From Bacteroidota bacterium (GTDB lineage: Bacteria > Bacteroidota > Bacteroidia > Bacteroidales > UBA5342): a stretch of 51,412 nucleotides of DNA. Shown piece after piece: positions 1-51,412 of this stretch (the first letter of the stretch is position 1; each line of letters begins with the position of its first letter). The DNA is taken from assembly GCA_003249935.1 (NCBI GenBank), contig QKHT01000089.1:1-51412 (forward strand), given 5' to 3'. The position numbers and the translations under genes were made by a program. The notes below the pieces were generated by a model, which was not told where the DNA came from, made no database searches, and saw only the letters and a list, made by a program, of their open reading frames with translations.

Positions 1-130
1 CGTAGTTTTGGTAACACAGAGAAACCGGAATATGCATTGGACTTTTTTACCGCAGAGGTGCACAGCGCAGGGGTAGAGCAATCGTTGAACGACAGACATC
101 AAATAATCAGCGGTTACAATGGCTTTTGTT

Positions 131-257
131 CGCGCCGTTAGGTGCGCAATATCGGTAAAAAGCATATGTGCCCATGAACCGCCCGCCCCTTTGGGGGCGG
201 AACATACCCCAAAATGCCTTGCCTTCTACCGATATTCTGCCCTTAACAGGGCAAAGC
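131..257. repeat. Structured interspersed repeat (nested hairpins)
   Basis: A perfect 10-bp inverted repeat (AATATCGGTA at 148-157, TACCGATATT at 227-236) encloses a GC hairpin (CCGCCCC at 183-189 with GGGGCGG at 194-200). A third small hairpin, GCCC/GGGC, lies near 238-254. The nested arrangement suggests a folded element, either a REP-like genomic repeat or a non-coding RNA, rather than a gene. I infer the repeat nature from resemblance to intergenic blocks of other Bacteroidota; only one copy lies in this window. Confidence 0.4.
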
Positions 258-311
258 TCACTTTTCAAGCTGAATTTACCGACTCTTCTGAATTTCTAAA
301 CTGATCCTCGA

Positions 312-472
312 ACGCGTGAGGGATTGCAGCGGATAGCCCACAGTGCCGCCAAAGGGGGTTGAAAGAGATTGATGGAGAATGCAATGGATTGAAGGCAATT
401 GCCTGCGGCACGAGGACTATGAGCGGAAAGCCCGACGGGAGCCTGAGGCGAGCGGCACGCCCAAAAAAAGTT
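312..472. repeat. GC-rich intergenic block with two GCGGAWAGCCC copies
   Basis: The motif AGCGGATAGCCC occurs near 328-339 and a close copy AGCGGAAAGCCC near 422-433. GTGCCGC near 343-349 can pair with GCGGCAC near 404-410, and the block ends in GAGCGGCACGCCC followed by an A-run. It looks like an interspersed structured repeat of the kind found at operon ends in this phylum. No protein gene is supported here. Confidence 0.35.
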
Positions 473-607
473 AATAGACAGTACAATAAATTTAACAGAA
501 TAATAAATTATCTAAACAATTAGCCTGTTTGTTAATTCATAGTATCTTTTAATATTAATTATTTGTTAATACCAAACCAAATTATTAATTTTGAGCAAAA
601 TGCTACG

Positions 608-2437
608 ATGAATACAATGAATTATAATGATGTATTTGAATTGTCGTTTGAACAATCGACTATTTGCAATGCATTAGTAGATCTCGATGGCCGGATAATC
701 AGAGCCAATGAGGCTTATCTTCAGATGGTGGGGTATACGAGTGATGAAGTTGTAAATGAACATATTACAAAATTTGCACCTGAAGAAGAGGCTGAGAAGG
801 AACGGCATATCCTATTAGATTTACTAGCAAAAAAATTGCAATCGACGGTTTATGAATCGGTTAGATTACATAAATCGGGGACCATTGTATTTGTAAGTGT
901 AAAGGCTATTGTAATTTATAACAAGCAAAATGAGCCCACTTGCATACTTAAAAAAATAGAAGACCTGACACAAATGATGCGGCTTGAGAGCGAAATGCGG
1001 AAAAAACATTTTTATCTGGAGACGCTGATGAATGAAATTCCGATCAATATCTATTTTAAAGATGCGGAAAGCCGGTTTTTACTGGCGAGCAAAAAAATGG
1101 TTGAGATTTTCGGATGCACCCATTTTGATGAGATGGAAGGCAAAACTGATTTTGACTTTTTTACCGGTGAACATGCCAATCAGGCTTACGAAGATGAAAA
1201 ATTGATTATAAATACCGGCAAAACGCTCATTCAGGAAGAGAAAGAGACTTGGCCCGATGGTACGGTAACCTATGTTCTGACAACAAAGATGCCTTTGAAA
1301 GACAGTTTCGGGAATATTGTGGGCACCTATGGTCTTTCGAATGATATTACCAAACAAAAAATTGCTGAAGAGGCTCTTAAAAAGGCGAAAACGGAATTAG
1401 AAGAAAAAAATAATTTGCTAAACGAGACGCTTAACGAGCTAAATAAAACGCAAAACCAACTGGTATTTGCCGAAAAAATGGCGGCATTGGGCAGTCTTAT
1501 CGGCGGTATTGCACACGAAATAAACACACCCTTGGGTGCCATTCAGGCCAGTTCGAGCAATATCATGGAGGTAGTGAGTAAGATTTACGAAGATTTGCCA
1601 TGGCTGATCAGCCACGCCACCCCCGAAGAAATTGCCTGGCTATTCGACCTGTTGAACAGTGCCGATGCACGGGACATTTCGGTATTTTCGAGAGAAGAGC
1701 GGCAAAAAAAGCGCAATCTGGAACGTATTTTTGAAGAGAACGGTATAGAAAATGCCTCGAAAATGGCCGATACACTTACATCGTTACGAATAGATAAGGA
1801 TACAGATACCTATCTGCGGTTTGTAAAAATGGAGAATGCGCCCCGTTTGCTTGCCGTATTAAAAGTAATTTTTTCGCTTAAACGAAATACCAACAACATT
1901 ACTATTTCGGTAGATAAAGCCTCGAAAGTGGTTAAGGCACTAAAAAGTTATGTACATAAAAATCCGGCAGGTGAATTCGAAGCCACCGATTTAACAGAAA
2001 CAATCAATACGGTACTTATCCTCAACTCCAACTCGCTAAAACATAACAAAATACAGGTTACTACAAAATTTACCCCGGTACCACAGGTTTTTTGCATGCA
2101 GGACGAACTGTGCCAGGTGTGGACTAATATAATAGTAAATGCCATACAAGCCATGGGCGAAAACGGCGAAATGGAGATAGGCATTGAACCAATGGGCCCC
2201 GATTATGTAAAAATTTGGTTCAAAGATACGGGCGGTGGCATTCCGGTTCAATACCGCGATAAAATTTTTGACCCATATTTTACAACCAAAAAGAAGGGTG
2301 AAGGTACCGGTATCGGACTGGATCTTTCGAGCCAGATTATAAAAAAACACAATGGTAAAATTTATTTCGAAACAGAAGATGGTGTGGGAACCACTTTTAT
2401 TATCGAACTTCCGGTTAATTTGAATAACATTATATAA
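608..2437 (+). CDS. PAS-domain sensor histidine kinase with extended DHp region
   Basis: A cytoplasmic sensor kinase of 609 aa. I start it at the ATG at 608, not the upstream TTG at 563, because the PAS fold begins just after that ATG. Order: PAS (about 8-130), second PAS (about 135-255), coiled coil (about 255-285), H-box with EKMAALGSLIGGIAHEINTP and phospho-acceptor His303, then HATPase_c (about 485-605) with N-box (NAIQAM), DTGGGIP and GEGTGIGL. No membrane segment is visible, so the signal is probably intracellular. About 208 residues separate the His from the N-box Asn, roughly twice the usual distance, which implies an insertion inside the dimerisation helices. It lies 12 bp upstream of the receiver-kinase gene and is probably co-transcribed and functionally paired with it. 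The ligand is unknown. Confidence 0.9.
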   Translation: MNTMNYNDVFELSFEQSTICNALVDLDGRIIRANEAYLQMVGYTSDEVVNEHITKFAPEEEAEKERHILLDLLAKKLQSTVYESVRLHKSGTIVFVSVKAIVIYNKQNEPTCILKKIEDLTQMMRLESEMRKKHFYLETLMNEIPINIYFKDAESRFLLASKKMVEIFGCTHFDEMEGKTDFDFFTGEHANQAYEDEKLIINTGKTLIQEEKETWPDGTVTYVLTTKMPLKDSFGNIVGTYGLSNDITKQKIAEEALKKAKTELEEKNNLLNETLNELNKTQNQLVFAEKMAALGSLIGGIAHEINTPLGAIQASSSNIMEVVSKIYEDLPWLISHATPEEIAWLFDLLNSADARDISVFSREERQKKRNLERIFEENGIENASKMADTLTSLRIDKDTDTYLRFVKMENAPRLLAVLKVIFSLKRNTNNITISVDKASKVVKALKSYVHKNPAGEFEATDLTETINTVLILNSNSLKHNKIQVTTKFTPVPQVFCMQDELCQVWTNIIVNAIQAMGENGEMEIGIEPMGPDYVKIWFKDTGGGIPVQYRDKIFDPYFTTKKKGEGTGIGLDLSSQIIKKHNGKIYFETEDGVGTTFIIELPVNLNNII

Positions 2438-2449
2438 TAATACAGTACA

Positions 2450-3631
2450 ATGAAAAAGGCAATAATTTGTGTGGATGATGAGGACATCATTCTCGAAGCC
2501 CTTAAAGACCAGTTGGGTAACTTTTTTGCAGATTTCGACATCGAAACGGCATCGACTGCCCTTGAGGCCATGGAAATTTATGACGAACTCATTGAAGCTG
2601 GTGTTGAAGTGCCGGTTGTAATTTCGGACTATCTGATGCCGGGTACACGGGGCGATGAATTTTTAATCAAGGTTCATCAAACAAACCCCGATACGCTTAC
2701 AATTTTACTTACCGGGCATGCCAACCTCGAAGGTATAACCAATGCCATTAACAGAGCCAATCTCTACCGGTTTATTCCAAAACCATGGGACCGTGAAGAT
2801 TTAATACTCACCGTACGCGAAGCCGTAAGAAGCTTTTTACAGGAACTCGAAATCCGCAAAAAAAACAGAGAATTAATCGCTATTAACGAAAATCTGGAAA
2901 AACTTGTAGATGAACGGACCAAAGAGCTGGCTAATGCGAATGCAACAAAAGACAAGTTTTTTTCGATAATAGCGCACGACTTAAAAAATTCGTTTAATAA
3001 TTTACTCGGATTTTCGGATTTGCTGATTGCCGACTTTGACGATTTGCCCGACGATGAAAAGCTATCGATGGTTTCGACCATAAAAATTGTATCGGAACGA
3101 ACCTACAAACTGTTGCAAAATTTGTTGGACTGGGCCAGAATGCAAACCGGTAATATCAATTTTACAGCAACCGACTTCGATTTATTCCATACCATCTTCG
3201 ATGAGTTTTCGCTGAAAAAACCAATGGCCGATCAGAAAAATATTGCGTTAGTAATGGATTGCGAAGAGGGTTTAATGGTAAATGCCGACACAAATATGGT
3301 GTCGACTGTTGTTAGAAACCTCATATCTAACGCCATAAAATTTACAAGACCGGGCGGTAGAGTAGTCGTATATGCCAAAAGAGATGGCGATAATGTATTG
3401 GTTTCGGTAAAAGATAATGGTGTGGGCATTTCGAAAACAAATATCGAAAAGCTATTTAAAGTAAGCGAAAAGGTAAAAACGTATGGAACAAATAACGAGG
3501 AAGGTACGGGTTTGGGATTGATACTTTGCAAAGATTTTGTAATAGCAAACCATGGCAAAATATGGGTTGATAGCATACAAGACGAAGGCAGTATTTTTAA
3601 TTTCACATTACAATCGTCGAAAACAGCTTAG
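2450..3631 (+). CDS. Response-regulator receiver fused to a histidine kinase
   Basis: 393 aa. The N-terminal receiver domain (about 1-125) has the acidic pair DDED near residues 9-12, phospho-acceptor Asp60 in VISDYLMPG, and Lys111 in IPKPW. A short coiled coil follows, then a HisKA domain with FFSIIAHDLKNSFNNLLGFS (His176) and an HATPase domain with N-box (NLISNAIKF), DNGVGIS and GTGLGL. It therefore both receives phosphate and carries a kinase core, with no output DNA-binding domain. It sits directly after the PAS kinase, so a phosphorelay between the two is the simplest reading. The gene ends at a strong bidirectional terminator. Confidence 0.92.
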   Translation: MKKAIICVDDEDIILEALKDQLGNFFADFDIETASTALEAMEIYDELIEAGVEVPVVISDYLMPGTRGDEFLIKVHQTNPDTLTILLTGHANLEGITNAINRANLYRFIPKPWDREDLILTVREAVRSFLQELEIRKKNRELIAINENLEKLVDERTKELANANATKDKFFSIIAHDLKNSFNNLLGFSDLLIADFDDLPDDEKLSMVSTIKIVSERTYKLLQNLLDWARMQTGNINFTATDFDLFHTIFDEFSLKKPMADQKNIALVMDCEEGLMVNADTNMVSTVVRNLISNAIKFTRPGGRVVVYAKRDGDNVLVSVKDNGVGISKTNIEKLFKVSEKVKTYGTNNEEGTGLGLILCKDFVIANHGKIWVDSIQDEGSIFNFTLQSSKTA

Positions 3632-3650
3632 ATAAAAATCATTGATTTTA

Positions 3651-3686
3651 AAAAAGGCCGGTTTAAAGTTTTAAACCGGCCTTTTT
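3651..3686. terminator. Bidirectional rho-independent terminator
   Basis: A near-perfect palindrome (GGCCGGTTTAAA / TTTAAACCGGCC) is flanked by A and T runs. It separates the convergent receiver-kinase gene (plus) and the GH27 gene (minus) and can serve both. Confidence 0.9.
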
Positions 3687-3690
3687 CGCT

Positions 3691-5121
3691 TTATTTAAGT
3701 GTGATAATAACCGATCCGTGAGGTGGTATTGAAGTTTGAAAAAAATCGGTAAATGAACCTAAATCGGCTTTTTTCCAAAGATCGCGTACATTATATTTAT
3801 TTAATGGAAAACCCGCTTGAGCAAAACTCAGCTTTACATCCTGAACCGATTCGCCGATATTAAACAACGCAGCATTGTACACACCTTCCAATTGGTTTTC
3901 CGAAATCCAAACGACACTGTTGCCGCTGCGAAGTACCTGCTTTGGATGTTTCGAATGCTGATTCACATTCAAAACCTCGCTATTGGTAAGCAGCGAAAGT
4001 GTAAAATCGTCGAGTGTAAGTAAGTCGGCCCCAATCATTAACGGACTTTGTGCTATGGCCCACAAATTCATCAACGTATACTGCTCATCTTTTGTAAATG
4101 CACTATTGCGTTCATTACCATGTGGCCGGTCCTGCAACGAAAGGCGACCAACCGGTAACATATCGGCATCGGGCCAATGGCCCGGCCCGGCAAATGACGA
4201 CCATGCATTCATCAGCTCAAAATTATGATACAAACTTTCCCACTTATCCCAAAAATCGGTAGAAATACGCCACATATTGGAATTTGCCTGCATATGGTGC
4301 GCAAAACCTAACGGTGCTTCGCCACACGACAAACTCAAAACCATTGGTCTGCCACATTGTTTTATCGCATTGTTCATCAACTCAACCTCTCCTTTACTAT
4401 AATTGGGCACCATCATATCGTCGGCTTTAATAAGGTCTACGCCCCATTCGGCATACAACCTGAACAACGAATTATAATACGCCTGAGCACCTGGTTTTGT
4501 AGCATCCACACCATACATATTATTACACCACGAACACTGATCGAATGGCTCAGCGATTTCAGTTGCTAAGGCCGTACTACCCATTATTTTACAACTATCG
4601 AAATACGCCTGCACGGGAATACCACGCATGATGTGTAATCCAAATTTCAATCCTTTGCCGTGCACATAATCGGCCAGTGGTTTTAAGCCTAAACCATTTT
4701 TCGACGACGGGAATCGAATTTCGGAGGGCAGCAACCGACCATATTCATCCATTTGCAACCGTTCTTCGGGTTGGCCACCAACACCGGTTTTTATATCGGG
4801 ATGACCTTTACGTTTACCAACCATGGGGTTCGAACCGGGATTGTCGTTAAACCAAATATAGTCCAGCACGGCATAGTTGTACCCGTAAGGCAACAGCTTT
4901 TGGGCCATCACATCTACATTGGCCCGAAACTCACTTTCGGTAATCCGGCAATCGTAGGCATCAAAACTATTCCATCCCATAGGAGGCGTTATTGCCAAAA
5001 TTGAATCTTCTGTTTTTGGTTGAACCGCTGAAGCCATATTGCGTTGTTTATTACTATTGCAGGAAAAAATTGCCGTACAAAGTATGATCCCTGTAAACAC
5101 AGGTTGGATAAATTTACTCAT
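3691..5121 (-). CDS. GH27 family alpha-galactosidase-like lipoprotein
   Basis: 476 aa, glycoside hydrolase family 27 (retaining alpha-galactosidase or alpha-N-acetylgalactosaminidase type). The start gives a lipoprotein signal with lipobox Cys21 (AIFSC), so it is anchored in a membrane, probably facing the periplasm or the surface. The family signature TPPMGWNSFDAYDC begins near residue 45. The nucleophile is probably Asp234 in DLIKADDM and the acid/base Asp289 in WRISTDF; both fit the spacing of the family. The beta-sandwich C-terminus ends in a PHGSVIITL segment typical of GH27. It differs from the second GH27 gene at 20895 (KADDM instead of KFDWC), so substrate specificity probably differs. 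It is monocistronic as far as can be seen. Confidence 0.88.
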   Translation of the reverse strand: MSKFIQPVFTGIILCTAIFSCNSNKQRNMASAVQPKTEDSILAITPPMGWNSFDAYDCRITESEFRANVDVMAQKLLPYGYNYAVLDYIWFNDNPGSNPMVGKRKGHPDIKTGVGGQPEERLQMDEYGRLLPSEIRFPSSKNGLGLKPLADYVHGKGLKFGLHIMRGIPVQAYFDSCKIMGSTALATEIAEPFDQCSWCNNMYGVDATKPGAQAYYNSLFRLYAEWGVDLIKADDMMVPNYSKGEVELMNNAIKQCGRPMVLSLSCGEAPLGFAHHMQANSNMWRISTDFWDKWESLYHNFELMNAWSSFAGPGHWPDADMLPVGRLSLQDRPHGNERNSAFTKDEQYTLMNLWAIAQSPLMIGADLLTLDDFTLSLLTNSEVLNVNQHSKHPKQVLRSGNSVVWISENQLEGVYNAALFNIGESVQDVKLSFAQAGFPLNKYNVRDLWKKADLGSFTDFFQTSIPPHGSVIITLK

Positions 5122-5283
5122 ATCAAAAATCCTGTTTTAAAGAAGTGTAAAAAAACAACCTATTTTTCACGATCTTAAATAATTCTATCCATATTTGAAT
5201 AAAAATAGTCCGATGCTTTGCAAATAGCCATATATTTTTTTGAATAAACGCCTGATTAGTTTTTTATTAGTAATAAAGCTGAT

Positions 5284-5291
5284 TAACTTTG
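5284..5291 (+). promoter_or_regulatory. Probable -7 element (TAnnTTTG) of the pta operon
   Basis: TAACTTTG matches the Bacteroidota -7 consensus exactly and lies 29 bp before the pta ATG, leaving a leader of about 25 nt. The -33 element is weak (a T-run without the G). Confidence 0.6.
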
Positions 5292-5320
5292 TAGCCGAAT
5301 AACGAAATACTTACACTATA

Positions 5321-6331
5321 ATGGATTTTTTTAAAGGAGTAATTAATCGGGCACAACAACACCCACAAACGATAGTTTTGCCCGAGGGTACCGAGCCCCG
5401 TACCCTGAAAGCAGCCAATGAAGTATTAGCCAATAAAATAGCTAAAATTATACTACTCGGTAATCCCAACTCAATAGCATTGGTTGCTGAGCAAAACAAC
5501 CTCACACACATTAAAGAAGCAACAATTATTGATCCGGAACATTTCGATCAATTACCAAAATATGTTTCCCTGCTTTTCGAATTACGAAAAAACAAAGGAA
5601 TGACCATGCAACAAGCCGAAAAATTGGCAATGAACCCCCTATATCTGGCCTGTTTACTTATTAAAGCGGGCGATGCCGATGGCGAGGTTGCCGGCGCAAT
5701 AAACACTACCGGCGATGTTCTTCGTCCGGCATTTCAGATAGTTAAAACCTTGCCGGGAATCAGTGTGGTTTCGGGAGCATTTCTTATGTTTATACCCAAT
5801 GCAGAATATGGCGAAAGTGGACTGATGGTTTTTGCCGATTGTGCGGTTCACCCCAATCCAACGGCACAAGAGCTTGCCGAAATAGCTGTAGCCACAGCAG
5901 GCACCGCCAAAAACATAGCAGGCATTGAACCGAGGGTGGCCATGCTAAGCTTCTCGACCAAAGGTTCGGCCAAACACGAAATGGTAGATAAAGTTGTGGA
6001 AGCCACACGTATTGCAAAAGAAATGGCCCCCGGGATACAAATTGATGGCGAGCTGCAAGCCGATGCGGCAATTGTTGAAGCAGTGGCAAAAAGCAAAGCA
6101 CCCGATAGTAAAGTGGCCGGAAAAGCCAATGTATTAGTATTTCCAACTTTAGAAACAGGCAATATTGCCTACAAACTGGTGCAACGGCTGGCCGGAGCCG
6201 AAGCCGTTGGTCCGGTTCTTCAGGGTATGGCGGCACCTATCAACGATTTGTCGAGAGGATGCTCGTGGGAAGATATTTACAAATTAATTGCCATAACCAC
6301 CAACCAGGCTATTGGCCAAAAAACGAAATAA
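5321..6331 (+). CDS. pta: Phosphate acetyltransferase
   Basis: 336 aa, the compact class I size. It converts acetyl-CoA and phosphate to acetyl phosphate and CoA. The opening MDFFKGVINRAQQHP followed by IVLPEGTEPRTLKAA is typical of Pta rather than phosphate butyryltransferase, and the PTA/PTB fold fills the protein. It is the first gene of a three-gene operon ending in ackA, so the pair makes ATP from acetyl-CoA during fermentation. The stop codon is one base before the next ATG, which suggests translational coupling. Confidence 0.93.
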   Translation: MDFFKGVINRAQQHPQTIVLPEGTEPRTLKAANEVLANKIAKIILLGNPNSIALVAEQNNLTHIKEATIIDPEHFDQLPKYVSLLFELRKNKGMTMQQAEKLAMNPLYLACLLIKAGDADGEVAGAINTTGDVLRPAFQIVKTLPGISVVSGAFLMFIPNAEYGESGLMVFADCAVHPNPTAQELAEIAVATAGTAKNIAGIEPRVAMLSFSTKGSAKHEMVDKVVEATRIAKEMAPGIQIDGELQADAAIVEAVAKSKAPDSKVAGKANVLVFPTLETGNIAYKLVQRLAGAEAVGPVLQGMAAPINDLSRGCSWEDIYKLIAITTNQAIGQKTK

Positions 6332-6332
6332 T

Positions 6333-7289
6333 ATGTCGAAAGTTATCGTAGAACAAATTGAAAAATTTGGCCTTGTAAAAAAAGCCGCAAAACGTACACT
6401 GTTTTCGCGCATTGGTATTATTGGTTGCGGAAAAGAAGGTCAGAATATTGCCCGTATTGCAGCATTTCATGGTATCGAAGTAGTATTTGTGGATTTATCG
6501 GACGAAAAAATTCAGACTGCCATAGAGCAAATCGGTAAAGAACTTAACAACCGTATCGAGAGTTGGGGTTTAACCGAAAACGAAAAAAAAGCCATCCTTT
6601 CACGCATTAATGGTTCGGTTCATTACAAAGGATTGCGCGACTGTGATTTTGTGATTGAAGCCGTACGTGCCGATGAAAAAACAGGCGAACGCAGCATTGA
6701 AGTACGAAAAGATATTTTTAAGAAGATAGAAGCCGTCGTTTCGCCCGAATGTATTATTGCCACAAACGCTACAACGGTCATTATTACCGAACTCTCTTCG
6801 GAATTGAAGTATAAGGAACGATGCATCAGCCTCCATTTTTTTATCACATCGCCTGAAGCCCGAATCGTAGAGGTGGTCAAAGGGTTTTATACCTCCGAAG
6901 AAGTGTACCACCGGGTAACACAGTTTATTAAATTAGTGAACCGCATTGTGATTCCGGTTCAGGAATCGGCCGGACTCATTGGCGTACGACTCTTTGTGGT
7001 ATCGCTAAACGAGGCGTGCAAAATATTTATGGAAGGGGTGGCCAGTCTCGAAGATATAAACAAAACCACAAACATTGGCTTTGGACACCGTTTTGGCATC
7101 TTTCATGCAGCAGATATTATCGGACTCGAAAAAATTATTAAATGGTGCGAAAATCTTTTCGAAGAATTTGGCGACGATAAATACAAACCATCACCATTGC
7201 TCAAACGGTTGGTTAGAGCCAAACAAACCGGCGTATCGGTTGGCAAAGGATTTTTTGCCTACGACGAAAAAGACCGACGCATTATTTAA
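6333..7289 (+). CDS. Divergent 3-hydroxyacyl-CoA dehydrogenase homologue
   Basis: 318 aa from the ATG at 6333; an earlier in-frame ATG at 6312 overlaps pta and is less likely. The Rossmann domain has GCGKEG at about 31-36, and the C-terminal 3HCDH domain ends in GKGFFAYD, so the fold is that of 3-hydroxybutyryl-CoA dehydrogenase. The catalytic His-Glu dyad appears kept (His168, Glu180, twelve apart). Three other active-site positions of the family are changed when aligned by spacing: the Ser of SNTS is Thr147, the Asn of HFFN is Ile171, and the Asn of VNR is Val218. It lies between pta and ackA with small gaps (1 bp and 21 bp). It may act on an unusual substrate, run slowly, or have a regulatory role. 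The family call is firm; the activity is not known. Confidence 0.8.
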   Translation: MSKVIVEQIEKFGLVKKAAKRTLFSRIGIIGCGKEGQNIARIAAFHGIEVVFVDLSDEKIQTAIEQIGKELNNRIESWGLTENEKKAILSRINGSVHYKGLRDCDFVIEAVRADEKTGERSIEVRKDIFKKIEAVVSPECIIATNATTVIITELSSELKYKERCISLHFFITSPEARIVEVVKGFYTSEEVYHRVTQFIKLVNRIVIPVQESAGLIGVRLFVVSLNEACKIFMEGVASLEDINKTTNIGFGHRFGIFHAADIIGLEKIIKWCENLFEEFGDDKYKPSPLLKRLVRAKQTGVSVGKGFFAYDEKDRRII

Positions 7290-7310
7290 TTAATTTAGAA
7301 AAATCGAAAA

Positions 7311-8522
7311 ATGAAAATATTAGTTTTAAACTGTGGCAGCTCGTCGATAAAGTATAAACTGATCGATATGAAATCGGGAGAATCGATGGCCACAGGAACA
7401 ATGGAAAAAATAGGACTCAAAGGTTCGGTACTCAAACATACTCGTCGCGACGGCCAACTCGTACTGTTTGAAGGCGAAATTCTTGAACATCAGGTTGGCA
7501 TTGAGTATATCCTTGGCGTGCTTACATCCGACAAACATGGCAGCATAAAAGATCTTGAAGAAATTGATGCCATAGGACACCGCGTGGTACATGGTGGCGA
7601 ATCGTTTAACTCGAGTGTACTCATTACTAAAGAGGTAATTGATAAAATGGAAGAATGTATCGATTTGGCACCATTGCACAATCCACCAAATCTTAAGGGG
7701 ATTTATGCCATGCAGGATTTGCTTCCCAATGTACCCCAAGTAGGTGTTTTCGATACGGCATTTCACCAAACCATGCCCGATTTTGCATACATGTATGCCA
7801 TACCGTACTCCTTATATAAAAAATATGGCATCAGACGCTATGGTTTTCATGGTACCAGCCACCGATATGTATCGAAACGTGTATGTGAGTTTTTGAATGT
7901 CGAATTTGAAAAGCAAAAGATTATTACCTGTCACCTCGGCAACGGTGGTTCCATAACAGCCATTAAAAATGGTGAATCGATAGATACATCCATGGGTTTT
8001 ACACCTTTGGAAGGTTTGGTAATGGGTACCCGTGCAGGCGATCTTGATATTGGTGCAGTAACCTATATTATGGAAAAGGAAAATATTGGCACTGCTTCGG
8101 CTAATACCCTTTTTAACAAACACAGTGGATTGCTGGGTATTTCGGGCATCTCGTCGGACAATCGTGACCTTGCAAAGGCAGCTACTGTCGACAACAACGA
8201 ACGAGCTGCTTTGGCACTTAAAATGTTCCAGTACCATATTAAGAAATATATTGGTTCGTATATTGCCGCATTGGGAGGATTGGATATTTTGGTTTTTACC
8301 GGTGGAATTGGCGAAAATTCAGATTTTCAGCGCGAAGCGATTTGCAGCGATATGGAATATCTCGGTATTTCTATCGATGCAGGTAAAAACAATGGCTGTT
8401 ATGGCATTGAAAGGGTAATAAGTACCGATAGCTCAAAAGCAAAAGTAGTCATTGTGCCAACCGATGAAGAGTTTATGATTGCTAAAGATACTTTATCGAT
8501 TGTACAAAAATTGATAAAATAA
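7311..8522 (+). CDS. ackA: Acetate kinase
   Basis: 403 aa, the usual length. It transfers phosphate from acetyl phosphate to ADP. ASKHA-fold signatures are visible: MKILVLNCGSSSIKYKLID at the N-terminus, GHRVVHGGE, FDTAFHQTMP, YGFHGTSH, HLGNGGS and the late FTGGIGENS. It is the last gene of the pta operon and is followed by a strong terminator. Confidence 0.97.
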   Translation: MKILVLNCGSSSIKYKLIDMKSGESMATGTMEKIGLKGSVLKHTRRDGQLVLFEGEILEHQVGIEYILGVLTSDKHGSIKDLEEIDAIGHRVVHGGESFNSSVLITKEVIDKMEECIDLAPLHNPPNLKGIYAMQDLLPNVPQVGVFDTAFHQTMPDFAYMYAIPYSLYKKYGIRRYGFHGTSHRYVSKRVCEFLNVEFEKQKIITCHLGNGGSITAIKNGESIDTSMGFTPLEGLVMGTRAGDLDIGAVTYIMEKENIGTASANTLFNKHSGLLGISGISSDNRDLAKAATVDNNERAALALKMFQYHIKKYIGSYIAALGGLDILVFTGGIGENSDFQREAICSDMEYLGISIDAGKNNGCYGIERVISTDSSKAKVVIVPTDEEFMIAKDTLSIVQKLIK

Positions 8523-8534
8523 TAACGGCTCATC

Positions 8535-8580
8535 TTAAACAAAACAAGGATGCCTATTAAGGCATCCTTGTTTTGTTTAA
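8535..8580. terminator. Bidirectional terminator between ackA and sucC
   Basis: A 20-bp perfect inverted repeat (arms 8535-8554 and 8561-8580, core AAGGATGCC/GGCATCCTT) with a 6-nt loop and A/T flanks lies between the convergent stops of ackA and sucC. Confidence 0.93.
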
Positions 8581-8593
8581 GTATGATGGGTTT

Positions 8594-9781
8594 CTAAACT
8601 AATTCGGCAATTTTTTCGGTAGCTTCGCGTATGGTAGTTACACCATGAACCTTAAGACCGGAGTTGGTTATAATGCCGGCACCCTCAACGGCATTGGTTC
8701 CCTGCAAACGTACCACCATGGGTACATCTATATCACCAAGGTTTCGATAGGCATCCACAACGCCCTGAGCAACCCTATCGCAACGAACAATACCTCCAAA
8801 GATATTAATAAACACCACTTTCACGTCCTTGTCTTTAAGTATAATGCGAAGTGCCGCTTCTACCCTTTCGACGTTGGCACCACCACCCACATCAAGGAAG
8901 TTGGCCGGCTGACCGCCCGAAAGTTTTATTGCATCCATTGTTGCCATGGCCAAACCAGCTCCATTTACCATACAACCCACATTACCACTCAGTTTTACAA
9001 AATTGAGACTGTATTTGGATGCTTCGAGCTCCGAAGGATCTTCTTCGAAGATATCGCGCATTGCCATCAGTTTTTCATGCCGGTACAATGCATTATCATC
9101 GATGGTTATTTTTGCATCTACTGCAATAATATGACCATCCGAAGTTTTTACCAGTGGGTTAATTTCTACTAAGGTCGCATCATTTTTCATATACGTACGG
9201 TACAAACCCTGACAAAAACTTATCATCTCTTTAAATGCGCTCCCTTCGAGCCCCAGATTAAGTGCAATGCGGCGCGCCTGATAACCCTGCAAACCAAATC
9301 CCGGAGCAATCTCTTCGGTATATATTTTGTCCGGATATTTTTCCGAAACCTCTTCAATATCCATTCCTCCCTCCGGCGAATATACAATGACGTTACGCCC
9401 GGTGTTTCGGTTCAATAGAATACTAATGTAGATTTCGCGAATTGGCAATGGCCCCTGATAAAATACATTTTCGGTGACGAGCAATTTTCGAACCAGCTTT
9501 CCTTCGGGCCCGGTTTGATTGTTAATTATTTTGATACCAAGCATGGCCTCCGAAAGTTTTTCAACTTCATCGAGAGTAGAGGCCAATTTTACACCCCCTG
9601 CCTTTCCCCGACCACCAGCATGTACCTGAGCCTTTATAACCCAAGCATTGCGCTCGGTTTTTTTATGTATAATTTTTGCATATTCAACAGCATCTTTGGC
9701 ATTTTCTACCATAAATTCGAGCGGTACATTTACGCCTTCGGCCTTCAACAACGCTTTACTTTGATATTCGTGCAGATTCAT
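8594..9781 (-). CDS. sucC: Succinyl-CoA ligase (ADP-forming) beta subunit
   Basis: 395 aa from MNLHEYQSKALL; the nine residues encoded upstream do not belong to the family. SucC forms the nucleotide-binding subunit that interconverts succinyl-CoA and succinate with ADP/ATP. The ATP-grasp domain with GGRGKAGGVK and the C-terminal ligase domain with NIFGGIVRCD are clear. The alpha subunit gene sucD is not adjacent, so the partner must be encoded elsewhere. Confidence 0.96.
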   Translation of the reverse strand: MNLHEYQSKALLKAEGVNVPLEFMVENAKDAVEYAKIIHKKTERNAWVIKAQVHAGGRGKAGGVKLASTLDEVEKLSEAMLGIKIINNQTGPEGKLVRKLLVTENVFYQGPLPIREIYISILLNRNTGRNVIVYSPEGGMDIEEVSEKYPDKIYTEEIAPGFGLQGYQARRIALNLGLEGSAFKEMISFCQGLYRTYMKNDATLVEINPLVKTSDGHIIAVDAKITIDDNALYRHEKLMAMRDIFEEDPSELEASKYSLNFVKLSGNVGCMVNGAGLAMATMDAIKLSGGQPANFLDVGGGANVERVEAALRIILKDKDVKVVFINIFGGIVRCDRVAQGVVDAYRNLGDIDVPMVVRLQGTNAVEGAGIITNSGLKVHGVTTIREATEKIAELV

Positions 9782-9962
9782 AATCCCGGATTTTTTAATT
9801 ACAAACAATATTCAACCCTGTTATGTTCAACAAATTAATAGTCATAACAATGTAGTTGAATATTAATTAGTTTATAATTAATTAAATATAGTTTTACGTG
9901 AACATATAAATATTTTGGATTTTTTGATTTAAATAACTATTTTGGTGCGTTTTAGTTTAACA

Positions 9963-10658
9963 ATGCCATATCGTCGTTTGCCAAATACCGATAAAGCCCG
10001 ATTGCGAGCGTTACAAACTGCGCTCAATCTTGGTGAAGAACTTGAGGGTGGAGCTTTAGCATTTAGTAATAAAACATTTGCCGAAATAAAAAGCTTTCTA
10101 CCCTACTTTTCAAAAATTTATCAGGAATACCATACTACCATTCAGCGCGAAAACGAGGCGGCACATGGCTATCAGAGTAAGGTGCGGATGGCACGAATGT
10201 ACGTTTCGCATTTTATTCAAGTGCTCAATCTCACGGTTCAACGCAACGAAATAAAAGCTGCACAACAAAGTTTGTATGGTCTCGAACCCGGAACGCGTGC
10301 CGTACCCGATTTAATATCGGAAGAAGATCTTTTAAAGTGGGGAGATGCCGCAATTCTTGGCGAACAGAAAAGATTGTCGTCGGGTGGCGCGGCACTCTAT
10401 AATCCGTCGATTGCAAAGGTAAAGGTTCATTTCGAAATTTTTAAGGATGCCCACTACAGACAACAAATTCATCGGAAAAGTACCGGGCGGTTGCACGATC
10501 AAATGAGCGAACTGAGAGTAAAAGCCGACAAGCTTATTCAAACACTTTGGAATGAAATAGAAGCACACTTTAGTGCCATTGAAGATAAGGCAGAACAAAT
10601 GGCCCGTTGTTCCGAATTTGGTGTGGTTTACTACTTACGCAAGTCCGAAAAAAAATAG
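9963..10658 (+). CDS. Conserved hypothetical protein, mostly helical
   Basis: 231 aa from the ATG at 9963 (MPYRRLPNTDKAR); a TTG 21 bp upstream is less likely. I do not assign a function. The sequence is charged and predicted mainly helical, with no signal peptide, membrane segment or recognisable catalytic motif. The opening looks familiar from uncharacterised Bacteroidota proteins of this size. It converges on the FAH-family gene with only 4 bp between stops and no terminator. Confidence 0.7.
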   Translation: MPYRRLPNTDKARLRALQTALNLGEELEGGALAFSNKTFAEIKSFLPYFSKIYQEYHTTIQRENEAAHGYQSKVRMARMYVSHFIQVLNLTVQRNEIKAAQQSLYGLEPGTRAVPDLISEEDLLKWGDAAILGEQKRLSSGGAALYNPSIAKVKVHFEIFKDAHYRQQIHRKSTGRLHDQMSELRVKADKLIQTLWNEIEAHFSAIEDKAEQMARCSEFGVVYYLRKSEKK

Positions 10659-10662
10659 ATTG

Positions 10663-11274
10663 TTATCGTACATTGCATGTAAGCAACCGTTCATCGCCAA
10701 TAAACGCACACAATGTATCGCCCTCTTTCACCGGGCCCACACCTGCGGGAGTTCCGGTAAATATCAAATCGCCGGTTTTCAGTGTAAAATATTTCGATAC
10801 AAAGGCAACGATGGTATCAATAGAAAAAAGCATTTCTCCGGAAACACCCGACTGAACAACTTCGCCGTTTTTTTCAAGTCTGAACCGTATTTGGTTCGTT
10901 GGTGATAATGAAGCGCAGGGAACGAACCGGCCCACAGGGGCCGAGCCGTCAAAACCTTTAGCCAATGTCCAGGGCAAACCATTGCTTTTGAGTTTGGCCT
11001 GAAGATCGCGAGCAGTAAAATCGATACCAACGGTAATTTCATCGTAGTAACGGTGAGCAAAGCGGGGTGCGATATTTTTACCCACCTTGCAAATTTTAAC
11101 CACCAATTCCACTTCGTGATGAATGTCCGAAGAGAAAGGTGGAATAAAAAATGGCTTTTCGTTGGTTACCAAAGCCGAATCGGGTTTTATAAAAATAACC
11201 GGTTCCGATGGAACCGGGTTATTAAGTTCGGCTGCATGCTGTATATAATTACGCCCTACACAAATTATTTTCAT
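10663..11274 (-). CDS. Fumarylacetoacetate hydrolase (FAH) family protein
   Basis: 203 aa, the small FAHD1-like size. Family members are acylpyruvate hydrolases, oxaloacetate decarboxylases or hydroxyhepta-dienedioate isomerases; sequence alone does not settle which. Visible features are IICVGRNYIQHAAELNN at the start, the metal-binding HHEVELVVKI region, GIDFTARDLQ, LAKGFDGSAPVG and the C-terminal GDLIFTGTPAGVGPV. It lies 13 bp after the exonuclease gene and is probably co-transcribed with it, though no functional link is obvious. Confidence 0.9.
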   Translation of the reverse strand: MKIICVGRNYIQHAAELNNPVPSEPVIFIKPDSALVTNEKPFFIPPFSSDIHHEVELVVKICKVGKNIAPRFAHRYYDEITVGIDFTARDLQAKLKSNGLPWTLAKGFDGSAPVGRFVPCASLSPTNQIRFRLEKNGEVVQSGVSGEMLFSIDTIVAFVSKYFTLKTGDLIFTGTPAGVGPVKEGDTLCAFIGDERLLTCNVR

Positions 11275-11287
11275 GGTAATTACAATT

Positions 11288-12049
11288 CTACATTTGACTT
11301 AACTTAATGGCTGTAAGCACTTTTTTGGTATACAACGAAAAATCGCCATTCATCATCCACGCGTAGTATCCCGGTTCAGCCTTAAATACATCCACTACTT
11401 TGCGTCCCTTGTGTTTGCCAAAGTTAAATACTTCCTCATTCTTTTCGTTATAAACCACACGTCCGGCATAATCCACATTTTTAGTAAATGCCGAAAACTC
11501 CGACAAATATTGCACGTCATTTTTAAGCATTTCGTATTTATCGAGCTGAGCTTTAAGCACTTCGTATGTAGCCCTTACATCGGCTTCGGCACTATGGGCG
11601 TTAATCAGTTCTTTATTGCAATAGAACTGATAAGCCGCTCCCAGAGTTCTTTGCTCCAACTTATGAAAGATGGTTTGAACATCAATAAATTTTCTTTTCT
11701 TTAAATCAATGTCCACATCGCAACGTAAAAACTCTTCGGCAAGCAGTGGAATATCGAACCGGTTGGAATTGTATCCACACAAATCGCAACCTTCTATAAA
11801 TTTGGCCACCGTGCGGGCCAGGGCTTTAAATGTCGGGGCATCCTTTACGTCTTCATCGGAAATACCATGAATTGTAGTAGTGAATGCAGGAATAGGCATT
11901 TCGGGGTTTATAAGCCAACGTTTAAACTCCTCGGCACCGCCGGGCATAACCTTTAGGGCCGCAAGCTCTACAATACGATCGCTCACAATATTTGTACCGG
12001 TAGTTTCGAGATCGAAAAACACGATTGGATTCTTGAGATTTAACTCCAT
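11288..12049 (-). CDS. DEDDh 3'-5' exonuclease (DnaQ/ExoX-like)
   Basis: 253 aa. The exonuclease domain (about 1-175) shows all motifs: Exo I FFDLETTG (Asp13, Glu15), Exo II GYNSNRFDIPLL, and Exo III with His and Asp in AHSAEADVRAT. The C-terminal about 60 residues (VFNFGKHKGRKV, PGYYAWMM) resemble the small C-terminal module of ExoX-type nucleases. It may proofread or trim DNA ends. It follows dnaN on the same strand but is separated by a terminator, so the two are neighbours rather than one transcript. Confidence 0.9.
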   Translation of the reverse strand: MELNLKNPIVFFDLETTGTNIVSDRIVELAALKVMPGGAEEFKRWLINPEMPIPAFTTTIHGISDEDVKDAPTFKALARTVAKFIEGCDLCGYNSNRFDIPLLAEEFLRCDVDIDLKKRKFIDVQTIFHKLEQRTLGAAYQFYCNKELINAHSAEADVRATYEVLKAQLDKYEMLKNDVQYLSEFSAFTKNVDYAGRVVYNEKNEEVFNFGKHKGRKVVDVFKAEPGYYAWMMNGDFSLYTKKVLTAIKLSQM

Positions 12050-12109
12050 TTTCTATTTTATTATTTTGGGTAAACACATGTAATATGCATGTGTTGTGCC
12101 GGTGTAATT

Positions 12110-12140
12110 AAAAAAAACAGGGGACTTGTTAAGCCCCCTG
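12110..12140 (-). terminator. Rho-independent terminator of dnaN
   Basis: Read on the minus strand, a stem CAGGGGGCTT / AAGTCCCCTG with a 3-nt loop is followed by eight T. It lies 32 bp downstream of the dnaN stop. Confidence 0.92.
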
Positions 12141-12171
12141 ATATATACTTAACCAGAATGTAAGTTTCAAC

Positions 12172-13296
12172 TTATTCGCTTACCATCATTGGCATAATAA
12201 GCATCAGCACATCTTGCTCGGTATCCTGCTCAAAAGGTTTGATAAGTGCTGCACGACTCGAGTCGGCCAGTTCAAACAAAACTTCTTCGGAATCGATATT
12301 TGATAATAATTCAATCAAAAAACTCGATTTAAACCCTATCGCCATGGGTTCGCCGTTGTACTGACACGGAATGTTTTCGTTGGCCGAAATCGAAAAATCA
12401 AGATCCTGAGCCGAAACACGCACCATATCGATATCGATATCCATACGAATAAGATTACTGGCCGCGTTAGAACATACCGAAACACGGTTAAGCGATGCAA
12501 TTGCCGACGAACGATCTGAAACCAAACGATTGATATTGTTTTGTGGAATCACAGAGGCGTAGTTGGGGTAACGACCTTCTATTTGACGGCAGAACATTTT
12601 GTAACGGTTCAGCGAAAAACATGCATTTTTATTGTCGAATTCTACAAAAACGTTGCCTTCTTCTTTTCCAAGAATATTTTTGAGCAACGAAGCCGGTTTT
12701 TTTGGCAATATAAATGAAGATGGTTCAGAACCAAATACATGCAAATTTTTGATACGCACAAGTTTATGTGCATCGGAAGCGGCAAAGGTCACACACTCTT
12801 CGCTGATATCAACAAAAATGCCATTCATTACGGGGCGAAGTTCGTCGTCGGCTGTGGCGAAAATTGTTTTTACAATACTACGTTCCAAATCTTTAACTGC
12901 AATTGTAAACGATCGTACCGGACCATCCTGCAACAGGGGTTGTTCGGGATATTCGTCGCCATTTTGGCCACCCATTTCGTACTTTCCGTTGGCACTTGTA
13001 ATGACCATGTGGTAGTTACTATCCACTTCGAAGGTTAGCGGTTGATCTGAGAAACCACGTAATATATCGGAAACAAACTTAGCCGCTACGGCCACTGCAC
13101 CGTCATTGCCCTGAGAGTCGATATCGAGCGACGTAATCATAGTGGTTTCGAGATCGGAAGCAGTAACGGTTAATGTGTTTCCCGTTATCTGAAAAAGAAA
13201 ATTATCTAATATTGGCAGAGTGTTCTTATTGTTGATTACCCTGTTGATGGCCTGTAAATGTGTTAACAGATTTGAGCTTGAAACTACGAACTTCAT
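12172..13296 (-). CDS. dnaN: DNA polymerase III beta subunit (sliding clamp)
   Basis: 374 aa, normal for the beta clamp. It forms the ring that tethers the replicative polymerase to DNA. The start MKFVVSSSNLLTHLQAINRV is typical, the three clamp domains fill the length, and the C-terminus ends in a MPMMV segment. A minus-strand TATCTTTG box at 13320-13327 gives a likely promoter with a short leader. It stands downstream of gldF-gldG rather than beside dnaA, so this is not an origin-type arrangement. Confidence 0.97.
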   Translation of the reverse strand: MKFVVSSSNLLTHLQAINRVINNKNTLPILDNFLFQITGNTLTVTASDLETTMITSLDIDSQGNDGAVAVAAKFVSDILRGFSDQPLTFEVDSNYHMVITSANGKYEMGGQNGDEYPEQPLLQDGPVRSFTIAVKDLERSIVKTIFATADDELRPVMNGIFVDISEECVTFAASDAHKLVRIKNLHVFGSEPSSFILPKKPASLLKNILGKEEGNVFVEFDNKNACFSLNRYKMFCRQIEGRYPNYASVIPQNNINRLVSDRSSAIASLNRVSVCSNAASNLIRMDIDIDMVRVSAQDLDFSISANENIPCQYNGEPMAIGFKSSFLIELLSNIDSEEVLFELADSSRAALIKPFEQDTEQDVLMLIMPMMVSE

Positions 13297-13383
13297 TTGA
13301 TCTGATTTTTTAATGGAATCAAAGATATAGAAAAAATTGGAACTAAAATGCGCTGGTTAATAATTTGCTAATAAAATACAATA

Positions 13384-15102
13384 CTAAATATGATGTGTTT
13401 TTCGATACTTCTTCAGCGAAAAAAATCGGATAGTCAAACCGGTTACAAACAGTAATACAAGTGGAACCAATACATTAATCAATTGCCATAACAACCTGTT
13501 GTCGTTAGATTGTGCTTTATTCAACAATCTCATTTCCACTTGTTTATTTCGAAGTTGAATCCAATCATCATCATCAGTAATGTAGGTAATGGCATTCATA
13601 AGAAAATTACGGTTATCGAACATCATTTGGCGGGTAAGCCGGTCGTATCCCAACGGCAATGCCGAAGCATTGGCAAGGGTGCCCTGCACATCGTTGGTGG
13701 CCAGCTCGCCATCGGCAATTACAACCATTTTGGTGGTTTTGCTTTTATCGCGGAATTGTTTTACGGGCTGAACCCCATCGGGCACCATTCTGTTTGTAAA
13801 AACGGATTGAAATTCGCCTTCAAGAAGCACCGCCACAGGCAATCGCGATTTGGTAAAATACCGGGCATCCACCGGTTCGACCGATAATGATAAATCAACC
13901 GGTGCAGGTACGTCTATCGTGTTGGCATGTTCGGAAGTGGTGAGCAAAACGGTTTTCGTAACGGTTGTGTTACTGCTCACCGCATCAATTGTACTACAAA
14001 AAGTGGCTTTTACGGGCGAAATATTGCGCACAATAATGCTTCCCTCAACCGGTTGAAGCAACGGTGAAAAATACCATGGCAGCGGTTTAAACCGTGCCGG
14101 TTCACCCGGGGCCGAAACATTTACCGGAACCATTGCGCACTGCATGTCCTGAATGAGTTGTGCATTAATTCGAACACCGTACCGGAACAGCATATCGCCA
14201 AGGTTCAAATCATTAAAAAAGCCAAAAGTTTCCTGATGATGTTTCAGGCTGTCCTGAGAGATTTTCACGCCATCGACAAGCCACAACACCCGGCCGCCAT
14301 TCATTATATATTGGTCAAGCACATATTTCTCCTTTTCGGTATAGGCTGTTTTTGGTCCGGCAATAATTACGGCCTTGTACCCGTCGAGCTCGCCGGCTTT
14401 GCCCGAAATTGCTCCGCGATCGACCCTGAAATACCGGGCTAAAGCCGTTGTAAAGTCAAAAACTTCCAATTCCGAGGCTTCGTTATGCCCCTCGATAAAG
14501 GCAACCTTTTCTGTGGTTGAACTCATCAAAATACGAAACCCATCGAGCATATTGTACTCGATATTTTCGATAGACGCATTGAGATTGGCCTCACCACTTT
14601 GAGCTTTACTATTGGTTAACAGGTTTATTGCAAAATACTTACCTTCGCACGCTGCAATGGCGTACGGAAAAACCGATTGCCTTATCGCTTGCCCTTTAAC
14701 CCCTTCTTCGAACACATTAATTGGCGAAAGCCCGGCATGTTTGATAAAAGCGGCTATGGGTAGGTTATTGGTCGAACCCATTATCGTTTCGGGCTTAACA
14801 AATTCGAATGTTAGCTGTCCACGACTATAGGCCGATAAAGCAGTCAGATAATCACGAACAGCATCCGATAAGCGGCCAAATCCACTGTTTACCGAACCAT
14901 CGAGCAAAATAGTAACTTCTACCGGCTTTTTTAATCCCGAAACAAAGTTTTTCGCCACTTTGGCCGGAGACCAACGCTTATCGGCCGTAAAATCGACCCG
15001 AAACCACATCAACTGTCCGATAACTACCACACCAAAAAAAATTGCGACTGCCACAACAGAATTCACCAACGTCGATTTATGCTTTAACTCTTTAAATTTC
15101 AT
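13384..15102 (-). CDS. gldG: Gliding-motility ABC transporter auxiliary protein GldG
   Basis: 572 aa. One membrane segment near the N-terminus (about 13-31, VAVAIFFGVVVIGQLMWF) and one near the C-terminus (about 545-563, INVLVPLVLLFVTGLTI) bracket a large extracytoplasmic region of the ABC-transporter auxiliary type (GldG family). In Flavobacterium johnsoniae, GldA, GldF and GldG are proposed to form an ABC transporter required for gliding. The gene follows gldF by 5 bp. The ATPase gene gldA is not in the window. Confidence 0.9.
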   Translation of the reverse strand: MKFKELKHKSTLVNSVVAVAIFFGVVVIGQLMWFRVDFTADKRWSPAKVAKNFVSGLKKPVEVTILLDGSVNSGFGRLSDAVRDYLTALSAYSRGQLTFEFVKPETIMGSTNNLPIAAFIKHAGLSPINVFEEGVKGQAIRQSVFPYAIAACEGKYFAINLLTNSKAQSGEANLNASIENIEYNMLDGFRILMSSTTEKVAFIEGHNEASELEVFDFTTALARYFRVDRGAISGKAGELDGYKAVIIAGPKTAYTEKEKYVLDQYIMNGGRVLWLVDGVKISQDSLKHHQETFGFFNDLNLGDMLFRYGVRINAQLIQDMQCAMVPVNVSAPGEPARFKPLPWYFSPLLQPVEGSIIVRNISPVKATFCSTIDAVSSNTTVTKTVLLTTSEHANTIDVPAPVDLSLSVEPVDARYFTKSRLPVAVLLEGEFQSVFTNRMVPDGVQPVKQFRDKSKTTKMVVIADGELATNDVQGTLANASALPLGYDRLTRQMMFDNRNFLMNAITYITDDDDWIQLRNKQVEMRLLNKAQSNDNRLLWQLINVLVPLVLLFVTGLTIRFFSLKKYRKTHHI

Positions 15103-15107
15103 AACCT

Positions 15108-15845
15108 TCAGCGTTTTTTATCGATTTGCATTTTTGTAAACCAAAGCATCAACATTGTAACGGCAGCAAAAAATAAGGCATCCCGGCTATCGAGCAATCC
15201 GCGTCCCAACCTAAGGTATCTTTCGTGAAATGACCATTGTAAAAATAGCGGTTCGGCCCATTTAAGAACGGCCACTTGTGCCAACTGCGAAAATCCGTCG
15301 TACAACAAATAGAGTACGCCAAAAGACATTATAAACGCCACCACCTGATTGTTGGTATTGGACGAAGCCCACAAGCCAACCGATACAAACGCCGATCCAA
15401 TAAATAGCAATCCGAAATAGCCACCAATAATAAACCCCGAATCGAGATTAAATGCCGGTTCGGCCATAAACCCCGTGGTAAAAACATACACAAGTGTGGG
15501 AATGAACCCGATAATAAGCAATGCCATACAGGCCAGATATTTCATTAAAACGATTTGGAATGAACCGGCGGGTTTTGTGAGTAACGGCTCTATTGTGCCC
15601 GTACGGTACTCTTCGGCAAACATACGCATACTTAATGCAGGAACCATAAACAGAAGGAGCCAGGGCGACAGGGTAAAAAATCCGTCGAGACTGGCATATC
15701 CACCCGAAAGAATGTTGGAGTCGCCCGGAACAATCCACAAAAACAGTGAATTGGCCAGAAGATAAAGGCCGGTAATGACATAACCTGTGGAGGTACGGTA
15801 AAAAACAAAAAACTCGCGTTTAAACACCGGATGCATAATATTCAT
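15108..15845 (-). CDS. gldF: Gliding-motility ABC transporter permease GldF
   Basis: 245 aa with about six hydrophobic segments and the ABC-2 permease layout. Visible landmarks are VFKREFFVFYRTSTGYV at the N-terminus and the cytoplasmic MRMFAEEYRTGTIEPLLTKP loop typical of this family. It is the first gene of the gldF-gldG pair. A minus-strand TATTTTTG box at 15859-15866 is a good promoter candidate. Whether the organism glides cannot be read from these two genes alone. Confidence 0.9.
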   Translation of the reverse strand: MNIMHPVFKREFFVFYRTSTGYVITGLYLLANSLFLWIVPGDSNILSGGYASLDGFFTLSPWLLLFMVPALSMRMFAEEYRTGTIEPLLTKPAGSFQIVLMKYLACMALLIIGFIPTLVYVFTTGFMAEPAFNLDSGFIIGGYFGLLFIGSAFVSVGLWASSNTNNQVVAFIMSFGVLYLLYDGFSQLAQVAVLKWAEPLFLQWSFHERYLRLGRGLLDSRDALFFAAVTMLMLWFTKMQIDKKR

Positions 15846-16000
15846 CTTTTTAGTGATACAAAAATAACCTTACTGTTCGTAATCTGAAAACTTAGTCACA
15901 TATATTGTTCCCCATTAAGTCTTATGACACATTAGTTAACACAAACAGTAGCAAATTATCAGGTAAATTGCTAATTTCGCAAGGTAATGATTAAAATGCC

Positions 16001-17290
16001 ATGACTCATAAACTCCCGATTGTGCGAAAAATATTCAGTAAAAGAAAGACCGTACTTGCGCTCTTCATTGTAATAATAATTGCAACACCTGTGCTTGTAA
16101 TTATACTTAATGGAAACAATACTTCTGAAAAAACACTGCGGATTACACCGGCGAAGTTCGATGTGTATGTAGAAGCCAACGGCGAAATAAAAGCAGAATC
16201 GAGTCTTGAGGTTTTTCCTCCCGACGAATTTTACGATCAGGAACTCTCTTTTTACGAAATGAAAATAATAGAGATGGTACCGGAAGGAACCCTGGTAAAA
16301 CCCGGTGATTACGTAGCCACTCTGGATGTGTCGGAAATTGACCGCAAATTAAAAGATTTGCGCACAACAATAAACAATCAATCCCAAACACTTAGCATGG
16401 CCATTATCGATTCATCGCTAACGCTCAGCAACGAGCGCTCCTCTATTCAATCGCTTAAAGATAAACTCACTGAGGATAGTATCCTGTTACTTAATTCGGC
16501 GTTCGAATCGGAAGCCAGCCAGCGACGTGCTGCCATAAAAACCAATCAGACCCTGAAACAACTTCAAAACAAGATAAACTATTACCAAAAACGTATTGGT
16601 TCAGAAAAAAGACGAATTGACTATTATTCGCGTTCATTGGCTGATAGTAAAAGATTAGAAGCTAAAATGATGGCATTTTCGGGGAAATGCCGTTTAGTAT
16701 CGCCGGGTACCGGCATTATTGTATATCACCGCCGATGGAATGGCGAAAAGCTTAAAGCAGGAAATAGTATCGACCGGTTTAACTATCCAAAGTCGGTAGC
16801 TTACCTACCCGATCTTTCCCGCTTGATTTCAGAATTTAACGTTTCGGAAATTGATGTTCCTAAATTAAAAACAGGCCAAACGGTAACGCTTACCATCGAT
16901 GCCATTCCCGACAGGACTTTTGATGGTACTATAAGTTACCTTTCGAATACAGGCCAATCGAACCAGGTAAACGATTATAACAATTATATGGTACAGGTAA
17001 AAGTTAATGCACCTGATAGTACAATAAAACCGGCGATGACATCCAAAAACAGAATATTAATTCAACAGTTTACAAATGTACTATCGATACCCCTCTCGGC
17101 CATGCACTCGGAAGCCGGGCATAAATATGTATTCGTAAAATCGGGATGGGGTGTTGAGATGCACGAAATTGAGACATCGGTTCAGAACAATACCGATATT
17201 ATTGTAACCAACGGACTAAAAAACAATGATTTAATTTTGCTTACAAAACCCATCAACCCAGAAGGGCTAAAGAGAGTGATGCTCAATTAA
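16001..17290 (+). CDS. HlyD-type membrane fusion protein, orphan
   Basis: 429 aa. One N-terminal membrane anchor (about 19-37, VLALFIVIIIATPVLVIIL) is followed by a periplasmic adaptor: lipoyl-like half, a long coiled-coil hairpin (about 105-220), the second half with VSPGTGIIVY, and a beta-barrel with QTVTLTIDAIPDRTFDGTI. Such adaptors link an inner-membrane ABC or RND pump to an outer-membrane channel. No pump or channel gene is adjacent: the gene stands alone before a tRNA gene, so its partner is encoded elsewhere. A TAATTTCG at 15972-15979 is one mismatch from the -7 consensus. Confidence 0.85.
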   Translation: MTHKLPIVRKIFSKRKTVLALFIVIIIATPVLVIILNGNNTSEKTLRITPAKFDVYVEANGEIKAESSLEVFPPDEFYDQELSFYEMKIIEMVPEGTLVKPGDYVATLDVSEIDRKLKDLRTTINNQSQTLSMAIIDSSLTLSNERSSIQSLKDKLTEDSILLLNSAFESEASQRRAAIKTNQTLKQLQNKINYYQKRIGSEKRRIDYYSRSLADSKRLEAKMMAFSGKCRLVSPGTGIIVYHRRWNGEKLKAGNSIDRFNYPKSVAYLPDLSRLISEFNVSEIDVPKLKTGQTVTLTIDAIPDRTFDGTISYLSNTGQSNQVNDYNNYMVQVKVNAPDSTIKPAMTSKNRILIQQFTNVLSIPLSAMHSEAGHKYVFVKSGWGVEMHEIETSVQNNTDIIVTNGLKNNDLILLTKPINPEGLKRVMLN

Positions 17291-17322
17291 TGTTTTCGGA
17301 AATTGGTTGTATCAATAATTGG

Positions 17323-17353
17323 TTTGGCACAAACGTATTTTTTACTAATTTTG
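17323..17353 (+). promoter_or_regulatory. Promoter of tRNA-Arg
   Basis: TTTG (17323-17326) and TAATTTTG (17346-17353) are spaced by 19 nt and match the Bacteroidota -33/-7 promoter exactly. The tRNA begins 20 nt after the -7 box. Confidence 0.85.
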
Positions 17354-17372
17354 CACGTCGTAAAACACATAA

Positions 17373-17444
17373 GGCCCCATAGTTTAATGGATAGAATGGA
17401 GGATTCCGGTTCCTTTGATCTGAGTTCGAATCTCGGTGGGGTCA
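17373..17444 (+). tRNA. tRNA-Arg (anticodon CCG)
   Basis: A full cloverleaf of 72 nt. The acceptor stem pairs GGCCCCA with TGGGGTC, including one G-U pair. The anticodon stem is GAGGA/TCCTT with loop TTCCGGT, giving anticodon CCG, which reads the Arg codon CGG. The T arm is CTGAG-TTCGAAT-CTCGG and the discriminator base is A. CCA is not encoded. Confidence 0.95.
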
Positions 17445-17450
17445 CAAATA

Positions 17451-17484
17451 AAAGCCCTCGCAAATAGCAATTTGCGAGGGCTTT
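17451..17484. terminator. Terminator between tRNA-Arg and queD
   Basis: A 15-bp perfect stem (AAAGCCCTCGCAAAT / ATTTGCGAGGGCTTT) with loop AGCA follows the tRNA by 6 nt and also lies downstream of queD on the minus strand, so it probably serves both. Confidence 0.92.
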
Positions 17485-17507
17485 GTATTTTGTAGTAAAC
17501 TGTTTAA

Positions 17508-17957
17508 TCAGTCATTATCTGAAGCAAACCATTCGGCATACGATTTTGCTGTTTCGTACAACTTAATGCTGTGAAGTTTTACCCCATCGGGAAGTTTATC
17601 GGCAAGCATTCGGGCATACATTACCACAATATTTTCGCATGTTGGCTGAAAATCGGTTAGTTCGAGTTTGTCGAACATCTGTGGCATTTGCAAAAACGGC
17701 TGATGGGGGGCATTGCGGTTCAGCAACAAACAATGGTCGTAACGATCTACAATCGTGTTTTTAACTACTTTCGAAATATCGCCAAAGTCGATGACCATAC
17801 CGTCTTTTATATTGCCGGCATCGTTTATTACATTACCAATAACGGTAACATACAAAATATACGAATGGCCATGTACATTTTTACACAACCCATCGTAATT
17901 CCACAATGCATGCGCCATTTCCCATCTGAACTCTTTTGTTACTCTAACAACTGCCAT
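17508..17957 (-). CDS. queD: 6-carboxytetrahydropterin synthase / PTPS family (QueD)
   Basis: 149 aa from the ATG at 17957, which has a GGAG a few bases upstream; the TTG three codons earlier is less likely. The family makes 6-carboxy-5,6,7,8-tetrahydropterin from dihydroneopterin triphosphate in queuosine synthesis. The zinc ligands are His16, His29 and His31, with the catalytic Cys25 in GLCKNVHGH, and the substrate Glu in PTCENIVVM. It starts 10 bp after the ArsR-type gene and is probably co-transcribed with it. No other queuosine gene is in the window. Confidence 0.9.
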   Translation of the reverse strand: MAVVRVTKEFRWEMAHALWNYDGLCKNVHGHSYILYVTVIGNVINDAGNIKDGMVIDFGDISKVVKNTIVDRYDHCLLLNRNAPHQPFLQMPQMFDKLELTDFQPTCENIVVMYARMLADKLPDGVKLHSIKLYETAKSYAEWFASDND

Positions 17958-17967
17958 AATCTCCAAC

Positions 17968-18330
17968 TTATTTTTCCGATTCGTTTTGCCCGGTACACTT
18001 TTTAAAGCAACACAAAATCTGTTTCAGATATTCAACGTTTAAGCCATAATAATTGTTCTTTCCTTCCCGCTCACAAGTAAGTATGTTCTTACTTTTCATA
18101 AGAATGAGATGGTGTGAAACGGGTGGCTGATCCAAATTTAATGCCTGAAAGATTTCAGTAACCGTTTTAGAACTTCCATCCTCAAGCAATGCCAGAATGG
18201 CGATACGCACAGGGTGAGCCATTACTTTAAGCGCATCGGCCACACGCTCTATTTCCTTGTAATCAAGGCCATTTAAGGTCTCCTCAATCTCCATCGGAAT
18301 ATGTTTTACTGCAATGATACTATTCTGCAT
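17968..18330 (-). CDS. ArsR-family winged-helix regulator
   Basis: 120 aa. A helix-turn-helix core (about 25-100) carries MAHPVRIAILALLE and the recognition region NLDQPPVSHHLILMKSKNIL. The classic ArsR metal motif in helix 3 (ELCVCDL) is absent. A cysteine group near the C-terminus (ILCCFKKC) is the only candidate ligand or redox set. The gene leads a two-gene operon with queD. A palindrome overlaps its likely -7 box, which suggests autorepression. The inducer is unknown. Confidence 0.87.
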   Translation of the reverse strand: MQNSIIAVKHIPMEIEETLNGLDYKEIERVADALKVMAHPVRIAILALLEDGSSKTVTEIFQALNLDQPPVSHHLILMKSKNILTCEREGKNNYYGLNVEYLKQILCCFKKCTGQNESEK

Positions 18331-18339
18331 GCCAATTTA

Positions 18340-18360
18340 TTGCATTGTTTTGCAAAGATA
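18340..18360 (-). promoter_or_regulatory. Candidate operator overlapping the arsR-queD promoter
   Basis: The palindrome TTGCATTGTTTTGCAA (18340-18355, arms TTGCA/TGCAA) overlaps a minus-strand TATCTTTG box (18353-18360). A repressor on this palindrome would block transcription of the arsR-queD pair. The role is inferred. Confidence 0.5.
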
Positions 18361-18439
18361 CAAATATTTAATTAGTTTCATAAATAACTATTTTTGTAGA
18401 ATAAAATTGAACAGGACAACGATTAAAACGTTTTTTTTC

Positions 18440-18447
18440 TACCTTTG
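18440..18447 (+). promoter_or_regulatory. -7 box of the polyprenyl synthase gene
   Basis: TACCTTTG matches TAnnTTTG and lies 27 bp before the ATG at 18475. A second match, TATTTTTG at 18389-18396, could be an alternative start. Neither has a perfect -33 TTTG. Confidence 0.5.
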
Positions 18448-18474
18448 GGCATTCCAAGAGCATCAAAAAAGGGC

Positions 18475-19455
18475 ATGAGTTTTCTTGAAGATATTAAGAT
18501 ACAAGTAGGAGACTATCTGGTTACATACGATACGATATTCAAATCATCACTCGAATCATCGTATCCGTTCATCGAAAAAGTATCCGATCATTTAATGCAA
18601 AATAGAGGTAAGCAAATAAGACCTTTGCTGGTTTTTATATGTGCTTCGATGATTGGGAAATTGAACCGACATACGGTGGAGGCGGCCGTAGCACTCGAGC
18701 TATTACACAATGCCACACTTTTGCACGACGATGTGGTAGATGCTACTTACGAACGTCGTGGAAAACAAGCACTTAATGCCGTATTAGGAAATAAAATTGC
18801 TGTACTTTCGGGCGATTTTGTTCTCTCCCGCAGTCTGAGTTTGTCAATTTCGATTGGCGATTTCAGAATAATGAATGTAATTGCCGAACTTGGTGCGGCA
18901 TTGGCCCAGGGAGAAATTCTTCAGCTCGAAAAATCAAAATCGCTGGATATTGACATGGACGTTTATTTTGATGTAATAGACAAAAAAACGGCAATACTCT
19001 TTAGCTCCTGTGCCCAGGCAGCGGCAATTACCGTTGGAGCAACAGACAATGATATCGAAAAAATTAAAGAGATTGGTCTTTTAATAGGGCGCGCATTTCA
19101 GATAAAAGACGATATTTTTGATTTCTCTCCTGCATTGGCACAGCTTATTGGAAAACCTGTTGGTAATGATGTTAAAGAAAAAAAGATTACATTACCTTTA
19201 CTTTTAGCTTTTAAAAACAGTAACGCCACCGAAGTTGAGGCGATAAAATTACTACTTAAAAAAGATGTGCTTTCTGAAAAGGATATTTCAGCAATTATTG
19301 CGTTTGCTGACTCCAATAATGGAATTGAAGATTCGTTGGACATCATGTCGTCGATACTCGACAAAGCGGTAACAATAACCAATACTTTTGGCAACTCGCT
19401 TGCAAAAACCCAGCTTTTGGGATTAATTGCCTTTCTTAAAGACAGGAAATCATAA
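18475..19455 (+). CDS. Trans-polyprenyl diphosphate synthase
   Basis: 326 aa from the ATG at 18475 (MSFLEDIKIQ); a TTG 30 bp upstream lies inside the -7 box and is excluded. It elongates prenyl diphosphates with isopentenyl diphosphate. The first Asp-rich motif is DDVVD at 85-89, after LLHNATLLH; the second is in QIKDDIFDF. Similarity to long-chain synthases and the genome type suggest the side chain of menaquinone, but product length cannot be read reliably here. It is monocistronic and followed by a terminator. Confidence 0.92.
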   Translation: MSFLEDIKIQVGDYLVTYDTIFKSSLESSYPFIEKVSDHLMQNRGKQIRPLLVFICASMIGKLNRHTVEAAVALELLHNATLLHDDVVDATYERRGKQALNAVLGNKIAVLSGDFVLSRSLSLSISIGDFRIMNVIAELGAALAQGEILQLEKSKSLDIDMDVYFDVIDKKTAILFSSCAQAAAITVGATDNDIEKIKEIGLLIGRAFQIKDDIFDFSPALAQLIGKPVGNDVKEKKITLPLLLAFKNSNATEVEAIKLLLKKDVLSEKDISAIIAFADSNNGIEDSLDIMSSILDKAVTITNTFGNSLAKTQLLGLIAFLKDRKS

Positions 19456-19478
19456 CAAATACTTAATACAAAAAATAT

Positions 19479-19504
19479 GGCGGCCAAATGGTCGCTTTTT
19501 TTTT
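19479..19504 (+). terminator. Terminator of the polyprenyl synthase gene
   Basis: The short GC stem GCGGCC / GGTCGC (one G-U pair) with loop AAAT is followed directly by nine T. Confidence 0.85.
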
Positions 19505-19588
19505 ATTTTCATATTGTAATTTTATTGTTAATTTATTTGGACTGTAATTAATAATTACTTAACTTTACCATATTAAAATTACAACAAA

Positions 19589-20866
19589 ATGAAAGCAATT
19601 AATTGGCTATTATTCACAACATTGTTTGCAGCAATGGGTTGCTCACAGGAGAGTATTTACGAAAAAAAGACAAATGAAACCTATGCCGACATCATTAATA
19701 ACACAGATATACTTAACACTAAAGTTACTTTAATTAATTCACCGCTTCAACTCACGGAGGTTCAACCAAAAAATAGCATTATGTCTAAATCGCTTAAGGT
19801 TGCACCACAATATTCTCTCATTGCACAAATAAAATCGCCAACATACCATGGTCGTTTGCTGAGTGCATCGTGTGTTAAATTAGTTTCACACGGTAACCTT
19901 CGCATTGCATTTGTTACATACAACCTACAGGGTGCCGAATATAGTGGTGCACTTCAGGTGGTGGATGCCTCAAATGCGGTTCAGCCAATAATAAAATACG
20001 AAATGTATTTTGGTGGTGTAGATATTAACACCATTGAAATATCGGAAAGTGGTGATCTGATATGGCTTGGTGGCTCATCGCAAAAAAAGGGTGCAGTAAT
20101 CATTCCTCTTGCAATTAATGAAACCGGCGTACCCATCGCCACCAACGTGCAGGGTTCTGCAACTTATTCGGCTATTACCATTGGTGAATCTGTGGCCTCG
20201 GTTAATGGTATTTCGGCCGGTGCCGATTGGTTGTATGTAACTGCCGGTAAAACAAATGGCGGAATATGGGCTGTAAACTATAAAAAAAACTACACTACCG
20301 ATGGCAACGACCATTTTGAAAGTGCAAAATGCGGCGCCATCAATGGCACGAAGTCAGGAAGCATTTTTGCAGCGGTTGAAGGTGGCCAAGAGGCCAAACT
20401 GCATGTATATTCTGTGGGGAATATAAATGAGGATTTGATTCCGGTAATTCAATTAGGTTCTATTTACCACCAAAATGTAGACGAAGCGGACAAATATGCC
20501 GGAAAAGTCACTGCTACCTTCGAACAGAATGGCAAGATTTGTTATATATCGATGGGAGCGAATGGTGTTGTTGCTGTGAATGTAGAATCGGGCGAAATTG
20601 TGGGACAAACGGAAAAGGGATTTCTAAAAAAGGGAAATACCAATGCCGTTTCTTTGGACGATAATTATATTTATTGTGCAAATGGGGCAGATGGATTAAC
20701 ATTAGCAAAGTCTATTACCGGAAAAGAAAAGAATGAAATAATTTATCCTTTGTATGTTTGGGACGACCATTTAACCAATGCATCGGCCAATTTTGTGGTT
20801 TCGGACAACAAACTGATTTTTGTAGCCAAGGGGGCCAATGGTGGCTTGGCAATTATAGGCAAATAA
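19589..20866 (+). CDS. Exported lipoprotein, probable beta-propeller
   Basis: 425 aa with a lipoprotein signal ending at Cys18 (AAMGCS). After a low-complexity linker (about 20-75) the protein shows repeating beta-rich blocks, such as ALQVVDASNAVQP, YCANGADGLTLAK and VAKGANGGLAIIG, that resemble LVIVD-type propeller repeats. It is likely anchored in the outer or inner membrane and may bind a partner or polysaccharide. I do not recognise a specific function. No neighbour on the same strand suggests one. Confidence 0.65.
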   Translation: MKAINWLLFTTLFAAMGCSQESIYEKKTNETYADIINNTDILNTKVTLINSPLQLTEVQPKNSIMSKSLKVAPQYSLIAQIKSPTYHGRLLSASCVKLVSHGNLRIAFVTYNLQGAEYSGALQVVDASNAVQPIIKYEMYFGGVDINTIEISESGDLIWLGGSSQKKGAVIIPLAINETGVPIATNVQGSATYSAITIGESVASVNGISAGADWLYVTAGKTNGGIWAVNYKKNYTTDGNDHFESAKCGAINGTKSGSIFAAVEGGQEAKLHVYSVGNINEDLIPVIQLGSIYHQNVDEADKYAGKVTATFEQNGKICYISMGANGVVAVNVESGEIVGQTEKGFLKKGNTNAVSLDDNYIYCANGADGLTLAKSITGKEKNEIIYPLYVWDDHLTNASANFVVSDNKLIFVAKGANGGLAIIGK

Positions 20867-20867
20867 G

Positions 20868-20895
20868 AAATAAGCGGGATGATTCCCGCTTATTT
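20868..20895. terminator. Bidirectional terminator, lipoprotein / GH27
   Basis: The palindrome AAATAAGCGGGA / TCCCGCTTATTT with loop TGAT spans the short gap between two convergent stop codons and ends on the GH27 stop. Confidence 0.9.
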
Positions 20896-22088
20896 TATTT
20901 TGTTTCGTAAAGTCTTACCATTAAAACACCATGAGGAGCAATAATTTGACTCATGTTTTGTTTTGTAGTACCAATCACTTTATGCTGCCACAAATCGCGT
21001 ATGGCGTACTCCTTTTTGCGGATATTGATATCGCGTGCAAAATACATTGTATTTTTGAGCCAATCGTAATTTAATTTCCATTCCGTTTCACCCCGGTTCA
21101 TAAAACAAATCGCTATTTCACCATTATTAAGTGGTTTAGCCCAAATTTCATGGTCGCCCATATCCATAAATCTTATGGCTTGTTTTCCCAAACTGTCCTG
21201 ATTTACAGCAATAACATCTGCATTGGTAAGTATATCGCGGGTTTCTTTATCCATATTACGAATATCATTACCCGCCATCAGTGGTGCAGCCATCATGCTC
21301 CACATTGAAAAATGCGTTTTGTATTCGTCTGATGTCATTCCACCATTTCCAATTTCGAGCATATCGGGATCGTTCCAATGACCCGGACCGGCATACTTAT
21401 ACAAATCGGCCTGTAAATCAATAATGTTCAGCACGCCTACACCGCCCCAATCAAACAGACAATTATAGCAATCGCGTATATCGGCCGTTGTTCTCCACAA
21501 ATTTCCGATACCTTTTCCCCAAAGCCATGGTTTCGATTCGCCCCACTCACAAATACTGAATACAATGGGTCGTTTAACACTTTTAAGTGCATCGCTCATG
21601 GTTTTATAAGCGGCTTCTGCCTTTTGTCCCTCATCATAGCACCAGTCGAATTTAAGATAATCGACTCCCCAGGCTGCATATTGCATTGCATCCTGAAATT
21701 GGTATCCACGACTACCGGGTCGTCCCTGACAGGTTTTTGAACCGGCACAGGAGTAAATACCAAATTTAAGTCCAATGCTGTGAATGTAATCGGCCAGGTA
21801 TTTAATGCCATGTGGGAATCTTTTGGCATCGGCCAATATATTACCGGCACTATCTCGACCAACCTGCCAGCAATCGTCTATCACTACATACTCGTAACCG
21901 GCCTTAGCCATTCCGGCTTTTACAATGGCATCGGCCATGCCCATTATAAGCTCTTCGCTTACATTACAACCGAATTTGTTCCAACTATTCCAACCCATAG
22001 GAGGAGTAAGTGCAAGATTATTAATATCGCCACCCCGGGCAAAAGCAGATATCGAAAATAATAGAATGAGATTGAGAAGTGTTTTCAT
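20895..22088 (-). CDS. GH27 alpha-galactosidase
   Basis: 397 aa with a cleavable signal peptide (MKTLLNLILLFSISAFARG). It hydrolyses terminal alpha-galactosides with retention. The family hallmarks are complete: LTPPMGWNSWNKFGC near 27-41, VVIDDCWQ near 68-75, nucleophile Asp148 in YLKFDWC, and acid/base Asp203 in WRTTADIRD. The conserved PGHWNDPDMLEIGNGGM segment and a beta-sandwich C-terminus follow. It is closer to the classical eukaryote-like and plant-like GH27 enzymes than the lipoprotein at 3691. It is probably periplasmic. Confidence 0.94.
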   Translation of the reverse strand: MKTLLNLILLFSISAFARGGDINNLALTPPMGWNSWNKFGCNVSEELIMGMADAIVKAGMAKAGYEYVVIDDCWQVGRDSAGNILADAKRFPHGIKYLADYIHSIGLKFGIYSCAGSKTCQGRPGSRGYQFQDAMQYAAWGVDYLKFDWCYDEGQKAEAAYKTMSDALKSVKRPIVFSICEWGESKPWLWGKGIGNLWRTTADIRDCYNCLFDWGGVGVLNIIDLQADLYKYAGPGHWNDPDMLEIGNGGMTSDEYKTHFSMWSMMAAPLMAGNDIRNMDKETRDILTNADVIAVNQDSLGKQAIRFMDMGDHEIWAKPLNNGEIAICFMNRGETEWKLNYDWLKNTMYFARDINIRKKEYAIRDLWQHKVIGTTKQNMSQIIAPHGVLMVRLYETK

Positions 22089-22130
22089 AAAATATAATTT
22101 TGAGCCAAATTAGTCATTTTAAGGCATAAA

Positions 22131-22164
22131 AAAAATGTCTTCCGGAAATCCGGAAGACATTTTT
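22131..22164. terminator. Terminator of the RRM gene
   Basis: A 16-bp stem (AAAAATGTCTTCCGGA / TCCGGAAGACATTTTT) lies 18 bp downstream of the RRM gene on the minus strand and has A/T flanks on both sides. Confidence 0.9.
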
Positions 22165-22182
22165 ATTTGTTTCATGAGCTGA

Positions 22183-22569
22183 TTAGTAACGTCTTGAACC
22201 ACGGTCACCATAACCGCCGTCTCTGCTACCGCCACGGCTTCCGCCGCCGCCACCGCCACGGTTGAAACCACCGCCGCCGCCACGGTTGAAACCACCGCCA
22301 CCACGGCTGTCACGTGAACCGCCTTCGGTACGTGGACGAGCTTCTGATACAGCAATTTCTTTTCCGTCAAATTGAGCACCATTGAGTTCTTCGATAGCTC
22401 TTTTAGCTTCTTCTTCACTTTCCATTTCAACAAAACCGAATCCTTTTGAGCGGCCAGTGAATTTGTCTTTGATAACTACAGCCGATTTAACTTGGCCATA
22501 CTCTTCGAAAATCTGCGATAAATCTTCGTTCTCAACTTTAAAACTAAGATTTGCAATAAAAATGTTCAT
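22183..22569 (-). CDS. Glycine-rich RNA-binding protein (RRM)
   Basis: 128 aa. A single RRM (about 1-80) has RNP2 IFIANL and RNP1 KGFGFVEM. The C-terminal tail (about 85-128) is rich in Gly, Arg and Ser and includes an 8-residue repeat (GFNRGGGG) encoded by a 24-bp tandem DNA repeat at 22255-22299. Proteins of this layout are RNA chaperones, often cold-induced. It has a strong promoter and a leader of about 130 nt, which fits post-transcriptional control. It is monocistronic. Confidence 0.95.
   Translation of the reverse strand: MNIFIANLSFKVENEDLSQIFEEYGQVKSAVVIKDKFTGRSKGFGFVEMESEEEAKRAIEELNGAQFDGKEIAVSEARPRTEGGSRDSRGGGGFNRGGGGGFNRGGGGGGSRGGSRDGGYGDRGSRRY
22255..22299. repeat. 24-bp tandem repeat inside the RRM gene
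   Basis: The 21-bp unit that starts GCCACGGTTGAAACCACC occurs at 22255-22275 and again at 22279-22299, a period of 24 bp or 8 codons. It keeps the reading frame, so copy number could vary without breaking the gene. Confidence 0.8.
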
Positions 22570-22701
22570 AATAACTTAACTGTGTTAAAAAATAAATTGG
22601 CTGAGTTTTAAGACGGAAGACTAATAAGAGTATTTATTCGTAAATAAACATTTCTAAAATGTAGGATTCGTATTCTGAACTCAATCCGTTAATTGACGAG
22701 A

Positions 22702-22733
22702 CAAATGTAAATCTATTTTTAATAGCAAACAAA
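22702..22733 (-). promoter_or_regulatory. Promoter of the RRM gene
   Basis: On the minus strand, TTTG (22733-22730) and TACATTTG (22709-22702) are 20 nt apart, a perfect match to the Bacteroidota promoter. Transcription would start near 22698, leaving a leader of about 130 nt. The AT-rich DNA from 22734 to 22971 shows nothing else that I can support. Confidence 0.85.
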
Positions 22734-22971
22734 CTTAATTAATTAATTAGTAATCAAATTAAAAGAATTATTACGAAATCGAGATAAAGCATTGTCAGCC
22801 AATTTAAATAGAGCACTAATTTTCAAGTTATTAACAAAATATACACCGAAACTTACCTCGCACATTCCAACCGTAAATGCGACTATATTTAACAAAATAT
22901 TTCGATCCAATGTGGTACTTATCCAAATATTGCGAGATGCCAAAACTATAAATTTAATTGATTTTACTGTT

Positions 22972-25203
22972 TTAACGATTCCATTCCGGGATTGATTCGC
23001 CCTTTAAAGTTCTTAAAAAGAAGTCGATTCGCTTTCTTTTTCCATAATCGCCACCCATCGTATGGTTTGAGCCGGGAATAACAACCAGTTCGAATTCTTT
23101 TTTAGCGCGAATCAATGCATTGGCCACCTGCATGGTACTTGCGGGATCTACATTATCGTCGACCTCGCCGACCAATAACATCAGTTTCCCTTGCAATTTT
23201 TCGGCGTTCACTACATTCGAACACTCCTCGTAGGCTTTGCCCACGGGATATCCCATCCATTGTTCATTCCACCATATTTTGTCCATCCGGTTATCGTGGC
23301 AACCACAAGCCGAATAGCAGGATTTGTAAAAATCACCATGGAAAAGCATGGCAGCCAGTGCATTTTGGCCTCCGGCCGAACAGCCATAAATCCCAACACG
23401 TGCAGTATCTATCTCGGGATATTTTTCGGCAGCAGCTTTTATCCACTTAATCCTGTCGGGAAAGCCGGCATCCTTTAGGTTCTTCCAACACACATCATGA
23501 AAAGCCTTTGAACGGTTAGAGGTGCCCATTCCATCTATTTGTACTACAATAAAACCCATTTCGGCCATATCCGTAAGATACCGCTGTACGGGACTATAGG
23601 ATTTGGGCACGAACGATCCATGCGGTCCTGCGTAAATATACTCTATTACAGGGTATTGCTTCGACGCATCGAAGTCCGATGGCCGCACAATTACACCCCA
23701 GATGTCGGTAACCCCATCACGCCCCTTTGCTGTAAACACTTCGGGCATTTTTATTCCCTTGGCATCAAAAGCCGAAGCATCGGTACTTTCGAGCACTACC
23801 CCTTTAGCCTCCGGTTCAACCCCAATACTTACCGTTACTGTCGGTAAATCTACACGCGAGTAGCTATCAATCAAATATTTATAATCGGGGCTGAACCATG
23901 CTGTATGGTTCGCATTACCGGGCGTAAGGTCGCGCAATCCGGTGCCATCGAGGTTCACCTTATAATAGTGAATAAAATAGGGATCTTCGCCAATGTTCTT
24001 TCCCGAACCTTTAAAAATCATCCAACGCTCCTTATCATTTACTTCTACAATGCCCCGAACCACCCAATTGCCTTGAGTAATAGGATTTTTCACATTGCCG
24101 GTTTTCGCATCAATCAAATAAAAATGGTTATATCCACTACGTTCAGACGACCAAACGATATCACTTCCATCATTTAAATCGTATCTAAATTTTTTACCGC
24201 TGTAATCAATAAAGGTAGAACTAATTTCATCTATTAACACTTTTGTGATTCCCGTTTCGGCATTGACACTCACCACCTGGTAGCGTTGGTGCCCCCGTTG
24301 GTTAAACTCAAAGGTAAAGGCAGCATTGTCTTTTCGCCACACGATATTGGTGATATCAAACTGATTTTCGAACAATTGAGTATCAACTGTAATTTGCTTA
24401 TTATGAACCACATCAAACAACGACGGGCGCTTAACAGGCAAGGCATCGCCAGGTTTTAAATATTCGCGTTTTTGCAATTTTGGTTGAACCTGCCCACTGG
24501 GGCTCGACTCTATAAACCAAATATAATGTTTGGTATTTAACCTTATCTTATTGGTTACAAACTTTTTACCATCGGGCGACCATTTAATCTGAGAACTATA
24601 TCCATCTCCGGCCGATCCATCAAACGAAAGCTGTGTCTCATTCTTCCCCGATTTATCTTTTACCCAAACATTGTATTCCCTAATGTATGCCAACTTTTGG
24701 CCATCGGGCGATGGGACCATGCGGCTGCTATCCTCCTCATCCGATTCGGCCCAGTACTTTGCCGGTGCAGATTTATCTTTTACTTTTTCACCCTTCTTAA
24801 GGTCCGAACCGATTAGTTTAAAGGCCCAATGGTATCCTCTAAATACAAAATCCACTTGCTTCAATCCGCTATCAACCTCAACCGACGTAATGGCAAGATT
24901 GAAAGGAGATACCGACTCATTCATTTCCTTTGAAAGAAGACGAGCCAGCTTGTTGGTGTCGAACATTAACGACTTTTGGGCTTTTTTTGCCTGCCACAAA
25001 TAATACACAGTACCCGATGGTGTATTTACAGAATACATACAGGTGGAGTTGTTAATCCATTTTGGTGCTACATTATTGTAATACACCAGTTTCCTGAAAT
25101 TTTCGATGGTATCATTCCGTTCGTAAAGTGCCTTTAGCGAGGCTTTCTGACCATTAACCAATGCTGTTGAGGTTATTAAAACAGCAATTAATAATTGTTT
25201 CAT
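22972..25203 (-). CDS. Exported S9 family (DPP IV-like) peptidase
   Basis: 743 aa with a signal peptide (MKQLLIAVLITSTALVNG). The N-terminal two thirds form a DPPIV_N beta-propeller with WD-like repeats (WSPDGKKF, VPSPDGQKLAY). The C-terminal alpha/beta-hydrolase domain has the triad Ser609 in YGCSAGGQ, Asp near 683 in GEVDDNVDP, and His714 in GSNHTMGG. Classical DPP IV carries a Glu-Glu motif in the propeller that reads the free N-terminus; I cannot find it here, so strict X-Pro dipeptide release is not assured. It starts 15 bp after the glycyl radical enzyme gene and is the last gene of that operon. Confidence 0.9.
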   Translation of the reverse strand: MKQLLIAVLITSTALVNGQKASLKALYERNDTIENFRKLVYYNNVAPKWINNSTCMYSVNTPSGTVYYLWQAKKAQKSLMFDTNKLARLLSKEMNESVSPFNLAITSVEVDSGLKQVDFVFRGYHWAFKLIGSDLKKGEKVKDKSAPAKYWAESDEEDSSRMVPSPDGQKLAYIREYNVWVKDKSGKNETQLSFDGSAGDGYSSQIKWSPDGKKFVTNKIRLNTKHYIWFIESSPSGQVQPKLQKREYLKPGDALPVKRPSLFDVVHNKQITVDTQLFENQFDITNIVWRKDNAAFTFEFNQRGHQRYQVVSVNAETGITKVLIDEISSTFIDYSGKKFRYDLNDGSDIVWSSERSGYNHFYLIDAKTGNVKNPITQGNWVVRGIVEVNDKERWMIFKGSGKNIGEDPYFIHYYKVNLDGTGLRDLTPGNANHTAWFSPDYKYLIDSYSRVDLPTVTVSIGVEPEAKGVVLESTDASAFDAKGIKMPEVFTAKGRDGVTDIWGVIVRPSDFDASKQYPVIEYIYAGPHGSFVPKSYSPVQRYLTDMAEMGFIVVQIDGMGTSNRSKAFHDVCWKNLKDAGFPDRIKWIKAAAEKYPEIDTARVGIYGCSAGGQNALAAMLFHGDFYKSCYSACGCHDNRMDKIWWNEQWMGYPVGKAYEECSNVVNAEKLQGKLMLLVGEVDDNVDPASTMQVANALIRAKKEFELVVIPGSNHTMGGDYGKRKRIDFFLRTLKGESIPEWNR

Positions 25204-25218
25204 CTGATTTTAAATAAA

Positions 25219-27582
25219 TTATATTGATTCATGTTCGGTGCGCAAAATTATCTCTTCCTGAAGCGATTCTCCCAAATCGTTAAAATAATCGCTGTAACCA
25301 GCAACCCTGACAATCAGATCGCGGTACAATTCCGGATTTTTTTGTGCCTTTCGCAAAGTATCAGCATTAACCACATTGAGTTGAATGTGATGGCCGTAGT
25401 TCGAAAAGTAGGTGCGAATTAGATCCTTAACGCTTTCGTCTGCTTTTGGATGAGAAAAATAACCCGGCGTAAACTTTTGATTAAGCAACGTGCCACCGGT
25501 TTTTAAGTGATCGAAACTAAGTGCCGATTTTATTACGGCAGATGGGCCCTGAGTATCGGCTCCCTGTGCAGGCGATATCCCTTCCGACACCGGCATTCCG
25601 GCAATTCGCCCATCGGGTGTTGCCCCCAACACTTTACCAAAATAAATATGGCAGGTTGTTGGCAACATATCTACATGGGTAACAGCACCCCGAGGGGTAA
25701 TATGGCCATCTACTGCCGCGAAGAATGCATCGAAAACAAATTTTGCCTCAACATCGGCGTACGAAAGGTCGTTGCCATATTTTGGCGTTTGATATATCAA
25801 TATAGCCTGAAGCTGTCCCTGTCCGTTAAAATTTTCGTGCAATGAGTGTAACAATTTGTGCATTGTTACACTCTGTTTATCAAACACATGATATTTTATA
25901 GCCGAAAAACAATCGGTAACGGTTCCAATACCTACACCTTGAATATAGCTTGTATTATACCGTGCCCCACCCCTTCCGTAATCTTTGGCATTCTCGATAC
26001 AATCTTCAATAAACAAAGATAAAAACGGCGTAGGCATGTAATCCATAAACACCTTTTCGATAATATCATTGCCGCGAAGTTTTATTTCGACAAAATGGTT
26101 AAGCTGCTTTACAAAAGCAGCTCGAAAATCGTCCATTGTTTTAAATTGTAACGGGTCGCCGCTTTGCATTCCAAGCATTTTGCCCTGAACCGGATCGAAC
26201 CCGTTATTTAAAGTAATTTCAACTATTTTGGGCAGATTAAAGTAACCCGTTAAAAAATAAGCTTCCGTCCCGAACGCTCCGGCCTCAACACAACCACTGG
26301 CCCCACCGTTTGTGGCATCAACCCTGCTTTTTCCCTGGTTCATCAGCTCCTTAATAATTGCATCGGTATTGAATACAGAAGGTTGGCCAAAACCTGTTTT
26401 AAGAATATCTAAGGTATCAAGAATAAGTTTGTCGGGGTTTTTATGGCTCACCTGAACCATAGAACTGGGCTGAAGCAAACGCATCTCTTTTATTACAGAC
26501 AATATCAGATAAGTAAGATCGTTGGTACCGTCGTTACCCTCGGGGGTAAGTCCACCAAGGTTTATAAGCGAAAAATCGGTATAGGTACTGCTTTCCTGTG
26601 CAGTTATTCCCACTTTCGGGGGCGAGGGATGATTATTGAATTTTATCCAGAAGCATTGCAACAATTCCGTAGCCTGTTGAATAGTTAGCGTGCCCTGTAC
26701 CAAATCGGCACTAAAATAAGGCCACAAATTCTGGTCGAGCCGTCCCGGATTAAACGAATCCCAAGGATTGACCTCAGTAATTACACCTACATGAATGAAC
26801 CAATAATGCTGCAAGGCTTCGTGAAAGGTTTGGGGTGCATTGGCCGGAACACGTTGGCATATTTTGGCCATTGCCATTAATTCTTCTTTCCTAACAGCAT
26901 CCAATTCTGTATCGGCCATCGCCATCAGGGCTATTGCATGCCGTTCAGCAAACCGAACAATAGCCTTCGCAGAGGTCTTCATGGCCTCAAGTTGCCCATA
27001 CATTTCAATGTAATCGGGGCTGGCAGAATTCAAATCTTTTTGTTTTTTTTTGCACGCCGTTATTAAATCGTTCATGCCGGTTTGATAGAGTTTTTGCCCG
27101 GCAACAGTATGCCCGGGTGCGCGCTGCTCCATAAATTCAGTAAAAATTCCGGCAGAATATGCGTCTTTCCAATCATTCGGTAAAGCCGACATTACTCTGT
27201 CGCGATTCGTTTTTCCTGTCCAAAACGGTATAATCGATGCTTCGTAAATCTGCCGCATCTCTTCGCTTACCTTAAAGTTTACCTTCTGCCGCGAATGCAA
27301 AACCTCCAAATCTTCGAGTGTATGCAAACAAATTTCAGGATAAGTCGGTGTAGCTTTAGGTGCCGGACCACGTTCACCAACAATTAATTCGCCATCATTA
27401 ATACAAATAGTTTTCCGGTTCATTACATGATAAAACGATTTGGCACGCTGCAATGGCACTGTATCTGAGATTTCTATCATATCCCGATAAAATTCGGTAA
27501 CGAGCTCTGCACGTTCGGCCGATAGCGCATTTATAGCCGATAAACTCTGCTCGCGAAGTCGGTTTATTCTATTGGTTTTCAT
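25219..27582 (-). CDS. hypD: Glycyl radical enzyme, probable trans-4-hydroxy-L-proline dehydratase
   Basis: 787 aa, the length of HypD. The glycyl radical loop VRVAGYSDYFNDLGE near the C-terminus places the radical on Gly762. The thiyl Cys is Cys431 in GASGCVEAGAFG, with Glu433 two residues on, a signature of the dehydratase branch rather than pyruvate formate-lyase. Asp275 in NPWDSFNPGR and the segment ESSTYTDF (330-337) match HypD as I recall it. HypD removes water from trans-4-hydroxyproline to give pyrroline-5-carboxylate, which ProC reduces to proline. Other dehydratases of the branch remain possible. It sits 50 bp after its activase gene and 15 bp before a peptidase gene. It needs strict anaerobiosis. 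Confidence 0.82.
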   Translation of the reverse strand: MKTNRINRLREQSLSAINALSAERAELVTEFYRDMIEISDTVPLQRAKSFYHVMNRKTICINDGELIVGERGPAPKATPTYPEICLHTLEDLEVLHSRQKVNFKVSEEMRQIYEASIIPFWTGKTNRDRVMSALPNDWKDAYSAGIFTEFMEQRAPGHTVAGQKLYQTGMNDLITACKKKQKDLNSASPDYIEMYGQLEAMKTSAKAIVRFAERHAIALMAMADTELDAVRKEELMAMAKICQRVPANAPQTFHEALQHYWFIHVGVITEVNPWDSFNPGRLDQNLWPYFSADLVQGTLTIQQATELLQCFWIKFNNHPSPPKVGITAQESSTYTDFSLINLGGLTPEGNDGTNDLTYLILSVIKEMRLLQPSSMVQVSHKNPDKLILDTLDILKTGFGQPSVFNTDAIIKELMNQGKSRVDATNGGASGCVEAGAFGTEAYFLTGYFNLPKIVEITLNNGFDPVQGKMLGMQSGDPLQFKTMDDFRAAFVKQLNHFVEIKLRGNDIIEKVFMDYMPTPFLSLFIEDCIENAKDYGRGGARYNTSYIQGVGIGTVTDCFSAIKYHVFDKQSVTMHKLLHSLHENFNGQGQLQAILIYQTPKYGNDLSYADVEAKFVFDAFFAAVDGHITPRGAVTHVDMLPTTCHIYFGKVLGATPDGRIAGMPVSEGISPAQGADTQGPSAVIKSALSFDHLKTGGTLLNQKFTPGYFSHPKADESVKDLIRTYFSNYGHHIQLNVVNADTLRKAQKNPELYRDLIVRVAGYSDYFNDLGESLQEEIILRTEHESI

Positions 27583-27632
27583 TATGTATTGTTAATGTGT
27601 TTAAAATGATTAATACTGAGGGATTAATTATG

Positions 27633-28433
27633 TTAAATGCTGCCTATGGTTGCGTTGAATCCATGGGTGATATACAAGTTGCATATTGCCTCCATCTCAC
27701 CAGAAGATAATGGCATAACATCTATAAGCATATTCTTCATCTGCAGGTTTTTATATTTATGAAAACCTGCACGATTAAACGGCAATAAAAAAACGGGGTA
27801 ACATTTGGAATCCAAATCTGATAGCACTCTGATATTTTCCAATTGCATTTCAACCGATGAATTAATCCCCGGAATTAACGGAATTCGTAACCACACAGGT
27901 TTTTGTGCGGAACGTAGTGCCTTAAGATTTTTAAAAATGGGCTCATTCGACGTATTTGTAAATTCTATATGTTTTGCCCTATCTGCCAATTTTATGTCGT
28001 AAAGAAACAGATCGGTATTTTTTGCAGCATCCATAAGGCTTTGGCGTTTGCAAAAACCACTTGTATCAACAACGGTATGAATCCCGGCCGATTGACATCG
28101 TTCAAGCATCTCCAACAAGAACGCATGCTGCAAAAGCGGTTCACCCCCGGAAAAAGTAACGCCACCGCCTGATTGTGTCATCAGATCCTTGTCCTTAAGT
28201 ATTTCCTTCATTAAGGCCTCCGGTTCATACAAAACACCATAAGTTTTTGGCATCGAATAGTTTGTGCCATTTACACCATAACTTTCGGTAATGGTAACCG
28301 GAGACTTGGACTGACTTTCGGGGTTGTGACACCAGATACAGCTTAGCGGACAACCTTTAAAAAAAACAGTGGTCCGGACACCAGGTCCATCGTGAATACT
28401 AAAGCGCTTGATATCGAATACAATACCGTGCAT
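27633..28433 (-). CDS. hypE: Glycyl radical enzyme activase (radical SAM)
   Basis: 266 aa. The radical SAM cluster is Cys28-x3-Cys32-x2-Cys35 in GCPLSCIWCHNPES, after the PFL-activase signature FSIHDGPGVRTTVFF. It uses S-adenosylmethionine to install the glycyl radical on the partner enzyme. The stretch from about 40 to 85, where most activases of dehydratase-type enzymes carry a two-cluster ferredoxin domain, has no cysteine at all, so only one iron-sulfur cluster is evident. It is the first gene of the operon with the glycyl radical enzyme and the S9 peptidase. The hypE symbol follows from the neighbour. Confidence 0.87.
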   Translation of the reverse strand: MHGIVFDIKRFSIHDGPGVRTTVFFKGCPLSCIWCHNPESQSKSPVTITESYGVNGTNYSMPKTYGVLYEPEALMKEILKDKDLMTQSGGGVTFSGGEPLLQHAFLLEMLERCQSAGIHTVVDTSGFCKRQSLMDAAKNTDLFLYDIKLADRAKHIEFTNTSNEPIFKNLKALRSAQKPVWLRIPLIPGINSSVEMQLENIRVLSDLDSKCYPVFLLPFNRAGFHKYKNLQMKNMLIDVMPLSSGEMEAICNLYITHGFNATIGSI

Positions 28434-28521
28434 AAAAAAATATTAATTATTGGGAGAATAAAATTGCAAAACCGGCAAATGGCTAAACCATCCAGCAAGC
28501 AAAAAGGCCTTTACCGTTATT

Positions 28522-28560
28522 GTGATAAAGATTGGAGATATATGTATAGATAATTATCAC
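28522..28560 (-). promoter_or_regulatory. Inverted repeat in the upstream region of the hypE operon
   Basis: GTGATAA (28522-28528) and TTATCAC (28554-28560) form a perfect 7-bp inverted repeat 25 bp apart, about 90 to 130 bp before the activase ATG. It may be an operator or a leader hairpin. A minus-strand TATCTTCG at 28578-28585, one mismatch from the -7 consensus, could be the promoter. Its role is not shown. Confidence 0.35.
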
Positions 28561-28625
28561 GCTACATATGTTTAGTGCGAAGATAAAAATTTGTGCGAAA
28601 TATAACAATAAGAAATTGAAGGAAA

Positions 28626-29375
28626 TTAATTTACAATCAATTGATTTGAAAAAGCTTTGGAATTTCCGTCTATGCGAATAAAGTAATTCCCTTGCGCCAG
28701 ATTTTCGAGTTGAACCTTTAGAATTGAACCTTTTTGCTGGTTAATTGGATAAACCGCTTTTACATGTCCGTTGGCGTCGTAAACCTTGAGCACTTTACAA
28801 TGATCTTCAGGAATTTCGACATTGGTAAACGAATTGGTTACCGTAGGATACAAATTTAGCCGGGGCTGCTCGGGTTGTGGTTGAACCGGGGCTGCTGCTT
28901 TAAAAGATACATCACTGAATGCCACGGAACCCTGAAATTTTTTACCCGGATTAAGATACACTATCAAATAAACATTATCAACCAAATTTACCCGACTAAT
29001 TAAATCTCTGAGATCAAATACTATCCGCCCATATTCGAGACTTGCGGAAACATTTTGCACTCCTGATTTGGCATCTGAAACAAAATTTGTTCCATCGGAC
29101 AAATCAATTCTTATAGCCACATTTTCGGTGGACTTTACAGACAAATACAAAAAAGGATTATCAACAATTTCATTGGCTTTAACAACCACAGTGAACGATT
29201 CCCAAGGATTTTTATCAACCGATACTAAAATCTGATTATCTGCTGCTGCAAAATTGAAACTTCCATTGCCATACCAATTTGATACATTTTCTGTTGCATT
29301 AGAATTTGCCAAACATTTGCTGCCAATAATGAACAGAGAGAGAAACAGAACCGATATTTTAAATGTTAATTTCAT
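28626..29375 (-). CDS. Secreted protein with T9SS type A sorting domain
   Basis: 249 aa from the ATG at 29375 (MKLTFKISVLFLSLFIIG). I chose this start because a perfect promoter ends at 29394, which leaves the upstream ATG at 29396 outside the transcript and the one at 29387 with almost no leader. The signal peptide is followed by a beta-rich domain (about 25-165) that resembles carbohydrate-binding modules, a short Pro/Gln linker (VQPQPEQP), and a C-terminal sorting domain (NLYPTVTNSF, LKVYDANGHV, GNYFIRIDGNSK). Such a domain directs export through the type IX secretion system. The ligand is unknown. Confidence 0.85.
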   Translation of the reverse strand: MKLTFKISVLFLSLFIIGSKCLANSNATENVSNWYGNGSFNFAAADNQILVSVDKNPWESFTVVVKANEIVDNPFLYLSVKSTENVAIRIDLSDGTNFVSDAKSGVQNVSASLEYGRIVFDLRDLISRVNLVDNVYLIVYLNPGKKFQGSVAFSDVSFKAAAPVQPQPEQPRLNLYPTVTNSFTNVEIPEDHCKVLKVYDANGHVKAVYPINQQKGSILKVQLENLAQGNYFIRIDGNSKAFSNQLIVN

Positions 29376-29393
29376 TTGAAAATTCATCTGCTT

Positions 29394-29425
29394 CAAATTT
29401 ACAATAAAGTAAATTATAATCCAAA
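29394..29425 (-). promoter_or_regulatory. Promoter of the T9SS cargo gene
   Basis: On the minus strand, TTTG (29425-29422) and TAAATTTG (29401-29394) are 20 nt apart, a full match to the Bacteroidota consensus. It also decides the start codon of the gene. The remaining DNA to 29790 is AT-rich and shows no gene; a three-codon frame (ATG AAT GAT TAA at 29643) is too short to support. Confidence 0.8.
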
Positions 29426-29790
29426 TTATTTTACATTGTATTTACAGTTAAAAAACAATGCAAAATACGTCACAGTCAATCACAATTCATTTAATTATCT
29501 CTTTTTCTGTATATTATAACACTACAAATTTCTTTACAAGTTTCTTACGTCCACAATTTCATGTTAACTAAATTGTTAACCAAATCTAATTCCTCCTGAT
29601 AATGAGATAGTTACAAATTAACATTTAACACAAAAGGAAAAACATGAATGATTAATATTTTTAAGTGTTCACGGTTATGTACAAAACTTTTGCATTTGGT
29701 TCAACCAAACAAAAAAACGTGGCACAAATTAATGCTTAAATATAACCGGAAGAAAACCCACGGCAATGAATACCCGAAGTTGGGAATCTG

Positions 29791-30063
29791 CTAGTTCTTC
29801 GAAATCTGAAAACTATTTTTAATTTTCAGATACAAGATTGGAATAACCAAAGTAATGCAAATGATATTAGAAATAATGATAGGCCATTGCAAGGTACAAA
29901 TTCCATAATATTCCCACAGAAAAAGGCCAACAGTAAAGAAAATGTACATCCACAACGAAATACCTTCGGTATTTTTGGTTCTAATTGTTTTGATGGATTG
30001 CGGAACAAATGAGAAAGTGGTAAGCGACGCGGCTATAAAACCTAAAACTTGATATTGGTGCAT
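29791..30063 (-). CDS. SemiSWEET sugar transporter
   Basis: 90 aa with three membrane helices, the size of a half-SWEET. It is expected to dimerise and carry sugars by facilitated diffusion through the inner membrane. The PQ motif is at 21-22 in FSFVPQSIKTIRTKNTEGIS, followed by LWMYIFFTVGLFLWEYYGI in helix 2. A minus-strand TACTTTTG box at 30077-30084 is a likely promoter. The substrate is unknown. Confidence 0.92.
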   Translation of the reverse strand: MHQYQVLGFIAASLTTFSFVPQSIKTIRTKNTEGISLWMYIFFTVGLFLWEYYGICTLQWPIIISNIICITLVIPILYLKIKNSFQISKN

Positions 30064-30200
30064 ACTATTTTTTGGACAAAAGTAGTGCTTTTTTTGACGT
30101 ATAAAGTCCCGAAAGAATGACAGATGTATTTAAACTTAGCCGGATTTTCAAAATAAAACTATACGCTATCGAAATAAAATTAAATATTTCTAACACATAT

Positions 30201-30233
30201 TTTGTTACTTATCCAAATTAATTGATATATTTG
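30201..30233 (+). promoter_or_regulatory. Promoter of the Crp/Fnr-family regulator
   Basis: TTTG (30201-30204) and TATATTTG (30226-30233) are 21 nt apart, fitting the Bacteroidota promoter. The gene starts 34 nt after the -7 box. Confidence 0.8.
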
Positions 30234-30267
30234 TGTTGTATAACATAGCTTTGAAGCACACAACACA

Positions 30268-30969
30268 ATGGCCATTTTACAACCTGAAAAACAGTTTAGC
30301 GTTGAGCAATTACAACCATTCTACGGTTTCTTAAATGAAGAGGAACAAGAATTAGTTAAAGCCACGAGTATCGTACAACGGTTTAAAAAAAACCAGATAA
30401 TATACACCAATCAGGAGCAACCTCCGGGTTTATTTTGTTTGATGAAAGGTAAGGTGAAAATTTTTAAAGAAGGCGTTGGCGGTCGCGGGCAAATTGTGGA
30501 TTTAATTAAACCCATCGAATTTTTTGGTTATAGAGCATTATTTGCCGAAGAGAATTATTTAACATCTTCGATTACTATCGAAGAGAGTTATGTACTACTA
30601 ATACCACGCGATCATCTTAAATATTGTATCCGACAGAATAACAATCTGGCGATGTATTTTATTAAAATGCTGGCAAAAGATCTTGGCGTATCGAACCAGC
30701 AAACCATTTCGCTGACACAAAAACACATCCGTGGTCGTTTGGCCGAAGCATTGCTGTTTTTAAGAGACACTTATGGACTTGAAGAGGATGGTGCTACATT
30801 AAGTATTTTTCTCTCGCGCGAAGATTTGGCCAATTTATCTAATATGACTACTTCGAATGCGATTAGAACGCTTTCTAATTTTTCGTCAGAAAAACTCATT
30901 ACAGTAGACGGGCGTAAAGTAAAAATAATTAACGAAGAAGCACTGCGTAGGGTAAGTCTTTTGGGTTAA
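30268..30969 (+). CDS. Crp/Fnr-family transcriptional regulator
   Basis: 233 aa. The N-terminal cyclic nucleotide-binding fold (about 20-135) has GLFCLMKGKVKIFKEG and PIEFFGYRALF. The C-terminal winged helix (about 150-225) carries SREDLANLSNMTTSNAIRTL. The N-terminal cysteine set of oxygen-sensing Fnr is missing, so direct oxygen sensing by a 4Fe-4S cluster is unlikely. It has its own promoter. Targets are unknown. Confidence 0.92.
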   Translation: MAILQPEKQFSVEQLQPFYGFLNEEEQELVKATSIVQRFKKNQIIYTNQEQPPGLFCLMKGKVKIFKEGVGGRGQIVDLIKPIEFFGYRALFAEENYLTSSITIEESYVLLIPRDHLKYCIRQNNNLAMYFIKMLAKDLGVSNQQTISLTQKHIRGRLAEALLFLRDTYGLEEDGATLSIFLSREDLANLSNMTTSNAIRTLSNFSSEKLITVDGRKVKIINEEALRRVSLLG

Positions 30970-31026
30970 AATAAACCTTGTTCGCTTTAATTTGTTTACC
31001 AATATATGTTTAACAAATAACCTTTT

Positions 31027-31701
31027 ATGGCAAAAAGTGCATTAATGGATCAGATAGGCCGATTGATGGGCCTACGTTACAAATCGCATCCCTGGCATGG
31101 CATTGACATTGGCCGCGAGGCACCGGAAATTCTCACATGTTTTATCGAAATGGTTCCGACCGACACTGTAAAATACGAAGTAGATAAAGTTTCGGGATAC
31201 CTTAAATTAGACCGTCCGCAAAAATTTTCGAACTTCGCACCCGCATTGTATGGGTTTATTCCGCAAACCTATTGCGGAACCGAAGTGGGCAAACATTGTT
31301 GCGAAAAAACCGGCTATTCAAACATTGATGGGGATGGCGACCCATTGGATATTTGCGTATTAACTGAAAGCGAAATACCTCATGGCGACATACTTTGCCG
31401 TGCTATACCAATTGGTGGCTTTCGAATGATAGATGGGAACAAAGCCGACGATAAAATAATTGCGGTTCTTAAGGACGATATTATTTATGGCAGTTTTACC
31501 GATATTACACAAGTGCCCGAACAGGCGATTATTCGTTTAAAGCACTACTTCCTAACATACAAGGATTTACCTGGAATGGAGCGTAGTGTAGAAATTACTG
31601 AAACATACAATCGCGTGGAAGCCCTCGAAATAATAAAACACTCGATGAACGATTATGTAGATCGTTACGAAGGCTTAGCGTCGGCACTTCAGCATTTTTA
31701 A
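31027..31701 (+). CDS. ppa: Inorganic pyrophosphatase, family I
   Basis: 224 aa, a little longer than the classic bacterial enzyme. It hydrolyses pyrophosphate to two phosphates with Mg2+. The active-site signature DGDGDPLDICVL and the substrate region YEVDKVSGYLKLDRP are clear. The phosphate-binding loop continues in YGFIPQTYCG. It is followed 10 bp later by the phzF-like gene, with which it is probably co-transcribed. Confidence 0.95.
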   Translation: MAKSALMDQIGRLMGLRYKSHPWHGIDIGREAPEILTCFIEMVPTDTVKYEVDKVSGYLKLDRPQKFSNFAPALYGFIPQTYCGTEVGKHCCEKTGYSNIDGDGDPLDICVLTESEIPHGDILCRAIPIGGFRMIDGNKADDKIIAVLKDDIIYGSFTDITQVPEQAIIRLKHYFLTYKDLPGMERSVEITETYNRVEALEIIKHSMNDYVDRYEGLASALQHF

Positions 31702-31711
31702 AGAGAAGTAT

Positions 31712-32506
31712 ATGCAACTTTTTCATGTGGATGCCTTTGCATTGCAGCCGTTTGAAGGAAATCCTGCCGGTGTTTGTATACTTAACGCCGAGCCTGTTGC
31801 TGCATGGATGCAAAGTGTAGCATCGGAACTTAATCTGTCCGAAACAGCTTTTTGCTGGCCTCACAATAACAATTGGCAAATACGGTTTTACACACCTATT
31901 GCCGAAATTCCGTTGTGTGGTCATGCTACATTATCGGCGGTGTTTTGTTTGAACCACATCGGGCAAATTGCTGTGGGTGAGATGGTGTTATTGCATTCGA
32001 AGTTTGGTATTTTGTCGGCATGGGTAGAAGATGACGGAGGTATTGTACTTGACTTTCCGCAATTTAGCCTTGTTCCGGCAGTGATTCCACCTGAGTTGGA
32101 AGTTGCGCTGAATACACCGGTAAAAGAGTATTACAACACAGAGCAAAACTGGGTTGTAGCCATTGCGCCATCCGAGGAGTATGTTGAAAACGCCAAACCT
32201 GATTTTTCCTTACTCTTGCAAATAGGTATAGGACAGATTATTCTATCGGCAATATCGAAAAAAGAAGGCGTTGATTATGTAAATCGCTGTTTTGTACCAG
32301 CTTTGGGCATAAACGAAGATCCGGTTACCGGTTCGGCCCAATGTGCCTTAGGGCCTTATTGGGCTGGCAGACTTTGCAAAGAGACCTTAAATGTTTTTCA
32401 GGCATCGGTGCGAACCGGGTATTTACAGGTAAAGCCCACTGGTAACCGGATTTTAATAAAGGGAAGGGCGGTGTTGGTATTTAATCTGATTCCGGTAAAA
32501 AATTGA
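31712..32506 (+). CDS. PhzF-family isomerase/epimerase
   Basis: 264 aa with the diaminopimelate-epimerase-like fold of PhzF. Landmarks are FHVDAFALQPFEGNPAGVC at the start, the catalytic-type Glu44 in LNLSETAF, TPIAEIPLCGHATLS, and NEDPVTGSAQCALGPYW. No phenazine genes are present and Bacteroidota homologues are common, so a role in phenazine synthesis is unlikely. The substrate is unknown. It ends at a terminator. Confidence 0.9.
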   Translation: MQLFHVDAFALQPFEGNPAGVCILNAEPVAAWMQSVASELNLSETAFCWPHNNNWQIRFYTPIAEIPLCGHATLSAVFCLNHIGQIAVGEMVLLHSKFGILSAWVEDDGGIVLDFPQFSLVPAVIPPELEVALNTPVKEYYNTEQNWVVAIAPSEEYVENAKPDFSLLLQIGIGQIILSAISKKEGVDYVNRCFVPALGINEDPVTGSAQCALGPYWAGRLCKETLNVFQASVRTGYLQVKPTGNRILIKGRAVLVFNLIPVKN

Positions 32507-32513
32507 ATCATAC

Positions 32514-32549
32514 AAAAAAAGCCGGGCAGTAAAATGTCCGGCTTTTTTT
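32514..32549. terminator. Bidirectional terminator, phzF-like / DEAD-box
   Basis: The stem AAAAAAAGCCGGGCA / TGTCCGGCTTTTTTT lies between two convergent genes and has T-runs on both strands. Confidence 0.9.
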
Positions 32550-32565
32550 AGTTTACTATTGCAGG

Positions 32566-34365
32566 CTATCTGCGTTTTTTTCTTTTCATTTCAAAATCGC
32601 CACTTAACGCACCACCATTGGGGGTTTCCACATATTCGTGAGCAGCCAGTTCGATACCTTCGAAATTACGACCATTAAGTGAATTAATTAATCTGTCGGC
32701 GGCACTTTTTTCAATTTCGAAAAATGTGAATTTTTTCATCATATCAATACGGCCAATTCGAGGTTTTTTACGATCGCTGGCATCATTAACCAAACCAATC
32801 AGTTTTACCGGCGAGAGGTTTTGTTTTACACCTAAATTAATGTAAACCTTTGTAAATGAAGCATCATCTTCCGTTTTAGAGAAACGTTCAGTGCGCATTC
32901 CACCACGTTCACCACGATCTTCCGAACGTAAATTACGACGTTCCAACCTTGGCGCACGATCGTTCCGATCCCGTCCGAAATCCGATCGACCACCACGGTC
33001 GCCACGGTCGTTACCGCGTGCATTGCGTGGTTCGTGCATTTGCACATTAAGATCGCGTGCATTTTTATAGTAATCGAGAAAACGGTTAAATTCGGCAGAA
33101 ACAAATCGAGTTAACAGTTGCTCGTAATTCAAATCCTTGAGTTTTTCCATAACCTCCGGCATAAATTCGGCTATTCTGTCTTCGTCTACCGCCACATTTT
33201 CGACCTTTTCTATAAAGTGAAAGAGTTGTTTTTTACATACATCGGTTCCACCAGGCACTTGCTTGCGAATAAATGTTTTTTTCGACATTCGCTCTACATC
33301 ACGGATACGACCTTGTTCGCGGGTATGTACAAGTGAAATGGAGATACCACTTTTACCGGCACGGCCGGTACGACCGCTACGGTGAATATACACTTCCGAA
33401 TCATCGGGTAAATCGTAGTTGATTACATGCGTAAGATCTGTAACATCGATACCACGAGCCGCGACATCAGTTGCGACCAAAAGTTGTAAATGGCGGCTGC
33501 GGAAACGACCCATTACGTAATCGCGCTGAGCCTGAGACAAATCGCCATGCAAAGCATCGGCGTTATAACCATCGCCCATTAATTTATCGGCTACATGTTT
33601 ACAATCCTGACGTGTTCTGCAAAAAATTATGCCATAAATATCGGGATGAAAATCGGCCAAACGTTTTAATGTTTCGTATCGATCTTTAGCATGAATTACA
33701 TAATAATGGTGTTCGACATTGGTTGCAGCAATATTGGCTGCACTTGAAGCCACTTCGGTAGGATTATTCATGTATTGCTGGGCAATACGACGAATTTCGT
33801 GTGGCATGGTCGCCGAGAACAACATCGTTTGTTTTGTCGACGGTGTATCGGACAATATAAAATCCAAATCGTCCTTAAAACCCATATTGAGCATTTCGTC
33901 GGCTTCGTCGAGTACCATAAAATCTATTTTCGACAAATTGAGGGCACCACGACGTAAAAGGTCGGTTACCCGACCGGGTGTACCGACAACGATTTGCGAA
34001 CCATCACGCAGCGAACGGATTTGGCGCATGATATCAGCACCGCCATAAACTGGTGTTACATTTAAACCACGTAAGAACTTCGAGTATTTGGTAATATCCG
34101 ATGTAATTTGCAGGCATAACTCGCGTGTTGGGCAAATTATCATTGCCTGCACGTGGTTCTTAGACAAATCAACCTTATGAATAATGGGAAGACCGAATGC
34201 GGCAGTTTTGCCCGTTCCGGTTTGTGCAAGCGCAACCAAGTCGTCGCTGCTTGTAAGAATGTGTGGGATGGTTAATGCTTGAATTGGCGTTGGCGTTTCA
34301 AAGCCCATTTCTCCAATTGCTTCGAGAATTTCCGGTTTTAAGCCGGTTCCGGTGAATGTTGACAT
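32566..34365 (-). CDS. deaD: DEAD-box RNA helicase (DeaD/CsdA-like)
   Basis: 599 aa. The helicase core (about 1-370) has the Q motif FETPTPIQ, Walker A AQTGTGKT, DEAD in VLDEADEM, SAT, and HRSGRTGRAGK. A basic Arg/Gly/Asp-rich linker (about 445-500) leads to a DbpA-type RNA-binding domain (about 505-585, with KVYINLGVKQNLSPVKLIGL), and a lysine/arginine tail ends the protein. It unwinds RNA duplexes in ribosome assembly and mRNA turnover and is often cold-induced. A minus-strand TACCTTTG box at 34504-34511 gives a leader of about 135 nt, similar to that of the RRM gene. Confidence 0.95.
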   Translation of the reverse strand: MSTFTGTGLKPEILEAIGEMGFETPTPIQALTIPHILTSSDDLVALAQTGTGKTAAFGLPIIHKVDLSKNHVQAMIICPTRELCLQITSDITKYSKFLRGLNVTPVYGGADIMRQIRSLRDGSQIVVGTPGRVTDLLRRGALNLSKIDFMVLDEADEMLNMGFKDDLDFILSDTPSTKQTMLFSATMPHEIRRIAQQYMNNPTEVASSAANIAATNVEHHYYVIHAKDRYETLKRLADFHPDIYGIIFCRTRQDCKHVADKLMGDGYNADALHGDLSQAQRDYVMGRFRSRHLQLLVATDVAARGIDVTDLTHVINYDLPDDSEVYIHRSGRTGRAGKSGISISLVHTREQGRIRDVERMSKKTFIRKQVPGGTDVCKKQLFHFIEKVENVAVDEDRIAEFMPEVMEKLKDLNYEQLLTRFVSAEFNRFLDYYKNARDLNVQMHEPRNARGNDRGDRGGRSDFGRDRNDRAPRLERRNLRSEDRGERGGMRTERFSKTEDDASFTKVYINLGVKQNLSPVKLIGLVNDASDRKKPRIGRIDMMKKFTFFEIEKSAADRLINSLNGRNFEGIELAAHEYVETPNGGALSGDFEMKRKKRR

Positions 34366-34503
34366 TTTTTGTTTTTGTTTTAATTCCCGGAACTTGTTAA
34401 GTGCTTATCACTCTGCAAAATCGTAACGACTCCCGGAAATATTTATTAATAACCCAGATTGAACTCTACTCTTGAGACAATCACCCTTCTTTGAAAAGGC
34501 GTG

Positions 34504-34511
34504 CAAAGGTA
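34504..34511 (-). promoter_or_regulatory. Probable -7 box of the DEAD-box helicase gene
   Basis: TACCTTTG on the minus strand matches TAnnTTTG. The -33 element is not clear. The implied leader (34366 to about 34500) contains a direct repeat TCCCGGAA near 34386 and 34432. The DNA from 34512 to 34761 has no gene that I can support. Confidence 0.55.
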
Positions 34512-34761
34512 ATGGTTCTTTTGAATTAATTTGGGTATTATTAGGCTAATTAGCTCATTTAGTGCGCTATTTACAGAATATTAACGATTATGAGGCTATT
34601 GGTTCGCCAAAACATAAAAAAAACTAAGCTGAATGACTATTGTACCCTATTATCACTGCAACAATTTGAAGATAGGCCAATTATAGTACCACACAATAAG
34701 CTTTAGGCAAGAACGAACAGCCATAAAGATTTGACATAGAACAATAACCGAAAAAAATAGC

Positions 34762-34769
34762 TACTTTTG
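34762..34769 (+). promoter_or_regulatory. -7 box of der
   Basis: TACTTTTG matches TAnnTTTG and lies 15 bp before the ATG of der. It excludes the in-frame TTG at 34767 as the start. No TTTG is seen at the right spacing upstream. Confidence 0.55.
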
Positions 34770-34784
34770 CAAAAAATATTTTCA

Positions 34785-36095
34785 ATGGGTAATTTAGTAG
34801 CGATAGTGGGTCGACCCAACGTGGGTAAGTCGACATTGTTTAACAGGCTCACGGAAACACGTCGCGCAATAGTAGACGAAACTGCCGGTGTAACCCGCGA
34901 CCGACAGTATGGTAAAGTAATTTGGAACGGGAAAGAATTCTCGGTAATAGATACCGGTGGCTATGTTGTGAATAGCGACGATACTTTCGAAAAGGAAATA
35001 CGTAAACAGGTTTTTTTAGCTATCGAAGAAGCTGATGCCATTATTTTTGTAGTAGATGTTTGTACTGGCATTACTGATATGGACGAGGCTGTAGCCGATA
35101 TTTTACGGCGGGCAGATAAAAAAGTATTTTTGGCTGTAAATAAAGTTGACAATAACGCCCGTCAGGATGATGCCTATGAGTTTTATGGGTTAGGTTTAGG
35201 CAACTATCACAATTTGTCATCAATTAATGGTTCGGGAACCGGCGACTTACTTGATGAAATTGTAGATGCTTTGCAATTTGAGGAAGAGCAACCACTGGAA
35301 CCCGATATTCCGAAAATCGCCGTAGTTGGTCGTCCGAATGTGGGTAAATCATCGTTGATAAATGCATTTATGGACGAAGAACGCAATATTGTTACCGATA
35401 TTGCCGGAACCACACGCGATGCAATTACAACACATTACAACAAATTTGGTTATAATTTTTATCTTATTGATACGGCTGGTATTCGAAAAAAAGGTAAGGT
35501 AAGTGAAGATTTGGAATTTTATTCGGTAATGCGTTCGATACGTGCCATTGAATATGCCGACATTTGTATATTAATGATTGATGCAGTTCGTGGTTTGGAG
35601 GCTCAGGACCTTAATATTGCCAATATTATTATGCGAAACCGCAAAGGGATGGTGGTTGTGGTAAACAAATGGGACTTGATTGAGAACAAAGGGAATAACA
35701 CAGCACTGGAATACGAAAAAGCACTTAAAGAACGCTTTGCCCCATACACTGATTTTACTGTAATTTTTGCCTCGGCTATCAGTAAACAGCGTATTCATAA
35801 AGCACTGGATGTTGCGATGCAGGTTTTTGAGAATCGCAAACGTAAGGTTCGTACATCAGAAATTAATGAATATTTGTTGCCACTTATCGAGGCTTATCCC
35901 CCACCGGCACTTAAAGGAAAAACGATTAAAATTAAATATATTAGTCAGTTGCCAACGCAAACGCCATCTTTTGCGTTTTTCACCAACTTGCCACAATACG
36001 TTAAGGCTCCATACAAGCGGTTTCTTGAAAACAAAATTCGAGAGAAATGGGATTTTTCGGGCGTACCAATTTCGATATATATCCGCGATAAATAG
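34785..36095 (+). CDS. der: Ribosome-assembly GTPase Der (EngA)
   Basis: 436 aa from the ATG at 34785 ([17 protein letters not shown]). Two tandem GTPase domains each have a P-loop (GRPNVGKS), a switch (DETAGVTRD and DIAGTTRDA), DTAG/DTGG and NKxD (VNKVD, VNKWD). A KH-like domain closes the protein (about 350-436). Der is essential for maturation of the 50S subunit. The gene is monocistronic and ends at a terminator. Confidence 0.97.
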
Positions 36096-36100
36096 CACAA

Positions 36101-36141
36101 AAAAAAGGGCCGGTTCAATTTTATTTAACCGGTCCTTTTTT
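36101..36141 (+). terminator. Terminator of der
   Basis: The stem AAAAAAGGGCCGGTT / AACCGGTCCTTTTTT with an 11-nt loop ends in a T-run, 5 bp after the der stop. Confidence 0.9.
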
Positions 36142-36286
36142 TTGTTGTTTATTACCAAAGTACGTTAGACTAATATAATGCATTGATTATGTAAACATTA
36201 CACAACAATCTGCGTTTTTTAATTGCGGTATAACCCGGTTCAATTTTGTTGAACATCGAACATTCAAAATCTAACGTTCTATTGTA

Positions 36287-36670
36287 TTACTCTTCGAGCA
36301 AATCGCGCAAAGGCGATATAATGTCGCTCTCCCACCCTTCAACAATGTTTTCGTATGCCTCATCAGGTATATTTGTATGACGAAGCTCTAAACTGGTGCT
36401 TTCTTTATTAATGTGTAATTTAATTGTTACAATAGAAGGCTTTTCATCATCTTCGCCAAAATACCATTGCTGTTCAATTAGTTTATGTTGTTCGAAGCGT
36501 AAATTTTTTCCACAAATACTGCCATCGAACCACTCGAACTCGCTTCCCGGTTCAGCCGACATTACATTGGGTTCGCCCGACCACATGGTAATAATAAGTG
36601 GGTTGGTGAGGGCATTAAACACATCCTCGGGAAGTGCATTTATGGTAAAATATTTCTTAAAGTCTTTCAT
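36287..36670 (-). CDS. START-like/SRPBCC (AHSA1-type) protein
   Basis: 127 aa. The sequence matches the START-like fold of AHSA1-related proteins: FTINALPEDVFNALTNPLIITMW at the N-terminus and GWESDIISPLRDLLE in the final helix, which forms the ligand pocket. Function is not known; the family often binds hydrophobic ligands. A minus-strand TACCTTTG (36684-36691) with TTTG 18 nt upstream (36710-36713) is a good promoter, so it is transcribed alone. Confidence 0.85.
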   Translation of the reverse strand: MKDFKKYFTINALPEDVFNALTNPLIITMWSGEPNVMSAEPGSEFEWFDGSICGKNLRFEQHKLIEQQWYFGEDDEKPSIVTIKLHINKESTSLELRHTNIPDEAYENIVEGWESDIISPLRDLLEE

Positions 36671-36683
36671 TCTCTTTTTTGCA

Positions 36684-36713
36684 CAAAGGTAACAACTCTG
36701 TGTTATTCACAAA
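36684..36713 (-). promoter_or_regulatory. Promoter of the START-like gene
   Basis: On the minus strand, TTTG (36713-36710) and TACCTTTG (36691-36684) are 18 nt apart. The leader would be about 10 nt. The promoter lies just downstream of the DUF2490 operon. Confidence 0.65.
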
Positions 36714-36722
36714 AAGCGTCTT

Positions 36723-37418
36723 TTAATTGCTTTTGTTCTTTTTAAATATTGGCTTTAAAGAATAATTAAAACTGATACCGGCCAAATTGGCGGCTTTTGT
36801 TTTTTGAAGCCAGACCTGACGCATATAGTATATCGAAACTTCTTTACGTTTACCTACATCGAAGGTAAATCCTGCTCTGAACCGTCTTTTAGTAAAGCTT
36901 GCATCGCTTGTGTTGTAATACCATTCGTAACTGGCATAGGGTGAAGTAAACCATCCTTTGCGAGAATAATCCAGCGAGACACGGTAGCGCCAATAGTTTG
37001 ATGAAAGCGTTATATCGTCTTCAAACTCCGAATAATTGGCAAACATAATGCGTGATTTCAGCTTGAAACCATCGAATCGTGGCAAATCGTTGCCCAAAAA
37101 TACCGCATATCGGTTTTGCGGGTAAATTACCGTTTTGCTTTCGTACCATCCGTATTTGTAAATAGAACCAATAGAGGCAAAACCAGCTATTTTATACTCG
37201 GCTCCAACACCCAACAAGGCCTCGTTAAAGGTTTTAAAATCGAGCAATTTAATATCGGGACAAAAAGTAAACGATAGCTTTTTATTGTATGGCACGGTAA
37301 TATTAAACTCAGCCTTACCATAATTATGAGGAACTTTAGCCTCAACTTTATTTGCATTAATTAAAAGCAGTCCGATAAGCAGAACATTACCAGCTGATAA
37401 TGAAAATATCTTAATCAC
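36723..37418 (-). CDS. DUF2490-like outer-membrane beta-barrel protein
   Basis: 231 aa with a signal peptide (about 1-27, ending in NKVEA). The rest is a series of amphipathic beta strands with many Tyr, Trp and Phe and short turns (YASYEWYYNTS, VSIYYMRQVWLQ), as in outer-membrane barrels of the DUF2490 family. It is the third gene of an operon with DUF4956 and VTC-domain genes, 6 bp after the former. A role at the outer membrane linked to the phosphate polymer or cell envelope is a guess. Confidence 0.8.
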   Translation of the reverse strand: MIKIFSLSAGNVLLIGLLLINANKVEAKVPHNYGKAEFNITVPYNKKLSFTFCPDIKLLDFKTFNEALLGVGAEYKIAGFASIGSIYKYGWYESKTVIYPQNRYAVFLGNDLPRFDGFKLKSRIMFANYSEFEDDITLSSNYWRYRVSLDYSRKGWFTSPYASYEWYYNTSDASFTKRRFRAGFTFDVGKRKEVSIYYMRQVWLQKTKAANLAGISFNYSLKPIFKKNKSN

Positions 37419-37424
37419 CGGCTC

Positions 37425-38066
37425 TTAATAAAAAATGATTACTTCAGCGGTATCGCGCAACAGATTAATAGAGCCAACTTCATATCTTGTAATATTCAGA
37501 CCGGTTCTCTGCTTTAAATCTTCGAGCATTAAAGCCTGATTTTCGGGCTTAATAAGCTGTATTTTTTCGTACAAAATTACTTTCCTTTTTTCGCTTTTAA
37601 GGAGCTTATTGTGCTCTAAAATCCATATTATCCACAAAATAAGCAAATTTGCGCCAAGCAATTCTGAGTGGGAAATAAGTTTATTGGACAAGGAATTTAT
37701 AACTGTAATGCCAATTACGACAAAGAGATAAGTCATTTCCTTAATTGGAATTGCATCGGTACGATACCTCAAAATACCAAAAATAGCAAACAAACCCAGT
37801 GCAAAACCCAACTCAAGTTTAACCGTGTTCAATAAAAAACAAATCATAAAAATAACCACACTAAGTGCGATGTAGGTAAAGGCGTAGTAGGTATTATTTT
37901 CGTATTTAAGATAAAGAAATTTTACAAGAACAAAAACGAAGAAAAGGTTTTGGGCAAAACGCACGACCATTTCGAGCATATCAATACCACTCCAAAATGG
38001 TATATCGAAAAAACCGGAACTTACTGTGTCGTCTATTATTGGCGCAATTAAATTAAATATATTCAT
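37425..38066 (-). CDS. DUF4956 membrane protein
   Basis: 213 aa. About four hydrophobic helices in the N-terminal 140 residues (for example YYAFTYIALSVVIFMICFLL) are followed by a soluble C-terminal domain (KIQLIKPENQALMLEDLKQR). The signature LGFALGLFAIFGILRYRTDAIPIKEMTYLF identifies DUF4956. It overlaps the VTC-domain gene by 14 bp, which suggests tight coupling. Pairs of DUF4956 and VTC-domain genes are common in bacteria; the function of DUF4956 is unknown. Confidence 0.9.
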   Translation of the reverse strand: MNIFNLIAPIIDDTVSSGFFDIPFWSGIDMLEMVVRFAQNLFFVFVLVKFLYLKYENNTYYAFTYIALSVVIFMICFLLNTVKLELGFALGLFAIFGILRYRTDAIPIKEMTYLFVVIGITVINSLSNKLISHSELLGANLLILWIIWILEHNKLLKSEKRKVILYEKIQLIKPENQALMLEDLKQRTGLNITRYEVGSINLLRDTAEVIIFY

Positions 38067-38820
38067 TTGTTAATATTTTTTCTAATGATAATAAAACCGA
38101 TTTAAAACTATTTTGTTTCAAATCGGGTTCGAGCATGGCACGACCGATGCAATATTTGCTAAAACTTTTTGGTTTTACCCCCATTTCGCGGAGTATGTTT
38201 TCGAGTTTCGAATCGTGCAAATGGTTACTCTTTTTAATTTCGGCTACAACAAGATTTTCGAGCGATTTTTCTATGCCATTTTGTTTGAACCGTAAGCCAA
38301 CATCAATGGTGCACCTTTCTGCCGATTTGATAGAAACCAAAGTAATCCGGAAGAACGAGTTATTAATTACTTCCCGCAATTCGCCGGTATGATAGGGTAA
38401 TGCTTCAAATTCGAAAGATTTGAGTGAAGCTTCAATGTCGCCGTCAATGTAAGAGAAGGCGAGGCGTTTTTTGCGGGTTCGCCCTTTATTGTTTCTGTGT
38501 TTTAGTTCCAAAAACGTAAAACCATTAGACACATAGGTTCTTACTCTTATTTTGTATCTTTCGCCTTTGCGGTTATGGTGGTCAAAATACATTTTATTTT
38601 CCTTGGTGTCGAAATAGTAAGTGTTGTATTCCTGAAGTGCATTGTTACATACAACCAGAACACGGTAATCGTCTTTTAATAATGGCAACAACGCGCGTAG
38701 AATATCGGAATTAAAAAAGTATTTACTATCTACCCGATCCATTAATCCGGCAGACCCCATTTCATCGAGTTGTATCGGCAGAAATTCTGAAAGTTGCTGT
38801 TCAAGGCGATCCCTATCCAT
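38053..38820 (-). CDS. VTC-domain polyphosphate polymerase-like protein
   Basis: 255 aa, a stand-alone VTC domain, similar to the catalytic tunnel of the yeast vacuolar polyphosphate polymerase. The basic and acidic residues of the tunnel are seen in MDRVDSKYFF, KGERYKIRVRTY, FLELKHRNNKGRTRKKR and AEIKKSN. It has no membrane segment, so it may act at the inner membrane through DUF4956. It is the first gene of the three-gene operon. Confidence 0.9.
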   Translation of the reverse strand: MDRDRLEQQLSEFLPIQLDEMGSAGLMDRVDSKYFFNSDILRALLPLLKDDYRVLVVCNNALQEYNTYYFDTKENKMYFDHHNRKGERYKIRVRTYVSNGFTFLELKHRNNKGRTRKKRLAFSYIDGDIEASLKSFEFEALPYHTGELREVINNSFFRITLVSIKSAERCTIDVGLRFKQNGIEKSLENLVVAEIKKSNHLHDSKLENILREMGVKPKSFSKYCIGRAMLEPDLKQNSFKSVLLSLEKILTNEYI

Positions 38821-38965
38821 GTTGATGTTGTAAGTATTGGTAAAAATAGAAAAAATAGTGGTTAAAAAGTGATTTCCAAGCTCTAAATTTTAATATTATT
38901 GTAACATGGTTGCAATTATACCACATGTATGGCTTAGGTTCAACGCAAAACGGGATAATAAAATG

Positions 38966-38996
38966 AAAGGCGGCTCCATATTTTGAAGCCGCCTTT
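38966..38996 (-). terminator. Terminator of glnN
   Basis: The stem AAAGGCGGCT / AGCCGCCTTT lies 30 bp downstream of the glnN stop on the minus strand. The rest of 38821-39025 shows nothing else. Confidence 0.85.
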
Positions 38997-39025
38997 TTAT
39001 AAGCATAAAACTATTTTACAGTTTA

Positions 39026-41215
39026 TTATCTGTTGAACAAAAGTTCGCGATATTTTGGCAACGGCCACATTTCGTTGTCTACCACCAACTCAAGTTTATC
39101 GATATGGTAACGAATATCGTCGATAAACGGACGCACTTTTTGTTCGTAAGCAAATGCCTTTTCTTTGGCATGTTCAATTACATTGGCCTCCTTTCTTGCA
39201 TTAATCATCGCTTTAGTTTTTGCTTTGATTGATGAGATATGATGCGAAATATCCTTTATAAGTTCTTTGCGTGCACCTGCAAGTTCTTCGAATTCGCTGT
39301 CGGTAAAAATTTCCTTCAAGCCTTTTACGTTTTCGATAAGATGCGACTGGTAAGCCACAGCGGTTGGCACAATATGATTAATTGCCAAATCGCCAAGAAC
39401 GCGGGCTTCAATTTGTACCTTTTTAATAAATTTTTCGTACTCAACTTCCACACGGGCTTCGAGTTCGCGTTCGGACATGATACCACCTTCCACAAGTGCC
39501 TTTTTAGACGCAGGATCGAGGTATTTACCGATTGACTCAGGTGCGCTGGTAATATTGCTTAAACCACGACGAGCAGCTTCTTTTTTCCACTCATCCGAAT
39601 AACCATCACCATCGAAACGGATTGGAGTTGATTCTATAATGAGTTTTTTAATAACCTGGAAGATCGCTTCGTCTTTCTTAACACCACTTTTAATAAGGGC
39701 ATCCACATCTACTTTAAACTCGCGAAGTTGTTGTGCAACAGCAGCACTTAGTGCAGTCATTGCAGCAGCACAGTTAGCCGATGAACCTACGGCGCGGAAC
39801 TCGAAACGGTTACCGGTGAAAGCAAAAGGCGAAGTACGGTTACGGTCGGTGTTGTCGAGAAGAATTTCGGGCAAACGACCAATACCAAGTTTCAACGCTG
39901 TTTTTTCTTCCGGTGTCATTTTTTCGCTGGTTACTTTTTCAACTAAGTTTTCGAGCATAGCCGAAAGCTGCGTGCCACAGAATACCGATACAATTGCCGG
40001 AGGTGCTTCGTTAGCACCCAAACGGAAAGTATTGCTCATGGTAAGGATTGAAGCACGAAGCAAATCCTGATGTTTGTATACTGCAGAAATAACGTTTACG
40101 AAGAAAGTAAGGAACAACATGTTGCCTTTTGGATTTTTACCGGGCGAAAGCAAGTTTACGCCGGTATTGGTAGCCATAGACCAGTTGTTGTGTTTGCCCG
40201 AACCGTTGATGCCGGCAAATGGCTTTTCGTGCAACAGGATGGCAAACTTATGTTTGCGAGCCACACGTTTCATTACGTCCATAATCAGTTGGTTATGGTC
40301 GTTGGCAAGGTTACACTCTTCGAAAATCGGAGCCAACTCGAATTGGTTTGGTGCAACCTCGTTGTGACGGGTTTTTGCCGGAATACCCAATTTGTGAGCT
40401 TCCACTTCGATTTCCATCATAAAGTTGGTTACACGTTCAGGAATTGAACTGAAGTAGTGGTCTTCCAATTGTTGATCCTTAGCCGAGGCGTGGCCCATAA
40501 GGGTACGACCGGTAAGCATAAGGTCGGGACGGGTTAAATAAAGTGCTTCGTCGATAAGGAAATACTCCTGTTCCCAACCGAGGTTGTTGTGCACTTTAGT
40601 AATGTTTTTATCGAAATACTGACAAACATCGGTAGCTGCTTTATCCGAAGCAGCAAGTGCTTTGAGCAATGGCGTTTTATAATCAAGAGCTTCGCCGGTG
40701 TACGATATAAATATTGTAGGAATACACAAGGTAGTACCAACGATAAATGCTGGTGAAGTTACATCCCAAGCAGTATAACCGCGTGCTTCGAAAGTAGCAC
40801 GGATACCACCCGATGGGAATGAAGAGGCATCCGGTTCTTGCTGAGCAAGTAATTTGCCAGAGAAGTTAGAGATGATATTGCCACCTTCGCCATAATCGAT
40901 AAAACCGTCGTGTTTTTCGGCAGTACCATCGGTTAATGGTTGAAACCAGTGGGTATAATGTGTTGCGCCTTTATCAAGTGCCCATGATTTTAAACCAAGA
41001 GCAACGGCATCCGAAATTTTACGTTCGATTGTTGTACCGGCTTCGATGGCATCTAATACTGCTTCGTATGCATCTTTCGACAAATACTTCTGCATTGCTT
41101 CCTTACCAAAAACCAATTCACCATAATAATCGGTTACGCGTGGCGACGGCAGTGATACACTCACTGGCTGCCTTTTAAATAGCTCTCCTAAAGCCTGAAA
41201 ACGTAGTGTAGCCAT
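39026..41215 (-). CDS. glnN: Glutamine synthetase type III
   Basis: 729 aa, the large type III size (type I is about 470). It joins ammonia and glutamate with ATP. The start MATLRFQALGELFKRQPV and the catalytic segments NEVAPNQFELAPIFEE, KPFAGINGSGKHNNWS, and NRTSPFAFTGNRFEFRAVG are characteristic. The enzyme forms double hexamers in known examples. It has a terminator downstream. The 420-bp gap upstream, 41216-41638, holds its leader region and shows no gene or clear promoter match. Confidence 0.97.
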   Translation of the reverse strand: MATLRFQALGELFKRQPVSVSLPSPRVTDYYGELVFGKEAMQKYLSKDAYEAVLDAIEAGTTIERKISDAVALGLKSWALDKGATHYTHWFQPLTDGTAEKHDGFIDYGEGGNIISNFSGKLLAQQEPDASSFPSGGIRATFEARGYTAWDVTSPAFIVGTTLCIPTIFISYTGEALDYKTPLLKALAASDKAATDVCQYFDKNITKVHNNLGWEQEYFLIDEALYLTRPDLMLTGRTLMGHASAKDQQLEDHYFSSIPERVTNFMMEIEVEAHKLGIPAKTRHNEVAPNQFELAPIFEECNLANDHNQLIMDVMKRVARKHKFAILLHEKPFAGINGSGKHNNWSMATNTGVNLLSPGKNPKGNMLFLTFFVNVISAVYKHQDLLRASILTMSNTFRLGANEAPPAIVSVFCGTQLSAMLENLVEKVTSEKMTPEEKTALKLGIGRLPEILLDNTDRNRTSPFAFTGNRFEFRAVGSSANCAAAMTALSAAVAQQLREFKVDVDALIKSGVKKDEAIFQVIKKLIIESTPIRFDGDGYSDEWKKEAARRGLSNITSAPESIGKYLDPASKKALVEGGIMSERELEARVEVEYEKFIKKVQIEARVLGDLAINHIVPTAVAYQSHLIENVKGLKEIFTDSEFEELAGARKELIKDISHHISSIKAKTKAMINARKEANVIEHAKEKAFAYEQKVRPFIDDIRYHIDKLELVVDNEMWPLPKYRELLFNR

Positions 41216-41638
41216 AATTTTAATTTTATTCTATTAAATTGTCAATTTGTAAACTTTGCTGCAAATATCAGTAAAAATTTGAAATTTGAAAACAAAAACA
41301 TGATTTTTCTCAAAATATTCTGATTTTTTTTGATAAAAACGTCGAAAATAACAAATTACCCCTTGTAAAATCGACAATTTTGCAGGATTAAACAAAAATA
41401 GATTCAACAAGTATACCTTAGAACAGGGTTAATTCGCTACATTAACAATTGCATTCTGCACAGCAACTCTGTCAAATATCAAGCAAAACAACCAAATTGA
41501 TGTCTAAAATATATTATTATGATAGTTGAGAATGGATATAAATTACCTTCACCTACAAACATCGTTACACAAAAAGTGTATCGGATATCACCACAAAGGT
41601 CATATCAAATACACTTTTCAATGTTACAACCGGTGTTA
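41216..41638. other. Gene-free AT-rich region upstream of glnN
   Basis: The region carries only short shadow frames. On the minus strand the best -7 candidate for glnN is GATATTTG near 41263, one mismatch from consensus, without a well-spaced TTTG. I see no hairpin, tRNA or riboswitch that I can support. Confidence 0.5.
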
Positions 41639-43009
41639 TTACGCCATTTCGCGTTCAACTTCCTCAACCGTTATCGGAATTCTTTTGCCCATCACCCTTG
41701 CTCCGTGGCTGGTTATTTCTAAGGTGTCTTCGAGCCTGACACCGCCAAAACTGCGATAGTCCGTTAATTTATCGAAATTAATAAAATCACTATTTGTACC
41801 TGCTGCCTGCCATTGATCGATAAGTGCCGGAATAAAGTAAATTCCCGGTTCGTTTGTAACTACAAAACCCGGTTCGAGCCTTCGAGCCATACGCAGGTAG
41901 GCTGTGCCAAACTGTTCCGAACGTTTCACCTCGTGATTGTAGCCCACAAAGGTTTCGCCATAGTTTTCCATGTCGTGCACATCGAGGCCAAGCATGTGGC
42001 CCAACCCGTGAGGGAAAAAGAGGGCATGAGCTCCTGATGCGACTGCCTCGGCCGTATTGCCTTTCATTAGTCCCAATTGCTTTAAACCATCGGTAATAAC
42101 CGTAGCGGCCAAAAAATGCATATCGCGAAACAATACGCCGGGTTTTGCATTTTCGAGTACTGCGTTATTGGCAGCCAGTACAATATCGTAAATCTCTTTT
42201 TGCTTTTGGGTGAACCGGCCGCCAACCGGAATTGTGCGCGTATTATCGGTGGCATAATGGCGGTACGATTCGAAACCGGCATCGACAACCACCAGGTCGT
42301 TCTCAGCCAACAAATTATGATGGTGGTGATTGTGGAGTATCTGGCCGTTTTTCGAGAGAATAATGGGGAATGATATGCCAGCACCATATTTAAGTGTAAG
42401 CCCTTCCATTGTTCCTGCAATTTCGCTTTCGTACACACCCGGTTTGGCCATGTGCATAGCCGTGGTATGTATCAGGTAGGCCACTTCCATGGCTTTTTCC
42501 AGTTCGGCCAGCTCGCACGCTTCTTTTACCGAACGCAACGTAACACAAGCATTAATGAGTACCTGGCTGGCTTTTGGTTCCGAACCAATAAGTGCCGCAA
42601 TTTGCATTTGCTGTTCGGCACGGTAAGGCGGTAAAATATGAATAATTCGACCCTCTGCCACAGCTTGTGCCACTTTTTCGTTAAGTTTTTCGGGTGAACC
42701 GGTATTCGAAATACCGCATCGTTCGGCTTTTTGTTGCAACGGTTCGAAAGATCCAATCCAAATGGTATCTTCCATGGTCGGGTCTTCGCCAAAAAGCATC
42801 GATTCGCCACTATCGGCATCGATAACACCGGTAAGACCGGGTTCATCCAAACCAAAAAAGTATAAAAATGTGCTATCTTGTCGAAACCGGTAAATGTTTG
42901 CCCGGTAGTTCATGGGCGAGTCGGTATTACCTGGTATAAGAATTAAGCCACTTTTTACCAAAGCGATCAAACGATCACGGCGTGTTGCATAAGTATTGGA
43001 ACTGAACAT
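41639..43009 (-). CDS. pepP: Xaa-Pro aminopeptidase (M24B)
   Basis: 456 aa. It removes an N-terminal residue from peptides with proline at position 2. The N-terminal aminopeptidase-P domain (about 1-140) precedes the pita-bread catalytic domain with all five metal ligands: Asp243 in VVVDAGFE, Asp255 in YATDNTRT, His338 in HGLGHMLGLD, Glu387 in VTNEPGI and Glu427 in GVRLEDT. It has no signal peptide, so it is cytoplasmic. A minus-strand TAACTTTG box at 43040-43047 is the likely promoter. It would complement the proline-peptide theme of the hypD operon. Confidence 0.95.
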   Translation of the reverse strand: MFSSNTYATRRDRLIALVKSGLILIPGNTDSPMNYRANIYRFRQDSTFLYFFGLDEPGLTGVIDADSGESMLFGEDPTMEDTIWIGSFEPLQQKAERCGISNTGSPEKLNEKVAQAVAEGRIIHILPPYRAEQQMQIAALIGSEPKASQVLINACVTLRSVKEACELAELEKAMEVAYLIHTTAMHMAKPGVYESEIAGTMEGLTLKYGAGISFPIILSKNGQILHNHHHHNLLAENDLVVVDAGFESYRHYATDNTRTIPVGGRFTQKQKEIYDIVLAANNAVLENAKPGVLFRDMHFLAATVITDGLKQLGLMKGNTAEAVASGAHALFFPHGLGHMLGLDVHDMENYGETFVGYNHEVKRSEQFGTAYLRMARRLEPGFVVTNEPGIYFIPALIDQWQAAGTNSDFINFDKLTDYRSFGGVRLEDTLEITSHGARVMGKRIPITVEEVEREMA

Positions 43010-43223
43010 ATCAATTTATTTTAGTGTGTTTATAAAACTCAAAGTTACATTTTATTGGCAATTTCGGTACTAATGGGGTAAAAAGAGTTTTGGTTTTTTG
43101 CCGAGCCGGTTTACTAAAAAACAGAGCACATCCGGTTGTTGGATGGTTCAACCAAAAAAAGCAGTACAATGGTGCCGGTTTTTGTACCTCAACCCGAAGC
43201 AAGGGGTTCAGACAAAAATAAAA

Positions 43224-43251
43224 CAGGGAATCCCTTTGCGGAGATTCCCTG
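43224..43251 (-). terminator. Terminator of rluB
   Basis: The stem CAGGGAATC / GATTCCCTG is followed on the minus strand by a T-rich run, about 25 bp after the rluB stop. Confidence 0.85.
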
Positions 43252-43275
43252 ATTGTGTTTTAAAAAACTATTTGG

Positions 43276-44124
43276 TTACGACATTTTGAGCATATTGATC
43301 TCTTTTTCGGTAAGGAAGCGCCATTTGCCGCGCTCGATTTTCTTTTTAGTAAGACCAGCGAACATTACCCGATCGAGTTTTTCGACATTATAGCCTAAGT
43401 GTTCGAACATACGGCGAACAATACGGTTACGTCCCGAATGTATTTCGATGCCCAGTTGGGTAAAATCTTTGGGGTCAACAAAGCTGAGTTTGTCGGCTTT
43501 AATGGGACCATCCTCAAGTTCGATACCTTGCAGCATTTTTTCGAAGTGGAGATCCTCAAATTTTTTATCGAGGAACACATGATATATTTTTTTTCGTTCG
43601 TACTTTGGATGGGTAAGTCGGGCGGCCACATCGCCATCGTTGGTAAGAAGGAGTACGCCCGTGGTGTTGCGGTCAAGTCGACCAACCGGAAACACGCGCT
43701 CGGTACAAGCCCCTTTGATATAGTCCATAACAGTACGCAAACCACCGGGGTCTTCGACAGTGGTTACGCAATCTTTGGGTTTATTGAGCAGGATGTACAC
43801 CTTTTTTTCGCCAAGTACTATTTTGCCTTTGTAGGTTACCTTGTCATTTGGCTTAACCTTGTAACCCATTTCGGTTACCACTTTACCATTTACCGAAACG
43901 TCGCCACCTGCAATTAATGTATCGGCATCGCGACGAGAACAAAGTCCGCCATTGGCCAAAAACTTATTGAGTCGCATGTCTGCTGCATGTTTTATTACCC
44001 CCGCAGCTTTATCGGCCTTTGTTACCGGGCGCGACAGTTTTTGCCGTGGTTTGGGTGCAGGAGCTGCCTTTTTTTGGGCTTCCTGCTTTTTTATATCTTT
44101 TCCGAAAAACGATGATGGTTTCAT
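43276..44124 (-). CDS. rluB: Ribosomal large-subunit pseudouridine synthase (RluB family)
   Basis: 282 aa. A basic low-complexity extension (about 1-48, rich in Lys, Ala, Pro) precedes an S4 RNA-binding domain (MRLNKFLANGGLCSRRDADT, about 50-110). The catalytic domain follows with Asp151 in FPVGRLDRNTTGVLLLTNDG. RluB/RluE/RluF-type enzymes isomerise uridine in 23S or 16S rRNA; the closest match is RluB. The start lies 94 bp after the prfB stop on the same strand, so the two may share a transcript. Confidence 0.92.
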   Translation of the reverse strand: MKPSSFFGKDIKKQEAQKKAAPAPKPRQKLSRPVTKADKAAGVIKHAADMRLNKFLANGGLCSRRDADTLIAGGDVSVNGKVVTEMGYKVKPNDKVTYKGKIVLGEKKVYILLNKPKDCVTTVEDPGGLRTVMDYIKGACTERVFPVGRLDRNTTGVLLLTNDGDVAARLTHPKYERKKIYHVFLDKKFEDLHFEKMLQGIELEDGPIKADKLSFVDPKDFTQLGIEIHSGRNRIVRRMFEHLGYNVEKLDRVMFAGLTKKKIERGKWRFLTEKEINMLKMS

Positions 44125-44218
44125 TTTTTTATTCTCTTTTTGTCTTTATGCTTTTATAAGACAGATTGTTGTTTTGTTTGTATCCCTCTAAAATATGTAC
44201 ACACGTGCGGATGGATGG

Positions 44219-45329
44219 TTATCGTTCCATTACTACCGATTCGCTTGCACCATATTCCATGAGGTATGCCGTGATAAAATCGTCGATTTCGCCATCCATA
44301 ACCCCTTGCACATCCGATGTTTCGCAACCTGTACGTAAGTCCTTTACCATACGGTATGGCTGAAAAACATACGATCGTATTTGGCTTCCCCACTCGATTT
44401 TCTTTTTCATACTTTCGAGTTTGTTTTGTTCTTCGAGACGTTTACGTATTTCGAGTTCGTAAAGTTGCGATTTCAGAAGCCTGAGAGCGTTTTCTTTATT
44501 TCCCAATTGCGAGCGGCTTTCGGTATTTTCGATGATGATACCCGATGGTGCGTGTTTTAATCGAACCCCGGTTTCTACCTTGTTCACATTCTGGCCACCG
44601 GCACCACCCGACCTGAAGGTATCCCAGGTAATATCCGAAGGGTTAATTTCGATATTTATGGTATCGTCGACCAGTGGAGCTACAAAGACCGAGGTAAAGG
44701 AAGTCATCCGTTTGTTTTGCGCATTAAACGGCGACAGACGCACCAAACGGTGTACGCCGTTTTCGCCTTTGAGATAGCCGTAAGCATACTCGCCTTCTAT
44801 TTGAATGGTTACCGATTTTACGCCGGCTTCGTCGCCGGCAATAAAGTTGGTAATCTCGGGTTTGTATTTGCGTCGCTCGCACCACCGCATATACATGCGC
44901 TGCAACATTTCGGCCCAATCGTTGGCTTCGGTACCACCAGCCCCAGCGTTAATTTTAAGTACAGCACCCAGTTTATCTTCTTCGCGCTGAAGCATGTTTT
45001 TAAGCTCCAGTGCATCTACTAATTTGATAACTGCTTTGTATTCGGCATCCATTTCCTCTTCGGAAGCCTCGCCTTCTTTATAAAAGTCGAAAAAAACATT
45101 GAGATCGTCGATGGCTTTTTTAACAGCTTCGTAGTCTGTTACCCAGCTTTTTAGCGAACGGAGTTTTCGCATGTGTTCTTCGGCACGTTTGGCATCGTCC
45201 CAAAAATCGGGTGCCTGTGTGCGTGTTTCCTCTTCGTTGATGTCGATTAATTTGCGATCGATGTCAAAGATACCTCCTCAGCGCTAACTCGCGCCCTGAT
45301 AGATCTTTAATTTGTTCTATTGTAATCAT
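44219..45329 (-). CDS. prfB: Peptide chain release factor 2, with programmed +1 frameshift
   Basis: About 369 aa after frameshifting. Translation starts at the ATG at 45329 and encodes MITIEQIKDLSGRELALRRY and Leu to the in-frame UGA at 45266-45264. The ribosome must skip one base there (segments 45329-45267 and 45265-44219) to continue in the main frame with DIDRKLIDINEEE. RF2 recognises UGA and UAA. The SPF codon-recognition motif (LSPFNAQNKR) and the GGQ loop (RSGGAGGQNVNK) are present. A perfect promoter lies at 45350-45381. An internal ATG at 45172 begins the long uninterrupted frame but is not the true start. Confidence 0.95.
45263..45278 (-). promoter_or_regulatory. prfB +1 recoding site
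   Basis: On the minus strand the sequence reads AGGAGG TAT CTT TGA C. The internal Shine-Dalgarno-like AGGAGG (45278-45273), the slippery CTT and the poorly terminated UGA-C match the classical RF2 autoregulatory frameshift site with its 3-nt spacer. Low RF2 lets the ribosome slip and make more RF2. Confidence 0.95.
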
Positions 45330-45349
45330 TGTACTGTTTTGATGAACCG

Positions 45350-45381
45350 CAAAGTTACTTATAATGTGCGGAATGGGCAAA
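45350..45381 (-). promoter_or_regulatory. Promoter of prfB
   Basis: On the minus strand, TTTG (45381-45378) and TAACTTTG (45357-45350) are 20 nt apart, an exact match to the Bacteroidota consensus. The leader is about 17 nt. Confidence 0.85.
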
Positions 45382-45464
45382 CCGGAGTTATTTTGGGCTT
45401 GCTTAATAACTCAGCAGCTAAATTCATAATTAATTTGTGAGTTTGTGCTCAAGCCGCACGGGCT

Positions 45465-45496
45465 CTTACTTTTTGTCTTCAGCCACAAAAAGTAAG
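45465..45496. repeat. 12-bp hairpin at the edge of an intergenic element
   Basis: CTTACTTTTTGT (45465-45476) and ACAAAAAGTAAG (45485-45496) form a perfect 12-bp stem with an 8-nt loop. From memory, closely similar CTTACTTTTTGT-loop-ACAAAAAGTAAG hairpins recur between genes in many Bacteroidota. It directly precedes the larger palindrome at 45506-45689. Confidence 0.65.
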
Positions 45497-45505
45497 CAAA
45501 AAAGG

Positions 45506-45689
45506 CCGCCGCTGAAAACGAATTTGTCCTGAATGAATTCTTGTGACCCTAAAACCTTCGAAACTTATGGGTTCGCAAGGTAACTTCGGTTGAATCAGTA
45601 GAGATTATAGTTCCGAACCCATTTCAAACATCGAAGGTTTTTTTACGGGTCACTTCAAATTCCTTCGGGCGGACATTCGTTTAAGGCGG
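45506..45689. repeat. 184-bp nested imperfect palindrome (MITE/REP-like or structured RNA)
   Basis: Successive arms pair in order from outside in: CCGCC (45506) with GGCGG (45685); AACGAA (45517) with TTCGTT (45676); TGTCC (45525) with GGACA (45671); GTGACCC (45543) with GGGTCAC (45647); AAAACCTTCGA (45551) with TCGAAGGTTTT (45631); and ATGGGTTCG (45567) with CGAACCCAT (45614). The loop is about 38 bp. No coding potential is seen. The whole gap 45382-45884 otherwise lacks a gene. Confidence 0.75.
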
Positions 45690-45884
45690 ACGGTTCACAC
45701 TATATTGGCCTTCGGCTGTTTCGATCCATCTTTTCAAAAGGGAAATGCAAAGATTTTGGGGGTTTTGACACAAATTACTTGCACTTAGATTAAAATAATG
45801 GTTGATAAACAATTAATAATCTGCAACATAGTAATTTTTCAGCAGGGACTATCCCCCCCGACAATAGGTCGTGATATAAAACAA

Positions 45885-45928
45885 AAAGCAGTGAGCGGCA
45901 TACCGAAAATATGGCCGCTCACTGCTTT
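45885..45928 (-). terminator. Terminator of the anSME-type gene
   Basis: A 15-bp stem AAAGCAGTGAGCGGC / GCCGCTCACTGCTTT is followed on the minus strand by a T-rich run, 24 bp after the stop codon. Confidence 0.9.
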
Positions 45929-45951
45929 GAGTATTTCAACAGTATGACTGA

Positions 45952-47157
45952 TTATTTTACAAAGTCGCCAAAGGCATCGTAAGTGGGTTTGTCGCCAACC
46001 TGACGTTGCAATTGCTGCATTTGTTGTTGATTTTCTTTCCAATTTTGAGCCAACTGTTTGAATACCGGATCGGCATACTCCTGAAACATGGTGTACGACT
46101 TACAAAAACGTGGCATGGCATTATCGCGCGGATCTTTAATACGGTCCTTGGTGCATCCGCCATAGCAGTAGCGATACCATTTGCAGGTGCCGCACTTACG
46201 GGGCAATTTGGCCTTCATGGCACCAAACTTTTGCTGTTCAACCGAATTCAGCGCATCAATCAGGCGGGTATTCATTATGTTACCGAGCCTGTATTTGGGT
46301 TCAACAAAAAAGTCGCACGAGAATAAATCGCCGTTATGTTCAACCACGGTATACACGCCACATTCGCGTTTCAGTGCACATTCGGGGGCTTCTACACCCA
46401 CATAGGCATGAAATACCGAATCGAAGTGGCGGATGTTGGTTGTAGGCATACCGTTTACAAAATCGGCAATCCACAAATCGAACAATTCAATTAAAAACTC
46501 GCCATACTGAATATCGGTTACCGAAAACGGAGCAGCTTTTTTGGGATTGTCTTTGTCTGTTTCTACAATAGGAATAAACTGCATCCAGGTAAAACCAAGG
46601 TTTTTGTAGTAATAATAAAGCTCTTCGGCATACTGGCTCGAATAGTTGGTTACGCAACACATGGCATTTACCGCCACACCTTTATCAAGCAGCATTTTTG
46701 CATTTTTTTCGACAATAGCGTGCGAGGGTTTATCGTTTTGTGTAAGCCGATGGCGGTCGTGAATGTGTTCGGGGCCATCGAGTGATAAACCAACCAAAAA
46801 ATTGTACTCATTCAAAAAGTCGGCCCACTCCTCGTTAAGCAACAAGCCATTGGTTTGTAACCCGTTGCCTACGCTTTTGCCTTTGCCGTATTTGGTTTCG
46901 AATTGAACCGCTTTACGATAAAAATCGATACCCATGAGTGTGGGTTCGCCCCCTTGCCAACCCACTGCCACATTGGGGCCCGACTGCTCCATCAGTTGGC
47001 GAATCATCTCTTCCAGCACTTTATCGCTCATGCGATGTGTTTCCACATTTTTAAACAAATCTTTCTTTTCGAGATAGAAACAGTATTTGCAGCCCAGATT
47101 ACAATCGGGGCCGGCGGGTTTTACCAATATCGACTCAAGTGGCTTATATTTGCTCAT
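45952..47157 (-). CDS. Anaerobic sulfatase-maturating enzyme family radical SAM protein
   Basis: 401 aa. The radical SAM cluster is Cys19-x3-Cys23-x2-Cys26 in CNLGCKYCFYLEK. The GWQGGEPTLMG and QTNGLLLN segments are typical of anSME. The C-terminal SPASM region carries the auxiliary cysteines (CALKRECGVY, FSCDFF, CGTCKWYRYCYGGC). Such enzymes oxidise an active-site Cys or Ser of sulfatases to formylglycine without oxygen. No sulfatase is in the window, so the target is elsewhere. A minus-strand TATTTTTG at 47178-47185 is a promoter candidate. Confidence 0.92.
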   Translation of the reverse strand: MSKYKPLESILVKPAGPDCNLGCKYCFYLEKKDLFKNVETHRMSDKVLEEMIRQLMEQSGPNVAVGWQGGEPTLMGIDFYRKAVQFETKYGKGKSVGNGLQTNGLLLNEEWADFLNEYNFLVGLSLDGPEHIHDRHRLTQNDKPSHAIVEKNAKMLLDKGVAVNAMCCVTNYSSQYAEELYYYYKNLGFTWMQFIPIVETDKDNPKKAAPFSVTDIQYGEFLIELFDLWIADFVNGMPTTNIRHFDSVFHAYVGVEAPECALKRECGVYTVVEHNGDLFSCDFFVEPKYRLGNIMNTRLIDALNSVEQQKFGAMKAKLPRKCGTCKWYRYCYGGCTKDRIKDPRDNAMPRFCKSYTMFQEYADPVFKQLAQNWKENQQQMQQLQRQVGDKPTYDAFGDFVK

Positions 47158-47320
47158 TATTCCTAATCTATTTTGTGCAAAAATAGTGATTTACCCATTG
47201 AAATCGGCGTTACGACTGTTAATTTGCTGTAATTGAACCGCCATCGTCACGTTTAAAGTCAGCCACCTAAAAAGCCGTATTACCTAAATTACGGTGTTTT
47301 TGGTTGAACCCAAAGCGACT

Positions 47321-47370
47321 CTTATTTTCACTTAACGCGTTTTCTGAAAATATGGATATTTTTATTTGCA
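47321..47370. repeat. Direct repeat A, downstream of fic
   Basis: A 50-bp sequence beginning CTTATTTTCACTTAACGC shares 44 of 50 bases with repeat B (48573-48622). It lies 36 bp past the stop of fic. Both copies are followed at short distance by AAGGAAGAAC (47382 and 48660). Confidence 0.85.
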
Positions 47371-47405
47371 GATGAGAAAATAAGGAAGAACGCTTATTGA
47401 TTGAA

Positions 47406-48536
47406 TTACCTGAATAGCTTGATGTAGTTTTCGAATGAAAAAATACGATTGCGTTTGAAGCCTGTAATCTCGACAATAATACCCAATTTCACAAAATCGT
47501 CGATAAGCCGAATAGCCGTTGAAACACTAATTCCCAGGTTATTAGCCACATCCGTCGCTTCGGTAATTGGTTTGCTGAACAAATATTGCAAGAAAGCTTT
47601 GGCTAACATTTGCTTTTTTCCTAATGATACTATTGCATCTTCTGCCTCATTTCTGAGTTTGATAATGCTTTTAAACGTTTGTATCGAATTCTCGGAAGTA
47701 CTCCGTACACCCTCCAAAAAATACTTTAACCACTGTGTTAAATCGTTATGGGTGCGCACCCTGGTAAGATTATCGTAATAAAGTGATTTGTTTTTTTCGA
47801 AAAAATCGGAGAGATACAATGTGGGCTTTTGTAACAAATTATTACTTACCAAATAAAGTGTGATAAGCAGTCGACCAATTCGTCCGTTTCCATCCAAAAA
47901 CGGGTGGATGGTTTCGAACTGATAGTGTGCAATACCTATTTTAATTAAAGGTGGAACAAGGGTGGAATCGTTGTGCAGAAAGTTTTCTAAATCGCCCATA
48001 AGCTCAGGTACACTATCCTGATGTGGCGGAATAAATGTAGCATCGGCTAAACTACTTCCTCCAATCCAATTCTGACTTTGACGAAATTCGCCCGGTAATT
48101 TTTGAGTACCACGCACCCCTTGTAACAATAGTTTGTGCGTTTGCTTCAGCAGGCGATTACTTAAAGGTAAGGTATTCAGGCAATCTATGGCATAATTCAT
48201 CGCCTCCACATAGTTTTGCACCTCTTGCCAATCGTCTTTCTTTTCGGGTTGAATGTACTCTTCTTTTTGAATTGCCTCATCAATATTGGTTTGCGTACCT
48301 TCGATACGGCTACTTTGTGTTCCCTCTTTTAATACATGCATCTTTATAAAAAAGTCGATGTCGGGAATCAGTTGCGAAAATGCATTGAGTTCGCCTAACT
48401 TCAAATTTGCCTGGCTCAAAAGCATATTTAATTCCGCAAGGTCTATTTGCCAGGGCAAATCTATTTTAATCGGCTCAAAGCTTTTGTAATGATAGCGCTG
48501 CATATACGAACCGGAACTGAAATTACTGATATTCAT
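47406..48536 (-). CDS. Fic-domain AMP-transferase with winged helix
   Basis: 376 aa. The N-terminal Fic_N region carries the inhibitory motif SSRIEGT (Ser75, Glu79, Gly80), so it is a class II Fic protein, self-inhibited by its own helix. The Fic core holds HPFLDGNGRIGR (His211 to Arg219, plus catalytic His211), complete for AMP transfer. A C-terminal winged helix (about 305-365, with ATDVANNLGISVSTAIRLIDD) could bind DNA. Target proteins are unknown. A minus-strand TATATTTG box at 48559-48566 is a likely promoter. The gene is enclosed by a direct repeat and stands alone. Confidence 0.92.
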   Translation of the reverse strand: MNISNFSSGSYMQRYHYKSFEPIKIDLPWQIDLAELNMLLSQANLKLGELNAFSQLIPDIDFFIKMHVLKEGTQSSRIEGTQTNIDEAIQKEEYIQPEKKDDWQEVQNYVEAMNYAIDCLNTLPLSNRLLKQTHKLLLQGVRGTQKLPGEFRQSQNWIGGSSLADATFIPPHQDSVPELMGDLENFLHNDSTLVPPLIKIGIAHYQFETIHPFLDGNGRIGRLLITLYLVSNNLLQKPTLYLSDFFEKNKSLYYDNLTRVRTHNDLTQWLKYFLEGVRSTSENSIQTFKSIIKLRNEAEDAIVSLGKKQMLAKAFLQYLFSKPITEATDVANNLGISVSTAIRLIDDFVKLGIIVEITGFKRNRIFSFENYIKLFR

Positions 48537-48558
48537 CGCTTTCTTATTTCATTTCCTG

Positions 48559-48566
48559 CAAATATA
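48559..48566 (-). promoter_or_regulatory. -7 box of fic
   Basis: TATATTTG on the minus strand matches TAnnTTTG and lies 23 bp before the fic ATG. The upstream -33 region falls inside repeat B, so the repeat may carry promoter sequence. Confidence 0.55.
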
Positions 48567-48572
48567 ATAATT

Positions 48573-48622
48573 CTTATTTTCACTTAACGCCTTTTCTGCA
48601 AATATGGGTTTTTATAATTGCA
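48573..48622. repeat. Direct repeat B, upstream of fic
   Basis: The second copy of the 50-bp repeat (44 of 50 identical to 47321-47370). Just before it, TTCTTATTT and CTGCAAATAT occur again in shortened form (48541-48565), as if the unit were partly duplicated. Confidence 0.85.
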
Positions 48623-48709
48623 CTTGTGGCAATATGGAAATCACAATTTTGACAACAGCAAGGAAGAACCGGCAAACGGATTCGCGGTGTATTCGATTTT
48701 GAAGTAATG

Positions 48710-48735
48710 TTTCAATTTATTGAAATATTATTTCA
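48710..48735. promoter_or_regulatory. Overlapping AT palindromes between fic and tilS
   Basis: TTTCAATTTATTGAAA (48710-48725) overlaps a second palindrome TGAAATATTATTTCA (48721-48735). They sit just upstream of a near-consensus -7 box for tilS (TAAATTCG, 48746-48753). They may be an operator, possibly for the winged helix of Fic, but this is a guess. Confidence 0.35.
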
Positions 48736-48757
48736 ATATCTTACTTAAATTCGCAGT

Positions 48758-50089
48758 ATGAATACATTTCCTCAAAAAATAAAAAAGTTTATGGAGCGCC
48801 ACCAGATGCCGGAACCAGGAACATCGGTTTTGGTAGCATTAAGTGGTGGTATCGACTCAATGGTGCTATTAAACGTGTTGTGTTCGTTGGGCTACAAGGT
48901 TGAGGCGGCTCATATAAACCACAGTTTGCGGGGCGAACGTGCCAATGCCGATGCCTCATTTTGCGAAGCTGCAGCAAAAAAACTGAATGTCCCGTTTCAT
49001 TTGCATGTAGCCGATGTAAAGTCACTCGCAACAGAAAAAGGCATTTCGGTTGAAATGGCTGGTCGCGAAGTGCGTTATGCCTACTTTAACGAACTTCTCT
49101 TGGCCGGGCATGGTGAGTTTTTGGCCACCGGCCACCATGCCGACGACCACGCCGAAACCATGCTCATTAACCTTGTGCGTGGTTCGGGCCTTAGCGGGCT
49201 CACCGGCATAAAACCTGTTATGAATCGCATTATCAGGCCACTACTGGGGGTTCAACGCAGCCACATCGAATCGTATGCCAAATACGCCGGCATCGCATGG
49301 ATTACCGACGAAAGCAATACCGACGTCTCTTTCGTTCGCAACCGGTTCAGACATAATATTTTACCAGAAATTAAAAAGGTAAACCCCGCCATTGTACCTA
49401 CGCTCGCACATACAGCCCAAATAATGACCGAGGCCCAAACCCTCGCCGACATGTACTATGCCCAATGGCAGGAAATGAGTGTGGCGCGCGAAGGCGATAA
49501 TATTCGCGTAGCCATAGAAGCAGTAACCACCTCGCCCACGCCGCTCACCTTGCTGCACGCTCTGCTTTCGCCACTGGGGTTCAGCCCCGATACCATACAC
49601 CGTTGCGCAAACCCCGAAAATCTCCGCAACGGCTCCACCTTTTACGCCGATAAATACGTGCTGCTTGTGGACCGCGGTTTTTTTGTGGTTGAACCGATTA
49701 CCGAGCTTTCGGACGTTTCGCTCACCATCGATGCCGACGAAACCGACTTTGTATGGCCGTTTTCGTTTAGCATTTCGGTTGAACCGATTGACGAAGTACC
49801 GAATCTTATTGGCACCGCAAACGAGCTGTTTTTGGATGCCGATAAACTCACCTGGCCACTTACGCTGCGCCGATGGAAACATGGCGACAGGTTTATACCT
49901 TTGGGAATGAGTGGATTTAAGAAGATTTCGGACTTTTTTACCGACCTCAAACTGAGCGTTACCGATAAGGAAAAACAGTGGCTGCTCTGCTCGGGTAACG
50001 ACATTGTGTGGGTGGTAGCACACCGACCCGATAATCGGTATAGGGTAACTGAATCGACCCAAAATGTGTTGTGTGTGATAATCCGGTAA
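48758..50089 (+). CDS. tilS: tRNA(Ile)-lysidine synthetase
   Basis: 443 aa. It joins lysine to C34 of tRNA-Ile(CAU), switching it from Met to Ile decoding; it is essential in most bacteria. The PP-loop is SGGIDS at 29-34, followed by AAHINHSLRG and TGHHADDHAET in the catalytic half. The C-terminal TilS_C domain is present (LRRWKHGDRFIPLGMSG). It is followed 17 bp later by mnmA, so the two anticodon-modifying enzymes probably share a transcript. Confidence 0.96.
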   Translation: MNTFPQKIKKFMERHQMPEPGTSVLVALSGGIDSMVLLNVLCSLGYKVEAAHINHSLRGERANADASFCEAAAKKLNVPFHLHVADVKSLATEKGISVEMAGREVRYAYFNELLLAGHGEFLATGHHADDHAETMLINLVRGSGLSGLTGIKPVMNRIIRPLLGVQRSHIESYAKYAGIAWITDESNTDVSFVRNRFRHNILPEIKKVNPAIVPTLAHTAQIMTEAQTLADMYYAQWQEMSVAREGDNIRVAIEAVTTSPTPLTLLHALLSPLGFSPDTIHRCANPENLRNGSTFYADKYVLLVDRGFFVVEPITELSDVSLTIDADETDFVWPFSFSISVEPIDEVPNLIGTANELFLDADKLTWPLTLRRWKHGDRFIPLGMSGFKKISDFFTDLKLSVTDKEKQWLLCSGNDIVWVVAHRPDNRYRVTESTQNVLCVIIR

Positions 50090-50106
50090 TTTAACTCACG
50101 ATAAAT

Positions 50107-51162
50107 TTGCAACAATCAAATAATAAACGCGTCCTCCTGGGCATGAGTGGCGGTGCCGACAGTACCGCTGCGGCGGTGTTGTTGCAGCAGGCCGGATACA
50201 CCGTGGTTGGTTGCACATTTTTGCACCTTCCGGGCGAAGAAGCCGAATATCTGGTTCCGGCAAAAACCATGGCACAAAAACTTGGTATTGAACATGTTGC
50301 GGCCGATTTAAAAGCCGATTTTGCACGCGATGTACTTGGCTATTTTACAAATGGATACCTCAATGGCATTACACCATTTCCTTGTGCATGGTGCAACATT
50401 CACTTTAAATGGCCTAAGCTGTTCGAAATTGCAGGCCAAAATAATTGCCCCTTGGTCGCCACAGGCCATTATGCCGAAATCGTTGAAACCGAATATGGCA
50501 AAACAATCGCACGAGGCGCCGATGCCGACAAAGATCAAAGCTTTTTTCTTTGGGGATTAAAAAGCGAATGGCTTAACCAAGTCGTATGGCCATTGGCTGG
50601 TTTGACCCGGGCCGAAGTGATGGACATAGCCCGTAATGCCGGATATACCCCAAAGATTGCGCTTAGCAACTCTACCGGATTGTGCTTTTCGGGCCATAGC
50701 GACTACCGCCAAACGTTGCGCGATTTGGCTCCTGACGCTCTTTCAGCGGTTCAACCAGGAAAATTCGTGACCACCGATGGCGAAATCCTTGGTCAACACG
50801 CCGGACTGCCTAATTATACAATCGGTCAGCGGCACGGCTTGGGCATTTGGACCAACCAACGGTGGTATGTCATTGGGTTCAACCAAAATAAAAACGAAGT
50901 GATTTTGGGCCAATATGCACAATTGAGCCAATCGGAATTTTGGGTGAAAGATGGCAACGCACTCCTGCCTCAACTGCTGTTCGAGGCCACGGTTGAGATT
51001 CGGATCAGATACCGCGGACAAAAAGCAACGGGCAGCGTGGAGAACCATGGTGCCCGCTGGCGGGTGGTTTTGGATGAACCTGAATATGCCATTACACCGG
51101 GACAAACGGCTGTATTTTACAGAGACAATATGCTTGTAGGTGGCGGTTTTATAGCTGTTTAA
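50107..51162 (+). CDS. mnmA: tRNA 2-thiouridylase MnmA-like
   Basis: 351 aa. It puts sulfur on U34 of tRNAs for Lys, Glu and Gln. The PP-loop is SGGADS at 14-19. The catalytic cysteines are Cys96 in the CAWC segment (Cys93, Cys96) and Cys193 in STGLCFSG, so the thiolation chemistry looks intact. The usual NPC/NPD before the first Cys reads FPC here. The gene starts with TTG: the only in-frame ATG upstream of the PP-loop is absent and a stop stands at 50092. Bacteroidota often carry two MnmA copies, and this may be the second type. It follows tilS by 17 bp. Confidence 0.9.
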   Translation: MQQSNNKRVLLGMSGGADSTAAAVLLQQAGYTVVGCTFLHLPGEEAEYLVPAKTMAQKLGIEHVAADLKADFARDVLGYFTNGYLNGITPFPCAWCNIHFKWPKLFEIAGQNNCPLVATGHYAEIVETEYGKTIARGADADKDQSFFLWGLKSEWLNQVVWPLAGLTRAEVMDIARNAGYTPKIALSNSTGLCFSGHSDYRQTLRDLAPDALSAVQPGKFVTTDGEILGQHAGLPNYTIGQRHGLGIWTNQRWYVIGFNQNKNEVILGQYAQLSQSEFWVKDGNALLPQLLFEATVEIRIRYRGQKATGSVENHGARWRVVLDEPEYAITPGQTAVFYRDNMLVGGGFIAV

Positions 51163-51165
51163 GTT

Positions 51166-51195
51166 TTTGTTTGAACCGAAATGTATGTAAATTTG
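51166..51195 (+). promoter_or_regulatory. Promoter of the gene at the window end
   Basis: TTTG (51166-51169) and TAAATTTG (51188-51195) are 18 nt apart. The ATG follows at 51212. Confidence 0.65.
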
Positions 51196-51211
51196 TAGCA
51201 ATACAAGCACC

Positions 51212-51412
51212 ATGAGCAAGCACAATAAAATAGAAGAACCATTAAGTTCGTACCACCAACCGGCCACTTTCGAGCAGGTTTGGCAAATGTTTAAGGAAAC
51301 GGATAAGCAGTTTAAAGAGACGGATAAAAAGATCAAGGAACTCGCTTATCTGTTTACCTCACAATGGGGGCGATTAATCGAATCGCTGGTCGAAGGCGAC
51401 TTAGTTAATCTG
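51212..51412 (+). CDS. N-terminal fragment: coiled-coil protein, DUF3782/PD-(D/E)XK-like
   Basis: Open from the ATG at 51212 to the end of the window, 67 codons seen. It begins MSKHNKIEEPLSSYHQ, then has the heptad-like repeat FKETDKQFKETDKKIKEL (about 28-45) and SQWGRLIESLVEGDLVNL (about 50-67). Bacteroidota proteins with this layout usually continue into a PD-(D/E)XK nuclease-like domain. I recognise the layout, not the full family. The gene has its own promoter. Confidence 0.7.
   Translation, partial: MSKHNKIEEPLSSYHQPATFEQVWQMFKETDKQFKETDKKIKELAYLFTSQWGRLIESLVEGDLVNL

Follow-up and report, generated by a model that had tools for sequence, protein, structure and literature searches.

The window, the whole stretch of 51,412 nucleotides analyzed here, belongs to a genome assembly of 4.27 Mb (326 contigs, 97.5% complete). 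Three of its genes, for a HypE-type activase, the dehydratase HypD and an S9 peptidase, form a predicted operon. The order of the three genes claimed in the original prediction agreed with the open reading frames in coordinates, strand and length, with gaps of 50 bp between HypE and HypD and 15 bp between HypD and the peptidase. The features considered are as follows.

28626-29396: protein with a T9SS sorting domain, upstream of the operon
27633..28433, minus strand: HypE-type radical SAM activase, short form, 266 aa (open reading frame and NCBIfam scores)
25219..27582, minus strand: HypD, trans-4-hydroxy-L-proline dehydratase, a glycyl radical enzyme, 787 aa (NCBIfam, residues and tree)
22972..25203, minus strand: S9 peptidase (DPPIV_N + Peptidase_S9), exported-looking, 743 aa (domains and fold; signal peptide by eye)
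22183-22569, same strand as the operon: RRM gene, starting 402 bp downstream of the S9 peptidase
22131-22164: terminator-like hairpin between the RRM gene and the GH27 gene
20895..22088, minus strand: GH27 alpha-galactosidase, candidate partner only (domain match)
41639..43009, minus strand: Xaa-Pro aminopeptidase of family M24 with an AMP_N domain, candidate partner at 13 kb distance (domain match)

Co-transcription of the GH27 gene with the peptidase is doubtful because the RRM gene, the 402-bp gap and the hairpin lie between them. The search for terminator-like sites found 11 compared with 8.4 expected, and the promoter scan did no better than shuffles (30 versus 29.2). We rejected the entire window as a single hydroxyproline locus, since most of those flanking genes that were annotated are housekeeping or unrelated ones.

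The glycyl radical enzyme scored 1138.3 bits on NCBIfam model NF043068, above the curated cutoff of 1100, and the next models were the PFL2-3 subfamily (593.3 bits) and, as the next equivalog, one at 506.4 bits. Its best solved chain was Clostridioides difficile HypD (6vxc, 944.5 bits; 52% identical in the alignment), followed by glycerol dehydratase (496.1 bits), and HplG reached 392.3 bits. All ten residues tested (His158, Asp275, Ser331, Asp336, Phe337, Cys431, Glu433, Tyr447, Thr642 and Gly762) are kept; in C. difficile numbering they are His160, Asp278, Ser334, Asp339, Phe340, Cys434, Glu436, Tyr450, Thr645 and Gly765, and the eLife paper reports that their mutation in C. difficile HypD abolished or lowered activity (PMC7077986). 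The motifs named in the original prediction are thus in place, with Cys431, Glu433, the ESSTYTDF segment (330-337) and Gly762 aligned with Cys434, Glu436, Ser334/Asp339/Phe340 and Gly765. The ten residues are present in all 176 aligned HypD sequences, window included. These comprise 101 sequences of the order set and, since gene calling lost five of the 80 named loci, 75 named ones, with overlap between the two sets. A second glycyl radical enzyme of the genome is encoded on contig C106; it shares 26% identity with C. difficile HypD and has three of the ten residues.

Fold and motifs are common to glycyl radical enzymes, and the protein could on that ground be another eliminase or C-N lyase, for example an HplG-like one. 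This is very improbable given the score gap to every other equivalog, the distance between the 6vxc and HplG scores and the ten of ten residues kept. Misidentification was therefore ruled out on the NCBIfam scores and the residues, which took the place of the tree placement named as a test in the original prediction, and the assignment to the trans-4-hydroxyproline dehydratase type made in the original prediction stood. The identification as HypD, with a predicted conversion of hydroxyproline to pyrroline-5-carboxylate (P5C), is supported.

The activase carries the radical SAM CxxxCxxC motif as GCPLSCIWC and lacks the ferredoxin-like cysteine-rich insert of the auxiliary clusters: a stretch of 59 residues without cysteine stands where others have about 95 residues with eight cysteines. 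The original prediction mentions neither this feature nor the GH27 gene. It scored 250.9 bits on NCBIfam NF043069, below the cutoff of 425, and 248.1 bits on the general model TIGR02494, above the cutoff of 174.35. Since the long activase of locus L246 also fell below the NF043069 cutoff (372.0 bits), the missing insert does not fully account for the low score.

Activases of the relatives were typed by the cysteine content of the insert stretch. All 88 typable activases of the order set were short (10 more were not typable). Among the named loci, 56 activases could be typed, 35 as short and 21 as long; of the 10 that could not, some are visibly rich in cysteine. On a FastTree tree of 179 sequences (123 labeled short, 23 long, the C. 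difficile activase being presumably of the long type), the activase type changes once, compared with at least 17 changes in each of 200 shuffles of the label on the same tree. The largest all-short clade has 147 tips (local support, 0.79). The tree holds HypD sequences and one outgroup only and its root is a distant enzyme, so that the change may be either a loss or a gain of the insert. Most such activases are described as carrying the insert, unlike the pyruvate formate-lyase activase, and GRM5 activases as being without it (PMC6325248). A search of open-license PMC papers found none on short HypD activases, which does not imply absence from print.

The S9 protein contains DPPIV_N (154.7 bits) and Peptidase_S9 (153.3 bits) domains. 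Ser609, Asp682, His714, Tyr524 and Asn684 were invariant wherever present in 40 orthologues, some of which are fragments; by the roles of their counterparts in DPP IV, these would include the catalytic Ser/Asp/His and the oxyanion Tyr. The N terminus resembles a signal peptide by eye, as do those of most orthologues, and the protein looks exported. In a comparison of nearest folds, the only use made of its AlphaFold model (pLDDT, 82.1), Porphyromonas gingivalis prolyl tripeptidyl aminopeptidase (2d5l) came first (TM, 0.63 by query length; identity, about 22%) and bacterial DPP IV (5yp1) second. The window protein shares with them the DPPIV_N propeller with an S9 hydrolase and, by alignment, the Ser/Asp/His and oxyanion Tyr; it differs in the low identity and in the missing Glu-Glu segment. 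The lack of this DPP IV motif, noted in the original prediction, was confirmed in the window and in three aligned orthologues, and suggests that the amino end of the substrate is held otherwise or that cutting is internal. In two DPP IV-like S9 proteins encoded next to HypD, 37 bp (L163) and 26 bp (L177) from it, the segment is kept as WVYEE.

HypD matches at E <= 1e-200 occurred in 133 of 393 genomes of the order. We took 100 HypD loci with flanks, all scoring at least 1000 bits, with the window excluded and with G234, G286, G328 and G360 (same score range) and weaker matches left out. A peptidase of a tested family lay within 3 kb at 33 of them, on the same strand in 32, and was absent from that distance at the other 67; where 3 kb was available on both sides (69 loci), the counts were 27 with and 42 without. 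At 100 bits or more and with the window included, the families were S37 (19 loci), M24 (13), C69 (9), M64 (4), DPP IV-like S9 (2), an unannotated HExxH protein (1) and the S9 type nearest that of the window (5, with L133 distant among them). In 80 HypD genomes, 17 of 46 S37 genes lay within 10 kb of HypD, compared with 0.24 expected; S37 was absent from 36 of the 80. For the proline racemase family, the figure was 8 of 18 genes. At 100 bits, neither M24_AMP nor S37 was matched in a contrast set of 29 S9 stretches without HypD, but in one of them (L230) a weaker M24 match directly precedes the S9 gene, so that the contrast is clean for S37 only.

The pairing of peptidases with HypD is not due to chance. 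A peptidase neighbor beside HypD in other genomes, which the original prediction had set beforehand as a test of itself, was found in relatives, and with this recurring adjacency, the gene context gives good support to a route that leads from peptides through hydroxyproline to P5C. The open-license PMC literature gave no match tying a hydroxyproline dehydratase to a peptidase in Bacteroid-type bacteria; absence from print is not implied.

To place the S9 subfamily itself, we collected 35 orthologues (E <= 1e-180) in 34 of the 393 genomes, and near-far and co-presence counts were made by hand from the match lists. A full HypD lay within 2.5 kb of 5 of the 35, in this genome, G383, G034, G002 and G116. 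The binomial probability is about 1e-9, or 1e-7 for 4 of 34 without this genome; these and the other binomial figures given here overstate certainty because they assume an even spread of genes and treat relatives as independent genomes (G219 and G299 share a genus). HypD was found in 22 of 34 S9-positive compared with 111 of 359 S9-negative genomes (Fisher P, 2e-4). The S9 gene lies beside both HypD lineages. In G002 (L209), which belongs to the same family as the window, a single strand carries M24, HypE, HypD and S9, and G116 (L246), of the long-activase lineage, has the row HypD-HypE-S9-M24 with gaps of 24, 47 and 12 bp (HypD, 1188.7 bits on NF043068). Among the 80 named HypD loci, L016, L018, L025, L026 and L031 have the S9 gene; the named and order sets were not summed, since the named loci are in many cases short and in some cases identical with contigs of the G genomes.

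The peptidase might instead be a chance or merely co-regulated neighbor, a general exopeptidase that does not feed HypD, with HypD serving free hydroxyproline from the environment. The 30 orthologues that lie farther than 2.5 kb from a full HypD speak for this, as do the 12 of 34 S9-positive genomes without a HypD match at E <= 1e-200. In one such genome (G144, locus L229), the S9 gene is followed at 84 bp by a 238-residue remnant of HypD, and in G107 the S9 and HypD genes are 10.5 kb apart. However, S9-HypD adjacency is far above chance and occurs beside two HypD lineages, and the same place beside HypD is filled by other peptidase families. We consider this explanation improbable.

The sugar enzymes near the S9 genes bear on the source of the hydroxyproline. 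A GH127-cat (PF07944-type) gene lay within 5 kb of 7 of the 35 S9 orthologues (G107, G219, G299, G166, G025, G383 and G034) and also near S9 in two named loci, L026 (Thermophagus xiamenensis) and L031. The chance of such proximity is about 3e-7 at 5 genes per genome and about 3e-5 at 10; the number of GH127-type genes per genome, known for four of the seven, is 6 to 10. No GH127/146-type gene lies near the operon in the window, and the four PF07944 matches of the genome are on other contigs. Enrichment of GH127 around HypD itself was rejected as too weak, with only L165 and L170 among the 100 order loci; the named HypD loci with GH127 were L026, L031 and L037. GH127 follows the S9 subfamily rather than HypD. 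The best solved match of the L026 enzyme was 5opj/6yqh, which we take to be BT0349. BT0349 is described as the founder of GH146, a family in which some enzymes act on arabinofuranosyl-hydroxyproline and others on arabinan or arabinogalactan protein (PMC10850190), so that family alone does not fix the substrate.

Genes of GH43, GH97, M64 and SusD were also found near the S9 subfamily. The HExxH protein, of about 275 residues, adjoins S9 in L165 and L239 and is one gene away in L026 and L031; the members scanned had no Pfam or NCBIfam match, and in L238 a relative makes up the C-terminal region of a GH97 protein. Its AlphaFold model (pLDDT, 53.4) was set aside and no fold is claimed. L026 includes the terminal piece of a GH27 gene that shares 68% identity with the window's gene over 184 residues. 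GH27 matches occurred in 58 of the 393 genomes, and apart from the one in this genome, none of those listed came as close as 10 kb to a HypD or S9 match in the order genomes. The three nearest relatives of the GH27 gene are in G219, G383 and G299. In G219 and G383, the two of these covered by the GH127 search, it has a GH127-cat gene within 5 kb and is not near HypD or S9. The GH27 link was set aside as weak, being beside S9 or HypD in this window and L026 only.

The original prediction had the S9 peptidase and HypD capture hydroxyproline from collagen-like peptides. The coupling to a peptidase recurs in relatives, as described above, but the collagen part was not supported, as the recurring sugar neighbors of the S9 subfamily are GH127/146-type arabinofuranosidases. 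Scavenging of collagen or gelatin, in which the S9 enzyme would trim collagen peptides and HypD use the hydroxyproline, would fit the abundance of hydroxyproline in collagen (PMC7077986), the P. gingivalis enzyme as nearest solved fold and the WVYEE-bearing S9 genes so close to HypD in L163 and L177. Against it, the recurring neighbors are glycan enzymes (GH127-cat at 7 of 35, also GH43 and GH97), and general annotation of the neighbors showed no collagenase-like gene among those annotated. We regard collagen as an unlikely source.

The recurrence of GH127/146-type arabinofuranosidases beside the S9 subfamily points instead to plant or algal material, since some members remove arabinose from hydroxyproline. 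Plant or algal hydroxyproline-rich glycoproteins are thus favored over collagen, although we would put only about half of our confidence in them, with mixed sources or free hydroxyproline making up the rest. More tentatively, the S9 subfamily, GH127/146, GH27, the HExxH protein and HypD may make up an anaerobic route that strips and digests extensin-like glycoproteins and uses the backbone hydroxyproline as a nutrient, in Bacteroidota mostly with a separate HypD clade whose activase would work without extra iron-sulfur clusters.

The original prediction saw no proC. This holds for the annotated genes of the window but not for the genome, in which proC is on contig C166; a P5C dehydrogenase is on contig C139 (758 bits; cutoff, 613.6). 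PF14748 was matched in only 30 of the 80 HypD genomes. The Xaa-Pro aminopeptidase predicted at 41639 is real: the gene at 41639-43009 is an M24 member with AMP_N, the sole AMP_N gene found in the genome at E <= 1e-8, and its family lies near HypD in a number of relatives.

Judged from sequence, the locus is probably an operon for the catabolism of trans-4-hydroxyproline bound in peptides, in a presumably anaerobic bacterium that is of Bacteroidales type by its best named matches. The exported-looking S9 peptidase would trim proline- and hydroxyproline-rich peptides outside the cytoplasm, short peptides would be imported, and Xaa-Pro aminopeptidases such as that at 41639-43009 would help to release hydroxyproline. 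The short activase would install the glycyl radical on Gly762, and HypD would dehydrate hydroxyproline to P5C via Cys431. ProC could then reduce P5C, or P5C dehydrogenase could oxidize it to glutamate; the genes for both enzymes lie outside the window.

The locus resembles the C. difficile HypD/HypE system (HypD-AE; 6vxc/6vxe, PMC7077986) in its HypD and in the adjacent activase gene, but its activase is short, without the insert of about eight cysteines, and an exported-looking peptidase adjoins. HypBA1-type beta-L-arabinofuranosidase loci of Bifidobacterium longum and Xanthomonas are described as taking the sugar (PMC10850190); the GH127/146-type genes beside S9 in relatives resemble them in this respect. 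The window has no such gene near the operon, and here the peptide would go to the peptidase and its hydroxyproline to HypD. For Latescibacteria, an in silico proposal likewise assigns extensin breakdown by anaerobes to a GH127 beta-L-arabinofuranosidase, but its account of that breakdown speaks of sugar release and general peptidases and makes no mention of HypD (PMC4454575). The open-license PMC literature gave no match joining glycyl radical enzymes with hydroxyproline-rich glycoproteins and gut bacteria, or with hydroxyproline and the plant cell wall, which again does not imply absence from print.

Studies of HypD have mainly concerned gut Firmicutes, C. difficile among them, and hydroxyproline from the host. 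The core pathway is already known; the novelty lies in a clade with short activases and in the pairing with apparently exported peptidases. In a large clade of Bacteroidota, HypD comes with a simpler activase and often neighbors peptidases of several families, and comparing the two kinds of activase would be a natural way to learn the role of the additional clusters. If the glycoprotein reading is true, anaerobes have a means of exploiting the protein moiety of glycoproteins in plant cell walls.

The HypD activases encoded in the window (27633-28433) and at the typed loci were of two kinds, with or without a cysteine-rich insert, and the kind changed only once across the HypD tree. The source genome also encodes a second glycyl radical enzyme (contig C106, 915-2276; locus L002), which is 26% identical to C. 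difficile HypD.

Among the peptidase families tested in this order, S37 was the commonest beside HypD (e.g., loci L122, L119, and L124). At locus L229, an orthologue of the window's S9 peptidase is followed after 84 bp by a 238-aa HypD remnant (11174-11890), and the host genome had no strong HypD match; the pair is probably an operon in decay.

Close to S9 and GH127/146-type arabinofuranosidase genes lies the gene for a conserved protein with HEFAHxIH and EYWAEG motifs:

L026 (Thermophagus xiamenensis), 660-1484
L031, 872-1723
L165, 6081-6929
L239, 8059-8877
L238, as the C-terminal part of the longer protein encoded at 1674-4391

The members scanned matched no Pfam or NCBIfam family; the protein is a possible zinc peptidase. 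The window further carries the contig's second GH27-type alpha-galactosidase gene (3691-5121).

Since the P5CR_dimer profile, used for ProC, had no match in 50 of the 80 HypD genomes searched, the HypD product pyrroline-5-carboxylate may often be oxidized instead of reduced in such genomes.
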